A stretch of DNA of 64,000 nt, taken from the NCBI RefSeq assembly GCF_026151205.1, contig NC_087079.1:16982945-17046944 (forward strand). The letters run 5' to 3'. The position numbers were made by a program, and so were the translations under genes. Shown in pieces: positions 1 to 64,000 of this stretch. Under the pieces are notes generated by a model, which was given only the letters and a program-made list of their open reading frames with translations, did no database searches and was not told the DNA's origin. Positions within the stretch are counted from its first letter, which is position 1; each line of letters opens with the position of its first letter. The stretch is from Bolinopsis microptera (Eukaryota > Ctenophora > Tentaculata > Lobata > Bolinopsidae).

Positions 1-471
1 GACCTACAAACGAACTTGTCTCTGTACACCATCACTGGTGCTGGGAATCGGGACCGGCACCGAGCTAATCGTGCCTTGTGGATCAGACCGCTCACTTCTT
101 GAGCCATCTCGACAGGAGCACTGGGATTAATATACTGTTTTACCATGGAATGATTTTATCAGTTTTAACATTTTTGAATACAAAGTTCTAGAAAAAACGA
201 GGAAGTGGCACAGTAGAAATATGGAAGTTCTAAGTTCTATCTCTTACCACTCTTTGTAAGTGGTAGGTATGATAAGATGTCTGGGATAATGACCACACAA
301 CTCTCCTGCCTGGTTGCTGAGCATCTCGACATTGTAATCCTTCAAGAAGAGCCGCTTACACTGCGCTTCTACTCTGTCTATCATGGGATCAACAAGCGTT
401 GTGTGGTATTGGATCTGCGAGTACTGATCCACAAGCCAGGGTATATTCAACTCCTCGTCACTTCCCTCCAT
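1..471 (-). CDS. mtmr14: Myotubularin-related protein 14 (Jumpy), exons 1 and 2, 5' end of gene
   Basis: Two minus-strand exons encode the N-terminus of MTMR14, a phosphoinositide 3-phosphatase acting on PI3P and PI(3,5)P2 in autophagy and muscle calcium control. Exon 1 (471 to 248) starts at MEGSDEEL. It contains a segment around LCGHYPRHLIIP that matches my recollection of the human protein (ICGHYPRHIVF) and ends at a GTAAGA donor. Exon 2 (120 to beyond base 1) follows a CAG acceptor and reads in frame into EVSGLIHKARLARCRSRF, against human VSKLQDLIHRSKMARCRGRF. The intron is only 127 bases. An in-frame stop lies upstream of the ATG with no other Met between, which supports this start. The rest of the gene, including the catalytic domain, lies beyond the left edge. 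The order of conserved blocks across a proper splice junction makes the family call firm. Confidence 0.9.
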
Positions 472-779
472 TGCTTTACTTGCAGCTGGGGCTGCTAATA
501 TCCTTCTCTAGATCCTACAATTTTGACACATTTCAATGATCGAAAAGACAATTTTATTATTTATCGCTAATTTATTACACAATCAATCAATAAATATACA
601 TCCGAATGAATAATTCCCAACTAAATTTTGGCGCTAGGTGGTATAATCCCTCTAAAAATGTTAGGACAAGTAAATAAAACAGCTTGTTATCATAAAGCTC
701 TTGTCGTCAAAAATGCAGATTCTTCTTTTTAATTAAATACCAAACCCTCCCAACTCCATATCCTATATGCTTCTTGAGA
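472..779. other. MTMR14 upstream region, no gene seen
   Basis: This AT-rich stretch lies directly 5' of the MTMR14 start codon on the minus strand. It should hold the 5' untranslated region and promoter. No clear TATA box, CpG-rich block or other gene was recognised. Confidence 0.4.
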
Positions 780-1168
780 CAGAGTACTAAGATGACATCA
801 ACTTCAACAACCCATGTCTAGAGACCTTTAAAAAGCTCTTCCTCATAGCCAAATCTGTGTTTGAAGAATATAATCTGTTCATCAACACGAGTAAAACCGA
901 GCATGTTCACTTCTATTTGGCAAACCCAAAACCTAAGAAAAAAAGAGAAAGTTGTTGTGGGAACTTTCTACAGGGGCGAGGGCCGAGGAACCATGGAAAA
1001 CACACAAGACCTTATAATGCTCTCTTAAATTATGTGCGGTGAGAAAGACATCAAGCATCATTGTATACTTGGCAACGTTGCTTTCAGAAAATTTGAGAAT
1101 ATCTGGCTGAAGAAAACAAAAATATCACTCAGTCTTAAGTTCAGAATATACAAAGCTCAAGTCATTTC
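780..1168 (+). pseudogene. LINE reverse-transcriptase fragment (left part)
   Basis: Plus-strand reading in more than one frame gives typical LINE RT C-terminal text: FEEYNLFINTSKTEHVHFYL near 850-920, then CILGNVAFRKFENIWLKK followed by FRIYKAQVIS near 1060-1165. Frame changes and stops separate these blocks, so this is a decayed copy. The coding text stops at 1168, where a DNA transposon is inserted, and resumes at 2389. I infer a non-LTR element but cannot assign a clade from so short a piece. Confidence 0.7.
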
Positions 1169-2388
1169 TAGGTTATCCATTATCGGTATGAAATTTGTTA
1201 TCTAGATAAACAGATAAAGATTTAGGTTTTATCTAGATAAAACCGATAATTTTTCTGCTGAAGGCTAAAGCCAAAATGTTTTACAAATTTCACAAAAACT
1301 AATTGTCGACTTTTATTACTGTTTACCAGTAATCTTGTTAAAGTACCACTTCCTTTCTTTTGAAAACATTAGAGCATCAGTTTTCTTCTCCGGGGAGCAG
1401 AAGTGCACCAGTTTTCTTCAAAACAGTAGACCAACGGTTTTCTTCTCCTAAGAACAGTAGTGTACCAGTTCTCTTCAAAACAGTAGACCAAGGGTTTCCT
1501 TCTCCTGAGAACAGTAGTGTACTACCAGTTCTCATCAAAACAGTAGACCACCGGTTTTGTTCTCCTGAGAACAGTAACGCACTAGTTCTCTTCAAAACAG
1601 TAGACCAGTGACCACCGGTTTTCTTCTCCTGAGAACAGTAACGCACTAGTTCTCTTCAAAACAGTAGACCACCGGTTTTCTTCTCCTGAGAACAGTAGTG
1701 TACCAGTTCTCTTCAAAACAGTAGACCAAGGGTTTCCTTCTCCTGAGAACAGTAACGCACTAGTTCTCTTCAAAACAGTAGACCACCGGTTTTCTTCTCC
1801 TAAGAACAGTAGTGTACCAGTTCTCTTCAAAACAGTAGACCAAGGGTTTCCTTCTCCTGAGAACAGTAGTGTACTACCAGTTCTCTTCAAAACAGTAGAC
1901 CACCGGTTTTATTCTCCTGAGAACAGTAACGCACTCGGCACTAGTTCTCTTCAAAACAGTAGACCAGTGACTACCAATTTTCTTCTCCTGATAACAGTAA
2001 CACACTAGTTCTCTTCAAAACAGTAGACCACCGGTTTTCTTCTCCTGAGAACAGTAGTGCACCAGTTCTCTTCAAAACAGTAGACCACCGGTTTCCTTCT
2101 CCTGAGAACAGTAGTGCAGACCAAGGATTTCCTTGGCTCACATCTAAGTAAACTACCTCTTCTATCATACTAGAAGACGTTTGGGACTGTTTCTTGGATT
2201 ACTTGGGATGGCAAAAACACTAATATTTCTTTACAATTTTACAGTATTTGGTATTGTGGCAGTGTTTTCGGTAATATCTAGTGAATTTTTATACCGATAA
2301 AAATATGTTTTATCTAGATAAACAGATAACTTTTTTAACGAATTATCGGAGATAATTATCGGTTACAATTATCGGAGTGGATAGCCTA
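1169..2388. mobile_element. Non-autonomous hAT-like DNA transposon with 8-bp TSD
   Basis: The ends are imperfect inverted repeats: TAGGTTATCCA on the left and TGGATAGCCTA on the right. Both are followed inward by ATCGG/CCGAT runs and TTATCTAGATAAAC-type palindromic text. An exact 8-bp direct repeat GTCATTTC flanks it (1161-1168 and 2389-2396). The insertion splits a LINE coding fragment, which confirms the borders. An 8-bp duplication is typical of the hAT superfamily. No transposase is present, and the interior is mostly a 57-bp minisatellite, so it is a non-autonomous derivative. Confidence 0.8.
1365..2135. repeat. 57-bp minisatellite inside the hAT-like element
   Basis: About 13 tandem units of roughly 57 bp (some longer) share TTCTCCTGAGAACAGTAG followed by ACCAGTTCTCTTCAAAACAG. 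Because 57 is a multiple of three, short open frames run through it on both strands. They are purely repetitive and I do not regard them as coding. Confidence 0.9.
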
Positions 2389-2480
2389 GTCATTTCCATC
2401 ATCACCCCAGGTCAAGATTCATACGAGATTGCAAGCTAGACTCATCGCACAAAATTTGTAAATAAATGAGAAAACAGAAA
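2389..2480 (+). pseudogene. LINE RT fragment (right part, after the hAT-like insertion)
   Basis: Beginning with the second copy of GTCATTTC, the sequence continues the reading of the fragment that stops at 1168. It shows that one decayed LINE copy was split by the element between. Confidence 0.5.
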
Positions 2481-2692
2481 AAGTTCAACTTAAAAGTTGA
2501 GGGACACAATAATTAGGAACTTAACGTGTATTATATACACTTAACGTGTATTTTATCACTTGTTTATAGCGTGAAAACTTCGACGTAACACGCAGGAGAT
2601 TCGGCGAGATTTTTGCGAGTTTCCTATAAATCTCATCACAGACTCACGATATTGTGAGTTTAAGTGCGAGTCTAAGGCGTGCTTTTTTCAGC
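2481..2692. other. No recognisable gene
   Basis: AT-rich spacer with a short direct repeat (CACTTAACGTGTAT-like text twice near 2520-2560). Nothing else was recognised. Confidence 0.4.
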
Positions 2693-2870
2693 ATTATAGG
2701 TGACCTAGTGGTTAGAGCACCCACCCTCTGCGCAGAAGGTCAAAGGTTCAGGGTTCGAATCACAGTGTCACCTAGTTTATGGAGTAGCTAAGGATCCATC
2801 GAATCTATATGATCTCCCCGATTGATTCAGCCGTAACCAGCGGATGCTCATTGAAAGTTGATGTGCGCGT
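2693..2870 (+). mobile_element. tRNA-derived SINE-like repeat
   Basis: A tRNA-like head (about 2697-2773) has an A-box-like CTAGTGGTTAGAG and a B box GGTTCGAATCA. Its ends GGTGAC and GTCACC can form most of an acceptor stem. The anticodon and T stems pair poorly, and a non-tRNA body follows. This suggests a SINE or tRNA pseudogene rather than a working tRNA. Confidence 0.6.
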
Positions 2871-3018
2871 GACTACCAGTTACAATTTAAAATCAATTAC
2901 AACCTTGAAAAAACACGTACTGTACTACGCACGTTACACAAGCTAACTAGATACCCATTTGATTGACGATGTCAACCCTTCCAGGTCGTTGCTCTGCGAA
3001 GCAAAGCAACAATTTCGT

Positions 3019-3145
3019 TGACGGATGTTACTCGTCTAAATTTCTTCGAAGTAGCCGCGCGCTGCTTTCTTCTCGAAATGTTGGCCCGATGGCAAGTGCT
3101 ACGAAGTAGCGCGCACCGGACCAGACCATTAAAAATGGCAAACGA
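3019..3145 (+). repeat. Dispersed repeat D, copy 1 (about 125 bp)
   Basis: It starts TTGACGGATGTTACTCGTCT, contains CGAAGTAG next to GC-rich GCGCGC, and ends near GACCATTAAAAATGG. Related copies lie at 10032-10275 (itself interrupted) and 11052-11180. No coding capacity was seen. Confidence 0.75.
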
Positions 3146-3489
3146 TTTCGTCATGCGAAGCAACTGCAAGAATGCGAAGCAAGAATGCTAGTTCATAGTT
3201 TGCCCGGCAGGTCAAATGTCAAAACGGTAAAGTCCTCCTGTTATACCTTCTGTATTAATTTTTTAATACTTTCAACACTACTATATAACAAATAATTTGA
3301 GGACCCCTAGTGGGAATTAACACCTCAATCAAATGTAGCAACCATTACAGGTTGTATGTCGATGTAAATGGTTGTTGCATGATAGTTTATTTAAAGACAT
3401 CCTAAAGACTATCAGACATCGTTTTTAAGAGCTGTTAACTCCCATCTATAACCTATCACCCATCTATCACCTAAAGAATATCAGACACC
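3146..3489. other. Spacer upstream of the AlkB-SGNH LINE
   Basis: Mostly AT-rich. Direct partial repeats of CCTAAAGA-CTATCAGACA type lie at 3400-3490 and may belong to the 5' untranslated region of the adjoining LINE. The exact 5' end could not be placed. Confidence 0.35.
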
Positions 3490-3611
3490 ACTCATTCCCA
3501 TCTTCTGAATTGCTGCAAAGGTACTGTAATCAACAACTAAATAACTATAAACAGTAGCATCGGTTTTAGACTCTATCCTGAATTCTTTGCATTATTGTGT
3601 TTATTTGAACT

Positions 3612-5222
3612 ATGTCCGGTATCCCAATCAGAAATTACAGCCTTCGTGACAGACCTAACAGTGCAAAAGCAAAATGTTCTACCTGTGTATCACTAAGTCT
3701 TGAAAACGACAATTTGAGGAGACAAATTGCTCGTCTAACCAAACTTACCCAAGGCTCAGGCCATGACAAAATTGCGGTTCCATTCTCTTGCGGGGACAAT
3801 GTTCTTATCTCTGAACATGAATCAGAAACTCAAAACTGTGAAGTTAGCAGTGTGACTGAACTTAATAGCAACCCATCTCTTGTGAATTCTTCTGATGTTA
3901 ACAAACAATCTTCAACCAGTGTTAACGTTGTGGGTAAGTCCATCAATCCATATCATGATTTGAGTCGAGGTGTATTCAGGTTTGTTGATACTCTCAAGTT
4001 GGATATGGAAACACAATACACACAAACGTTCAACAATAGGGCTGTAGCATACTATGGGGATTTCCCATATGCCTACAATGGAGGCTTCCATAACACAAGG
4101 CCGTTAAATGACAATCCCTTATTAAAGTCTATTTTAGAACGTTTACGCTCACAGTTCCCAAGTCTGAAATTTAACAGCGCCATGATCACCAAGTACGAAA
4201 ATGGCAAGCAAGGAATACCATTCCATTCAGATGATGAGAGGTCCATATCACCAGGCTCCATGATTTCCACCATATCGTTAGGAGCAACAAGAGTCCTCAG
4301 TTTTAGGTCTAAAAGCAAAGTCCACGTTGCCAATCTTACTCTCTCCCATGGCGACATAATGATTATGACCAGAAAATCTCAGGACAGCTTTGAACACAGC
4401 CTTATTCAGGACCATACTGATGACATGAGAATTAGCATTACTCTGCGCCAGATTGATGGCAGTGCAACCTTGTCTGCTCCACCCGATACCTCAAGTAAGC
4501 CTTTCGTTACTGTAAGAGAAACTGAACCCTCAATCAAAGGGAAATCATCACCCAACAAAATCACTCATAAGAGCACCGTACCCCCTGCTTCAGTCAAAAG
4601 CAAATCCCTTGCTGTGTATGTTAGCTCAAGCATGTTCTCCAAGTTAGATGCTACAAAACTATCCTCTGCTCATCAAGAAGCACATGTATTTCACTATCCT
4701 GGTGGCATTGCAAACGGTATCAATGAACGCTTCCACTCAGATGAAAGAAAGAGGTCAATTGATGCAAATAATGTGAAGACCATCGTACTCATGTGTGGAA
4801 CTAATGATGTGGACTTAATCCTAGAGAGTCCTCGACACATGAGGAATAGATTATTGTCACCCGATGAGTTCACAGGAAAAGCAAAGGCCCTTGATAACAC
4901 CAATCGCTCTATTGATAATCTGATCCAGTCACTTCACTTGTGGGCTCCAGCTGCAAAAATTAAGATCATAAACATTTTACCAAGAGAAAGTTTTGCTAGA
5001 AATAAAGTGATAAATGACATCAATATCTTTTTATCTAAGATTCCTTCCAAATACTCGTTTGTTAGCTTTATACCCACAGAGATGAATCGATTTTTGTTTA
5101 GTGATAGATCTGGATTTAGGAAATCATCTTGTTTTAGTAGATTTGGGGAAGACAATGTGCATCTAAACAGCGATGGTATCTTTAAACTAGCAAAGCACAT
5201 CAAGTACCATGCCCACCATTGA
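3612..5222 (+). CDS. LINE ORF1: AlkB-like 2OG-Fe(II) dioxygenase fused to SGNH hydrolase
   Basis: A 536-residue protein. Residues 21-45 have two Cys and then a heptad-like stretch that could be a short coiled coil. Residues 145-282 look like an AlkB-family dioxygenase: YYGDFPYAYNGG, KYENGKQGIPFHSDDE with the HxD metal ligands H205 and D207, the distal histidine H262 in FEHSL, and the R-x5-R motif R273-R279 (RISITLR) that binds 2-oxoglutarate. Residues 332-533 resemble SGNH/GDSL hydrolases: block I as VSSSM in place of GDS, block III MCGTNDV (396-399), and block V DNVHLNSDG (D514, H517). Esterase domains are known in CR1-type ORF1 proteins. The AlkB domain suggests repair or demethylation of alkylated nucleic acid, perhaps the element's own RNA; that role is inference. 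All expected dioxygenase ligands are present. Confidence 0.85.
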   Translation: MSGIPIRNYSLRDRPNSAKAKCSTCVSLSLENDNLRRQIARLTKLTQGSGHDKIAVPFSCGDNVLISEHESETQNCEVSSVTELNSNPSLVNSSDVNKQSSTSVNVVGKSINPYHDLSRGVFRFVDTLKLDMETQYTQTFNNRAVAYYGDFPYAYNGGFHNTRPLNDNPLLKSILERLRSQFPSLKFNSAMITKYENGKQGIPFHSDDERSISPGSMISTISLGATRVLSFRSKSKVHVANLTLSHGDIMIMTRKSQDSFEHSLIQDHTDDMRISITLRQIDGSATLSAPPDTSSKPFVTVRETEPSIKGKSSPNKITHKSTVPPASVKSKSLAVYVSSSMFSKLDATKLSSAHQEAHVFHYPGGIANGINERFHSDERKRSIDANNVKTIVLMCGTNDVDLILESPRHMRNRLLSPDEFTGKAKALDNTNRSIDNLIQSLHLWAPAAKIKIINILPRESFARNKVINDINIFLSKIPSKYSFVSFIPTEMNRFLFSDRSGFRKSSCFSRFGEDNVHLNSDGIFKLAKHIKYHAHH

Positions 5223-5357
5223 AATCGACATGACATTTCCACCTGAATATTTATTTTGATTTCAAGTTTAAAACTTTTCTATTGAAAATATTTACAGGCG
5301 GATAATTTTCACCTGATTTTAGTTTAATCAGACACAACGACTAACACGTTTTGTGAA

Positions 5358-8333
5358 ATGACAAATATTCACAACTCAGCTGACAAATTTCATAACCTTT
5401 GCATTGGTCACTGTAACATTCAAGGTGGTCTCCTAAATTTAGCTAAAAGTAATGAACTTACTCAACTCATTCGAGATCATAAGCTAGACATACTTTCCCT
5501 AAATGAGATGAATCTTAATGATACTATTGACACAGACACCATAAATATTCCTTCCTCCTTCAACATTATGCGATGCGACAGGCCAAACAGTTCTAGGGGT
5601 GGTTGTGGCTTAATGATAAACAAAAAACTAGCTTACACAGAATTAGTTATGGATAGTAAGCTTGATAACATTGAAGCATTATGGGTGAAGCTTAAGAATA
5701 GCAAGATCAATGTTTGCTGCTTCTATCGCTCTGGAAATTATTGCAGTGTTGATAACTTTATTGAGTACATTCATTTTTGCATGAAAAAATTGAACGGAAA
5801 AAAGGTTATCTGGATTGGGGATATAAACATTGACCAGAATAATATCTCATCCACCCAGTACAAAAAATTAGATATGACCTTGAGATGTTACAATCTAGTT
5901 CAAACCATTCAAGGGATAACTAGAGTTGCTAAACGTGGAGACAATTTTACCCAGACTACTATTGATGTAATATTCACTAACTGTTATGCAGATTTTGTTC
6001 AATCTTCTGTTCTTGATGAACGTATTGGGGATCATCAAGCTATTATGTGTGAGATAGATTGTCAAGTACCTATAGCTCCTAAATTTGAAAAGGTTGAAAT
6101 TAGAAATCATTGTAAACGTAATGTTAAACAATTCTTAGACTATCTAGATACCTGTTCTGATTACAGTCCACTATTGGAAAGTACAGATGTTGAAGCTATC
6201 ACTGCTGGCCTTTGTCATCATATTGAACAGGCATATGCAACCTGCTTCCCTTGCAAGACCATAGAAAGGCATGAAAAGTTCATACATAAACCTTCTACTG
6301 AACTTTTAAATGCCATTAATCATACACATTTTCTTCTAAAGAAATTCCGTAAAAAGAAGGATAAGAGGGACAATGGAAATTGCAATAAATGTGGTATATG
6401 TAGCAAATGTATAAAGTGTAATGAGGCCTGGGATTGCTACAAGATTCAGAGAAATATTAGAAATAAATTAGCTAAAACCTGCAAAAAGGCTAATGTAATC
6501 GATGATCTACAAGTTAAAAGTGCCAAGAATGATCTTAAAGGGGTATGGAAAACTATCAAACTGGCATCAAATATGACCCCTGGTACAACTAATTGTCAAA
6601 CTATCAATGAGAATGATCCTGAGCTATTTAACTTTCATTTTGCAAATGTTGGATCAAGATTACAAAATCAGGCCCCCAATATTGAAAGAGTTAGTTTTAC
6701 TGATTTTTTACCTCCTAGAACTTCTAACATCTCATTTGATAGATTCCAAGAAATAAATGAAACTGATATCCTAATGTATGTCGAAACACTCAAGAATGAC
6801 AAGGCCTCATATGACGATGTGCCTCTATTTTTACTTAAGCAAGCTGTACCACACATAGTTGAGCCACTGACCCATATTGTCAATTTGAGCCTTAATACAG
6901 GTGTTGTACCAACCCTTTGTAAAAAAGCTAGAGTAACTCCCATCCATAAGGCAGGAATGAAAGATGATCCTAATAATTACAGGCCAATATCCATCCTTCC
7001 ACTTGTAGGAAAACTTATAGAATACTTTGTCGGCAAGCAACTCACCGATTACATGGAAGAGAACAAACTTTTCATCCGGCATCAATATGGCTTTCGGAAA
7101 AATCACTCCACAACTTATTTGATGTACGATCTGATGGACGAAATATATATGAGTAAATCTAAGTCTTATAAACCAGGAATCATCTTTCTTGATCTTAAGA
7201 AGGCCTTTGACACAGTGAATCATGAAATATTGCTTCAAAAATTGGCATATTATGGAATTGGTGGCATTGCTTTAACCTGGTTTAAGAACTTCTTATCTTG
7301 TAGATATCAATGCACAAGGATCAATGGCAAAATAAGCTCATTTTTAGAAGTTCTGAGTGGTGTACCACAAGGAAGCATCATTGGGCCTATATTATTTAGT
7401 ATCTTCATAAATGACATCATTTATGCCTGTAACCTATCTAAGCCCTTTCTATTTGCAGATGATGGTGCACTATTCTTTGATCAAACCTGCAGAAGCACAT
7501 TTATAAACATGAAAATAGAACTTATGACAATCTTTAAATGGCTCAGTGTAAATAAATTATCACTCAATGAAACGAAGACTGAATTCCTATTGTTTGATTC
7601 TGTTGATCAACATGATGAATTAACCATTGAATGTAATGAGGTAACTTTCACAATCAAGGAGTGCAAAGAGACAAAATATCTTGGCCTCATTCTAGATAGT
7701 AAATTAAACTTCAAAAGCCATGTAGATTATATTATTAAGAAGGTCATGAAGAGAATTGGTGCCATGTATAGAAGTAAAGCACTGCTACCCATTAAATATA
7801 GGAAAATGTTTGCCAATGCACTCATGTTGCCACAATTCGATTATTTAGACACGATCTATTGTAGAGCTGGCAAGACAAAACTTGCTGAACTTGACACTCT
7901 GTACAAAAAGGTAGCCAAAATAGCTCTCAACGTTCCACAAACAGAGAGCAGCCTTAATGTTTATAGAGACATGAAATGGTTACCACTCCATCTTAGACGA
8001 CAACTCCATCTGTCAAATTATATGTTTAGAATCATCCATGACAATTGTCCTACAAACTTTATGAACAAATTTAGTTACATATCAGGAGGTAGTAGGAGCG
8101 GCGAAAGCTGCAACCTATATGTTAATAGATCAACATCACATAAAAACTTTCAATACTTGGGGGCAAAATGTTGGAATAATGTTCCAACAGATCTACGAAA
8201 TCTGCCCGATGTTAAAAGCTTAAGTGATTCGTATAAGAAACAGCTACTCTCATCTATAACAACAGACCCTAATTATACCGTCGACAATTCATATGACAAA
8301 TTTTACACTGCAATCATAGTCGACGATAACTAA
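5358..8333 (+). CDS. LINE ORF2: AP endonuclease and reverse transcriptase
   Basis: A 991-residue polyprotein. An endonuclease domain spans about residues 15-235 (GHCNIQG, LSLNEMN, IGDINID at 153-159, IGDHQA near 223-228). A cysteine-rich stretch at 342-360 (six Cys at mostly 3-residue spacing) lies between endonuclease and RT, where such a cluster is not usual. The RT runs from about 520 to 800 with IIFLDLKKAFD (608-618), SGVPQGSIIGP (667-677) and the catalytic box FADD (699-702). The C-terminal region has WFKNF- and LPLHLRRQ-type LINE text. It is intact. Overall it reads as CR1/L2/jockey group, and the exact clade needs phylogeny. The product would nick target DNA and prime reverse transcription there. 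Confidence 0.9.
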   Translation: MTNIHNSADKFHNLCIGHCNIQGGLLNLAKSNELTQLIRDHKLDILSLNEMNLNDTIDTDTINIPSSFNIMRCDRPNSSRGGCGLMINKKLAYTELVMDSKLDNIEALWVKLKNSKINVCCFYRSGNYCSVDNFIEYIHFCMKKLNGKKVIWIGDINIDQNNISSTQYKKLDMTLRCYNLVQTIQGITRVAKRGDNFTQTTIDVIFTNCYADFVQSSVLDERIGDHQAIMCEIDCQVPIAPKFEKVEIRNHCKRNVKQFLDYLDTCSDYSPLLESTDVEAITAGLCHHIEQAYATCFPCKTIERHEKFIHKPSTELLNAINHTHFLLKKFRKKKDKRDNGNCNKCGICSKCIKCNEAWDCYKIQRNIRNKLAKTCKKANVIDDLQVKSAKNDLKGVWKTIKLASNMTPGTTNCQTINENDPELFNFHFANVGSRLQNQAPNIERVSFTDFLPPRTSNISFDRFQEINETDILMYVETLKNDKASYDDVPLFLLKQAVPHIVEPLTHIVNLSLNTGVVPTLCKKARVTPIHKAGMKDDPNNYRPISILPLVGKLIEYFVGKQLTDYMEENKLFIRHQYGFRKNHSTTYLMYDLMDEIYMSKSKSYKPGIIFLDLKKAFDTVNHEILLQKLAYYGIGGIALTWFKNFLSCRYQCTRINGKISSFLEVLSGVPQGSIIGPILFSIFINDIIYACNLSKPFLFADDGALFFDQTCRSTFINMKIELMTIFKWLSVNKLSLNETKTEFLLFDSVDQHDELTIECNEVTFTIKECKETKYLGLILDSKLNFKSHVDYIIKKVMKRIGAMYRSKALLPIKYRKMFANALMLPQFDYLDTIYCRAGKTKLAELDTLYKKVAKIALNVPQTESSLNVYRDMKWLPLHLRRQLHLSNYMFRIIHDNCPTNFMNKFSYISGGSRSGESCNLYVNRSTSHKNFQYLGAKCWNNVPTDLRNLPDVKSLSDSYKKQLLSSITTDPNYTVDNSYDKFYTAIIVDDN

Positions 8334-9300
8334 GTATCTTCTAATTCTTTTAAATCTGAGGCATATATAATTGATGTATCGAAAGGATTTTCCCTTTTTT
8401 TACCTTTTTTTGATTGATTTTGCACATGACTGACATGTTTTAACTGGAGGAAGGGTTCGCACAGTGGTAGTTTTATAAACCACTTTTAATTTATTGACCT
8501 ATTATACCTAGTGGTAGTTTTATAGACCACATTTAATTTATTTACTTATTATACTTAGTATTTATTTTTGGTGACTGTATCACCCAGTTTTAACATTTGA
8601 TAATTGTACAGTTTATTAACGACACATTGACTGAATGTTATTTTATATTCTAATTTATATTCTAGATATTTTATTCATTTTTCAACAGACGACAACTTCC
8701 TGTTTTTTCTTCTATATTAGTTACTCATACCTCTTTTACAGACTTTTTTACAAGGACATTGACAGATGATACTCACATTAGGCATTCATTATTGCATCTA
8801 AATTATTTCACTTGCATTAGGTTTAGAAATTTATTCTCTGGTTAACAGATTTCAAATGTTTAATTAATTTGTAGTATGACAGTAAGGTATATATATATAT
8901 AAGAAGTTATTTAATTTTGCTTGGGCTATTATATTGACTATTGAGGTTTAATGATGATATGGAATTTGAATTCTATATAAATTTACACTATGTGGTTGGG
9001 GCATTTTGCATAGTAAATATGGTTACTACTCCTATATATCATATTATTTGATTGGTATTCGATTTCTGATTATTTCTCTAGGAATATGATTATTATATCT
9101 CAATTTGGCTTTAGGTAGGGTGCCCCGCTAAAAGAACTGGATTCTTCCAGGAAGCATCCCGTGCACAGACCTTGGTCTACATATATATTAAATTATTAAC
9201 CATTCATTCTGTATGTGCACGAAAATTTATTTCAATCAATAACAAGTTTTAACTTCTTAACTTTAAGCTTAACCACGCTCTCCCACAGTTCAACTGATTA
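8334..9300 (+). other. Probable LINE 3' untranslated region
   Basis: AT-rich non-coding sequence after ORF2. It contains a roughly 60-bp imperfect direct repeat (GTGGTAGTTTTATA near 8465 and 8510) and a short (TA)n at 8887-8901. No poly(A) or short tandem tail was found that would mark the end precisely. Confidence 0.45.
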
Positions 9301-9770
9301 ACAGAAGATCACTTTAACAACGAAGTAATACAGCCGTCAACTCAGTGGCTGATTACTAACACAGTCAACGCGTCCACGACTAGGAGCAGGACACATCGCC
9401 TGGATACCGGACACCACTCTTATCCCAGCACATCTGCACTACAACGTGACGTCACAGCAACATCGCAATACGTGTCTAAGCAGACTCCAGCAAGGAGGGA
9501 CACTTTTTGATTTGGGACTTCGATTCGAGCACGGGAGATTTCCCACGGACTTTACTCTGTTACTGAATAGACTCTTTACTCCCATCTTTGTCGTTTTGAT
9601 ATTATACTTATTGTCAACGTTAATTTTATTCGTATTTTATCCAACCGTTTTAATTGTTCAACGTAAGACTGGACCTAAAACTAATAGCCTATAAACGGGT
9701 CATTTATAATACTCCAAGGTACCAATAATTGAAAAAAGTGACACATATACGCTGCAAGTTACATTTTAGA
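9301..9770. other. No gene accepted
   Basis: A short open frame here (9446-9694) would encode one hydrophobic segment but starts only with GTG and resembles nothing I know. The stretch may still be 3' LINE sequence or flank. Confidence 0.3.
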
Positions 9771-9901
9771 TTTATAACCTACCATGAAGACGCGCGCCGA
9801 GTTGGACTCGTCGACGCGGACGCAGTTTTAATATTTGGTGGTCTATGTTTGATGGTTTGATATTTGATGTTCAGATGACGGTCTCGTGTATCACCCGTTA
9901 A
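9771..9901 (+). repeat. Dispersed short element C, copy 1
   Basis: It shares AACCTACC, GACGCGCGCCGAGTTGGACT, CGTCGAC and the terminal TATCACCCGTTAA with copies at 21830-21928 and 25658-25747. This copy is the most diverged and has extra internal bases. Confidence 0.7.
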
Positions 9902-10031
9902 AGTTAGATTGTAAAATCTGACTATTGGATTGTCAAATCATAAAACGCCCACTTGCGCGTTTGAGAGTGTTCAAACACGCCAGGCTATGTTTATGAGCAT
10001 TGCATTGAGCATAATACAATAGAAATAGCCT

Positions 10032-10275
10032 TGACGGATGTTACTCGACTAAATTTCTTCGAAGTAGCGCGCGCCGCTTTCTTCTCGATGGTAAGTGCTA
10101 TACTGATAGTGAAACGGCGATGGGTGTCACGACGTGATAAAACGCTAATTCGTAACGCTAACTGACTATAGTGTAGAGTTTCTACGATACAGGGGGAGCT
10201 CTGCGCACTCGTGCGCGGCGGGCCATACAACGTATGACAAAAGTAGCGCGCGCCGGGCCTGATCATTAACAATGG
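10032..10275 (+). repeat. Repeat D, copy 2, interrupted by an inverted segment
   Basis: The D sequence (TTGACGGATGTTACTCG..., CGAAGTAGCGCGCGCC) is split at about 10100. The inserted text includes an inverted copy of the GTCGTTTCACTATA/GTCGTGACC segment found at 16548-16580, and then GAGTTTCTACGATACAGG in direct orientation. D resumes with AAGTAGCGCGCGCCGGGCC and ends AACAATGG. Confidence 0.6.
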
Positions 10276-10338
10276 TCAAGTAATAGCCTGGCCCCTATGA
10301 GGTAAGCAATCGATTAAACATGCTAGGTCATTCAGTAG

Positions 10339-10800
10339 CCCCCAGAAAACCTTACTGCCTTCCGGGCTCGCTAGAGGTGATCGACCCAGCAAACCCTACC
10401 GGCCGGGGAATATCTCCAAAAGTAAAATAAATAGAACCTTCCGGTTTTCAACAAAATGTCCGTCTCGTAAATTTAAAGGAGGCTCCCCAGGAGCACAATT
10501 GGGGACAACTTAGATTTTGAATTAAACCGAAAAGTTTGATTTTTGGCTAAATTAAAGATCGCAGCTTTTAAACTTTGCAAAGTCATGTCGTTGTCATGAC
10601 TACTAAACTAAATGCAGCATGTGAAAGGTAAACTCGATGTGACGCGCGACGCCAAACGTGCTGTTGAAAATCTATCACCTCTAGCAAGCCCAGCAGGCGG
10701 TAAGGTTTTCTGGGGATTTTCAACAGCACGTTTGTCCTCGCGCATCACATCAAGTTCACCAGCTTTCGCACGCTGCATTTAGCCTAGTAGTCATGTAATG
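10339..10800. repeat. Foldback element with nested inverted repeats
   Basis: Arms of roughly 78 bp (10595-10671 and 10716-10794) are imperfect inverted copies, sharing CATGACTACTA, AAATGCAGC and AAACGTGCTGTTGAAAATC. The loop between them (10672-10715, starting TATCACCTCTAGCAAGCCC) is an inverted copy of a segment upstream at 10339-10383 (CCCCAGAAAACCTTACTGCC). No coding potential was seen. This is the structure of a foldback or MITE-type element. Confidence 0.7.
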
Positions 10801-11051
10801 ACAAATCTAAAGTAATGACAAAGTACTAATAACAGCTCTTAAAGTTAACCGTCCGTTAGACGAGGAGTCCCATATGGATGAGCATAGCCATATAGTTTAT
10901 CCTAATTTAATATGGGTGCTTACCATTAGTTTAGCATATTAAAATTTTTCCCTCTCTGCTCTCCCAATGCCTTAAGTATCACATCGGGACCCCCAATGTC
11001 GTTTCACTATATATCCTGTAGAGTTTCTACGATACAGGAGGAGCCGCGCAC

Positions 11052-11180
11052 TTGACGGATGTTACTCGTCTAAATTTCTTCGAAGTAGCGCGCACCGCTT
11101 TCTTCTCGAAATTCTTGCCCGATGGCAAGTGCTACGAATGACGAAGTAGCGCGCGCCGGGCCAGACCATTAACAATGGTC
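11052..11180 (+). repeat. Repeat D, copy 3
   Basis: A complete copy starting TTGACGGATGTTACTCGTCT, inserted into segmental duplication S after GAGCCGCGCAC. The other S copy at 16610 reads through this point without it, so D behaves as a mobile unit. Confidence 0.75.
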
Positions 11181-11930
11181 AACCGTAACCGCGCACTCAA
11201 AATACAGGGAGAGCCACGCACTCGTGCGCGGCGAGTCATACAACGTATGACAACCAATGCCTCAGCCCGAAACCAACCACTTTCGGAAAAATCTCGAAGT
11301 TGGCAATGTAAATCAGTTCTAAACGGTCAACGTTTAGCTCAGGAATCCTATGTGGATGAGCATAGTTTATCCTATTTTAATGGGTGCTTACCATTAGTTT
11401 AGCATATTAAGATTTGTCCCTCATTGCTCTCCCAATTGCCAATGCCCTAGCCCAAAACCAACCACTTTCGGAAAAATCTCCAAGTTGGCAATGCAAATCA
11501 GCTCTAAACGGTCAACGTTTGAACAAGGAATCCCATGTGGATGAGCATAGTTTATCCTATTTTAATGTGTGCTTACCATTAGTTTAGCATATTAAGATTT
11601 GTCCCTCTCCCAATATGCCCGGACACAAACCTGGCCAGAGTTCTCTTAGAGAGTTAGAGTTGTGCCTGACGTTTAGTTTTAACTCCCGCTGATCTCTGAA
11701 AATCTAAATTTACCGCGGACGTTTTCCCTCGAGTAAAATCGATAACAACTGATTTTGGTATAAAAACTGATTTTTAGCCTAATGCGTCCTAATGTCTCCA
11801 ACTGCTGCTGCTAGTGAGCGCTCCTACTAAATCGCTCGCCTTAATTTAAACTGTTACTGTTACCGCGGCGGAAGAATTTCGCCGCGGTAACAGTAACACC
11901 ACTCACGATCAAATTTCCCTACCGCATACA

Positions 11931-12010
11931 TTACTGGGCCGCGCTCAGCCTGTCATTCCGCCAAATCTTTATTTATGTTAATGAACATAATAGCCTGGGG
12001 TCCTCAGGTA
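11931..12010. mobile_element. 80-bp insertion flanked by 10-bp direct repeat
   Basis: The exact 10-mer ACCGCATACA lies on both sides (11921-11930 and 12011-12020). The paralogous copy at about 21130 has a single ACCGCATACA followed directly by ATGTAATTG. That is an empty site. No clear terminal inverted repeat was seen. Confidence 0.65.
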
Positions 12011-12180
12011 ACCGCATACAATGTAATTGTTTTACTTTATTATGTATCCGGCCCAGAGTGGTGTTTGGCGTGCATGTAATAATCGTTCATATTATATTAG
12101 GCGTTCAGAACTTGAAAAATCCTGCGCGCAATTAAGGCCTGTCGACGCCGATCTGTATGTGGTTTGGTTGTAGATCATTT

Positions 12181-12984
12181 CATACTTTGCGCGGTTTTGT
12201 TTCGTGTTAAAAATAACGATGCGTATCATTTCACGTCATATTACTGCATCGTTTGCCAACTTTATTGACTGAAATAAAATATTCTGTCTCGTCTTAGTTA
12301 TTAGTTGTATCTAACATAAACTAATACATTTTTATGCTTACTCGACACTTCTACAGCACCATCGACTTTCGAGCCTTTTATAATTTATTTGATGTAGGAT
12401 TCTTTAAAAGCATACCGCAATCTTGATATTAGTTGCTTCTTGAATGTAAATGTAAAATAACATCTGTTCTCAGCTTTGTATTCGCTTTTTACCATTCAGT
12501 GTCGATTAATTGTTAAATCATAAATAAAGAAATAATCAGCCACGAGTCTATGGTCTATCAGCTGATAACATAATTTTATTTGTTTCGAATTGCTGAATTT
12601 TATCACTCGGTAATTTATTAAGCTTTTGTCACCAAAATAACATTTAAATTTATGATTGATCCGTGTGTAACAGTCGTCAAGCATCAAAAACTGGTTGCTA
12701 TGCCTGTAATTAATTAACACATGACTTATAGCGTCAAGCGCGTAAAATATACTCTTTTTATACACATAATTATAGGGGAGTGGTTCATATTGCGAAGTCC
12801 TCGTCCGAGCAGACTTTTGTCGACAACGCTGGTCCATCGTGCCACCTCATATATCCAAACCCGATTACTTATTCCCTACGATTTTTTTGCCTTATTATAG
12901 AATTATTCTAATTCTGTGTTCGTCAAAATGTTAATACACAGTTGCCTCGGTGTGAAAATTTTGTCTCTGGTCCTTGTATATATG
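12181..12984. other. No recognisable gene
   Basis: AT-rich intergenic sequence. Short open frames on the minus strand show no family signature. Confidence 0.35.
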
Positions 12985-15655
12985 TTTATTGTTTATATAT
13001 CTCGAATCACACAGTATCTTGCTCCTGAACATTTCCCTATTTTTGTAACTTCCTGGCTGTTAGTATGGACATTTTCTTGAGATGAATGGGGTTGATCCCT
13101 ATCATAATCTTCAGATTATCTAGAGCCGTGCTTTTGAGATTTGGCTATCATGATGCTAGCATGTCTTCGTACCGCTTGCATCCTTTTATTTTTTTTACTG
13201 GGCTTTGTCAATCCGATGCTACCAAACAAAGGTAACAAAACCTAGCGTTGGGAGAATTACTTGGTTATAAATGTATCTCGTTCCTGTAGGAGTGTTATAG
13301 AGGCAAATATGTTTTGCCTATTGCTCTGATACGCGCCTGTTAATGTTGTACCGCTTTATCGCACTTCTGCTGAACATGCAATCCCCATATTAGTGACCAC
13401 CTCGGATATAACAGAAGTGAACCAGCAAAATACAAAAGCGTCGGAACACAGCCAGTAGAAGTAGATTTTCTTCACTCCGAAATCAAAGTTACCGCTCTTC
13501 AGCTTGTGTTTGAAAGATGTGACGTAATGAGTGACGTAGTATGTGACGTAGTGAGTGACGTAGTGAGTGGCGTAGTATGTGACGTAGTGAGTGACGTAGT
13601 GTGTGACGTAGTGTGTGACGTAGTGAGTGACGTAGTGAGTGGCGTAGTATGTGACGTAGTGAGTGACGTAGTGTGTGGCGTAGTGGGTTACGTAGTGAGT
13701 GACGTAGTGTGTGACGTAGTGAGTGGCGTAGTATGTGACATAGTGTGTGACGTAGTGAGTGAAATAGTGAGTGACGTAGTGAGTGGCGTAGTATGTGACG
13801 TAGTGAGTGGCGTAGTATGTGACGTAGTGAGTGACGTAGTGTGTGGCGTAGTGAGTGACGTAGTATGTGACGTAGTGAGTGACGTATTGAGTGACGTAGT
13901 GAGTGACGTAGTGAGTGAGTGAAGTAGTGAGTGAGTGACGTAGTGAGTGACGTAGTGAGTGACGTAGTGAGTGACGTAGTGAGTGACGTATTGAGTGACG
14001 TAGTGAGTGACGTAGTGAGTGACGTAGTGAGTGGCGTAGTATGTGACGTAGTGAGTGACGTAGTTAGTGGCGTAGTATGTGACTTAGTGAGTGGCGTAGT
14101 GTGTGACGTAGGGTGTGACGTAGTGAGTGACGTAGTGAGTGACGTAGTGAGTGAGTGAAGTAGTGAGTGAGTGACGTAGTGAGTGAGTGACGTAGTATGT
14201 GACGTAGTGAGTGATGTAGTGAGTGGTGTAGTGAGTGGCGTAGCATGTGGCGGAGTGTGTGACGCAGTGTGCGACGTAGTGAGTGACGTAGTGAGTGGCG
14301 TAGTATGTGACGTAGTGAGTGATGTAGTGAGTGGCGTAGTATGTGACGTAGTGAGTGACGTAGTGAGTGACGTAGTGAGTGACGTAGTGAGTGACGTAGT
14401 GAGTGACGTAGTGAGTGGCGTAGTATGTGACGTAGTGAGTGACGTAGTTAGTGGCGTAGTATGTGACTTAGTGAGTGGCGTAGTGTGTGACGTAGGGTGT
14501 GACGTAGTGAGTGATGTAGTGAGTGACGTAGTGAGTGAGTGAAGTAGTGAGTGAGTGACGTAGTGAGTGACGTAGTGAGTGACGTAGTGTGTGGCGTAGT
14601 GAGTGACGTAGTATGTGACATAGTGTGTGACGTAGTGAGTGAAATAGTGAGTGACGTAGTGAGTGACGTAGTGAGTGGCGTAGTATGTGACGTAGTGAGT
14701 GATGTAGTGAGTGGCGTAGTATGTGACGTAGTGAGTGACGTAGTGAGTGACGTAGTGAGTGACGTAGTGAGTGACGTAGTGAGTGAGTGAAGTAGTGAGT
14801 GAGTGACGTAGTGAGTGAGTGACGTAGTATGTGACGTAGTGAGTGATGTAGTGAGTGATGTAGTGAGTGGCGTAGTATGTGACGTAGTGAGTGACGTAGT
14901 GAGTGACGTAGAGAGTGACGTAGTGAGTGACGTAGTGAGTGGCGTAGTATGTGACGTAGTGAGTGACGTAGTTAGTGGCGTAGTATGTGACTTAGTGAGT
15001 GGCGTAGTGTGTGACGTAGGGTGTGACGTAGTGAGTGATGTAGTGAGTGACGTAGTGAGTGAGTGAAGTAGTGAGTGAGTGACGTAGTGAGTGAGTGACG
15101 TAGTGAGTGACGTAGTGAGTGACGTAGTGTGTGGCGTAGTGTGTGACGTAGTATGTGACGTAGTGAGTGACGTAGTGAGTGACGTAGTGAGTGACGTAGT
15201 GAGTGACGTAGTGAGTGACGTAGTGAGTGACGTAGTGAGTGACGTAGTGAGTGGCGTAGTATGTGACGTAGTGAGTGATGTAGTGAGTGGTGTAGTGAGT
15301 GGCGTAGTATGTGGCGTAGTGTGTGACGCAGTGTGCGACGTAGTGAGTGACTTAGTGAGTGACGTAGTGTGTGACGTAGTGAGTTTTACATTACAGTATC
15401 GAATCACACAGTATCTTGCTCCTGAACGTTTCCCAATTTTTGTAACTTCCTGGCTGTTTGTATGGACATTTTCTTGAGATGAATGGGGTTGATCCCTATC
15501 ATAATCATCAGCTTTATCTAGAGCCGTGCTTTTGAGATTTGGCTATCATGATGCTAGCATGTCTTCGTACCGCTTGCATCCTTTTATTTTTTGTACTGGG
15601 CTTTGTCATTCCGATGCTACCACACAAAGGTGACAAAACCTAGCGTTGGGAGAAT
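12985..15655. repeat. Composite repeat A-B-minisatellite-A
   Basis: Segment A (12988-13255, starting TCGAATCACACAGTATCTTG) is followed by segment B (13262-13515, GTATCTCGTTCCTGTAGGAG) and a long 12-bp minisatellite. A second copy of A follows at 15398-15653. The same A, B and a short minisatellite occur at 22499-22787 and 24528-24925. The unit is therefore a dispersed or duplicated element that includes its satellite. Unequal exchange between units would explain the flanking A copies. Confidence 0.8.
13516..15385. repeat. 12-bp minisatellite GTGACGTAGTGA, about 1.87 kb
   Basis: Well over 100 tandem units with variants (GTGGCGTAGTAT, GTGAAGTAGTGA, GTGTGACGTAGT). Higher-order blocks of about 250-300 bp recur, marked by GTGACTTAGTGAGTGGCGTA. 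Most units contain TGACGT, the core of a CRE/ATF site. The 12-base period keeps frames open on both strands (Val-Ser-Asp-Val on plus, Thr-Ser-Leu-Thr on minus), so long open frames here are artefacts. Confidence 0.95.
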
Positions 15656-16374
15656 TATCTGCAAAGCCAAAAAAGATAAAAAATCAAATTTTCTCCCATA
15701 ACTTCAAAGGGAAGCATTTTAGGGTGTTTTGTTGTTCATAACTCATACATAAATGTGCTAGTTGCGGTTATTTTGCACACTTCAAAAAGTCACTAGCACA
15801 TTCCTAACAAAATTTTAGAAAAATCAGTAAATATTAAAAACAAAAAATTTGCCTAAATTTGTTGTTTGGCTTTGAGGTCCAATATATCTGAAAATAAATG
15901 AGTAAATACATTTTTGAGGGCATCAAAAACTGCGCCAGAATTCAGAGAACAATTTGATGTCAGGCATGAAATCAATCCGATCTTCCCTGACTGACTTTTT
16001 GTTAAAATAAGCCTTGAGCCGGCCTGAAAAGGACAATTTCAGCTTTTTGACTTTAAAAATTCATAACACACCAACCAGCCATTTTAGATACGATATCAAG
16101 ATTTTACACACACCTTGAAATAGATGTTAATAAACGGCGAGCAAAATTTCAACCCGATACCGCAAGAAATGATTAACTTACAGCGTCTCAACTAAAAAAT
16201 TATATTTTTCGAAAATTGTACTTTTAGACTTAACCAAGAAATGCTCGATTACAAAAATAAGTATTCTCAAAATATTTTTTTGTGTGAAAACGGTGCGCTA
16301 GAAGGTCACTGAACTGCCTATAAGGTCATTTGGTCTGACCGGCACAAACTACTGTTTTGGTGTATTGTGTAATG
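15656..16374. other. No recognisable gene
   Basis: AT-rich sequence with no sustained coding frame, tRNA or known repeat noticed. Confidence 0.35.
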
Positions 16375-17330
16375 TGTATGCCTCCTTAAAGTTAACCGTC
16401 CGTTAGACAAGGAGTCCCATTATGTGGATGAGCATTATAGCCAATAGCCATAGTTTATCCTAATTTAATGGGTGCTTACTACATATATGTATATGTATTA
16501 GTTTAGCATATTAAGATTTGTCCCTCTCTGCTCTCCCAATGCCTTGTATCACGTCGTGACCCCCATTGTCGTTTCACTATATATCCTGTAGAGTTTCTAC
16601 GATACAGGGGGAGCCGCGCACTCAAAATACAGGGGGTTAACCGCGCACTCGTGCGCGGCGGGTCATACAACGTATGACAACCAATGCCTCAGCTCCCGAA
16701 ACCAACCACTTTCGGAAAAATCTCCAAGTTGGCAATGTAAATCAGTTCTAAACGGTTAACGTTTAGCTAAGGAATCCTATGTGGATGAGCATAGTTTATC
16801 CTATTTTAATGGGTGCTTACCATTAGTTTAGCATATTAAGATTTGTCCCTCTTTTGTCTTTGCTCTCCCAGTCCCAATGCCCTAGCCCAAAACCAACCAA
16901 TTTCGGAAAAATCTCCAAGTTGGCAATGCAAATCAGCTCTAAACGGTCAACGTTTAAACAAAGAATCCCAACTGGATGAGCATAGTTTATCCTATTTTAA
17001 TGGGCATGCTTACCATTAGTTTAGCATATTAAGATTTGTCCCTCTCCCAATGCCCGGACACAAACCTGGCCAGAGTTCCCTTAAAGAGTTAAAGTTGTGC
17101 CTGGCGTTTGGTTTTAACTCCCGCTCTCTGAAAATTTAAATTTACCGCGGACGTTTTCCCTCGAGTAAAATCGATAACAACTGATTTTGGTATAAACACT
17201 GATTTTTAGTCTAATACGTCCGAATGTCTCCAACTGCTGCTGCTAGTGAGCGCTCCTACTAAGTCGCTCGCCTTAATTTAAACTGTTACTGTTACCACGG
17301 CGAAAGAATTTCGCCGCGGTAACACTAACA
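16375..17330. repeat. Segmental duplication S, copy 2, left part
   Basis: It matches 10835-11900, including the tandem units of about 180 bp. It is cut at GGTAACACTAACA, where the RTE-type LINE and a SINE lie, and resumes at 21104 with TTAACACCACTCACGATC. Confidence 0.8.
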
Positions 17331-20300
17331 CTTACTTACTTTACTTACTTTGGGCGATCCTCAATCGAAATCCCATTCACTGTCTGCCTCCACACGTCTC
17401 GATCGCACATAACAGTTCGAAGGTCGTCTAACTGGAGCCCAGTGTCACGAGCTACTACGTCCAGGAAGGTGAGTGGTCTCCTTCCACGGCCGGATTGGGC
17501 AAGTCGCCAGGGGAGGATAGTGGAGATAACTTGGTCAGAAGCTCTCATGCAATGCCCAGCAAATCTGGAACGCCTCGACGCAACCACTGAGGCAATAGAT
17601 GGAAGGTTGCCATAGATCTGCTTGAGGGTTGGATGTTTCTTCCACGAGATGTTCTTGGCCTTCATTAAAAGACGGGTGTAGCATCCGTTGAGGCGCTTCT
17701 CAAGCTGCTTGTTTATGGTCCATGTCTCTGATCCATAGAGCAATACTGGTTCGACACAGGCTCTAAAGAACTTGACTTTCAGTTGTTCGGAAATGCCAGA
17801 GGACCAGACTTTTTGCAGTTTAATACAGGCTGACCAGGCCATTCCTTTCCTTGTGTTGAAATCCTTTCTACTGTCCGCAATGAAAGAGCCGAGGTATTTA
17901 AAGTCATCAACCTGTTTAATCTGGCGGCCTGAGATGGAATGTAAGTCGACAGTGTCAGGGATGTTGATGGTCATGAACTCGGTCTTAGAAGCATTCATAG
18001 CAAGACCAACTTGTGCGGCTGCATTTTCAAGGTCTGTCAGCAGAAGTTGGACTTGCTCTATGGTGTCTGACATTAAGGCCAAATCATCAGCAAAGTCAAG
18101 GTCTGTGATTTTGACCGCAGGCACTCTTCGACTTTTCCTAGGCACGATGGTAAGACCGAATTCTTCACCCATGCAGCTTCTGAGGACATAGTCAAGGACG
18201 ATGATGAAGAGAAAGGGTGCTAGAGTGTCCCCTTGGAGAACTCCAATAAGTGTCCTAAAAAAGTCAGTAAGGCCGTCGATGGTCTGGACACGAGAGAACG
18301 ATGAGTCATAAAGAAGCCTGATAGCATCTACAAGTGGAGCAGGGATACCGTAGAGGGAGAGGATGTGGAAAAGGGCATCCCGGTTAATGCTGTCGAACGC
18401 TTTCGAAAAATCGACAAACACAATTGCGGCTGAGCGATTTCCGATCTTGCATTCCTCGAGTATACGACGTAGGGCAAGGACCTGTGGGAGTGTGGATCTT
18501 CCTCTACGGAAACCATTTTGGTTTGGCCGCAAGAGGGGATCAATGAATGGGTAGATCCGGTTGAGGATGAGCTTGTTAAAAACTTTCGCTGCAACCGGTG
18601 CCAGTGAAATGCCACGGTAGTTTCCTGGATTAGTAAGATCACCCTTTTTGGGGATAGGAATGATTGAGGCCGTTTTCCAGGCTTGAGGGATCACACCATC
18701 CATGAGTGCTTTGTTACAGAATCCGAGGAGGTTTTCACGTAGCTGGGGAAGCTTCCAGACTGAGGGAGGGATGCTATCCAGACCGGGTGACTTGGAGGAT
18801 TTGGCGGACTTCAGAACCGTGTCGAGTTCTGACATGCTGAAGGATGAGCAGCTGATGGGCAGGGTGTCAGAGACTCGCTGGTTGAAGAAGGGGAGGGTGA
18901 GGTCCGGCGGAGGCTGTTCTGTGCCTAGAAGGGACTTGAAGTGCTCGAACCAGATGTTGAGCCGTTCTTCGGTAGTGCCCCCTGGCACTTTGCAGTATGG
19001 CACAGTGTCGGAAGATGTTAGTTGCCTGATGATGTGCCAGGAACTGCGATGCCTGTGCTCAGGGTTAGTTTTCTCCAGCAGGTCAGTCTGTTGTCGAATG
19101 TGCTGTGAAGTAGCAGCATTATAGGCTTCGTCCAGTTGCTTCTTTGCGTCTTCAAGCTTTTCCTTGGACGAAAAAGAGGGGGAAATCCTGTGACTCAGGG
19201 ACGCATCCTTTAGGATATTGCGATGGTGTGCAATGTTAGGATCGTTGTAAGGATTTTCCCGTTTCCTCTTCCTCTTTTTTGGCAACACCTTAAGTGCTGT
19301 GCTTGTAACGCTTTTAACGAGCAGGTCGTAGTCGGACTCGAGCTCTGCTTCCTCTAGGAGTACACTGTACCTGTTTTTCACTTCCACTGCATACTGGTGT
19401 TTCATGATGGAATCGTGGATCAGTGGAGTCCAGTCAATGCTCCTAAGAGGGTCCCGTGCTGGAGTTTTGTTGACTCTGTAGCTGGCTTGAACAAAACATG
19501 TTACAATCCGGTGATCTGAACCGACAGTTTGCATAATGTTGTACGCTTGACAGTTCTTCACACTGTTTGCCCACTTCTTACGCCAGAGTACAAAGTCAAT
19601 TTGATGCTTTGCTCTTTTGGGGTCTTCATAGGTCCAAATTTTATTAGCCGGTTTCTGGAAACAGCGGTTAGCAACTATCAGCTGGTGTTGGTCTACCAGA
19701 TCCAGTAGTCGTTCGCCGTTGTCGTTGGTTGACTGATGGTATGTGAAACCGTAGCTATTACTGAGCTTCGCGTTGAAATCACCGCACACTGCTAGCATGT
19801 TGTGAGGAGGCACCTTAGAGATGATCCTGGTTAGAGCGTTGTAGAATGCAGTTTTATCTTCAATATCACTGCAGTTAGTAGGAGCATAACAGGAGAGGAC
19901 TGTGAGGCGAGGATTTCCGTTTACATGGAGCAAGATGATTCTGCTATTAACTTTCTCTACAGATAGGAGAGATTTCTGAATTCTAGGAGATAAAAGAAAC
20001 CCAACACCACCAACTGACGCATTAACTGAATTCTTCGTAGCAGAAGCAGTGATGAGCTGATATGATAAGATGTTTTCAATTCTTAGGGATTCTTTGTGGT
20101 GTTGTCGATGCTCTTGCAAGGAGATAACATCATTATGATGCATGAAGGCTGAGTGAGCTAACTCCTGTTTACGTGATACAGGGTTGAGAGTCCTACAGTT
20201 GAAGGTGCTAACCTGAAAAGGGGTTTTCCTACGAACTAAAAGGGTAGTAACAGGGTTGCTGCAACTATCAGGACCCACCCCTCCCGGGGGTTTTAGGGAG

Positions 20301-20740
20301 GGCCCGTCATACAGGGAGCTAGCTGCCACTGAGTAGTTAGGGGCTTGAACCCTAGTGCTGTTATCGTGTGTCATCATAAAAGTGAGGGGGGATTTTGTCT
20401 AATGGCTAGACATTGTTCCAGGCACGGCGCCACTGCAACCTGGATGTGACACTATAATCCAATACCCTCATCAGTAGGTACAATCACGGGTGCAGGTCTT
20501 CATAAACCCGGCTTGTTTTTCGAGGTATGTGCTCCTCTAGATCCGCCGTGTTTAGTTGACCCAGACAGTCGGATTCTTCAATGACATGCCGGTCTAGAAG
20601 GGTCACCTCGTGCAGGATGTGGCTCTTCACCACGCACGGACGGTCTAAGCTCGATCTAGAGTCTAGACCGAGCCCTGGCCCATATTACAGGACCTTGAAA
20701 CGGATCAGTTCAAAATGAAACTGAACATGACCCTCCCCAC
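17331..20740 (-). mobile_element. RTE-type LINE with 11-bp target duplication
   Basis: A minus-strand element with one long open frame, a 5' region of about 360 bases and a very short 3' end that closes with an AAGT-type microsatellite (read on plus as ACTTACTTACTTTACTTACT). The 11-mer TAACACTAACA flanks it exactly (17320-17330 and 20741-20751). Short 3' ends with small tandem tails are characteristic of RTE-type LINEs. An intact frame and exact duplications point to a recent insertion. Confidence 0.85.
17345..20377 (-). CDS. RTE-type LINE polyprotein: AP endonuclease and reverse transcriptase
   Basis: 1010 residues, uninterrupted. The endonuclease spans about 54-296: STFNCRTLNP, ISLQEH, YAPTN, CGDFNAK (198-204) and VGSDHRIV (285-292). 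The RT spans about 560-860: IPIPKKGD, NYRGISL, IVFVDFSKAFD (652-662), IGVLQGDTLAP (711-721) and LDFADD (760-765). The C-terminal part has YGSETWTINKQ, and RRSRFAGHCMRA followed by the GRGRRPLTFLD segment, as in RTE-like LINEs. There is no separate ORF1. The N-terminal 50 residues are low-information and the true start may be slightly internal. It may be competent, though that cannot be shown here. Confidence 0.88.
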   Translation of the reverse strand: MMTHDNSTRVQAPNYSVAASSLYDGPSLKPPGGVGPDSCSNPVTTLLVRRKTPFQVSTFNCRTLNPVSRKQELAHSAFMHHNDVISLQEHRQHHKESLRIENILSYQLITASATKNSVNASVGGVGFLLSPRIQKSLLSVEKVNSRIILLHVNGNPRLTVLSCYAPTNCSDIEDKTAFYNALTRIISKVPPHNMLAVCGDFNAKLSNSYGFTYHQSTNDNGERLLDLVDQHQLIVANRCFQKPANKIWTYEDPKRAKHQIDFVLWRKKWANSVKNCQAYNIMQTVGSDHRIVTCFVQASYRVNKTPARDPLRSIDWTPLIHDSIMKHQYAVEVKNRYSVLLEEAELESDYDLLVKSVTSTALKVLPKKRKRKRENPYNDPNIAHHRNILKDASLSHRISPSFSSKEKLEDAKKQLDEAYNAATSQHIRQQTDLLEKTNPEHRHRSSWHIIRQLTSSDTVPYCKVPGGTTEERLNIWFEHFKSLLGTEQPPPDLTLPFFNQRVSDTLPISCSSFSMSELDTVLKSAKSSKSPGLDSIPPSVWKLPQLRENLLGFCNKALMDGVIPQAWKTASIIPIPKKGDLTNPGNYRGISLAPVAAKVFNKLILNRIYPFIDPLLRPNQNGFRRGRSTLPQVLALRRILEECKIGNRSAAIVFVDFSKAFDSINRDALFHILSLYGIPAPLVDAIRLLYDSSFSRVQTIDGLTDFFRTLIGVLQGDTLAPFLFIIVLDYVLRSCMGEEFGLTIVPRKSRRVPAVKITDLDFADDLALMSDTIEQVQLLLTDLENAAAQVGLAMNASKTEFMTINIPDTVDLHSISGRQIKQVDDFKYLGSFIADSRKDFNTRKGMAWSACIKLQKVWSSGISEQLKVKFFRACVEPVLLYGSETWTINKQLEKRLNGCYTRLLMKAKNISWKKHPTLKQIYGNLPSIASVVASRRSRFAGHCMRASDQVISTILPWRLAQSGRGRRPLTFLDVVARDTGLQLDDLRTVMCDRDVWRQTVNGISIEDRPK

Positions 20741-20751
20741 TAACACTAACA

Positions 20752-21103
20752 GTTTTTTATCTAGACACTTATTTTACTTCGGAGTATTCCAACAGCCATA
20801 TTGTTACACAAGTGCAACCAGCCAATTACAGGAAGCCGAAGGATTTGTTTTTAGCCAGTGACGGTTAAGGTAGTGTGTACCATACTTTCTTCGCCCGAGA
20901 CTTTGCTGCAATGTGCAGCTCCTCATTTAACCCTCACACCCGATTTCTCGAGTATTCGGCTGAGTAGACCGGGGGCTGCATAGACCACTCACGATCCTTA
21001 GCTGAATGTCAACGACACTCACCCCACGACCAGGCAGGCAGTGGGATTTGAACCCGCAACCTCACGATTGCAAAGCTGGCTAACCAACTGCGCTACCTGG
21101 CCG
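20752..21103 (-). mobile_element. tRNA-derived SINE (minus strand)
   Basis: Read on the minus strand, the head is GGCCAGGTAGCGCAGTTGGT (A box) with B box GGTTCAAATCC and acceptor-like pairing of GGCCAGG with CCTGGTC. A SINE body of about 270 bp follows and ends near CTAGATAAAAAACTGTTA. The LINE at 17331 inserted at its 3' end. The paralogous duplication near 11900 lacks both, so the SINE came first or both came after the duplication. Confidence 0.75.
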
Positions 21104-21829
21104 TTAACACCACTCACGATCAAATTTCCCTACCGCATACAATGTAATTGTAATTGTTTTATTTTATTATGTATCCGGCCCAGAGTGGTGTTTGGCGTGC
21201 AATATGTAATAATCGTTCATATTAATATTATATTAGAGTATTAGGCGTGCAGAACTTGAACAAGAATTGCGCCCGTTGTTTCGTTTTGGCGAACGCTAGA
21301 TTTCCATTCCACATTTACTATAAATTTAAGTATAACCTCCAATCAGCTCACTTCAATCTTCATGATAATAATATTGATAAATTATGCATCAAATACCGGA
21401 AACATTTGAAATTCAGTTCAATTGCCGTAGAACTTAACTTGCATCTGTAATTCAAGAAATTGTAAGCAAAGGTAAACTAAACTTGTGTACACATCAATAC
21501 ACTACGCGTGCCACGTACAAATTGGGCTTATAACCTAATATTATACATTACATCGTAATACATGTAATTCATAGATCACAGGCTATCTATACAGTACATC
21601 ACATCTCCGCAAGCAATCCTCGCGCGCGCAAATTTTGCGTTGCTAATTGGTAACATACAGAAGGAACACGACATATATTTGACCCACTTACTGCAATCTC
21701 CAAAATCCACGTTTTTCTGCAAAAACGACCATTTGTGACCTTTCACTATTGCCTTTTTACAAAAGGGTGAAATGGAAAAAATCCTGCGCGCATCTAAGGC
21801 CTGTCGACGCCGATCTGTATGTGGTTTGG
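21104..21829. repeat. Segmental duplication S, copy 2, right part
   Basis: It continues copy 1 from about 11895 (TTAACACCACTCACGATCAA, GGCCCAGAGTGGTGTTTGGC). Compared with copy 1 it holds about 515 extra bases (21260-21775), between CAGAACTTGA and the run beginning ATCCTGCGCGCA. No gene was seen in that extra stretch. Confidence 0.7.
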
Positions 21830-21928
21830 TTGTAGGTTTACAACCTACCAGGACGCGCGCCGAGTTGGACTCGTCGACGGTCCAACTCCAATATATGGAA
21901 CAGATATTTTACGAGTATCACCCGTTAA
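21830..21928 (+). repeat. Short element C, copy 2
   Basis: It starts TTGTAGGTTTACAACCTACC (self-complementary over 17 bases), holds GACGCGCGCCGAGTTGGACT and ends TATCACCCGTTAA. The other S copy at about 12170 lacks it, which gives a left empty-site junction at GGTTTGGTTGTAG. Confidence 0.75.
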
Positions 21929-22498
21929 GTTTCCTATGGAGTCTTGATCATTCGAGAGATATAAATCCTTTAAACTACAGTTCAGTCTAAAAACGAAGTC
22001 CGAAAGAAGTTAAATTTCGTTGATAATCACGGCGAAAGAGGAAAATTTTGATTATTGGACTTCAAGCTTTCGGCTGCTTCCAGAATGAGTCCGCTCGACT
22101 TAATTTTATTTTATCAGTTAGAGGAGAAAGAGAGCTTTTGTAAAATCTATAGTTTTCCATATGTTTCGCTATCGCCTGAAGAGCTGTACACTTTAGTCTA
22201 AAGAATAATTTTAGAAAAAATTCACCAAAAAAATTACACATAAATCCCTTACTCCTTCGTAAATCTAACCAAGTATGGAATCGACCCTTTAAATAACAGC
22301 CTAAATTATGGGTTTTGAGGTACATCAACACAAAATTCTGAAATTAAGAACAAGTTCAGACGATTGTCTACAGACTAATTTTTGAATTTTGTAATTCCGA
22401 TATTCAGAAGTCAAGTTATGAACCGTCGAAAAATATTGATTTCATCATAAAATACACATAAAATTTCAAACACGCCAATAATTCTGACACCCTGCTGT
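21929..22498. other. No recognisable gene
   Basis: AT-rich stretch. A minus-strand open frame of about 89 codons (22062-22331) shows no family signature. Confidence 0.3.
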
Positions 22499-22787
22499 AT
22501 ATCTCGAATCACACAGTATCTTGCTCCTGAACATTTCCCTATTTTTGTAACTTCCTGGCTGTTAGTATCTAACAGTAGTATGGACATTTTCTTGAGATGA
22601 ATGGGGTTGATCCCTATCATAATCTTCAGATTATCTAGAGCCGTGCTTTTGAGATCTGGCTATCATGATGCTAGCATGTCTTCGTACCGCTTGCATCCTT
22701 TTATTTTTTGTACTGGGCTTTGTCAATCCGATGCTACCAAACAAAGGTGACAAAACCTAGCGTTGGGAGAATTATTTGGTTATAAAT
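22499..22787. repeat. Composite-repeat segment A, third copy
   Basis: It is nearly identical to 12985-13271 apart from a 12-base tandem duplication (TATCTAACAGTAG). It ends at GGTTATAAAT, where a 1.74-kb insertion begins. The matching B segment resumes at 24528. Confidence 0.85.
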
Positions 22788-22989
22788 ATCTTCGGGATTT
22801 CGACGCGGGATCATATTATCACTCAGCCCGGCCCGCTGTTAGATAAACATCTCAAGGTGATATCATCCCGCGCCGGAAATTTGTATAAACCCGGCCCGCT
22901 TTTTAGTCGTAACTGATGTTTATCATTCAATTCTCCGACTTACAATAATCAATGATACTGCTGATTAGAACTCGATAATAGTAGAACAG

Positions 22990-23095
22990 TTAGACGCGCG
23001 ATCACGTGGGCGCGTCACGTGCGTACCACGTGCCACCAATAGCATACGCCGAGTCTATACCACGTGACACGAAAGCGCACCACGTGATATGAAAC
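22990..23095. promoter_or_regulatory. Cluster of CACGTG E-boxes
   Basis: Five CACGTG palindromes fall within about 105 bases. Three more lie at about 23798-23865, all inside the hairpin-rich insertion. CACGTG is the bHLH-zipper site (USF, MITF/TFE and Myc families). The position about 200 bases upstream of a short ATG frame suggests a promoter carried by the element. Function is inference. Confidence 0.45.
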
Positions 23096-23293
23096 ATCGT
23101 AACCGTCCACTTCTTTTACACGCAAATTCCTGGGAACGTTGCCAAAGCAGCTAATTCTTGGAATTTCTCCAACGCGTGGCGTGAGAAGTTGGCGACTAGC
23201 CAGCTACCCTTGTCCGTGCCCTAAAAATAGTATTGTTTTGCTTGCTCTCCTTCCAGCTCTTGTTCCTGCTAACGTTCAAGCTATTGCTCCACT

Positions 23294-23425
23294 ATGACAG
23301 ATCGGTTTGACATTCAGATTGATGAACTGCTTTCCAATCGTGTTCCGGACAGTATAAATCCCTTGTCGAAATCGCCGGAGATAATTATAATCCATAAACA
23401 CTTCACGCTCAGGGCTAAATAAATG
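23294..23425 (+). pseudogene. Short N-terminal remnant, possibly of a tyrosine-recombinase transposon
   Basis: A 43-codon frame begins MTDRFDIQIDELLSNRVPDS. This recalls the N-termini of Crypton-like and KIAA1958-like tyrosine-recombinase proteins, as I remember them. It then diverges and stops, which suggests an internally deleted, non-autonomous derivative. Resemblance over about 20 residues is weak evidence. It could equally be a chance frame. Confidence 0.3.
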
Positions 23426-24527
23426 TAATCCCTCAGCTGGCGCTTCGGGATTACATATTAACACAAAACTCGTGCGCTGCGCGCACTCGTATGTGTTTAT
23501 CAGATCATCCCGCTAGCGCGGGATGATCTGTTATATAAACCCTTTGCGTGGCGGGTTTATGTTATTATAAACCCCTCCGGGTTGGAATAAGATTCTGATA
23601 ATCCCGGCTCCCGCTAGATAGATTCTGATAATCCCGGCTCCCGCTAGATAGATTCTGATAATCCCGGCTCCCGCTGTTAGTTTTTTCCCGCTGAATAAAT
23701 AACCCCGGCACAGCTTCTATAATCCCGCCCCGCTAATTTGGCTCAACAAGATTTGTTTTGTTTTGATATTCCATGAGAATTTCAACCGCGCACTGTCACG
23801 TGTTTTGATGACGTGTATCACGTGACTAACTACTACGACGCGCATTGGTAGAAAATGTCACGTGACCTATGGCTTAACGTAATCTACACTTGATCTACGT
23901 ATCGGTCTAACTGCAGGCGCTGGCAAAACTCCAGCACACTGCTTACATTCCTTAAACTCTTACATTACTTGGACCAGTTCCAGAACTTGTCTCGACGGTT
24001 ACATTTGTCCGGTTAATTTTGTCGTAGCAATTGCACTGTTTGATATAAGCCATGTTTTATAGTCGTCCACTTTGATGAACTTCATGACACGATATCATTA
24101 TTAGCTCCACCTTTTATCGCTTGCCATGCTTAACTCGACGCCCTTTATCGATATTCATTCAACGTTCTGACTGAGGAATAATGTTTAGATATAACGCCAA
24201 TTTCAAATGTCATAGTACCTTAGTTGTATTTATTTGGTAGTATAATATAATCCCCAATTCAATTTCATATTTTCCATACTGATGTCATATAGCTAGAATT
24301 AAGAGTAAAATGTCAAATTTGTTGGTCCTAGCACTAACCCGGAGGGGTTTATAACACATAACACCGGCACGCTTAAGTTATATTAAAATAACCCCTCGTG
24401 CTAAAGCACGTCGGGGTTATTTTCATAATAATCCCTCGTGCTTCGCACTCGAAATTATTATAAATTTTTCCCGCGCGTTGCGGGAAAAATTGAAATATAA
24501 TCCCTGCGCATGCCGGGGTTATGTGTG

Positions 24528-24925
24528 TTATAAATGTATCTCGTTCCTGTAGGAGTGTTATAGAGGCAAATATGTTTTGCCTATTGCTCTGATACGCGCC
24601 TGTTAATGTTGTACCACTTTATCACACTTCTGCTGAACATGCAATCCCCATATTAGTGACCACCTCGGATATAACAGAAGTGAACCAGCAAAATACAAAA
24701 GCGTCGGAACACAGCCAGTAGAAGTACAAAGTAGATTTTCTTCACTCCGAAATCAAAGTTACCGCTCGATCTTCAGCTTGTGTCTGAAAGATGTGACGTA
24801 GTAGTGAGTGACGTAGTGAGTGGCGTAGTATGTGACGTAGTGAGTAACGTAGTGTGTGACGTAGTGTGTGACGTAGTGTGTGACGTAGTGAGTGACGTAG
24901 TGTGTGACGTAGTGAGTTTTACATT
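24528..24925. repeat. Composite-repeat segment B with short minisatellite
   Basis: It matches 13264-13530 (GTATCTCGTTCCTGTAGGAG, AACAGAAGTGAACCAGC), then carries only about 130 bases of GTGACGTAGTGA repeats (24788-24915). It ends with the same GAGTTTTACATTACAG that closes the long array at 15394. Array length thus differs more than ten-fold between the two copies. Confidence 0.85.
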
Positions 24926-25433
24926 ACAGAAGGTTATCAGGGGTTGTGTCTGGTATTCTGAGTAGCAGTAATGACCAACATGCAACAGTGACCAAACTTC
25001 TGAGAGCGTTACAGATCCTGAGCACCAATTAGTGTGCTAACTGGTGCCTGCAATTGATATTGGGGTTGCGGCCATGTCCTTTTTGGAAAAAAATGCCAGA
25101 TTCCAAACACAAGCTTATATAATCAAGATTGCGGGTAAAATTTTTATCCGGATTCGATATAAAATTTCTGAGTTACAATCGAGCAATCATATGACTACAA
25201 TCCTACTATCTTAATATGTTATAATTATATAACATACATACTATAAGTATGTAGAACACATATTATTACATACATAACAATTTGTTAAAGTCTCGGTTCT
25301 GTATTTAATCTACTAGCTATGCCCCTCTAGCGCTGCCAGAACAGAATCTTTTATTATTTTATACAATTTCTCTTCTGTGTTGTACAATATTTTATATTAA
25401 AGTTTTGTTTCATATTCCTTATATTGTATGATG
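24926..25433. other. No recognisable gene
   Basis: Contains a short inverted repeat GAGCACCAATTAGTGTGCTAACTGGTG at about 25018-25045 and AT-rich sequence. Nothing coding was recognised. Confidence 0.3.
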
Positions 25434-25435
25434 TA

Positions 25436-25951
25436 CCTTATCGGACCTTATTTGGACGGACATTACTTGAACGGACATAATTATGAACGGACATTAATAT
25501 GAACGCTAGAAGGCAATCAAAACCATCAAAAATCCGAATTTTTTTTCATCCTTTTTTTGACGCTTTTGATTTTAGCAAATGATTTTTAAATCCATTGTTA
25601 AAATTTTATAATACCTTGTTTTTATTGATTCAACAATATAGTTTAGTTTAATGATAGTTGTAGGTTTACAACCTACCAGGACGCGCGCCGAGTTGGACTC
25701 GTCGACATAATATATGGAACAGATATTTTACGAGTATCACCCGTTAAAATGATAGCTATTGAAATAGACTGAAATAAAAAATTGTCATATTCTGGACGAA
25801 AAGTTCGAAATGGGAAAATTTTTGAAAAATTTCAACGGACTTTAATCTTGGACGGACATTTATTGAACGGACTTTATTTGAACGGACATTAAGATGAACG
25901 CTAGGGCCTCCAGCGTTCAAGTAATGTCCGTCCAAATAAGGTCCGATAAGG
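25436..25951. mobile_element. 516-bp MITE with perfect 38-bp terminal inverted repeats
   Basis: The left end CCTTATCGGACCTTATTTGG and the following 18 bases are exactly complementary to the right end. TA flanks both sides (25434-25435 and 25952-25953). Subterminal GAACGGACATTA-type motifs recur in direct and near-inverted order. There is no transposase. A TA duplication fits Tc1/mariner-like or related families. Short element C is nested inside. Confidence 0.9.
25658..25747 (+). mobile_element. Short element C, copy 3, with 8-bp TSD
   Basis: A 90-bp element inserted in the MITE, flanked by exact AATGATAG (25650-25657 and 25748-25755). It starts TTGTAGGTTTACAACC and ends CACCCGTTAA. It is too short to code. 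The duplication length is that of hAT-like integrases, but the ends do not form a clear inverted repeat. Confidence 0.75.
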
Positions 25952-26449
25952 TATAACTATACCTTCGCAGTTTGCTTTCTTAGTCAATATATCATTAACT
26001 GTTCAAATATTTCTGGAAACAATTCTTATCGGTAAATTTATCGAATTACGGAAATATTTTATGCACACCGTCAAACAAAGCTGCAAATAAAACAAGCAAG
26101 CCTTATCAACTTCGTGATAACTGATAGGCAACTGATAAGCAACAAGAATTTGAGCAGCATCTGATGTTGATCTCTAATATGGAACGTATGTCGTACACTT
26201 GCTGACAACTCGTTTGATTAGAGCCAAAATCAAAATATGAGCGTAGTACTCAACTTTTAGTATTCAAACATTTATATTTTGAATCTACAATTGTTATATA
26301 TGTTTCAGTTTCACAACAAATTCTCATGTTTAAACCTTAATAATATATTAAACTTCATTTATTTTTCTGAACATTATAGTTTAATTATGATATGATCGAA
26401 TTTAAATTGACAAAAAGCTGTGACTTTAGGTTATATGTTTCGCCATCTT

Positions 26450-26598
26450 AGGGGGCGCCAAATCATCGTTCGAAAAGCTTAACTATGGTACTAGCAAAAC
26501 TGCACGTTTTGCTCTGAAAACACACTTTTTTTGGGATTTTATACTAGGCGTATCCTCTAAAATCATCTAATTTGTCCAATTTTAGGGAGGGGCGCCAA
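26450..26598. repeat. Inverted dispersed repeat G, left copy
   Basis: A stretch with GCAAAACTGCACGTTTTGCT, AAAACACACTTTTTT, TATCCTCTAAAATCA and AATTTTAGGGAGGGGCGCC. It is matched in inverted orientation at 28063-28215. Confidence 0.65.
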
Positions 26599-28062
26599 AA
26601 TGTTATGATTGTTTATCTTGTAGGCGATAAACTGACATCGAAATAAATTTGCTACCGGTTATATGACAGAGCCGTCGTGCGGTAAGGCTCCCAGATGATG
26701 CTGTTGGGGTTAACGTAATTACTAATTTGGGATACTTTAGGAGACATAAGTGGTAGTGGTAGGAACAAGAAAATTTGGAACAAAATTACAAAAGCCCCAT
26801 ACATTTGAACTACCATTATCAAGTCTTAAGGTTTCTGCGTCTTGGAAATCTACCGATCTACTCACCCTGACTTTTCACGAAAACGTACTACCTTACTGCC
26901 TAGAATTAGTTTCAGTGATCTGCATGATTTAGACCACTGACCCAACCGAGAGAATGGTTAGATTTAGTTTGCGCCATTAATTTGGATGGAGTTGTATAAT
27001 CCTTGGAAAATCCTGGCATATTTTCGTGTATTAAAAGATGATTTTTTTCACTCTCAACCGAGATTCACTGAGCTTGCTACTGCTGCCTATTTGTGTGTTG
27101 AGGGAATACCCTTTGACTTTTTGGCATCTGCCAAAAGAGACCATTTAATCGAAATCATGCGCCAAGGTGTAAGATGAGCCAGGAGTTCAACAATGTAGTT
27201 TTCATGAATATGGACTCCATTGCATAGTATGCTCCATATCAAGCTCATAAAGGCCAATAACACGGACAAACCGTTATAACTTAAACCTTCGGCTTGAGAT
27301 ATTCTCGACGCCCCAAATTATCAAAATTATCCTAATTTTGATTCAAACTCCTCAGTCCTCCCAAGACTCCTTTGATCACCGTTCTTCTGTATTTTGAGGG
27401 ACAGGGCTACCAGGACAATGAGTTACACTGCTTGTCAGACCGCTCAGTCTGAAGCATAGAGCATGCACGAATAGTAATCCCAATGAATTATTCAGGTAAA
27501 CTAGCTAGTTATATAGCAGGATCTTGTGGTTTGTATTATGATGTCGCGTGACAAGATTTATCACGTGACCCAGAAATTTTGAGTCCTGGAAAACGATTTG
27601 CTGGCCGGCTAACAATTTGTTTTAACAGGCTTAGTTCAGTCACGTGATAACTTTGAGAACGAATACCAAAGACGCAGCGAGCAGGATGATGCCATTAGGC
27701 CCACTGGTCGCTCTGTTTTGTGATAGAAAATTCTAGAAGCTTTACCACTCATTGGCATTGAATATGGTTTTTATGAGTTGTCAGTCTTCAACTTTTAGGC
27801 AAGCCAATTCAAAACATTTGTAATATAATGTGTTTTCTCTTTTTCCCCACTGCACTACCTCGCCGCAAAATGCAAATGATCACATTGAATACCATCCCGT
27901 CCAAAGCCACGTTGCAAAGTCATGACGGTCTTATTTGTCCTTAGTTAAGACAATATACTAAATTACAGGAATATGTCGCACTTGAATCAGTGGCGTAACG
28001 TTGCCTGTTGGCGCCAAAAAAGCGCCCCCTGTGGCCCTGTTGATGGCGATGCCCCCTTCCCT
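26599..28062. other. Sequence between inverted G repeats, no gene accepted
   Basis: Short frames at 26750-26932 and 26986-27177 have no recognisable family. The whole 26.45-28.2 kb block could be one element bounded by the inverted G copies, but no target duplication was found. Confidence 0.3.
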
Positions 28063-28215
28063 TTTGGCGCCCCTCCCTAAAATTGAGCAAATTAGGTGAC
28101 TTTAGAGGATACACCGGTAAAAATATCTAAAAAAGTGTGTTTCTAGAGCAAAACGCGCAGTTTTGCAAGTAATTTCAAAATTATCCCACATTCAAACGAC
28201 AATTTGGCCAAGGAT
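28063..28215. repeat. Inverted dispersed repeat G, right copy
   Basis: The reverse complement resembles 26450-26598 across about 140 bases with scattered differences. GGCGCCCCTCCCTAAAATT marks its outer part. Confidence 0.65.
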
Positions 28216-29144
28216 GTTAAGTACGTAGCGTATGTTATAAACGTACGGCATGCACACGTGCGTATTCGGACAAAATTTAACATCAACCTTTTTTTTGCTA
28301 AAGCCTGCAAAATGTGCCGTATTTCATGTATGTCTTAGAATTCATTCTTATGGACAAACGGCGTATTTTCGACCGGTTTTTCGGCGTACTTAACATCAAT
28401 GAATTTGGCGCCCCCCTAAATACATCGGAATGATGATGTCTGGACGACTACGAGACTGTTTATTACTCTTTGTTATTACCATTTTGCTGGCACCACCATC
28501 TCGATTGAAATTTGGGATAGAGCCGAACCATTTTTTCTTTTGAATGCAACTTTTTGCTGCCTCTATATCATATAATATGATGTTTGCCTCTAGAAAGGTA
28601 TAAGATTAAAATTATTTAATCGCAAAACTAATCGCAAAATTTAGACCCGCTTATTTAGAGGAGGGCAGAATGGTGTAGAGAATGGGGTTTCTGCTAGTTA
28701 TCACTCGCCAATGATATTTGAAACGTTTAGGAAAGAGCCCGGCCATGAAAGTTTGTAAAATGTCAATAGTATAAGCTTCGTTCGCGGATGTATTTTGGAC
28801 GATGATTCCGAATTACCTGCTATAAATATATATGGTTGCTATAAATGTATAGGGTTTGAATGCTTGCCCGAGAAGTTATCGGCAAAAACTGTTTTGGTCA
28901 CACGACAGGCTTGTAGTTGTAAAACACGAATTATGGTCATAGTGATCAGCTTCGGGGTCATGGTTACTGGATAGGATTAGGGTTTATAAAACCGTTTCAT
29001 TCGGCTGCAAATCCATAAATTCATTTAAGTCACGTGATAGCACGTTGTCGAGTTAATTAGTAAACTTGTATTATGTAGTTATACTTTCCTAAATCTTCAG
29101 TTGTTGATATTTCGTTTAAACATCGATTTTTCTAACAATGTAGA
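28216..29144. other. Upstream region of the GCC2-repeat gene
   Basis: No gene was recognised. It contains the likely promoter and 5' untranslated region of the gene starting at 29145, but no clear core promoter motif was seen. Confidence 0.35.
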
Positions 29145-29211
29145 ATGGCAGACATGCAGAATCTTCAAACGAAGTTAATATTCCTACAAATCATCTCGCT
29201 ATCTCTCTGTG
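29145..29211 (+). CDS. Exon 1: signal peptide
   Basis: The ATG starts MADMQNLQTKLIFLQIISLS, followed by LC: a hydrophobic core and a Cys/Gly near the likely cleavage point. The exon ends after one base of a codon, at TGTG then GTAAGC. A better-placed upstream Met was not seen. Confidence 0.7.
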
Positions 29212-32200
29212 GTAAGCTACGTGACGTGCATGAGCTGCTATTTTACTTATCATTGATCAAAACTATATCAATAATTTATCGTTATAGAAAATAGAAACAA
29301 AAATTGGGTAGATTGGACCATCGACCGTATCTCCTTATTCCAGACACAAAGGAAGTAGATCAATTAAAGTTACCGTTCTCAAATTTATGCAAAATGATAC
29401 CGGGAATGTAATCGGTCGCTCGTTTTCCCCATTCATTCACGGCCTGCAAATTGTAACGAATTTAGGTTTACTACATCAATCAAACTCAGTAGAAATCTTT
29501 TTGAGCTGCTTTCGGGCTGATATTTAGTGTACGTCGGGATAAGAGCTGTAGGTAGTGTGTCCAATGAGGTGAGGTTTATTCAGAAGACGTGCAAGTGTCG
29601 AAAGTATTATCTTTGAATTGACCACAGGGTAACAGCCAACAGGGATCAAACAGAAAAGAATCAAGACCTAAATGATAACATTAAAAATCCATCTGGTGTC
29701 AATATAATAAGTTCAAATTGTTTAATTCTCGGTGATTCACTTCTCTGTTTGCTTCATGCTAAATCTAACAGCTGAAACAAACAGGGGTCTGACTCTGAGT
29801 TAACAACTTATACTCAAAACGGCATTTTCTAGATGTCTCAGCCTACATATCATAGACTTAATTGCTGTGGCTTGAGTAGTTACATTATCTGATTGGAGAT
29901 ACATCTATTGTTAAATAAGTGTTTTGTTTAAATATAATTTAAAACTAAGATCTTGAATCTTGATACTAGTGACCTCCGTCAATACAATTAACGCTCTAGG
30001 GAAAAAAGTTTGCTGTTTTTCTAGCATTGTAACAGTATGTATGCTTTGATCTTTCGCAAATACAACAAGGTGTAAAGTTCTAAAATATTGGATTATAAAA
30101 GATAGCATAATATGTCGTTGTAAGAAAAATTTTGTACAGAGCTGGTCGCATAAATACTGCTGCCTATCGAGTGACGGCAAGGCACCTAACAGGCAGCGAA
30201 GTAATCGGGAAATGAAGTAATCGGGAAAAATTTGAATTACATGGTTCCTGCAAACCGGATAACAGGTTAAATCAAATGATTACATAATATACTGATTAAA
30301 AGTTTACCATAATTATATTTATGTATCTTTGATCGTCACCAGATAGTCTAATCACATTTGAATACCGTAAGTTAATCTGAAAAATGATCAAAGTACATGT
30401 ATCGCATAAAAGTATACCTTAAGGTCAATAAATTTGGTTCACAATAAATTTGGTTACAAACATTTTGGTAATACCATAATTTTAGTCTCAAATTTCGCAA
30501 ATTTGTATACTACCTATAATGGAAAAAGGAAGTAAGAGCCATACTATGACTGTTGTCACGAGTAAAGGCACGGCCTCTTAACACACTGAGCCATTTGTCA
30601 TGATTTTAGGCTCGATCTCTAAACATACTATGATAATTGGGATGAAAATAGTAAAATGTGAGTGCTGTCACGTCGGCCGGGTGGTTTAGTGGTTTTAATA
30701 CGTTTACTTCCCACACGGACGACTGGGGTTCGATTCCCAGTGGGGACCAATCTGGTTCCCAGTGGGGACCAATTCGGTCGGATGCAGTTCGGCCACCAAA
30801 CCATGGTTTGATGCTTTCATTAGAACTTCTATTCGAAAAAACTTTTGGCGGAAAAAAATTTTAAATTTTCGAAAGTTTTTTCAAAAACTACCTACCTTTC
30901 CCAGTGTTTCAAGAAATTCCGATCATTATTTGAGCCAATAAAAATTTTTATGATTTTTGGTTTCTTGCTAATTAGTAACTATCCAATTATCTAATTGTCT
31001 GACATGAACATTTGTCTTATAAAAGTTTTTCTCGTCGATATGATAATTACCCTCTATTAATTCGTATCCTTCTACGATGTTCACAGCTGAAGATATTTGA
31101 CAAACAAGAAAGGAGGTAAAAAGTGGCAAAAGTGGCAAAAAGTGGCCTTAAGACACGTGGACAATTTTGGAAAAGTTGGCCACCCGAATGAAACTTAAAA
31201 TTGAACCTAAAAACGTCATAAATCCTTTGGAAGCTTTTTCTGTCAGTAGATCGATTTTTTCAGACGGATCTGTCTGTACTATAGTACTATCTTTGCACTC
31301 TGCAGTCTGCACTGCAAATGTCCATATCACGCAAAATATTGACCTTTAAATTAGGTAATCGTGACGTCACGTTATCCATGACAGTTGGCACGAGTACTGA
31401 ATAGACTGTGCCTGCAGTCACGTCAGGCACCGATAATCAGCTAGGTACGGCTTTTGAAAAGCCGAGTGCCTGAGGAGTTGTCACGTATCCTTGGCACGCC
31501 CTATAAACACATTAAGTACATATGGTCATTACATCTGACTGCAGCATGACAACTGTCAAGTGTCATGGTGACAACAGTCATGGTGACAACAGTCATAGTA
31601 TGGTCGGGCCCTTAAATTCTGAGAATAAACTATGGGCAAAATTCATACAATTCCTTTACAATTTTGCTAGAACACTTCTTCTTTAAATTCATGATATTCA
31701 TTAATCGTTGCTCAGTAGTCATGAGTTAAACATACAATTAACAGGTTGGTTACCAGTGAAAAGTGAGGTGGAAATAGAGTGGGATCTTGAGTCGACACCT
31801 TTAGAAATTAAAACTAATAGTGAGCTGGGGAGTGTCCATTTTGTGGCAGTGCGCTTCTACTCTGCTGAAGGAGAGTATGCAGGAAGAGTCCTGCTCTCCT
31901 TCAGCTCGTCTAGTACTCTAAGATACTTCATCAACTGGTGCACTACAGCCTACAATAGCTTCCCTGTTAAACCCCCCTCTGCTACTGACAAGGTGTGGCG
32001 CATCACTCTAACCAGAACTGCAGGTGTCAGACTAGTGATACACTGCAACGACGTGGAGGTGCTCAACATACTGCTCTCTGATGCAACGTGTGGTAACGGT
32101 TGGTGGAGAACGTACTGGAACAGGAACGTGACAAAGATAAAGTTCGATTCCGACGACACAGCATCTGATTACTACGGAACACAACCAGGTAACTAATAAC

Positions 32201-35200
32201 AACAAGCTTTGGTTTAACAAACAATAACTCTAATTTACAAAGAAGCCAACTTGCTGATTCCGTCGTAAGCTCGTGATTACGTGTTTTCTGTCTAAATTTC
32301 AAGTATGCCATTTAGTTATTTAACATAAACACATATATTATAGGATAGTTAGTACATATTGTTATTTATAACTTAATAAAGTGGTAATAATTTCATCAAT
32401 TGCTATTCTCCGAATGAGATAAAATCACATTCTTTCAGATTGCAAAATAGTTAACTATAATTTAGAAATATTGCATATTTTGTAGTAGACATCATGGAGA
32501 CAAGCCATTTTCAGCTACTAAAGGTTGAAACAATTATCAATTGAAAATTGACGTTTTTACAAAAATATCTTGAACATAAGCAGTAGGTATTTTACCAAAC
32601 AAACTCAAAACTTTTTTAGTTCAATATTTATTTTGCAGAGTTTACACAATATGTGCATTGTGCAATGTGCATTGTGCTTCATAGTTTGTTGATGAGACGA
32701 ATTTTTAGCATTAATCCTAATGACTGATAACAATTTGAATTAGTATTGGGCTTAGAACCAAGAAGGAAAATGTGTGGTACGAAATTAAAAGAATCGTAAG
32801 AGTCTGGGTGGCAATAATTTCCTCGAAAAACCGTGGAATATGTGGATATTTAATTTTTCACATATTGTTATAAATCTAATGTTATTGTAACACATCTGAA
32901 CTGTACTTAAATAGTTATATAATAATTCAGAGAATTCTTTCTGTTGTTGTATGTACGACCGCCCACGTGCAAATTAGATGAGAAATAGGAATTTAGGTAA
33001 CAACCTAAAGGTTCCATAGCAACGGTGTTTTAATGCACACATGCACGTGCAAAGATTGTTTTAACGTCATTTTGATCGGTTTTGTGGTAATTGCGTTGTG
33101 TTTAGAGTGTTTTATATTTAAATCGGCTGTATCTTCGGTTGAGATGGATATTTTTTGATGCGATTAAAACTTTCTTTCAAAGAATACTACTAGCTTCGTC
33201 CCTGTTACCACGGGCTTTCTAGTAGTTATATAATAACGATTTTCTTATCCTCCACTACGATTTGCCAGTTTTAACGTTATTAATTCCAGAGCCGTGTGGA
33301 GAAGGAACATATCGGAATGATGCTATGACAAGCTGTGAGACATGTGACGCTGGATTTACACCAAACTCTGATAAAACAGCTTGTGGTAAGATAAATTTAA
33401 AGCTTATTAAATTTCATATTATTGTTATGTTTTAAATTTGAATTAACTGTGCTATAGAATGAAAACCGAGGACATTGGAACTCACAATAACTTCTTAATA
33501 TTAATAAGGTAGTTCAAACGAATTGCTGCTTAAAGATTTCCTAATTCTTCAGAGCCATGTCCAGCTGGAAGCTACAAGAACATTGAGATGAACACATGTG
33601 AAGAATGTCCTGATAACACGATCAGTTCAGAAGGAGCAGCCTTGTGTACAGCTTGTGAACTTGGCCAGGAACGAAACTCAGGGAGAACAAAATGTGGTAA
33701 GAATTGTTAACAAGAACCGAGCTGAGATGATTATATCTATATTGTATAGATGCGCGAAGATAGGCTAAGGGTTAAGACGGGATAAGGATAAGGCGCCAGA
33801 TAGGGCTTAAAATCAAGAAGGCAAAATTTGTGGTACGAAAAGACAAGAACCGTAAGAGTCTGGGTGGTAATAATTCTATCAAAAAACCGTGATTGTGTGG
33901 ATATTTAATTTTTCACCTATTGTTTTAAATCTTATGTAATTGTAACACATCTGTAGTGTACTTATATAATAACGATTTTCTTATTTTCCACAACGATTTG
34001 CCATTTGTAACGTTAAAATTGTAGAGCCGTGTGGAGAAGGAACATATCGGAATGATGCTATGACAAGCTGTGAGACATGTGACGCTGGATTGACACCAAA
34101 CTCTGACAAAACAGCCTGTGGTAAGATAACTTTAAAGCTTATATATTTAATATTATTGTTGTGTTTTAAATTTGAATTAACTGTGCTATAGAATGAAAAC
34201 CGAGGATATTGGTACTCACAATAACTTCTAAATAAGGTAGTTCAAACGAATTGCTGCTTAAAGATTTCCTAATTCTTCAGAGCCATGTCCAGCTGGAAGC
34301 TACAAGAACATTGATATGAACACGTGCGAAGAATGTCCTGATAACACGATCAGTTCAGAAGGAGCAGCCTTGTGCACAACTTGTGAACTTGGCCAGGAAC
34401 GAAACTCAGGGAGAACAAAATGTGGTAAGAATTGTTAACAAGAACCGAGCTGAGATGATTATATCTATATTGTATAGATGGGCAACTAGATAGGCTAAGG
34501 GTTAAGATGGGATAAGGATAAGGCGCCAGATAGGGCTTAGAATCAAGAAGGCAAATTTGTGGTACGAAAAGACAAGAACCGTAAGAGTCTGGGTGGTAAT
34601 AATTCTATCAAAAGACCGTGGTTGCGTGGATATTTATTTTTCACCTATTGTTTTAAATCTTATGTAATTGTAACACATCTGTAGTGTACTTATATAATAA
34701 CGAGTTTCTTATCTTCCACAACGATTTACCAGTTGTAATAATATATAACGTTATAATTCCAGAGCCGTGTGGGGAAGGAACATATCGGAATGATGCTATG
34801 ACAAGCTGTGAGACATGTGACGCTGGATGGAAACCAAACACTAACAAAACTGCCTGTGGTGAGATAACTTTAAATCTTATATTATTGTTATGTTTTAAAT
34901 TTAATTTAACTGCGCTACAGAATGGTAAATTGTATACAGTATTTGAGACTTGGACCCCCGAGCAAACGATGGTATAGTTATATTTGAGGTTGCTTGAAAG
35001 GATTCGGGTTGGGACAGGAATACTAAATCGCGGAACTGCGGAAGAGAACATAAGAAACCGTCAAAATAACCCTTATTAATCAGTTTAACGTGAATTAATA
35101 TGACATATCGACAGTGAGCTGTACGGGACTGAGGGCTGAGTGGAGAACTGCGATCAGAACAACAACACAGTTCCCAGTAGTCCCAGGAACCGTGGTGGAA

Positions 35201-35498
35201 GTGAATTGTATTAACTCCAGAGCTATCAATAAAGGGAGCAGCGAGGTGACCTGCACCTCAGGAACGGAATTTATTTTCGATTTTAATGAACCCGAGTGTA
35301 TAAATACAGGTAGAAGTGAATATACTAAATGACCATAGCATCACTACAAAAGGATAACTAAACTCTTCATACAAACAGGGTAGTATCAGCATAACCGACG
35401 AAAGGGGGTAAAATAATGTCGTAAGGGGGAGAGTTGGTTAATGGTTATATTACTATAGAAAACTGATTTAATTTAATCTTACAGTTGATGGGCTATGA
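29145..35498 (+). CDS. Secreted multidomain protein with ephrin-receptor-like (GCC2/GCC3) repeats and a sushi-like domain
   Basis: Predicted exons, all joined in phase 1 with GT-AG borders: 29145-29211 (signal peptide), 31745-32188 (unrecognised 148-residue domain), 33290-33385, 33553-33696, 34025-34120, 34281-34424 and 34763-34858 (cysteine-rich repeats), 35115-35309 (sushi-like), and possibly 35485-35498 (VDGL and stop). The repeats alternate EPCGEGTYRND and EPCPAGSYKNI types, the GCC2/GCC3 or ephrin-receptor-like pattern found in extracellular adhesion, complement-like and scavenger proteins. Identical intron phase makes every exon freely duplicable. The last exon is weak, and the ancestral gene was probably longer because decayed units follow. 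An AATAAA lies near 35670. Ligand and role are unknown. Confidence 0.75.
30672..30760 (+). mobile_element. tRNA-derived SINE head in intron 1
   Basis: It has CGGCCGGGTGGTTTAGTGG (A box) and GGTTCGATTCC (B box), with a short duplicated CCCAGTGGGGACCAA downstream. It resembles the head of the SINE at 59903. Confidence 0.65.
31745..32188 (+). CDS. Exon 2: unrecognised beta-rich extracellular domain
   Basis: The acceptor AACAG is followed by a frame that continues phase 1 from exon 1 to give CGWLPVKSEVEIEWD. The 148-residue segment alternates hydrophobic and polar residues (VHFVAVRFYS, VWRITLTRTAGVRLVIHCND) and ends WWRTYWNRNVTKIKFDSDDT. This suggests a beta-sandwich such as a FAMeT- or lectin-like fold, but I cannot name the family. 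Four Cys could form disulphides. The donor is GTAACT. Confidence 0.7.
32912..33222 (+). mobile_element. Non-autonomous Helitron in intron 2
   Basis: About 311 bp, closely matching the tandem copies at 56805-57433: GTACGACCGCCCACGTGCAA, ACGGTGTTTTAATGCACACA. It ends with hairpin CCCTGTTACCACGGG and CTAG followed by T, the standard Helitron 3' end. The related intron at about 33970 lacks it. Confidence 0.85.
33290..34858 (+). CDS. Exons 3-7: tandemly duplicated GCC2/GCC3 cysteine-rich exon pairs
   Basis: Exons of 96 bases (33290-33385, 34025-34120, 34763-34858) alternate with exons of 144 bases (33553-33696, 34281-34424). The 96-base exons encode EPCGEGTYRNDAMTSCETCD followed by AG, two or three variable residues and P-N-x-x-KTACG. 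The 144-base exons encode EPCPAGSYKNI, NTCEECPDN, ISSEGAALC and CELGQERNSG. The two 144-base exons differ at very few positions, and their introns are also alike. This shows recent duplication of a unit of about 735 bp or ongoing gene conversion. All exons are symmetric phase 1-1. Confidence 0.85.
35115..35309 (+). CDS. Exon 8: sushi/CCP-like domain
   Basis: 65 codons in phase 1 between CGACAG and GTAGAA. Four cysteines (VSC, VNC, VTC, PEC) are spaced as in a short complement-control-protein module, with TVVEVNC and SSEVTC typical of sushi strands. The usual Trp near the last Cys is not obvious, so the call is moderate. Confidence 0.65.
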
Positions 35499-35864
35499 CA
35501 AATAGCTCAGATGATACTGCAATCTAACTTAGATATCTGAATAAGAAAATGTATGTTTGAGTTTTCCGGGTGGAAAAGTATGACAGCAAACCCAATACCC
35601 ATAAGTCCACAAAAAAGTTATCGAGGTAAGCTGCTCTGAGATCTCCACACAACAGCATTTGACAAAGCAAAATAAAATGTAAAATCAATTTAAATTCAAA
35701 AATTTAACAAAGAATGCATTTTCATAATTTCATTATAACATAGTAAAACACTTTGTTTCATAAATATATTAAATTTAAACAAAAACACTTAATACCATGC
35801 AATCGTGAGATGTACGTAGAATCTAGCTCAATGTTACAACATAAACCCTTGATAATATAGTCGA

Positions 35865-36720
35865 GCAAATATTAGAAACTAACCGCAAATCCGGTGATTT
35901 CCATTTCAAATGACAAAAACCAGAAGATCTTCATAAGGTCTAATGATAATCTACTCCTATCGCAAGTTATTAATTAACAAACCCAGGAACAATGACGATG
36001 ATGTATAAAGTCTATACGAATGTCGACAGAATAGAGAATCAGAGATGAACAGGAAGAAAGAGAGAGAATATTACCTCCAATTAATCTATGAGAATTCAAG
36101 GTTAGTAAGAAAGATGTCCACTTAAAGTGTTTGTTTTTTTTTCGTCATATACTGCAACACTTCTATTGTGCTGAATTCCTAAAATTCAATTGCTGTTTAA
36201 AACACATTGCTATTATCTAAATTATTTTCAATTTAACTGTGACTAAATTTTATATTTTGAACATGAACCGTGTTGATTACCAGAAATTACATGTACAATA
36301 CCAGAAATAATGGGTCACTCACCAATTAAATCACCATTTCAGAATACAGATTACAGAAACGAGCATCATGGCATTGATAAGTGATGAATACCCTGAAAAA
36401 AGACACATAACTCCATCACTGTGAGACATATTTGTGTTTTTAAACATTCATAAAAATTATCCAATGTTAAATACATATTATTTATAAATATGTATTTAAC
36501 ATTAAATTAAATTCAAAATCTATTCAAAGATTTAACAAAGGTTTGATGTTTTGCTATTACATCATATTATACCAATTTGTTTCAGACCCTTACTCAGTAG
36601 GAACGAACCTTTCAACTGAAAAGATGTGAATCCTTTGTTGATCATGTTATGAGCTGTGAGCAGTAAGTACAAGAAGCGGAGGATTACTCTATTCGTCGAA
36701 ATCTTTCAAAAAACTGATCA
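35865..36720 (+). pseudogene. Decayed GCC2-type exon unit, first copy
   Basis: A splice-acceptor-like TTTCAG is followed by ACCCTTACTCAGTAGGAACG and GTAAGTAC downstream (36580-36670). It reads as a worn GCC2 repeat with a stop and changed Cys codons. A second worn exon follows CATTTCAG at about 36343. The unit from 35869 matches 46565 onward across the Helitron, including AATATTAGAAACT and AGGAAGAAAGAGAG, so these were tandem before the Helitron arrived. Confidence 0.6.
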
Positions 36721-37751
36721 ATCAATATCCAAAAAATTTTAAGATTATTAGGCTCATATTAATACTTCTCATACAAAGTTACAACAAAGTCTTCATGTTA
36801 TGTATCCTGGGTTTGGACAGGATAATATTGCCCGCTTAAAATATTTCAATCGCGTTACATAATCAACTTAATAACACCAGAATGTGTGTGTGTCTGTGTG
36901 TCTGTCTGTCCGTGTGTAATTTCCGAACGGTTATACAAAAAAAACGGTAATAGTTACGGGACTGGTTTTTTCGGTATAGTGCCGACAAAACTCTGATGAA
37001 GCCCATAAGCAAATTTTTTTTAAATCGGCCGATGGTAAGTGGTTTAATTGATGATTTTGTAACACAAATGCAACATTACGGAGTGAGCCACTAAAATGGC
37101 TCACGTTTTATCCCTGTTTGCTCTCTCTCTCTCTTCCATTACTGTAGCGTTGGTAATTAGGTTAGCCCCGCAAGTGATATTAGGGGTCTGTTTCAGAGTG
37201 TTTGGACTGTAGAAAGAGTTCATACTTTTTTGTGAGTGTGTGGTGCGGAGTTAATAAGGGTTAATAAAAATGGAAAGCGGTTCAAGACGGGAGTGATGTG
37301 GTGTAATAGCCGTGGTACAGACTGTATGGAGTACGGACCTTATGATCATGGAATGTGGTGCTTAATAATGACTTAATTATCCACGAGAAAGAAGTTAAGT
37401 TTGAGTTTGGGCCCATTCCCGCAATATTCACTATCCACGTGCAATGATTACAAATACTCAAGCCGAACAGACCTGTATATATTGTGATGTAATTATTAAG
37501 GGGAACAAAGATGTGTTGAAAAGGTGCTAAATATTGCTTGATACGTTGATTGAGTTTGCCCCCTTTCTTCAAGATTCTTTAGCCACTCGATGTGGTCCTA
37601 CTATTCACGTGATCAATTCTATCCAATGATTGCAAATACTCCAGCCGCTAGCAGGAATTTGTTTGTAGTTTCACAATTGTCACAGTTGGATTTGTTTCGC
37701 TTGAAATTTCACGAATTTATCTTTGCCGCTTGATAGATTTATTGCAGGCTA

Positions 37752-40700
37752 ATGCCTGCAGAAAATAACGGCAGGGGTAGGGGAAGAAGACGTCGTGGTA
37801 GAACTACTTTTAGTTCAGCAGCTACAAGACGTAATCATCGTCGTATCAGACTAGCTAATGAAGCAGTAGAGGAAGCACAGCAGAGAAGAGAGCAAGACCG
37901 GTTGCGTCACACTCCAGATCCACGTATCACATTTATGATGAGTAGTAGTAATCGAGCTAGAGTTTTAGAAGCTTTGACTGATGTGTCAGATGCAGCCAGA
38001 ACAGCCATGGACGAGAACATCCAAGATTTTATGACACATCGGAGCTTATATATGTCAGAGGAGCAGATTACAGATATGGATCGCACAGTGGCCAGACTGA
38101 GGGAATCACAGGCACGAGCAGAGATGACTGATGAGCAACGGGCTGCCGCTAATGAGGCCGACAGATTACGGACATCACAGGCACGAGCAGAGACGACTGA
38201 TGAGCAACGGGCTGCTGCTTATGAGGCTGACAGATTACGGACATCACAGGCACGAGCAGAGATGACTGATGAGCAACGGGCTGCCGCTAATGAGGCTGAC
38301 AGATTACGGACATCACAGGCACGAGCAGAGATGACTGATGAGCAACGGGCTGCCGCTAATGAGGCCAACAGATTACGGACATCACAGGCACGAGCAGAGA
38401 TGACTGATGAGCAACGGGCTGCTGCTTATGAGGCTGACAGATTACGGACATCACAGGCACGAGCAGAGATGACTGATGAGCAACGGGCTGCCGCTAATGA
38501 GGCCAACAGATTACAAACATCACAGGCACGAGCAGGGATGACTGATGAGGAGAGAGAGGCTGAGAGGGCCCGTAATAGGGCACGCCTTGCTGCCGAAAGA
38601 GAGAGAGCCCGGAGACAACTTGGTGATGCTGTTGCACGCTCTTGGCCAGGACAAACTCCTCAACCACTTCTATTGGGGCTACGTGATCGTCCCTGTCCGT
38701 ACAACTGTAACGCCTTAAGATTTGAAAAAGAACTTAGTGGTGTACATGCTAGCTTATGTTGTAATAGGGGTAGGGTTAAACTTGAAAATTGCCAGAAACT
38801 TTGTCCGTATCCCGATGAAATGAAATATTTGTTGATGGGTGATCATCCTAACAGTAGTAACTTTTTTGAATACATTAGACGATATAATTCAGCTCTCGGA
38901 TTTGCAAGTTTGGGAGCTAACACCACACCTCCTCCTGGATACGGACCGTACTGCTTTAGGATTCATGGTGCTGTTTATCATAGGTCTGGCTTATTGCACC
39001 CTGAGGCCAGTAATGAATCGAGAAGGTACGGGCAGATTTACATCCTTGAAGGAGATGGAGCATTACAAACAAGACTGAATAATAATGAAAGTACGTTACG
39101 TCATGTCATGTTGCTATTACAGAATAACCTTACTTTATGCAACCCGTATGCTGCTGCGTACAAGAACCTCAATACGCGTGAGCAAGAGGAGATGCAACTC
39201 GCGGGAGTTGAGAACAGAGAGCCTAAAAATATTGGTATGAGATTTAGTGCAGGTCCTGACAGGAGGAGGTACAACGCTCCAACTCACAATGACGTAGCGG
39301 CTGTGTTTGTAGGGGAGGACGGTGTTCCTGGTAAGCAAGAATTTTATGTTTATCCTAAATCGTCCGATACATTACACAAAATTTGTGGTCCACTGTATAG
39401 TATGAGAAGTAGAGATTATCTAACTGAACCGGTTGAGAACGTAAATTTAAATGAGCTTCATGAAATGACACCTCCCGGTTTTCCATTACATGACTTACAA
39501 TTAAAAGTAAATTGTAATGTTAGATTGCTTAAGGGATTAGACAGTTATCCGGACGTTCCTGTAGGCTCACGTTTAAAAGTTACTGAAGTAAACCAAGTTC
39601 ACGGATATATAGTTTGTATCTATGCTGGCCGTTCTTTGACTGTAAGTAAATCTGATTTCGTAACATCATACCAAAATTCCACAGTCATACGACATCAGTT
39701 GCCGGTTAAGTTAGAAACATATTTAGAAACTATTTCGGCACTTAATGCTAATTTGGACCCATTAGTCTATCCCATATTGTTCCCGAAAGGCGAGAAAGGC
39801 TGGCACTCCGAAATGAAACTAAATGACAGGGCTAGGGTATCACAAAAGATGTTTTATACGTATAGGATTGCTTACAGAAATGAGCCTTTCTCGCCATTGC
39901 ATTTTGGCCGCAAACTCTTTCAACAGTACTGTGTCGATTGTTGGGTTAGAACCGAGGCCAATAGGTTGCGTTATATTAGTGAAAATCAAACGAAGCTACG
40001 TGCTGACCTATATTTTGGCCTCATGGATCACCTTGAAAGTGAAAACGTTGACCCCGGCCAACAACCGCAGCCTGGCCGTCCCAAAATTCTAGCATCGTCC
40101 TTTACAGCCGGGCCACGATATATGAAACAAAACTATGAAGATGCGATGGCTATGGTGACTGAATACGGGAAACCAGACTTCTTTACCACTTACACATGTA
40201 ACCCTAAGCACCCTGATATTGACAATAACCTTGGCAACGACCCAAATAGAAACACACATCGTCCAAAATTAACTGCATCGGATAGGCCCGATGTAGTAGC
40301 TGCCGTTTTTAAATTACACTTAGAAGCATTAAAAGTTGATCTTAAGAAAATGTTTGGTAAACAATTAGCTAACATCCATGTAATAGAATATCAGAAACGC
40401 GGCTTGCCTCATGCGCATATCTTAATTTGGTTGGTGAACGAGGCAAAAGTTAGAACAGTAGAGGAGTTAGATAGCTTGATTAGTGCTGAAATTCCTGATC
40501 CTAATATATTTCCACGATTGCACGAAATAGTAACTTCGTGTATGCTACACGGCCCATGCGGTGTGGTGAAACCTAACGCATCATGTATGGAAAATGGTAA
40601 ATGCACAAAGAAGTTTCCTAAAGATTTCCAAGAGGAAACGGTCATGGATGTTAATGGATATCCATTGTATAAACGCCCAAACAACGGTAGGATGGTGATG

Positions 40701-41471
40701 AAAAATGGTGTACCGCTTGACAATAGATACGTAGTACCGTACTGTCCTTACTTATCACTGAAGTATAATGCCCACATCAACGTAGAAGCCTGTACATCGA
40801 TAAAATCTATTAAGTACATCTTTAAATATGTTTACAAAGGTCATGACTGTGCGAGAATTGAGACAACTGAAAGAGATCCCACCTCTCGGGATGAGATTAA
40901 GAAATACATTGATACCAGATACGTGAGTGCACCGGAGAGTGTGTGGAGACTCAGTGGATTTGATGTGTGCGATAAGAGCCACACTGTTGTGAGATTAGAC
41001 ATACATGAACACCTCCATCAGAGTGTCACTTTTAGAGAGGGTGCTGATATTGATGGGGTGTTGGAGCGAGATCACAGTACGAAGTTGACAGCTTGGTTTG
41101 ATTTGAATGAGAGAGATCCTGAGGCACGGCAGTATTTGTATAATGAGATACCTAAGCACTATAGGTGGGACCAGAAAAACAAGAAGTGGATTAAACGAGT
41201 GAAGTCGGGTGCTGCGGTGATAGCAAGAATTTACAGTGTAGGTCCCAGGCAGCGGGAGAAATTTTACTTGAGAATGTTACTGCTTCATGTGCGGGGTGCG
41301 AGGTCGTTTCGTGAGATGAAAGTGTACGATGATGTGAGGTATGATACGTATGAGGAGGTGTGTCGTGTCTGTGTGTCTGTCTGTCCGTGTGTAATTTCCG
41401 AACGGTTATACAAAAAAAACGGTAATAGTTACGGGACTGGTTTTTTCGGTATAGTGCCGACAAAACTCTGA
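37752..41471 (+). CDS. Helitron Rep protein, N-terminal part ending in a duplicated 5' segment
   Basis: 1239 residues. The N-terminus is Arg-rich. Seven copies of a 23-residue charged repeat (RAEMTDEQRAAANEADRLRT type) lie at about 115-275 and may form a helical stalk. CPYNCNA...CCNRG (about 317-345) is a zinc-finger-like segment. The Helitron N domain follows: FFTTYTCNPKHPDI, the HUH motif PHAHILIW with H887 and H889, and the two-tyrosine motif KYIFKYVYKG with Y1022 and Y1026. The frame then runs into a copy of the Helitron 5' sequence and stops after about 36 unrelated residues, so it lacks the helicase. The Rep domain cleaves and joins single-stranded DNA in rolling-circle transposition. 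Confidence 0.88.
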   Translation: MPAENNGRGRGRRRRGRTTFSSAATRRNHRRIRLANEAVEEAQQRREQDRLRHTPDPRITFMMSSSNRARVLEALTDVSDAARTAMDENIQDFMTHRSLYMSEEQITDMDRTVARLRESQARAEMTDEQRAAANEADRLRTSQARAETTDEQRAAAYEADRLRTSQARAEMTDEQRAAANEADRLRTSQARAEMTDEQRAAANEANRLRTSQARAEMTDEQRAAAYEADRLRTSQARAEMTDEQRAAANEANRLQTSQARAGMTDEEREAERARNRARLAAERERARRQLGDAVARSWPGQTPQPLLLGLRDRPCPYNCNALRFEKELSGVHASLCCNRGRVKLENCQKLCPYPDEMKYLLMGDHPNSSNFFEYIRRYNSALGFASLGANTTPPPGYGPYCFRIHGAVYHRSGLLHPEASNESRRYGQIYILEGDGALQTRLNNNESTLRHVMLLLQNNLTLCNPYAAAYKNLNTREQEEMQLAGVENREPKNIGMRFSAGPDRRRYNAPTHNDVAAVFVGEDGVPGKQEFYVYPKSSDTLHKICGPLYSMRSRDYLTEPVENVNLNELHEMTPPGFPLHDLQLKVNCNVRLLKGLDSYPDVPVGSRLKVTEVNQVHGYIVCIYAGRSLTVSKSDFVTSYQNSTVIRHQLPVKLETYLETISALNANLDPLVYPILFPKGEKGWHSEMKLNDRARVSQKMFYTYRIAYRNEPFSPLHFGRKLFQQYCVDCWVRTEANRLRYISENQTKLRADLYFGLMDHLESENVDPGQQPQPGRPKILASSFTAGPRYMKQNYEDAMAMVTEYGKPDFFTTYTCNPKHPDIDNNLGNDPNRNTHRPKLTASDRPDVVAAVFKLHLEALKVDLKKMFGKQLANIHVIEYQKRGLPHAHILIWLVNEAKVRTVEELDSLISAEIPDPNIFPRLHEIVTSCMLHGPCGVVKPNASCMENGKCTKKFPKDFQEETVMDVNGYPLYKRPNNGRMVMKNGVPLDNRYVVPYCPYLSLKYNAHINVEACTSIKSIKYIFKYVYKGHDCARIETTERDPTSRDEIKKYIDTRYVSAPESVWRLSGFDVCDKSHTVVRLDIHEHLHQSVTFREGADIDGVLERDHSTKLTAWFDLNERDPEARQYLYNEIPKHYRWDQKNKKWIKRVKSGAAVIARIYSVGPRQREKFYLRMLLLHVRGARSFREMKVYDDVRYDTYEEVCRVCVSVCPCVISERLYKKNGNSYGTGFFGIVPTKL

Positions 41472-42607
41472 TGAAGCCCATAAGCAAACGACCCAAATAG
41501 AAACACACATCGTCCAAAATTAACTGCATCGGATAGGCCCGATGTAGTAGCTGCCGTTTTAAAATTACACTTAGAAGCATTAAAAGTTGATCTTAAGAAA
41601 ATGTTTGGTAAACAATTAGCTAACATCCATGTAATAGAATATCAGAAACGCGGCTTGCCTCATGCGCATATCTTAATTTGGTTGGTGAACGAGGCAAAAG
41701 TTAGAACAGTAGAGGAGTTAGATAGCTTGATTAGTGCTGAAATTCCTGATCCTAATATATTTCCACGATTGCACGAAATAGTAACTTCGTGTATGCTACA
41801 CGGCCCATGCGGTGTGGTGAAACCTAACGCATCATGTATGGAAAATGGTAAATGCACAAAGAAGTTTCCTAAAGATTTCCAAGAGGAAACGGTCATGGAT
41901 GTTAATGGATATCCATTGTATAAACGCCCAAACAACGGTAGGATGGTGATGAAAAATGGTGTACCGCTTGACAATAGATACGTAGTACCGTACTGTCCTT
42001 ACTTATCACTGAAGTATAATGCCCACATCAACGTAGAAGCCTGTACATCGATAAAATCTATTAAGTACATCTTTAAATATGTTTACAAAGGTCATGACTG
42101 TGCGAGAATTGAGACAACTGAAAGAGATCCCACCTCTCGGGATGAGATTAAGAAATACATTGATACCAGATACGTGAGTGCACCGGAGAGTGTGTGGAGA
42201 CTCAGTGGATTTGATGTGTGCGATAAGAGCCACACTGTTGTGAGATTAGACATACATGAACACCTCCATCAGAGTGTCACTTTTAGAGAGGGTGCTGATA
42301 TTGATGGGGTGTTGGAGCGAGATCACAGTACGAAGTTGACAGCTTGGTTTGATTTGAATGAGAGAGATCCTGAGGCACGGCAGTATTTGTATAATGAGAT
42401 ACCTAAGCACTATAGGTGGGACCAGAAAAACAAGAAGTGGATTAAACGAGTGAAGTCGGTGATAGCAAGAATCTACAGTGTAGGTCCCAGGCAGCGGGAG
42501 AAATTTTACTTGAGAATGTTACTGCTTCATGTGCGGGGTGCGAGGTCGTTTCGTGAGATGAAAGTGTACGATGATGTGAGGTATGATACGTATGAGGAGG
42601 TGTGTCG
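40238..42607 (+). repeat. 1.12-kb direct duplication inside the Helitron
   Basis: Segments 40238-41362 and 41489-42607 are almost identical. Noted differences are a 9-base indel near 41211 and a few substitutions. A copy of 36889-37012 of about 126 bp separates them. Junctions show short shared bases (GCAA; GTGT). It could be a real rearrangement or an assembly join of alleles. Confidence 0.85.
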
Positions 42608-44396
42608 TGAGAGAGGTCTGTTAACTGATGACACAGAGTGGAAGAGAACACTTGAGGAAGCGTGTGGGATTGCTACGTGTAGGCAGATAAGAGAGCTTTT
42701 TGTGACGATATTAGGCTGTTGTGAGCCGAGTAATCCTAGAGAACTGTGGGACGACTTCCAGGAACAGATGTATGAGGACTATGTGAATATCCATAATTTA
42801 CCTCCTGATAGAGCGGTACATTATGCCCTTAGAGACATCAATCATTCACTGCTTGCAAATTACCGTGTTTCTGTCACAACTTTTAATATAGACTTACTTG
42901 AAAACTGGGAAGATTTACCCTCACTTGACGAGGCTGAGCACGACTATATAGATGTTGCTGCCGAGGCTGATAGATTTGACACCATGTATAGTCGACTTAA
43001 TGATGAACAAAGGTTTATAGTAGATTCAATTATTCACGAACTTACACTGCATGGTTCAGCACCTAGCTCCGACAGGGTACGTGCCTATTTCATAGACGCT
43101 CCTGGTGGTACCGGTAAAACGTTTGTCTTTAACACTCTTATTGCAAAAGCACTTGCATTGGACCATAAAGTATCCTCCTGTGCCTGGACCGGGATAGCTG
43201 GTAATTTGCTTAGATTCGGCCGCACTGTCCACAGTTTATTCAAGCTTCCAGTCCCAATCCTTGAAACGTCGACTTGCAATATAACACCTTCATCAAAGCA
43301 AGCTGCTTTTATAAGATCTTTAAGTGTAATCTTTATCGACGAGGCGTCCATGATACCAAAACATGCTCTCTCAGCTATTGATTTAATGCTCAGGGACATA
43401 ACAAACAACACAGTTCCATTTGGAGGTAAACTTTTGCTTTTTGCTGGGGACTTTCGACAAACATTACCGGTTACCCCTAGAGCGCAGCCTGCTGGAATAT
43501 TGGAAAACTGTATAAACAGATCACCTTTATGGGAACACATTACTCAATTACAGTTGACACAGAACATGCGTGCGAGGCCTGGAGAGCGTGAGTTTTGTGA
43601 ATGGTTGATTAAATTAGGTGATGGGAAACTTAGATCGGACCTCCCCGATGCTTTACCCAGTCAAATCGATATACCTGATCAATGTAACATAACATCCGGT
43701 GTAGTAGACGCTATCTATCCTGATTTTAACGTAGATAGATCTAAGAGCATTATATTGACACCGAAAAACGTTGATACACATGTCATTAACAGGGACACTT
43801 TAGCTAAATTTAAACCTGAGGAACAGAGTAGGTCGTACTTTAGTTCAAATGTATATGTTGAGGATGAGGGTAATGAGGTAAATAACATGTCTGTTGAGTT
43901 TCTACACTCTCTAACACCTAGCGGCTTGCCTTTGCATGAACTTGAGCTGAAAATTGGGTGCCCAATCATGCTTCTAAGGAATTTGGATGTGAAGAACGGT
44001 CTATGTAATGGCACAAGGCTTATTGTTAGGCATTTGGGCGATAGGTGCATAGCAGCGGAAATAATATCCGGATCTGAGGCTTCAATAGGACGTCAAGTAT
44101 TGATACCCCGCGTGAAACTGATCACGTCTGATATAACAATACCGTTCAAGTTCCAACGGACCCAGTATCCGGTCCGCCTGGCGTACTGCATGACCATCAA
44201 TAAGAGCCAAGGCCAAACATTCAACAAAGTAGGACTGTATTTACCTCAACCCGTGTTCTCACATGGCCAACTGTATGTAGGCTTTTCGAGGGGGAAATGT
44301 TTTGAAGACATTTATCTGCAATTGAAAAATACTGTATTTCAATACACAACCGAAAATCAGGCAGTTACAGTTAACGTTGTATTCGAGGTTAAATAG
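41601..44396 (+). CDS. Helitron protein, Rep core plus Pif1-like helicase
   Basis: 931 residues from an internal Met. It repeats the Rep core (H21 and H23 of HAH, Y156 and Y160 of the tyrosine motif) and continues into a superfamily 1B helicase: Walker A APGGTGKT (500-507), Walker B IFIDEAS (577-583), GGKLLLFAGDFRQTLPV, QNMRARPGE, and a C-terminal NKSQGQTFNKVGLY and HGQLYVGFSR. Compared with the upstream frame it lacks three residues near position 286 (GAA at that point). It lacks the N-terminal zinc-finger region, so alone it is probably incomplete. The two frames together cover a usual Helitron Rep-helicase. Confidence 0.88.
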   Translation: MFGKQLANIHVIEYQKRGLPHAHILIWLVNEAKVRTVEELDSLISAEIPDPNIFPRLHEIVTSCMLHGPCGVVKPNASCMENGKCTKKFPKDFQEETVMDVNGYPLYKRPNNGRMVMKNGVPLDNRYVVPYCPYLSLKYNAHINVEACTSIKSIKYIFKYVYKGHDCARIETTERDPTSRDEIKKYIDTRYVSAPESVWRLSGFDVCDKSHTVVRLDIHEHLHQSVTFREGADIDGVLERDHSTKLTAWFDLNERDPEARQYLYNEIPKHYRWDQKNKKWIKRVKSVIARIYSVGPRQREKFYLRMLLLHVRGARSFREMKVYDDVRYDTYEEVCRERGLLTDDTEWKRTLEEACGIATCRQIRELFVTILGCCEPSNPRELWDDFQEQMYEDYVNIHNLPPDRAVHYALRDINHSLLANYRVSVTTFNIDLLENWEDLPSLDEAEHDYIDVAAEADRFDTMYSRLNDEQRFIVDSIIHELTLHGSAPSSDRVRAYFIDAPGGTGKTFVFNTLIAKALALDHKVSSCAWTGIAGNLLRFGRTVHSLFKLPVPILETSTCNITPSSKQAAFIRSLSVIFIDEASMIPKHALSAIDLMLRDITNNTVPFGGKLLLFAGDFRQTLPVTPRAQPAGILENCINRSPLWEHITQLQLTQNMRARPGEREFCEWLIKLGDGKLRSDLPDALPSQIDIPDQCNITSGVVDAIYPDFNVDRSKSIILTPKNVDTHVINRDTLAKFKPEEQSRSYFSSNVYVEDEGNEVNNMSVEFLHSLTPSGLPLHELELKIGCPIMLLRNLDVKNGLCNGTRLIVRHLGDRCIAAEIISGSEASIGRQVLIPRVKLITSDITIPFKFQRTQYPVRLAYCMTINKSQGQTFNKVGLYLPQPVFSHGQLYVGFSRGKCFEDIYLQLKNTVFQYTTENQAVTVNVVFEVK

Positions 44397-44430
44397 CTTC
44401 TCTCTTTATATGCACTTTTAGCTCATGGAA

Positions 44431-44840
44431 TGAGAGGTGACAGTTGCTTTTTGCCAGTTACTCTCATTAATTCTATAACACAGTAGCAATAAACAGTAGC
44501 AAATAACAGTAATTTACTATTATCTATTTTAACAATTATACAATGAGAGGTGACAGTTGCTTTTTGCCAGTTACTGATCTCATTAATTTTATAACACAGT
44601 AGCAATAAACAGTAGCAAATAACAGTAATTTACTATTATTTATTAACAATTATACAATGAGAGGTGACAGTTGCTTTTTGCCAGTTACTCTCATTAATTC
44701 TATAACACAGTAGCAATAAACAGTAGCAAATAACAGTAATTTACTATTATCTATTTTAACAATTATACAATGAGAGGTGACAGTTGCTTTTTGCCAGTTA
44801 CTGATCTCATTAATTTTATAACACAGTAGCAATAAACAGT
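44431..44840. repeat. 113-bp tandem repeat in the Helitron 3' region
   Basis: About 3.6 units starting at 44431, 44544, 44658 and 44771 share GAGAGGTGACAGTTGCTTTT and ACACAGTAGCAATAAACAG. Non-coding. Units 1 and 3, and 2 and 4, are more alike (CTCTCATT versus CTGATCTCATT), which suggests duplication in pairs. Confidence 0.9.
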
Positions 44841-45056
44841 TGAGATTTAACGTCGCAGAACATATTTTGTACCATATTACTGTACCGCATAACTGAGCTA
44901 TAAGCTGGAACTGGTGTAGATCCTTGGCTTTCAGAAATAGAATTTGATAAAAGGGGAATTGCAATTCCTGCTTCGTTTCTGTTTCGAAAGCCTATGGTAA
45001 CTATTGGGCTGAGTATCATAAATAGATTTATATATATATCACCAAACTAAAAATGC

Positions 45057-45314
45057 ATGGATGAGATTTATATTTTACTTTTATGTTTGAGACTATTTAA
45101 GTTTGCACCAGAGTTTGCGCCAGAGTTAGCACCAGCCTCAGACTTTGATACGAATTTAATAAACATTTGGTTGGGAGGGGAGGAAGTTGACTGGAAGGAC
45201 AGATCAATTCACATACAAAACGACTACTGCTCGAGGAGCACACTCCTTTTAGTGCCATTCAAATTTCGACGAGGCCAGTACGACATCAATTTCAGATATA
45301 AAAATGTTTCCTGA
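45057..45314 (+). pseudogene. Possible captured gene fragment in the Helitron 3' region
   Basis: An 85-codon frame contains FAPEFAPELAPASDFDTNLI and later VDWKDRSIHIQNDYCSRSTL. Its composition is more protein-like than its AT-rich surroundings. An acceptor-like site is possible near 45090. I do not recognise it. Helitrons often carry host gene pieces between the helicase frame and the 3' hairpin, which is where this lies. It might also be a chance frame. Confidence 0.35.
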
Positions 45315-45556
45315 TTATTTGCATCAAAAATTCGACGATAATTTTTAAAAACAGGCAGGCTAGAAGGAGTGTAAACGACGGCTCAGAATCCCAACGGCTG
45401 AGACTAATAGTATTTATCTTTCACATAAACCTATATTTGTTGATTAAAGTTAAATACTATTGGATACGTGAGGGCACTTCGAATAGAATTGCTCACCTAA
45501 TGCGGGTTTTGACTAAGCGGGTAAATACTCATACTCTTTTTAACTGCGGCAGTGAA

Positions 45557-45584
45557 ATCCCGGCCGAAGGCCGGGTTACACTAG
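45557..45584 (+). other. Helitron 3' terminal hairpin and CTAG
   Basis: CCCGGCC and GGCCGGG pair around GAA, followed by TTACA and CTAG, then the host T. This structure ends Helitrons and stops rolling-circle transfer. Confidence 0.85.
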
Positions 45585-45829
45585 TACTCAATAAATGTAA
45601 TAGATTTGTAGTTTTGTAATTAGTTTTGAACTGCTGAAGTTTATCCAGCCTAATATATAACAACCGAAGAAAAGCAAACTTATTTGCCTCCGTTTTAAAA
45701 CCTACTGTCAGCTTTTCTCAGCAGCTACAATTACGGTACGTACCTATACTTAATACGTAGAATCTAGTTAATTTTAATAACATACCTTACTTTCTTCTCC
45801 GGGTCAAGCCGACTGAGAAGCTCACATCT

Positions 45830-46070
45830 TGATCACTTATCAGTAATATCTTCAATTCCACCTGGCTCAGCTATATCTAAATCTTACTTTTATCGAGCTC
45901 ATCTCACTTGGAACCGACTTCCTCTTGATTATCAGACCAGGTGTGTTTAAAACAGAACTTATTAAACACATCTGGAAGGAACATGTTTGTACTGCATCTG
46001 TAGATATTGGCCCTAGTTCAGATCCTGACAATTCTTTTTCTCCTGACTACGGGTAGTGTATTTCTCTATT
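45830..46070 (+). pseudogene. LINE ORF2 3' end fragment
   Basis: SKSYFYRAHLTWNRLPLDYQ near 45880-45940 and, after a one-base frame change, FKTELIKHIWKEH to a stop near 46058 are the usual closing residues of CR1/L2-group ORF2 proteins. A T-rich run follows (46072-46092). 5'-truncated and frameshifted. Confidence 0.7.
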
Positions 46071-46554
46071 ATTATTTTTTTTTTTTTTTTTTGAGGTACT
46101 CATCACGCATTTTTGCTTTATTCGGATACAATTTTGATTTAGTCTTTTATATTCAATTATTTAAATTTTATCGTTAAAACTTCATTCCATTGGAAATATT
46201 ACAAATCAGCCAATTGTAATTGATAATTTCTGGGTTGTGGCCATTATTCTTAAAAACCTAGAAATGCCTCCTAAGGTCACAGCTCGTATTATTTGCACAT
46301 TTTTCTCCTTCTGCACTTGGGGCCCAATGTAATTGCTCGACTTTTCATCAGGCCTCTCGAGGCCTTTTGTTTGGTTATTTGGGTGTATTGGTGTCCCCTG
46401 ATTGTTATCATTGCTGTACACTTGTCAAGGCATTTTTTGGTTTCTCTAGTCCATTTTTAGAAATTCTATACAACATTGATATTGTAATAAATTCTGATGA
46501 TAATAATTGAAAGATTTCAATAAAAAAAAATACACCATTGATAGCTTGGTGATA
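46071..46554. other. No recognisable gene
   Basis: A T-rich tract and AT-rich sequence. It may include 3' LINE sequence of the preceding fragment. No coding region was accepted. Confidence 0.35.
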
Positions 46555-48400
46555 TTGTCTAGCAAATATTAGAAACTGACTGGTAATCCGGTGCTTTCCA
46601 TTTCAAATGGCAAAAGCGAGAAGATATTTATATCGTCAATTAATGATAATATACTCTTATTTTAAGTTATTGATAACCAACTCCAGGAACGAAGACGATG
46701 CTGTATAAAGACTATACGAATGTTCAACAGGAAGAAAGAGAGGATATCAGCTTCAACCAGTTAACGAGAATTGAAGGGTAGTAAAAAATGATCCTTTTTA
46801 AGGTGCTTTTTCGTGATAACACTTCTATTGAGCTGAATTCCTAAAATTCAATTGCTGTTTAATACACACATTGCTATTATCTAACTTATTTTGAACTTGA
46901 CTGTAATCAAATTTACTTTCGCATTTTGAACATGAACTGTGCTGATCACCAGAAATTACATGTACAATACCAGAAATAATGTGTCACTCGGCAATAAAAT
47001 CAACATTTCAGAATACAGATTACAGAAACGAGCTTCATGGCATTGATAAGTAATGAATACCCTGAAAAAGACACATACCTCCATCACTGTGAGACATATT
47101 TGTGTTTATAAACATTCATAAACATTATTCAATGTAAAATACATATTATTTATAAATATGTATTTAACATTAAACAAAATTCAAAATCTATTCAAAGAAT
47201 TAATAAAGTTTTGATGTATTGCTATTATATCATATTATAACAATTTATTTCAGACCCTTACTGAGCAGGAACGAACCTTTCAACTGATAAAACAAAATGT
47301 GAACCCTTTGTAAACCATTTTAGGCAGATGTGAATAGTAAGTACAAGAAATGAAAAATATTCTTCTCGTTTAAAATATCTTACAAACTAAATATCTTACA
47401 AACTAAACTGTTCAATAATTATTATTTCATGAAATGCGATCATTTCTACTTTTACGTTCCGAACACGAAATGTGATGTTTACCAAAAACTACATAATAAC
47501 AGATTTTTGTCACTCTACCATTTCAGAATTCAGGAACGAGCCTCATGATATTGAAACGAAGATCTCGAGAAAAGACACAGACCTCCGCCACTGTGAGATA
47601 CTGCTGTAACAAGACATTTTAAGCTATCTTAATGAAAAATTTGACTAGTAATAGTATCAACCTACCACTGAAGATGGTAAACATTGTACACCGTACTGAA
47701 CAGTAGAACTGGTGTTTCTTTCAACATTTAAGAAATGCAACCGATTGATAAATGGAATCGGATTAATCATTTTAAACGTTTTCATAAATCTGCATGTATT
47801 GCTATTATATCATATTATAACAATTTATTTCAGACCCTTACTGAGCAGGAACGAACCTTTCAACTGACAAAACAAAACATGGACCCTTTGTAAACCTCTT
47901 TAGGCAGCTGTGAATAGTAAGTACAAGAAGTGACAAATATTCTTCTCGTTTAAATTTTTCTACAAACTGTTCAATAATTATTATTTCATGAAATGTGATC
48001 ATTTCTAATTTTACGTTCCGAACACGACATGTGGTGTTTACCAAAATCTACATAATAACAGATTTTTGTCACTCGACCATTTCAGAATCCAGGAACGAGC
48101 CTCATGATATTGAAACGAAGATCATGAGAAAAGACACAGACCTCCGCCACTGTGAGATACTGCTGTAACCAGACATTTTAAGCTATCTTAATGAACAATT
48201 TGACTAGTAATAGTATCAACCTACCACTGAAGATGGTAAACATTGTACACCGTACTGAACAGTAGAACCGGTGTCCCTTTTACCATTTTAAGAAATGCAA
48301 CCGATTGATAAATGGAATCGGATTTTTTGAGAGATAACTTTAGATCATTTTGAACGATTTTATAAGTCGGCATTCACCGAGAAATTTAGAGATTTATATT
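46555..48400 (+). pseudogene. Decayed GCC2-type exon units, further tandem copies
   Basis: At least two more worn repeats of the units seen at 35.9-36.7 kb. Acceptor-like ATTTCAG followed by ACCCTTACTGAGCAGGAACG occurs at about 47253 and 47834. CATTTCAGAAT-type exons occur at about 47010, 47525 and 48083. The reading recalls EPCSAGTNLSTDKTKCEP with the second Cys and other residues lost and stops in frame. GTAAGTACAAGA donors persist. Units at about 47250-47760 and 47830-48330 are more alike to each other than to the earlier one. Confidence 0.6.
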
Positions 48401-48561
48401 GAAATTTAAAAATTAAATGTTGTGTGAAGTGTGATTATTTTTCTTTGAGGTGTATAATATCACTCACCATTTTTAACTGACGTTTTTTTAAATAAGAAAT
48501 TTAAATAAATTTTACTTTACAATTACATTACTTTTTTAAAGTATTAATATAAAAGCACATA

Positions 48562-49297
48562 CCTTACTCGGGATTATTACGACTGGTTTATTAACGACCG
48601 GTTAAAATATGGTTCGGGAAAAATATGGCGAAATTGCTCAAAACCCACCACATTTTCCCGGTCGCCATTTTACCGGTGTCCAACCTTTCAATTTTAGATT
48701 CAAAAATTTTGTCTCAGATGTAAATTTCCTTATTAGAGATAAGCAAGTTTAGAAATTTTCGCATTGCTAAAACTTGTGAAACAAGTCGAATTATCAATAA
48801 TTGTTGTTTTTGTTTATTTAATTTGTAGAAAATCTTCGAAAGAATGCATCGTTCACATTGTTTAGAATTATGAATAAATGACTGATGAAACTGATTCATG
48901 TTATTGACAGTTTTAATTAATTCAAGTTTTAATTTAACTTTTACTTTTATTTTGAGTCCTATTTCATTATGTAGAGATAGTCAATACCTAAGAAATTAAA
49001 AATTGGCCTATTTAAATCAACTTTGACAATAAGGATATATGACAAGAATTGGGCAAAAAGGTATATTTTTTGCAATTTTAGCCAAATGAAGTCGAAAAAC
49101 CTACAACAAGTGTCCCAATAGTCTTCTTTAGTGAATATAAGACAACGATTAAAATATGAGCACCCATACCCCTTGGGAACCCTAAAAGCTGAGTCGGCGG
49201 GTTTATTAACGACCGGTGAAAATGTGGTTCGGGAAAAATATGGCGAAATTACCCTAAACCCGCCACTTTATCCCGGTCATAATAATCCCGAGTAAGG
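48562..49297. mobile_element. 736-bp MITE with TIRs and subterminal direct repeats
   Basis: Ends CCTTACTCGGGATTATTA and its exact complement are flanked by TA (48560-48561 and 49298-49299). Just inside each end lies a block of about 75 bp in the same orientation (TTTATTAACGACCGGTTAAA, TGGTTCGGGAAAAATATGGC) at 48588-48665 and 49200-49280. Non-coding interior. Its leading CCTTA is shared with the MITE at 25436 but the rest differs. Confidence 0.85.
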
Positions 49298-49572
49298 TAG
49301 TTGTATTACTTTTGACTTTTCAGTTTTACATTACTTCCTTAGTAATGACTATGATTTGTTTCAAACAGGTGCAATAATTAAATGTGTAACTCAAAATTCT
49401 CTTTCGAATAAAACATTTCAACAAGGCCATAAAATAATAGTCAATAAAAGTCAATACATCATATATATATATATATATATATAATTGTGGGTGGCGTCGT
49501 CTACTTACAGTGCTCAATCGGCAAGCCGAGAGCTAGATACAAAATATAAATATATAAATATAAATAAAAAAA

Positions 49573-49630
49573 GTTGTCACTGATGATATCATGGTTTTGT
49601 ATCATGATTGAAACATTTGTCTGACTCAAC
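49573..49630 (+). ncRNA. Hammerhead ribozyme, type I, second family
   Basis: Core CTGATGA at 49580-49586 and GAAA at 49610-49613. Stem II is ATCATG with CATGAT (49588-49593, 49603-49608). Stem III is ACA with TGT (49613-49615, 49618-49620) closed by a tiny loop. The cleavage base is C49621 after GT. Stem I is GTTGTCA (49573-49579) with TGA-CT-CAAC (49622-49630), bulging CT. Stems differ from the other three motifs nearby, so it belongs to a different element family. Confidence 0.75.
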
Positions 49631-49680
49631 CGGTCGTTTCATTTTGTATATATATATATATATATACAATGAAAACAACG

Positions 49681-49729
49681 ATTCTACAAACTCAAAGTTT
49701 CATGCAAATGCAATCATCAGTGTCAGAAT
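49681..49729 (-). ncRNA. Hammerhead ribozyme in Penelope-like repeat, copy 1
   Basis: Reverse complement of the motif at 50446-50494, with the same core and stems. It lies just inside the 3' region of the minus-strand fragment. Confidence 0.85.
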
Positions 49730-50445
49730 AACTTACTAAATTACTAAATCCATATTTTCCTTACAAGCTCCTTCATAAAATTAACTTAACTAAACTAAAT
49801 CAAAAAAACAAAATCAAACGAAACGAAACGAAAATGAAATACAAGAATAAAAACTAAAATTAAAATAAAATATCCCTAAAAGCATTTCTTCAGCATAAAC
49901 TTGTTGGTGTGCCTACATTTACTTATGAGTTCCCTCCTCCTATTTAATAGATTGCCATCTTTATTTAAAATAATATAAAGTTTTTCAGTAAGGCAGAGAT
50001 GACAATCTTTCGTACCCCCCTTGTACGGATGAGCATGTTTGATTATTTTCCAAGATATTTTATATGGTGTTTGTTTATCTTTCAACTCCCATATTTTCTT
50101 AGATAGCTCCGTCTGATTTCGTAGCTTCTCGAGTTTGAAAGAGCTTGTGTGTGAACTGAAACGGGTCTTAAAAGTGTTTTCAGTAAGCCCAATATATTTG
50201 TGCTCTTTAAATAAAGATGGCAATCTATTAAATAGGAGGAGGGAACTCATAAGTAAATGTAGGCACACCAACAAGTTTATGCTGAAGAAATGCTTTTAGG
50301 AATATTTTATTTTAATTTTAGTTTTTGTTCTTGTATTTCATTTTCGTTTCGTTTCGTTTGATTTTGTTTTTTTGATTTAGTTTAGTTAAGTTAATTTTAT
50401 GAAGGAGCTTGTAAGGAAAATATGGATTTAGTAATTTAGTAAGTT

Positions 50446-50494
50446 ATTCTGACACTGATGATTGCATTTGCATGAAACTTTGAGTTTGTAGAAT
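50446..50494 (+). ncRNA. Hammerhead ribozyme in Penelope-like repeat, copy 2
   Basis: Stem I is ATTCT-g-ACA (50446-50454) with TGTAGAAT (50487-50494). Core CTGATGA is at 50455-50461. Stem II is TGCA/TGCA with loop TT (50463-50472). GAAA is at 50474-50477. Stem III is ACT/AGT with loop TTG (50477-50485). Cleavage is expected after T50486. The short stem III is the minimal type I form reported from Penelope-like elements. Confidence 0.88.
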
Positions 50495-50688
50495 CGTTGT
50501 TTTCATTGTACAATGCTCCCCTCCCGGGTAGAGTACTCTTGAAACTGGATTTCTCCAAAAGAAACATCATATATATATATATATATATATATGATTGTAT
50601 ATATATATATATATAATGTTTCTTTTGGAGAAATCCAGTTTCAAGAGTGCTCTACCCGGGAGGGGAGCATTGTACAATGAAAACAACG

Positions 50689-50737
50689 ATTCTACAAACT
50701 CAAAGTTTCATGCAAATGCAATCATCAGTGTCAGAAT
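50689..50737 (-). ncRNA. Hammerhead ribozyme in Penelope-like repeat, copy 3
   Basis: Same sequence as copy 2 on the opposite strand, in the inverted arm of the repeat. Confidence 0.85.
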
Positions 50738-50967
50738 AACTTACTAAATTACTAAATCCATATTTTCCTTACAAGCTCCTTCATAAAATTAACTTAACTA
50801 AACTAAATCAAAAACAAAATCAAACGAAACGAAACGAAAATTAAATACAAGAACAAAAAACTAAAATTAAAATAAAGTATTCCTAAAAGCATTTCTTCAG
50901 CATAAACTTGTTGGTGTGCCTACATTTACTTATGAGTTCCCTCCTCCTATTTAATAGATTGCCATCT

Positions 50968-51645
50968 TTATTTAAAATAAATAATAATATAAAGTTTTTC
51001 AGTAAGGCAGAGATGACAATCTTTCGTACCCCCCTTGTACGGATGAGCATGTTTGATTATTTTCCAAGATATTTTATATGGTGTTTGTTTATCTTTCAAC
51101 TCCCATATTTTCTTAGATAGCTCCGTCTGATTTCGTAGCTTCTCGAGTTTGAAACAGCTTGTGTGTGAACTGAAACGGGTCTTAAAAGTGTTTTCAGTAA
51201 GCCCAATATATTTGTGCCCTTTCTTTTCCTTTTCCTCTGCAATAGTTGCTTCATATATCACTGCTGCTTCCAGTAAATCCAGGCATTGTCCGTTCAGTGG
51301 GCACATTTCCGGCTTTCTGCAATTGCACGTTTTCGATTTAATTATAGGTTCTTTCTGAGCTTGGTGTCTGGTGCTCGCTAAGATGGATCCTACGTTGAGT
51401 AGGCAACTGTATGATAGCTTAATTGTGTTTCTGTTGAACATTTTGTGGAATTGGTGTCCTCTGGGGAAGTGCTTGTCTAGTAATCGGAGGAAGCTTTTGC
51501 CTATGTTTGTTGTTACATTTGAGCTGTATGGGGGGTTGAACCATATGATCTTCCTGGATCTCTTCCTGTTGGCTCGTGGCAAGGCGGTGCTAGTATCTGT
51601 AAACTCTAGTTGGTGGTCGTGGCCGCTTTCTTTAAGTGCTGTTCC
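50968..51645 (-). pseudogene. Penelope-like element C-terminus with GIY-YIG endonuclease
   Basis: The minus-strand reading has FNPPYSSNVTTNIGKSFLRL, CNCRKPEMCPLNGQC (a Cys-rich block typical of Penelope-like proteins before the endonuclease), VIYEATI, KYIGLTENTFKTRFSSHTSC and later KRAHP-like HAHPYKGGTKDCHLCLTEK. This is the Penelope GIY-YIG family. It is a partial copy with no reverse transcriptase. Treated as a fossil. Confidence 0.85.
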
Positions 51646-51854
51646 GTATATATATATATATATACATATAATAATCAAATAAACAATTGAACAAGGTACT
51701 GTAAGTGCTTCTAAACTCACAATTTAAACAAAATGCCACTATAAGACCCAAAATTAGTGGCTCACGACATGAACTTATTGGCCAAAATTAAAGAGTGAGA
51801 AAATATTCTGTTTAAATCATTTCTGGCAGAATCTCAACGAGATACTATTTAGAT

Positions 51855-52145
51855 TATTATGCTAATTATGGTTAATTTACTAATTTCGCTAATTACAATA
51901 ATTTTGCTAATTACAATAATTTTGCTAATTATAATAATTTTGTTAGTTATACTAATTTTTCTAATTATACTAATTTTTCGAATTATACTAATTTTTCTAA
52001 TTATATTAATTATGTTGATTTTGATAATTATACCAATTATAATAATTTTGCTAATTATACTAATTGCATTAATTACACTAATTATAATAATTATACTAAT
52101 TTAAATACTTATTATACTAATTTAAATACTAATTATACTGTTTAC
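51855..52145. repeat. AT-rich degenerate tandem repeat
   Basis: Repeated TAATTTTGCTAATTATAATA-type units. The hydrophobic open frame on the plus strand (Ile/Leu repeats) is an artefact of the repeat. Confidence 0.85.
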
Positions 52146-52304
52146 TAACCACACTGATTTTAATATGGATGCATACGGTGTTACTCGGACTCCAGCTCCA
52201 ATTAAAACCTTAGTCTTGTACTTCAATATGTCCTGACATCATAGAATGTAAGGTGAAACTCACAGGTTTCTCGTGAATAATAGCTGATACATTCTTATCG
52301 AATT

Positions 52305-52849
52305 ACTCTTTCACCTGTGATGTTAAAGTTGCAGGAGAAAGGGATCTTATGCCTATGGCATATGCAACATGACCTCAACATAGCTAATGATATCAACAAA
52401 CGTCAATTCGGCTCTAAGAAGGGCTGCTCCGCAGAAGCGGCACTTCATAAAGTTACTCACACCATTGAGCGCAGAATAGCTAGAAAAGGAAGAAAGGATA
52501 TGTCCTAGGCGTCTTTCTAGATATAGAGGGCGCCTTCGACAATGTCTCGTTCAAGGTTATCTCTGAAGCAGTCAAGGCCACGAAAGTGGACTTGGCTACA
52601 GCACAATGGATCATCAACATGGTAACCAATCGATTCATCACACTAAATCATAAGGATAAGTCGAGAAGGGTTCGGATTAGGCGGGGTTGCCCCCAAGGAG
52701 GCATTCTCTCTCCTTTCCTTTGGAACTCGGTAGTTGATGATCTCCTTACCTTTACTGCAAAAGACATACCGGGTTACCTGCAAACCTTTGCGGATGATCT
52801 GTTGTCTTTAGCGGAAGGGAATGATTTAGACATCATCTGGGACCGAACA

Positions 52850-52881
<32 letters not shown>

Positions 52882-52884
52882 GAT
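52305..52884 (+). pseudogene. LINE reverse-transcriptase fragment ending in (TAAG)n
   Basis: KKGCSAEAALHKVTHTIERR, then after a frame break VFLDIEGAFDNVSF, RGCPQGGILSPFLWNSVVDD and FADDLLSLAEG are RT motifs of a jockey/R1-like LINE. The coding text stops at about 52850 and runs directly into eight TAAG units (52850-52884). This 3'-end structure and the missing C-terminus show a truncated copy. Confidence 0.75.
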
Positions 52885-53035
52885 TATGACATAACATCAT
52901 CACAAGTGTCTACAAAATATCATTGCACTAAATAGAAAAATACTTTAAATAAATATAATTTTCCATCAACATTAATAATTTAATAAATTCAATTTTAACT
53001 AATAAAATCTAATACATTATCTATAAATAATTCAT

Positions 53036-54080
53036 TAATACTTCCCAGTGGAATAAAGATTTATAAAACGCTTCTTTGCCACAAAAGGATGAAACCAAAG
53101 ATATTCATTATGTCTTTCCTTATTGCTTAAATAACTCGGTCCTTCAATTTTCCCTAAAACTTCATGCGAAACAGTCCAAAAATAAGAATCATTTACACTG
53201 TTTTTAGAAATCATTTCTTTCTCAAATACTTCCAATCTAACTTTAAAGGTTAAAACTGTCGAGCAGTTCTTGACATCTGAAGGGAGTTTGTTCCAATAAG
53301 GAATGACTCGCTCCGGAAGAAAAGAAGACTGAATGTTCCTGACTTTAGTTACACTCTTACTACATCTATTGGTTGAAACTTAAATAAGACCAGATCTGCT
53401 CATTCTGAACAAACCCGATCCATATTCAGTCAAACCACTAGTTACTTTAAAAGCTTCAATAAGGTCCCCACGTATTCGCCGCTCTGCCAGCGTTGTCAAA
53501 TTGAGTATATCCAGTCTACGGCTGTATGTAAGAGTACCCACCTCATCAATAAGACGGGTAAACCGCCTCTGGACGCTCTCCAGCTCCAAAACAGTCCCCC
53601 AACTTCCATGAGCCGCTACTGGATTCCACAATTGGACAGTGGACACAATACTCAAGATGAGGTTTTATCAAAGCTTTATAAATCGATATCATTACAACCT
53701 TTTCTCTAATAACTAAGTTCCTTACAATCCAGCAGATCATACGATTTGCTTTAGAAATACATGCTTTTATCTGTTCATTCCAAAGCAAGGAGCTATGGGT
53801 AATAACCCCCAAATCTTTTTCCTGTGCAGATACTTCTAGTTCCACTCCATTTACAATATAATTCGAGTTAGGATTATTATTCAGATTAATATGAACTACT
53901 TTACACTTGGCAGGATTGAAGTGTAAGTGCCAAAAACTTTCCCAAATTTCGAGTTCTAAAATATCATCAGATACACTTCTATGGTTAGCTGCATTACAAA
54001 CTAATTTGAGATCATCTGCAAATAATTTAATCTTATTTTTAACATTGTCTGGTAAATCGTTTATATAAAGAATTTGACCA
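53036..54080 (-). pseudogene. CR1-type LINE ORF2, RT palm to C-terminus
   Basis: Reads ILYINDLPDNVKNKIKLFAD then DLKLV (catalytic FADD), HFNPAKCKVVHI, EKDLGVITH, YKALIKPHLEYCV, and after a frame change LESVQRRFTRLIDEV and RRLDILNLTTLAERRIRGDL. Then RVIPYWNKLPSDV-type text ends at a stop near 53038. It is the 3' part of the RT frame interrupted at about 54085. Frameshifts at about 53620 and 53390 make it non-functional. Confidence 0.85.
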
Positions 54081-54084
54081 AAAC

Positions 54085-55655
54085 CCATAATCATGGGTAG
54101 AGTGAACCGCTGCCAGTGTCTCTCTTTTCCAAACAAAAGAAAATGATATTAATTTGAGGAACCGTCCGCAAATGCAAATTGATACCGAGAATGAAATCGG
54201 TCGCTCGCTTTTCCCATTCAATAAGCTTTATTACAATACGTAAGCCGTGAATGAATGGGAAAAGCGAGCGACCGATTTCATTCTCGGTATCAATTTGCAT
54301 TTGCGGACGGTTCCTCAAATTAATATCATTTTCTTTTGTTTGGAAACGTTTCCTTGTGTTTAGGTAGGCATATCTGTCAATAACAGACTGAATATAGCAC
54401 TTTTTACTCATTCAAGTTGGCATTAAATTCATATATAATGCCATTTTAATATCGTGGGAAAGCAGAATATATTCGAAATCACGAATGAGCAAAATTCTCA
54501 CCTTTCGCACGTGCAAACTTTGAGCGGACGTTGCGTGCGCATAAAATATTGAATCACCATAAATTTTTGCATAGAGTTATTTAATATATAGTTTGATAAG
54601 CATGAAAAGTTTCAGAAGATTTCAAAAAGAACTTGGATATAACAATAACAATTTTTAGTGATTTTAGCTATTTTAAATGAATTTGGGCGTGTCCCCATGT
54701 GTGCAACTTTTCGATTTTCAACTTTAAAACTAGCCTATAACACAATTTAGACCTTTAGGAAGCAAAATTGAGCTCCACAACCCAAGGGATGGCCCAACAC
54801 CAGAGAATACTAATTCACAACTTTTGTGTTTTTATAAAATTATTCTTCAAAAAAGCACAAACTTCAATAGCGAATATCTTTATGAAGGAGCAAGGTAGGA
54901 AAACTTTCCGGTAGATTTTCAGAATGCTTGAACAATTATCTAAGATGAAAATGTCCTCAGATTTTGAATAAAATTACTCCTTAATGCTTTAAAATCGATT
55001 TGAAAAGTTGTTATTTTGTCAAAAATCAAGTTTTAAAAACACTTAAATTGATGACGTCATCAAGTGATGATGATGACGATAAATTATTTTTCGATATAAT
55101 GTAAACTAAAGTATAAACAATTATCTTTAAAACCTGTGATTCGAAATGACTGTATCTTTTATACTTTTGAATCTACGGACACTTAAATGTAGGCTACAAT
55201 TTACTGCAAAAGCGTCTATATATATATAGCTTCACGACAATCTGTTGTAAAACAGGGGTTCCAGAAAACCCACTTCCCGATACTCCTGCAACATGAAATT
55301 TTTTTTACAGTCGATTTGGACAAGGTCTAGACGCTCTGCAAAGTTTCAGATCTCTAACTCAATTTTAACATGGTTTTTAAGGCACCTGAATATGGCGATT
55401 TTGGGTTTTTTACCTAATTTCGTATAACATGCTGGCGCGTATTTTGCGCAAATTTCTTAAAAACCTCCACATAACTATTTCTTATTCCTGTCATCTTTAA
55501 CATTGAATTAGAATGTTTTGAACTTAAATATACCTGCTGAACTACTTTCAATGAGTCTTAATGCCTGGAAAACAATAAAGGGGATATAATAGTATAGGGG
55601 GTACATAGTGTTGTGAATATAAGGGCAACGGTTATGCTTGCCAGCATTGTGATAA
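54085..55655. mobile_element. Insertion in LINE RT carrying a near-perfect 95-bp palindrome
   Basis: It splits the RT reading between GPLLFI and YINDLPDN. A TTTAT-like short repeat marks both junctions. The left part is a large snapback (54126-54346). The remainder (54350-55655) is AT-rich, with no protein recognised. The class is unknown. Confidence 0.6.
54126..54346. repeat. Perfect 95-bp inverted repeat with 31-bp spacer
   Basis: Arm 54126-54220 (TTTCCAAACAAAAGAAAATG ... TTTTCCCATTCA) is exactly complementary to 54252-54346. A diverged single-arm relative lies at about 29370-29460 (GATACCGGGAATGTAATCGG), so the arm belongs to a dispersed family. Confidence 0.9.
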
Positions 55656-55659
55656 ATAG

Positions 55660-56462
55660 CAAAGGACCCAATACTGACCCCTGGGGAACACCAGATAATA
55701 CGTGTTTCACCTCAGACCATTGTCCTTCTACACAAACCCTCATGGTTCTGTCTGTCAGAAAGTCTTTTATAACATCTAGAACTTTTCCCTTGACCCCAAA
55801 CCCCTCCAATTTAGATAGAAGTCTAAAGTGGGGGACTATGTCAAAAGCCTTACTAAAATCAAAATACAAAAGATCGACAGGAGCACCTTCGTCTAAAATA
55901 TCAAGAATATTATCAAATGTCTCTAAAATATTAGATAGACAAGATTTACCGGTTACCCTTTACAAATCCATGCTGATGCTTTGATATTCGTTCTTCTAAA
56001 AATGTTAATAAATGTGCCCTCACTAACTTTTCATACACTTTGCACAAAATACAAGTTAATGAGACAGGTTTTTAATTTAAGGGATCAGATTTAACACCCT
56101 TTTTAAACAATGCTACAACAGATGCTGTCTTCCAAATGTCAGGCAGGACTCCTGTTTCTGAACATTTAACAAATAATTTAGTAACAGCTTCAACAAACAT
56201 TTTATCGTATGCTAAGGATTTCAACAACTTTGGATGAACGCCATCCGGACCAGAACTCTTAAAAACATTAAGCTGTAAAAGCTGCTTCTTGATATCAGAA
56301 CTGCTAATTTCCATATCATCAATAACCTCTTTGTTATAACTTAAACTCTCATTTTTAGGGAGAGGGCCAGGTGGTTCACGCACAAACACAGAACTAAAGG
56401 CACTAGCAAGTACCTCAGCTGACTCAGATGTACTATCTGTGCGTGTACCATCTCCTCTATTT
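55660..56462 (-). pseudogene. CR1-type LINE ORF2, RT N-terminal half
   Basis: Contains FVREPPGPLPKNESLSY, FKSSGPDGVHPKLLKSL, WKTASVVALFKKG, then after a break LVRAHLLTFLEERISKHQHG, YFDFSKAFDIVPH, and HVLSGVPQGSVLGPLLFI. These are RT blocks 0-4 of CR1-type elements. It is continued after the insertion by the FADD block at about 54030. Confidence 0.85.
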
Positions 56463-56804
56463 TTTTATTTCTATTAATTCAAATAAACTTTACGTCAATG
56501 TATTACAGTTATATTCAATAGAAAAGACCACAATATCTCCTGTGAAGCAGGAGATATTGCTAGAAAAATATTCATGAGACTCAACACTAACAGACTCAGC
56601 TGGAGTGAGAAACAATATGTAAAACATCAAAGTAAAATTTATTTCGGCTGAACCAAAACACGGTGGTAAAACCATAATTACATTGGTGCCGTCCCTACAT
56701 AAAATCATAAATAAATAATCAAGAGAACAAATTTAAATGTATACGATACCTTCTTGCTACTACTCCACAAACTTACACGACATAACAACAAAATAACATA
56801 ATTA
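56463..56804. other. Unidentified sequence between LINE and Helitron array
   Basis: No coding match. Minus-strand text includes an inverted repeat CAATATCTCCTGTGAAGCAGGAGATATTG near 56530-56560 (arms of 11 bases). It is part of the material inserted into the LINE. Confidence 0.4.
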
Positions 56805-57124
56805 TCTCTACTATTATAATTCAAAGAATTATTTCTGATGTAGAATGTATGTATGTACGACCGCCCACGTGCAAATCAGATGAAAAATAAGAATTTAGGT
56901 AACAACCAAAAGGTTCCATAGCAACGGTGTTTTAATGCACACATGCACGTGCAAAGATTGTTTTAACGTCATTTTGGTCGGTTTTGTGGTAATTACGTTG
57001 TGTTTAAAGTGTTTTATATTTAAATCGGTTGTATCTTCGGTCGGGATGGATCCTTTTTGATGTGCTTAAAAATTTCTTTCAAAGAATACTACTAGCTTCG
57101 TCCCTGTTACCACGGGCTTTCTAG
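56805..57124 (+). mobile_element. Non-autonomous Helitron, tandem copy 1
   Basis: It starts after A with TCTCTACTATTATAATTC and ends CCCTGTTACCACGGGCTTT-CTAG. GTACGACCGCCCACGTGCAA and AACGGTGTTTTAATGCACAC lie inside. It is followed without spacer by a second copy. Confidence 0.88.
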
Positions 57125-57433
57125 TCTCTACTATAATTCAGACAATTATTCTGTATGTACACTGTACGACCGCCCACGTGCAAATCAGACGAGGAATAGG
57201 AATTTAGGTAACAACCAAAACGTTCCATAGCAACGGTGTTTTAATGCACACATGCACGTGCAAAGATTGTTTTAACGTCATTTTGATCGGTTTTGTGGTA
57301 ATTACGTTGTGTTTAAAGTGTTTTATATTTAAATCGGCTGTAACTTCGGTTGGGATGGATATTTTTTGATGCGATTAAAACTTTCTTTCAAAGAATACTA
57401 TTAGCTTCGTCCCTGTTACCACGGGCTTTCTAG
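57125..57433 (+). mobile_element. Non-autonomous Helitron, tandem copy 2
   Basis: 309 bp, head-to-tail with copy 1, with the same TC start and hairpin-CTAG end. It differs from copy 1 by scattered substitutions, so they are not a fresh duplication. Confidence 0.88.
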
Positions 57434-57590
57434 TCTCTACTATAATTCAAAGAATTATTTTTGTTTGTACGACCGCCCACGTGCAAATTAGATGAGAAAT
57501 AGGAAGTTGCATAGTAACCATGGTAACAAAGATTGTTATTCCCACGTGCACGTGCAAGGATTTGGGAGAGGTGTTGTTATCTAAAGAAAC
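57434..57590 (+). mobile_element. Non-autonomous Helitron, truncated third copy
   Basis: It starts TCTCTACTATAATTCAAAGA directly after CTAG of copy 2, then diverges (GTTGCATAGTAACCATGG) and lacks the terminal hairpin. LINE sequence resumes at about 57590. Confidence 0.75.
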
Positions 57591-58117
57591 AACACTTGAT
57601 TTAACTTGTCGTTTATTGCGCAAATACGAGTAAAAAGATTTACAATTCTGTTTTAAATTAGATGTAATCTTCTTTTCATAATTTACTTTAGCTTTAATTT
57701 CTGCCACCTCAAAAATATGCTGCTTGCTATTTGCAAAGCTCAAGTTAATATTCCAAGGATTAATATCAAATTCAGCCCATGCTTTGTCCTTGTTCTTCCT
57801 CATTCTTTTAAGTGAAGCTGTACTCCATGGTGCAACTTGACAGGTCTGTTGTCGAGATAAACCGAAGCAGCTGGGACAGCTGCAGCAACAGACTCCAATT
57901 TACCATGTAGTTCAACCCACATATCTTGGACATTATTTGTACAACTATAATCCCAGTCAATATTATTCATACTAAAGTTAAATAACTCCTCTGAGGAAAT
58001 CTTACCCCAAATAGGCTTTAAAATCTTTTGTTTGGGACTTTTGTTAGTATTGGGCGAAACAACCAGTTCGACAAGTATCCCAACATGATCACTCTTGCCA
58101 AGCGGAGAAACGATCTT
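57590..58117 (-). pseudogene. CR1-type LINE ORF2, endonuclease end and linker
   Basis: Reading from 58117: KIVSPLGKSDHVGILVELVV (endonuclease SDH block), PIWGKISSEELFNFSMNNID, MWVELHGKLES, then after a frame change MRKNKDKAWAEFDINPWNIN and YSYLRNKRQVKSSVVSLD. It continues the endonuclease interrupted at 58801. Confidence 0.8.
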
Positions 58118-58125
58118 ACAACTGT

Positions 58126-58792
58126 GTGGGTTAGAAAGAAAGGGGGTAGATCGTCTAGGTTTGAGATATGTTGAGTAGATGTAGGACTTTGTTCCAACAG
58201 ATTATCTGTCTGTTCCCACGATGGAAGTTTGCGTTGTGTTTTAGTTAGGCTTTGTATTTGTAGTGTAGACAATAAAGTACAATTGGATGTGGGTAATAAA
58301 CAAATTAACAAGCAACCAAAGGACGATGGTAGATTACGTTTAAGTCTTTGTTAAAGTTGAGTGGGCGTTCAAGAAGTGGGGAATTATGGGTGTGTCTAGG
58401 GTTTTTATAGGTTGTATCATTGACGTAGGGTTTACAATCACGGAAACGATTATCTTAGTCATCGTTTCCGCTACTCGAAATCATGAACAATGAGCGTGCA
58501 CTGGACAAACGGAACAGAACAATGAGAACCCTCGCTCATCTATTACTCCATTAATTACTTTTCCCTATAAGATGATTCACCTATAGATTATTCACCTTCA
58601 CATTGTGAAGCCAATCGTTTGTCAACCTCTAGCGTCACAATCAGTTCCGGTTTGCAGTCACAGGCCCTGTCTGTGACCTATTAACTATAAGTTACCTCAT
58701 TTGGAGATGTGCCAAGCACAAGCAGATAGCTGGTAACCTGCCAACAGGGGATAGCAAAGTTATATGGCTTAGAGTGTGCAAAGGGTGATCCC
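58126..58792. mobile_element. 667-bp insertion with 8-bp target duplication
   Basis: Exact ACAACTGT flanks it (58118-58125 and 58793-58800) and the LINE endonuclease frame is split at this point. Terminal inverted repeats are not obvious (GTGGGTTAGAAAG versus GGGATCACCCTTT). No coding region was seen. The duplication size suggests a hAT-like origin. Confidence 0.65.
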
Positions 58793-58800
58793 ACAACTGT

Positions 58801-59470
58801 TGACCAGAGCATCATTTGTATACAAAACCTGATCAAAAAGACTCTCCTGGAGAGTATCTTTCACAAGCCGTCTTCTGGTTGTTTCGTTAGTAAAGTACCA
58901 CATCAAACCACTGTCATTAAATAAATCAATATACTTTTGTTGAATCATTAAAACCTGATTCTTACTAGAAATACCACTATTTACACTACCAGTTTCCCAA
59001 GATACATTAGGTAGGTTAAAATCTCCTATGATAATAGTTTCAAAAACATTTTTTTCACTAGATATGTTCTTGATGCAAGATAATAACATATTGTTCTGTT
59101 CTAAATTCAAAGAAGTAGACCTATAAATACAACAAATACTAATCAATCCACCAGAGGTATTGTCATTGATAGCTAAAGAGTCTGGTGCTTTTAAAAATGA
59201 GCTCACCAATGAAGCATTACAACTGTTTTTAATATAAATAATAGAACCTCCACCTCCACTTATGTTGCTAGTGGAGTTATCGATTTTAAAATCTCTGTCC
59301 TTTCTAAACATACTAAAACCTTCAATAAAAATTTCAGCATCTAAAATATCACTATTAAAATGAGTTTCTGTAATGCAGATTACATGAATGGATTTATAAA
59401 CTGATAGAATACATTTTAGTTCATCAATTTTATTAAATAGTCCATTAGCATTAGTGTAAAAAATATTCAT
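58801..59470 (-). pseudogene. CR1-type LINE ORF2, endonuclease domain
   Basis: Starts MNIFYTNANGLFNKIDELKC. Further blocks are ICITETHFN, ICCIYRS, IIIGDFNLPNVSW and LFDQVLYTNDALVNSC. These are the apurinic-endonuclease motifs (N-A-N, E-T, Y-R, G-D-F-N). The frame is open up to the insertion at 58792. Confidence 0.85.
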
Positions 59471-59499
59471 GGGCTGACTACATTCTTTGTTACTGCTAT

Positions 59500-59902
59500 T
59501 TAGTTCTTCTCCACCTTCTTCTCTGTCTTTTTCTTCTCTGCTTCTTCCCGCCTCTTCTTCCTCTCTTCTCTGGCTAAAAAACGGATCTCTCGGTCTGCTC
59601 TGCAGAGATCCAGATTTATCCAGTATGATGACTCTTTCCAGCCCTTGCCATGGTTGGAATAATAGTTAACTGACTCCTCGTCAGCTGTCTGGATGATCAA
59701 TGGCCGCCAGGAGTCTAGCTTATCTGGATCCACTTTACCTGCACGATGGCAACTGATAAAGTCCCTTTTTTCAATCTTTAGTGTCTCCTTGCAGAACTTT
59801 GAGTCCTCTTCCTGGCGTAGCTTGGTGTTAGCTTTCTTGCTATCTGGAACATTCAAAACACACAGATTGAGCTTTCTTAAATTTCGCTCATATTCATCAG
59901 TG
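59500..59902 (-). pseudogene. CR1-type LINE ORF1, C-terminal part
   Basis: DEYERNLRKLNLCVLNVPDS, KLRQEEDSKFCKE, ISCHRAGK, WRPLIIQTADEESVNYYSNH, YWINLDLCRADREIRFLARE, then a Lys/Glu-rich tail and a stop at 59500. This matches the nucleic-acid-binding end of CR1 ORF1 proteins as I know them. ORF2 starts about 30 bases further on. Confidence 0.8.
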
Positions 59903-60145
59903 TCGGCCGGGTGGTGTAGTGGTATTTCACTCGCCTCCCAAGCGGAAGACCGGGGTTCAAACCCCGTCTGAGGCAGGCAGGCCAGGTCACCAAGCTGTGA
60001 TTGGTACAGGATTTATCCTGGTAATTATGCTCGGAGGATATCAGTGACGCGATTCCCACTACAGTGTAACTGTAAGCTGCAGTGTTATAGCTGTAATAGT
60101 CTACCGCCATTCGGAATGAGTGTGAACTTGCTTACCAGGCAATCA
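59903..60145 (+). mobile_element. tRNA-derived SINE inserted in LINE ORF1
   Basis: Head GTCGGCCGGGTGGTGTAGTG (A box TGGTGTAGTGG), B box GGTTCAAACCCC and a body with GGCCAGGTCACCAAGCTGTG and ACTACAGTGTAACTGTAAGC. It interrupts the ORF1 reading between STKRKS and DEYERN. The head is like that at 30672. Confidence 0.8.
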
Positions 60146-60401
60146 TGATTTCCGCTTGGTACTCATCAGGTCTCTAAGAAAGCCAACAGTGTGCTGATAT
60201 GCACTGTCATATGCACTTCCTAGAAGCAGCACACGGCCCATTTCGGACTTGCACGAGTTATAATTATTATCATCAGTGTGCATCTTTGTCTGAACTTTAC
60301 TGATAACACTTTGTGAAGCTTGCTGTTGGCTCATTTCTTCCATAACTTTCTTCTGACTATTTGAAGTCACATCTGCCCAGGATCGGAAAGCCTGGTTCAC
60401 T
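60146..60401 (-). pseudogene. CR1-type LINE ORF1, middle part
   Basis: VNQAFRSWADVTSNSQKKVM, EEMSQQQASQS, GRVLLLGSAYDSAYQHTVGF. It is open between the long-TIR element on its 5' side and the SINE on its 3' side. Confidence 0.75.
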
Positions 60402-61194
60402 ATTGGCCACACAAGTAGGAAGTAAAATAAGGACCCGAGAACAGATTAAAATAGATCATAATACGAGCACAGCTCAAAATAGAACAAAATCTGATTGGCA
60501 GTCAAGCTGCACGTGACTGCCCGCACGTGACTGTGCGCGTCCAATGGACGTTATGAAGGAGATTTGTTTTGGTTATCGCAGGAGAGATCACGTTTAGAGT
60601 GCGTCTGTCTGATTAGCCCACGTCACTGCACACGTGACTGTGCAGAGCCAATAGGGTGCTATGTAAGTTGTGTAACTGTAAGGTGTGTACGCTAGGTGCG
60701 TGTAAGGGACATCTAATTTATTATTAAACACAGCTGGCCGGCAGAGAATCGAAAATATAAGGACTTTTTATGGATGAAAATCGAAGCGAAAACCTTGTAA
60801 GTTGTAACCCTATGTTTTCGAGTACGCTGAACAAGATTAAACTGGTTATAATTATCATACTCAAGGGCAAATTGCTTTAAAATGTACTTAGATGCTATTA
60901 TACCGGCTTATCGAGTGGCACCAGTCTCTCTCGCCACTAGTTCTCAGCTTATTATCGGGCTCGTGAAGGAAAGATCTCGAGCTCAGAAGACGAAAACCAT
61001 TTTCTCAAAAATTTGCTAACATTAACGAATACGTATGTTAATATTACGATATATTAACCAGTATCAAGGATTGTATCGGGACTTCTATAAGAGTATAAGC
61101 GGTATTTCTAGTCCGCAGTTCTATTCATAGCGGTTTTATGATGAACTAATTATTATCATTATATGACTGTGTTAGGGCTACTTACAGATTGGTA

Positions 61195-62045
61195 AGAAAT
61201 ATGAGGAGGACTGAGGAGGAGGATGAGGACTGAGGAGGAGGAGGACTGAGGAGGATGGCTGAGGAGGATGACTGAGGAGGGGAGGAGGAAGAAGACTGAG
61301 GAGGATCAGGATGACCCACGAGGAGGACCCAGGAGGAGAACCCAGGAGGAGGAGGATGACTGAAGAGGAGAAGGAGAAGGAGGACTGGTGAAGAGGATTG
61401 ATGAGGAGGAGGAGGAGGAGGAGGAATGAGGAGGAGGAGGACTGAGGAGTAAAAGTAGGAGGAGGACTGAGGAGGGGAGGAGGAAGAAGACTGAGGAGGA
61501 TCAGGATGACCCACGAGGAGGACCCAGGAGGAGAACCCAGGAGGAGGAGGATGACTGAGGAGGAGGACTGAGAAGGAGGAGGACTGAGGAGAACTGAGGA
61601 GGAGGACTGACTAGGAGGAGGAGGGGGACTGGGGGAGGACTGAGGAGGAGGACTGAGGAGGAGGACTAAGGAAAACGATGAGGAGGAGGAGGAGGAGGAC
61701 TAAGGAGGACTGAAGAGGAGAAGGATGAAAAGGAGGAGGACTGAGGAGGATGGCTGAGGAGGTTGACTGAGGAGGAGGACTGACAGGAAGGAGGAGGAGG
61801 AGGAAGACTGAGGAGGAGGAGGAGGTAAAGGACTGAAGAGGAGAAGGAGGAGGAGGAGGACCCAGGAGGAGGACTGAGGAGGAGGAAGAGGAGGAGGAGG
61901 AGGACTAAGGAGAACGATGAGGAGGAGGACTGAGGAGGAGGATTGAGGACTGAAGAGGAGGAGGATGAAAAGGAGGAGGACTGAGTAGGAGGGGGAGGAG
62001 GAAGAGGAGGACTGAGGAGGATGGCTGAGGAGGTTGACTGAGGAG
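61195..62045. repeat. Purine-rich GAGGA/ACTGAGG low-complexity array
   Basis: Tandem GAGGAGGACTGAGGAGGA-like units on plus, with a larger repeat (GATCAGGATGACCCACGAGG at about 61303 and 61498). Such tracts can form triplexes. Minus-strand Ser/Pro-rich frames are artefacts. Confidence 0.95.
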
Positions 62046-62335
62046 GAGGACTGACAGCGACCAAAAAGCGACCTAGAAGCGACCAAAAAGCGACTAGAAG
62101 CGACCAAAAAGCGACGAGAAGCGACCCAAAAGCGACCAAAAGCGACCAGAAGCGACCAAAAAGCGACCAAAAAAGCGACCAAAAAAGCGACCAGAAGCGA
62201 CCAAAAAGCGGCCTCAACGTGAAAAAAGTGACCAAAAGTCGACGTTGTTAAAAAAAAGTGACCCAAAAGGGCCACTTTTCTGCCAGAAGTGTCATCAAAA
62301 GTGACGGTCACTTTTACACAAGAAGGGGGGCCCAC
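62046..62335. repeat. AGCGACCAAAA tandem repeat
   Basis: Units of 10-20 bases (AGCGACCAAAAAGCGACTAG) decay rightwards into AAAGTGACC-type text. Non-coding. Confidence 0.9.
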
Positions 62336-62472
62336 TTACCGCAATTTCTTACTTACCCAACAATTTCAATTGATCTTTGTCAAATTCTGACATCATCAAC
62401 ACGAATATTATAAAAACAATAAGAGTATGTAAAACATTGCGGTCGGTTCCCTCTAAATTACTATATTTCCAG

Positions 62473-62933
62473 GACCGACCGGGAAAAGGGACGTGTTACG
62501 GGTTGGGCACAATCTGGGGGGCAGAAAGGAGCTGATGTCTTTCACCAGCTTGTTGAAATCATCGGCTCCGAAGGGCAAGGAAAAGGCAAAGCCGAAGATG
62601 GGATCGTTGCAGGGGGCCTCGCCACTCACAGCCCCACAAACTACATCGGCATCCTTTTCTCCACCTGGCCGATCAGCCTCACTTCCTCGCTCTCCAGCCG
62701 CTATCCATGGTCAAGAGAGGAGCAAGAGAGGTTTGGGGACCCCAACTAAGAACTATCCTGTACCAAAGTATAGGAACCCCCTTCAGTTGTTCAGGTCCCC
62801 AAAGAAGGTAGAGCCCTCTCCTAACAAAAACTCAAGTCTGGACACACCAGCATTCCGACTTGATGACGAGATTGACATGACAGTCAAGATCGTCAACAAG
62901 AACATGAAGAAACCAGGTTTCACCCCGTTCTGA
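62473..62933 (+). CDS. Captured terminal exon of an unidentified host gene
   Basis: A strong acceptor (polypyrimidine-like ATATTTCCAG) opens a frame from 62475 to TGA at 62933 of about 152 codons: PTGKRDVLRVGHNLGGRKEL, FTSLLKSSAP, a Ser/Pro/Lys-rich disordered middle, RNPLQLFRSPKKVEPSPNKN, and the end DEIDMTVKIVNKNMKKPGFT. Base composition is distinctly richer in G and C than its surroundings. It has SP/TP sites and basic patches as in nuclear, cell-cycle-regulated proteins, but I do not recognise the family. It starts at an acceptor rather than an ATG, so it is a 3' exon carried by the element or a host exon between inverted copies. Confidence 0.55.
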
Positions 62934-63650
62934 TGAAGATGATATGTGATATTAGACACTGATCATGTACACATATTTTAACATTTTTACTGCTTACCGA
63001 CTGCTTTTCTTGCTTACTGTATGAAAAATAGATTTTAAAATCATTATTTGGGAAAATGGTTTTCGTCATCTGAACTCGAGATCTTTCCTTCACGAGCCCG
63101 ATAATAAGCTGAGAACTAGTGGCGAGAGAGACTGGTGCCACTCGATAAGCCGGTATAATAGCATCTATGACATTCAAGTACATTTTAAAGCAATTTGCCC
63201 TTGAGTATGATAATTATAACCAGTTTAATCTTGTTCAGCGTACTCGAAAACATAGGGTTACAAGGTTTTCGCTTCGATTTTCATCCATAAAAAGTCCTTA
63301 TATTTTCGATTCTCTGCCGGCCAGCTGTGTTTAATAATAAATTAGATGTCCCTTACACGCACCTAGCGTACACACCTTACACAACTTACATAGCACCCTA
63401 TTGGCTCTGTACAGTCACGTGTGCAGTGACGTGGGCTAATCAGACAGACGCACTCTAAACGTGATCTCTCCTGCGATAACCAAAACAAATCTCCTTCATA
63501 ACGTCCATTGGACGCGCACAGTCACGTGCGGGCAGTCACGTGCAGCGTGACTGCCAATCAGATTTTGTTCTATTTTGAGCTGTGCTCGTATTATGATCTA
63601 TTTTAATCTGTTCTCGGGTCCTTATTTTACTTCCTACTTGTGTGGCCAAT

Positions 63651-64000
63651 TTTTGTGATTTCTTTAGGTTTTTCAGATTCGAAGTTAGTTGGAATGTTAT
63701 CTTTAACTGCATTTTCAACCACCCCTCTGATACAATACAAGGTGTAAGGACCTCAAGGTGTAAGGACCTCAAGGTGTAAGGACCTCAAGTTCCTGCCTAA
63801 TAACATTCCGTAGTGTTTTTGTTTCTTCGTTATCAGGGTTTGAGGTCTGAGTCCTGTTGCTTTTGATGTAAGGTGATATGAAACAATTTTGACAACGTCA
63901 GTTAGACAGACGGTCGCCTTCTTCTTGTGTCAGACCTGTCAGTCCAACACAGCAATAATGCCAGTACATATCACAGGATGCACAAGCTAATGAAAACTCC
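63651..64000 (-). pseudogene. CR1-type LINE ORF1, N-terminal part with PHD finger
   Basis: From the right edge on minus: CASCDMYWHYCCVGLTGLTQ, EEGDRLSN, RCQNCF, the second half of a PHD finger (Cys-His-Cys pattern), then KSNRTQTSNPDNEETKTLRN, and after a frame change ENAVKDNIPTNFESEKPKEI. A 16-bp unit (CAAGGTGTAAGGACCT) is tandemly repeated three times at 63738-63786. The element continues beyond the window. Confidence 0.75.

Follow-up and report, generated by a model that had tools for sequence, protein, structure and literature searches.

A ctenophore LINE with two uninterrupted ORFs, whose ORF1 protein joins a predicted ALKBH2/ALKBH3-class AlkB domain to an SGNH hydrolase domain

ORF1 proteins have been described as the less understood part of LINEs (PMC4120745). 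In the type IV arrangement of the CR1/L2 LINEs, as described for zebrafish ZfL2-1, an esterase-bearing ORF1 lies before an ORF2 that encodes an endonuclease (EN) and a reverse transcriptase (RT), and the ORF1 protein (ORF1p) combines an N-terminal zf/lz or coiled-coil region with an SGNH esterase fold (PMC3905857, PMC4120745). Membrane targeting has been proposed for the ZfL2-1 esterase (PMC3905857). The capture of an AlkB-family dioxygenase by a retrotransposon is already known from Ty3/Gypsy elements of the orchid Phalaenopsis, which are LTR elements that carry an ALKBH5-like protein of the m6A type in an additional ORF (PMC9289625). An AlkB-type fold is also found in replicators with an RNA genome, namely the replicases of plant and other RNA viruses matched in BFVD, where it lies within polyproteins; most of these BFVD rows go under names other than AlkB, and several are long alignments at high rmsd. 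In RNA viruses, AlkB domains serve in repair. Among the papers listed in literature searches, which did not extend to subscription papers, preprint servers or Repbase, none has a title or opening abstract lines that describe an AlkB-bearing LINE, and neither AlkB nor oxygenase appears as a word in the main text of PMC4120745, PMC5408684 or PMC6338049. This agrees with the original prediction for the present locus, which had called an AlkB domain in a LINE ORF1 little described; an earlier notice elsewhere is possible.

The window, that is, the whole stretch of 64,000 nucleotides of Bolinopsis microptera DNA analysed here, contains two neighbouring ORFs that both run without interruption on the + strand. 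Their features are given below, with residue counts taken from an alignment of 47 members.
3612..5222, + strand: ORF1, 536 aa, with an N-terminal CxxC/helix region, an AlkB dioxygenase and an SGNH hydrolase (ORF call; domain and fold searches)
3675..3752, + strand: CxxC (aa 22-25) and predicted helix (aa 23-47), zf/lz-like
3936..4460, + strand: predicted AlkB (2OG-Fe(II) dioxygenase) domain, aa 109-283
4224..4238, + strand: HSDDE motif with Fe ligands H205 and D207, plus E209 (alignment counterparts ALKBH3 Glu195 and ALKBH2 Glu175)
4395..4397, + strand: H262, Fe ligand, 47/47
4428..4448, + strand: R273 (2OG-binding position) and R279, each 47/47
4599..5219, + strand: SGNH/GDSL hydrolase domain, aa 330-536 (fold and family-profile evidence)
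4629..4631, + strand: S340, the block I serine (SSSM), S in 47/47 rows, 45 of them informative
4797..4808, + strand: block III, G396-T-N398-D399; among non-gap rows, N398 45/45 and G396 44/45
5151..5162, + strand: block V, D514-N-V-H517; among non-gap rows, D514 and H517 43/44
5358..8333, + strand: ORF2, 991 aa, endonuclease and reverse transcriptase
5412..5978, + strand: EEP-type endonuclease region of ORF2, aa 19-207 (Exo_endo_phos, 2.1e-7)
6948..7691, + strand: reverse transcriptase region of ORF2, aa 531-778 (RVT_1, 3.4e-35)

These data identify a non-LTR retrotransposon in which neither ORF is interrupted and whose ORF1p is of the esterase type (type IV-like). This ORF1p differs from the type IV ORF1p in that an AlkB domain lies between the N-terminal and SGNH parts, and in that most members have SSSM at block I in place of GDS. 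Domain and fold models thus place a dioxygenase of the ALKBH2/ALKBH3 class between the CxxC/helix region and the SGNH domain. The N-terminal helix (aa 23-47) is present in the ORF1 structure model, with a pLDDT of 59-76 for the block, and appears to be coiled-coil-like; of the 47 aligned members, 37 have a CxxC within their N-terminal 110 residues. Third-position G+C was 0.465 in the AlkB part (3987-4457), compared to 0.32-0.37 in the N-terminal part, the SGNH part and ORF2, which is possibly a trace of a separate origin.

The SGNH half of ORF1 was weak in single-sequence searches, both by Pfam (0.079, below the cut-off) and against the PDB (2hsj at 1.4), and clear by fold, the structure model having an SGNH fold. 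Four block residues are kept, namely S340, N398 and H517 at the counts given above and G364 in 45/45 non-gap rows. The canonical GDS around the block I serine is absent from the window protein, in which the serine itself is retained, and GDSM was found only in P0048; GDS is usual rather than obligatory, the wording in PMC5408684 being 'GDSL or similar sequence'. Similarity extends to the catalytic subunits of PAF acetylhydrolase and to bacterial sialate O-acetylesterases, at 13-21% identity and with SSS at block I here. The ZfL2-1 esterase (PDB 4c1b) was not among the matches listed in the sequence and structure searches. Judged by fold and motifs rather than by activity, an esterase domain lies upstream of EN-RT, as in a type IV LINE ORF1.

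The AlkB part was examined by profile, fold and alignment. ORF1 matched Pfam 2OG-FeII_Oxy_2 at 4.1e-18, above the gathering cut-off, and an AlkB domain of this type was matched at E<=0.1 in all 47 aligned members. The domain has a double-stranded beta-helix fold in the structure model, and the HxD...H metal ligands together with the two arginines (H205, D207, H262, R273, R279) are invariant in 47/47, R273 and R279 having what we take to be the roles of AlkB R204 and R210. The profile match, the fold and the conservation across 47 members rule out a chance ORF or a chance motif. Altogether, the ORFs, domain matches and folds confirm what had been predicted, an AlkB-SGNH fusion in an intact ORF1 beside an intact ORF2 in a LINE context: the AlkB profile match was significant, and no loss of the metal ligands was found in the 47 aligned members.

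The class of the AlkB domain was assessed by ranking its matches. When the ORF1 sequence was compared with the PDB, ALKBH3 and ALKBH2 chains made up 16 of 17 rows (1.3e-13 to 2.5e-11), the 17th being an m6A DNA demethylase (0.81); the family profile ranked named structures in the order ALKBH3 (7e-24), ALKBH2 (1.5e-22), E. coli AlkB (1.7e-4) and ALKBH5 (0.1). The closest folds were ABH2 and ALKBH3, mostly DNA-bound structures, with ALKBH5 below them. Human ALKBH2 and ALKBH3, which are cellular enzymes with single-domain matched chains, are 25-29% identical over the domain and have the HSDDE motif in common with it. Profile and fold rankings rule out ALKBH5 as nearest kin, and point to membership of the ALKBH2/ALKBH3 class. 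The domain differs in this from the orchid Gypsy protein, to whose lineage it does not belong, as it does in being fused to SGNH and lying beside an EN-RT ORF2.

Membership of the ALKBH2/ALKBH3 class would favor m1A/m3C-type lesions over m6A as substrate. The original prediction had suggested that the domain keeps element RNA free either of alkylation or of host methyl marks, and the ranking lends support to the first part, in the form of m1A/m3C lesions, and speaks against the second where m6A is concerned. An acidic residue close to the active site is named in ALKBH2 (Glu175) and ALKBH3 (Glu195), and also in FTO (Glu234) and ALKBH5 (Glu153) (PMC3985658), so that E209, although invariant in 47/47, cannot by itself separate m1A/m3C from m6A enzymes. 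AlkB Asp135 has been tied to m1A/m3C recognition (PMC11065319, PMC7968990), and D208 is another candidate counterpart of this residue. At this position 30 of the 47 members have D and the other 17 have N, which counts against the m1A/m3C reading, as the D135N change in AlkB is reported to lower m1A activity about 200-fold, from 3.7 to 0.018 (PMC11065319).

Erasure of m6A or other regulatory marks that the host places on element RNA, by which the element would avoid silencing or decay, is in our judgment an unlikely role for the domain. Such evasion was proposed for the orchid Ty3/Gypsy elements, the AlkB ORF of which has in vitro demethylase activity, and there are reports that LINE-1 and endogenous retroviruses are influenced by m6A (PMC9289625); the occurrence of an E209-type residue in ALKBH5 and FTO is likewise compatible with it. 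However, the orchid protein is ALKBH5-like, whereas the match to ALKBH5 is marginal here, and unmodified E. coli AlkB is described as very poor on m6A, with gains only when its recognition residues are changed (PMC11065319, PMC7968990). The resemblance to DNA-bound ABH2 and ALKBH3 raises another role, in which the substrate of the domain would be the nicked target or the nascent cDNA, as when alkylated DNA is repaired in the course of target-primed reverse transcription, and the preference of ALKBH2 for lesions in double-stranded DNA (PMC11065319) is in line with this. We nevertheless consider it distinctly improbable, given that the main function of ORF1p is presumed to be the packaging of the RNP (PMC3905857) and that the domain is about equally near ALKBH3, described as an ssDNA/RNA enzyme (PMC11065319).

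An AlkB fold might also serve mainly for single-strand binding in place of the RRM or CCHC modules of other ORF1 types, with catalysis of minor importance. Neither RRM nor CCHC was matched by Pfam at E<=1 in the window ORF1, and PMC3905857 reports no binding between the ZfL2-1 esterase and oligo(A) RNA, so that an ORF1p of this kind would need to bind RNA by another part. The metal and 2OG ligands and E209, however, are invariant in 47/47, which binding alone does not require, and this makes a mainly binding role quite unlikely.

To define the family, relatives were collected by protein and profile searches, about 8000 candidates being scored in each of the two large ones. One protein search contributed at least 57 relatives, a search with a short query (a 163-aa AlkB piece) one close relative, and a profile search, which returned 38 earlier matches, two new proteins, P0059 (an SGNH fragment) and P0060 (a bacterial AlkB), for a total of 60 proteins. 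The 47-member alignment consisted of the window protein and 46 of the 57 first-search proteins, the other 11 being included in the motif count over all 60. An organism name accompanied three of the 57 first-search matches, all Mnemiopsis leidyi predicted proteins. Scans of viral contigs with the ORF1 alignment, ORF2 and ORF1 yielded no relatives, and a scan of genome contigs with P0060 gave at least 80 bacterial AlkB loci.

By pattern count, HxD..H..R..R, the block I serine, GxN and DxxH were all present in 53 of the 60 proteins, which rules out a private chimaera of one copy. The seven with an incomplete set (P0010, P0046, P0053, P0054, P0058, P0059, P0060) are short, end-divergent, gene models or single-domain. 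We regard an accidental capture of AlkB, without any function for the element, as very improbable. Chimaeric models do occur, such as P0054 with its fused gag-like sequence, but the recurrence of all four motif sets and the invariance of the ligands in an alignment spanning 31% to 97% identity argue against such an accident. The presence of the fusion in dozens of relatives makes it probable that the combination is kept as a tool. In the predicted protein P0054 (Mnemiopsis leidyi), a gag-like, zinc-knuckle N-terminus is joined to ORF1-type sequence, either by a nested insertion or through an error in the gene model.

For 44 of the 47 members (P0010, P0053 and P0054 were dropped), pairwise distances within the AlkB part correlated with those within the SGNH part, with a Spearman coefficient of 0.77 and 0 of 999 permutations as high. 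Quick trees of the two parts, made from the same members, agree in many groups and differ, for example, at P0002, P0003 and P0004 around the window and at P0016, so that some exchange of modules is possible. Among 15 close relatives, which may be one genome's copies or alleles, variable columns were more frequent outside the two domains (52/164) than inside them (73/388; p 0.0012), but the AlkB domain alone did not differ significantly from the non-domain columns (p 0.09). The window protein and P0001 have 14 differences, six of which lie in the AlkB domain. Repeated CGTDD-like motifs, noted by eye in the linker before AlkB in P0006, P0012, P0030 and others, are lacking in the window protein and are possibly metal-binding.

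The methylated bases m1A and m3C stall reverse transcriptases, and an element copied from RNA might therefore gain by a template repair of its own. We give close to an even chance to the reading that the AlkB domain removes m1A and m3C from element RNA or single-stranded cDNA, and that the element thus carries its own template repair. Beyond what is shown here, namely the layout of the element, its modelled folds and the active sites that relatives keep, we infer that ORF1p would self-associate through its N-terminal helix and bind, coat and package element RNA; the SGNH domain would bring the particle to membranes or process an acyl substrate, as proposed for ZfL2-1; and the AlkB domain would strip Watson-Crick-face methyl groups (m1A, m3C) from the RNA or the single-stranded cDNA. 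Timed in this way, RT-stalling lesions would be removed before copying, and the benefit would be a repaired template for a copy several kilobases long. The broader reading, that a diversified LINE lineage encodes direct-reversal repair in ORF1p, such that every RNP would clear the RNA it copies, and perhaps also the first strand of cDNA, of methyl lesions that block reverse transcription, is tentative, with somewhat less than an even chance. Many ORF1 types do without AlkB (PMC4120745), and AlkB is therefore not generally required.

If template repair holds, it would be a built-in step of retrotransposition. The LINE would also add to the replicators copied through RNA that have captured AlkB, until now RNA viruses and orchid Gypsy elements, with a class that differs from the orchid one. 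A conserved catalytic domain in ORF1p makes it testable whether damage to, or methylation of, the template limits retrotransposition enough to reward an eraser of the element's own.

ORF2 matched the R2 and LINE-1 ORF2 proteins among solved structures (1e-11 to 5e-8), and no RNase H was matched in it by Pfam at E<=1. An EN and RT without an RNase H match are compatible with a LINE of the CR1/L2 clade but do not establish it. The adjacency of ORF1 and ORF2 is known from the window alone, the relatives being protein sequences without genomic context. Comparison of the flanks gave just three 10-base matches and no convincing pair of target-site duplications that would mark the ends of the element. 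A dispersed repeat flanks the LINE on both sides (3018-3138, 10031-10088 and 11052-11178; pieces 87-97% identical), and tandem arrays with 57-base and 185-base units lie at 1355-2118 and 11254-11607. The sequence at 2680-2800 resembles a tRNA-derived SINE with a B-box-like stretch by eye; ARAGORN found zero tRNA in the window.

Several other mobile sequences share the window. A second uninterrupted EN-RT ORF of 1010 aa lies at 17345-20377 on the - strand, and an Rfam SECIS_1 match (42.7 bits, cut-off 35) falls at 20258-20319, inside its 5' end and on the same strand. ORF fragments at 49876-51720 (- strand) resemble by eye the GIY-YIG part of Penelope-like elements; Pfam gave no match at E<=0.001 for 50968-51720, the sole fragment scanned. 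A Helitron at 37752-44396 (+ strand) has one ORF matching Helitron_like_N (5e-53) and another matching PIF1 helicase (3.6e-50). The start of the second ORF repeats 1132 bases of the first at 99.0% identity, owing either to tandem duplication in the recent past or to an effect of the assembly.
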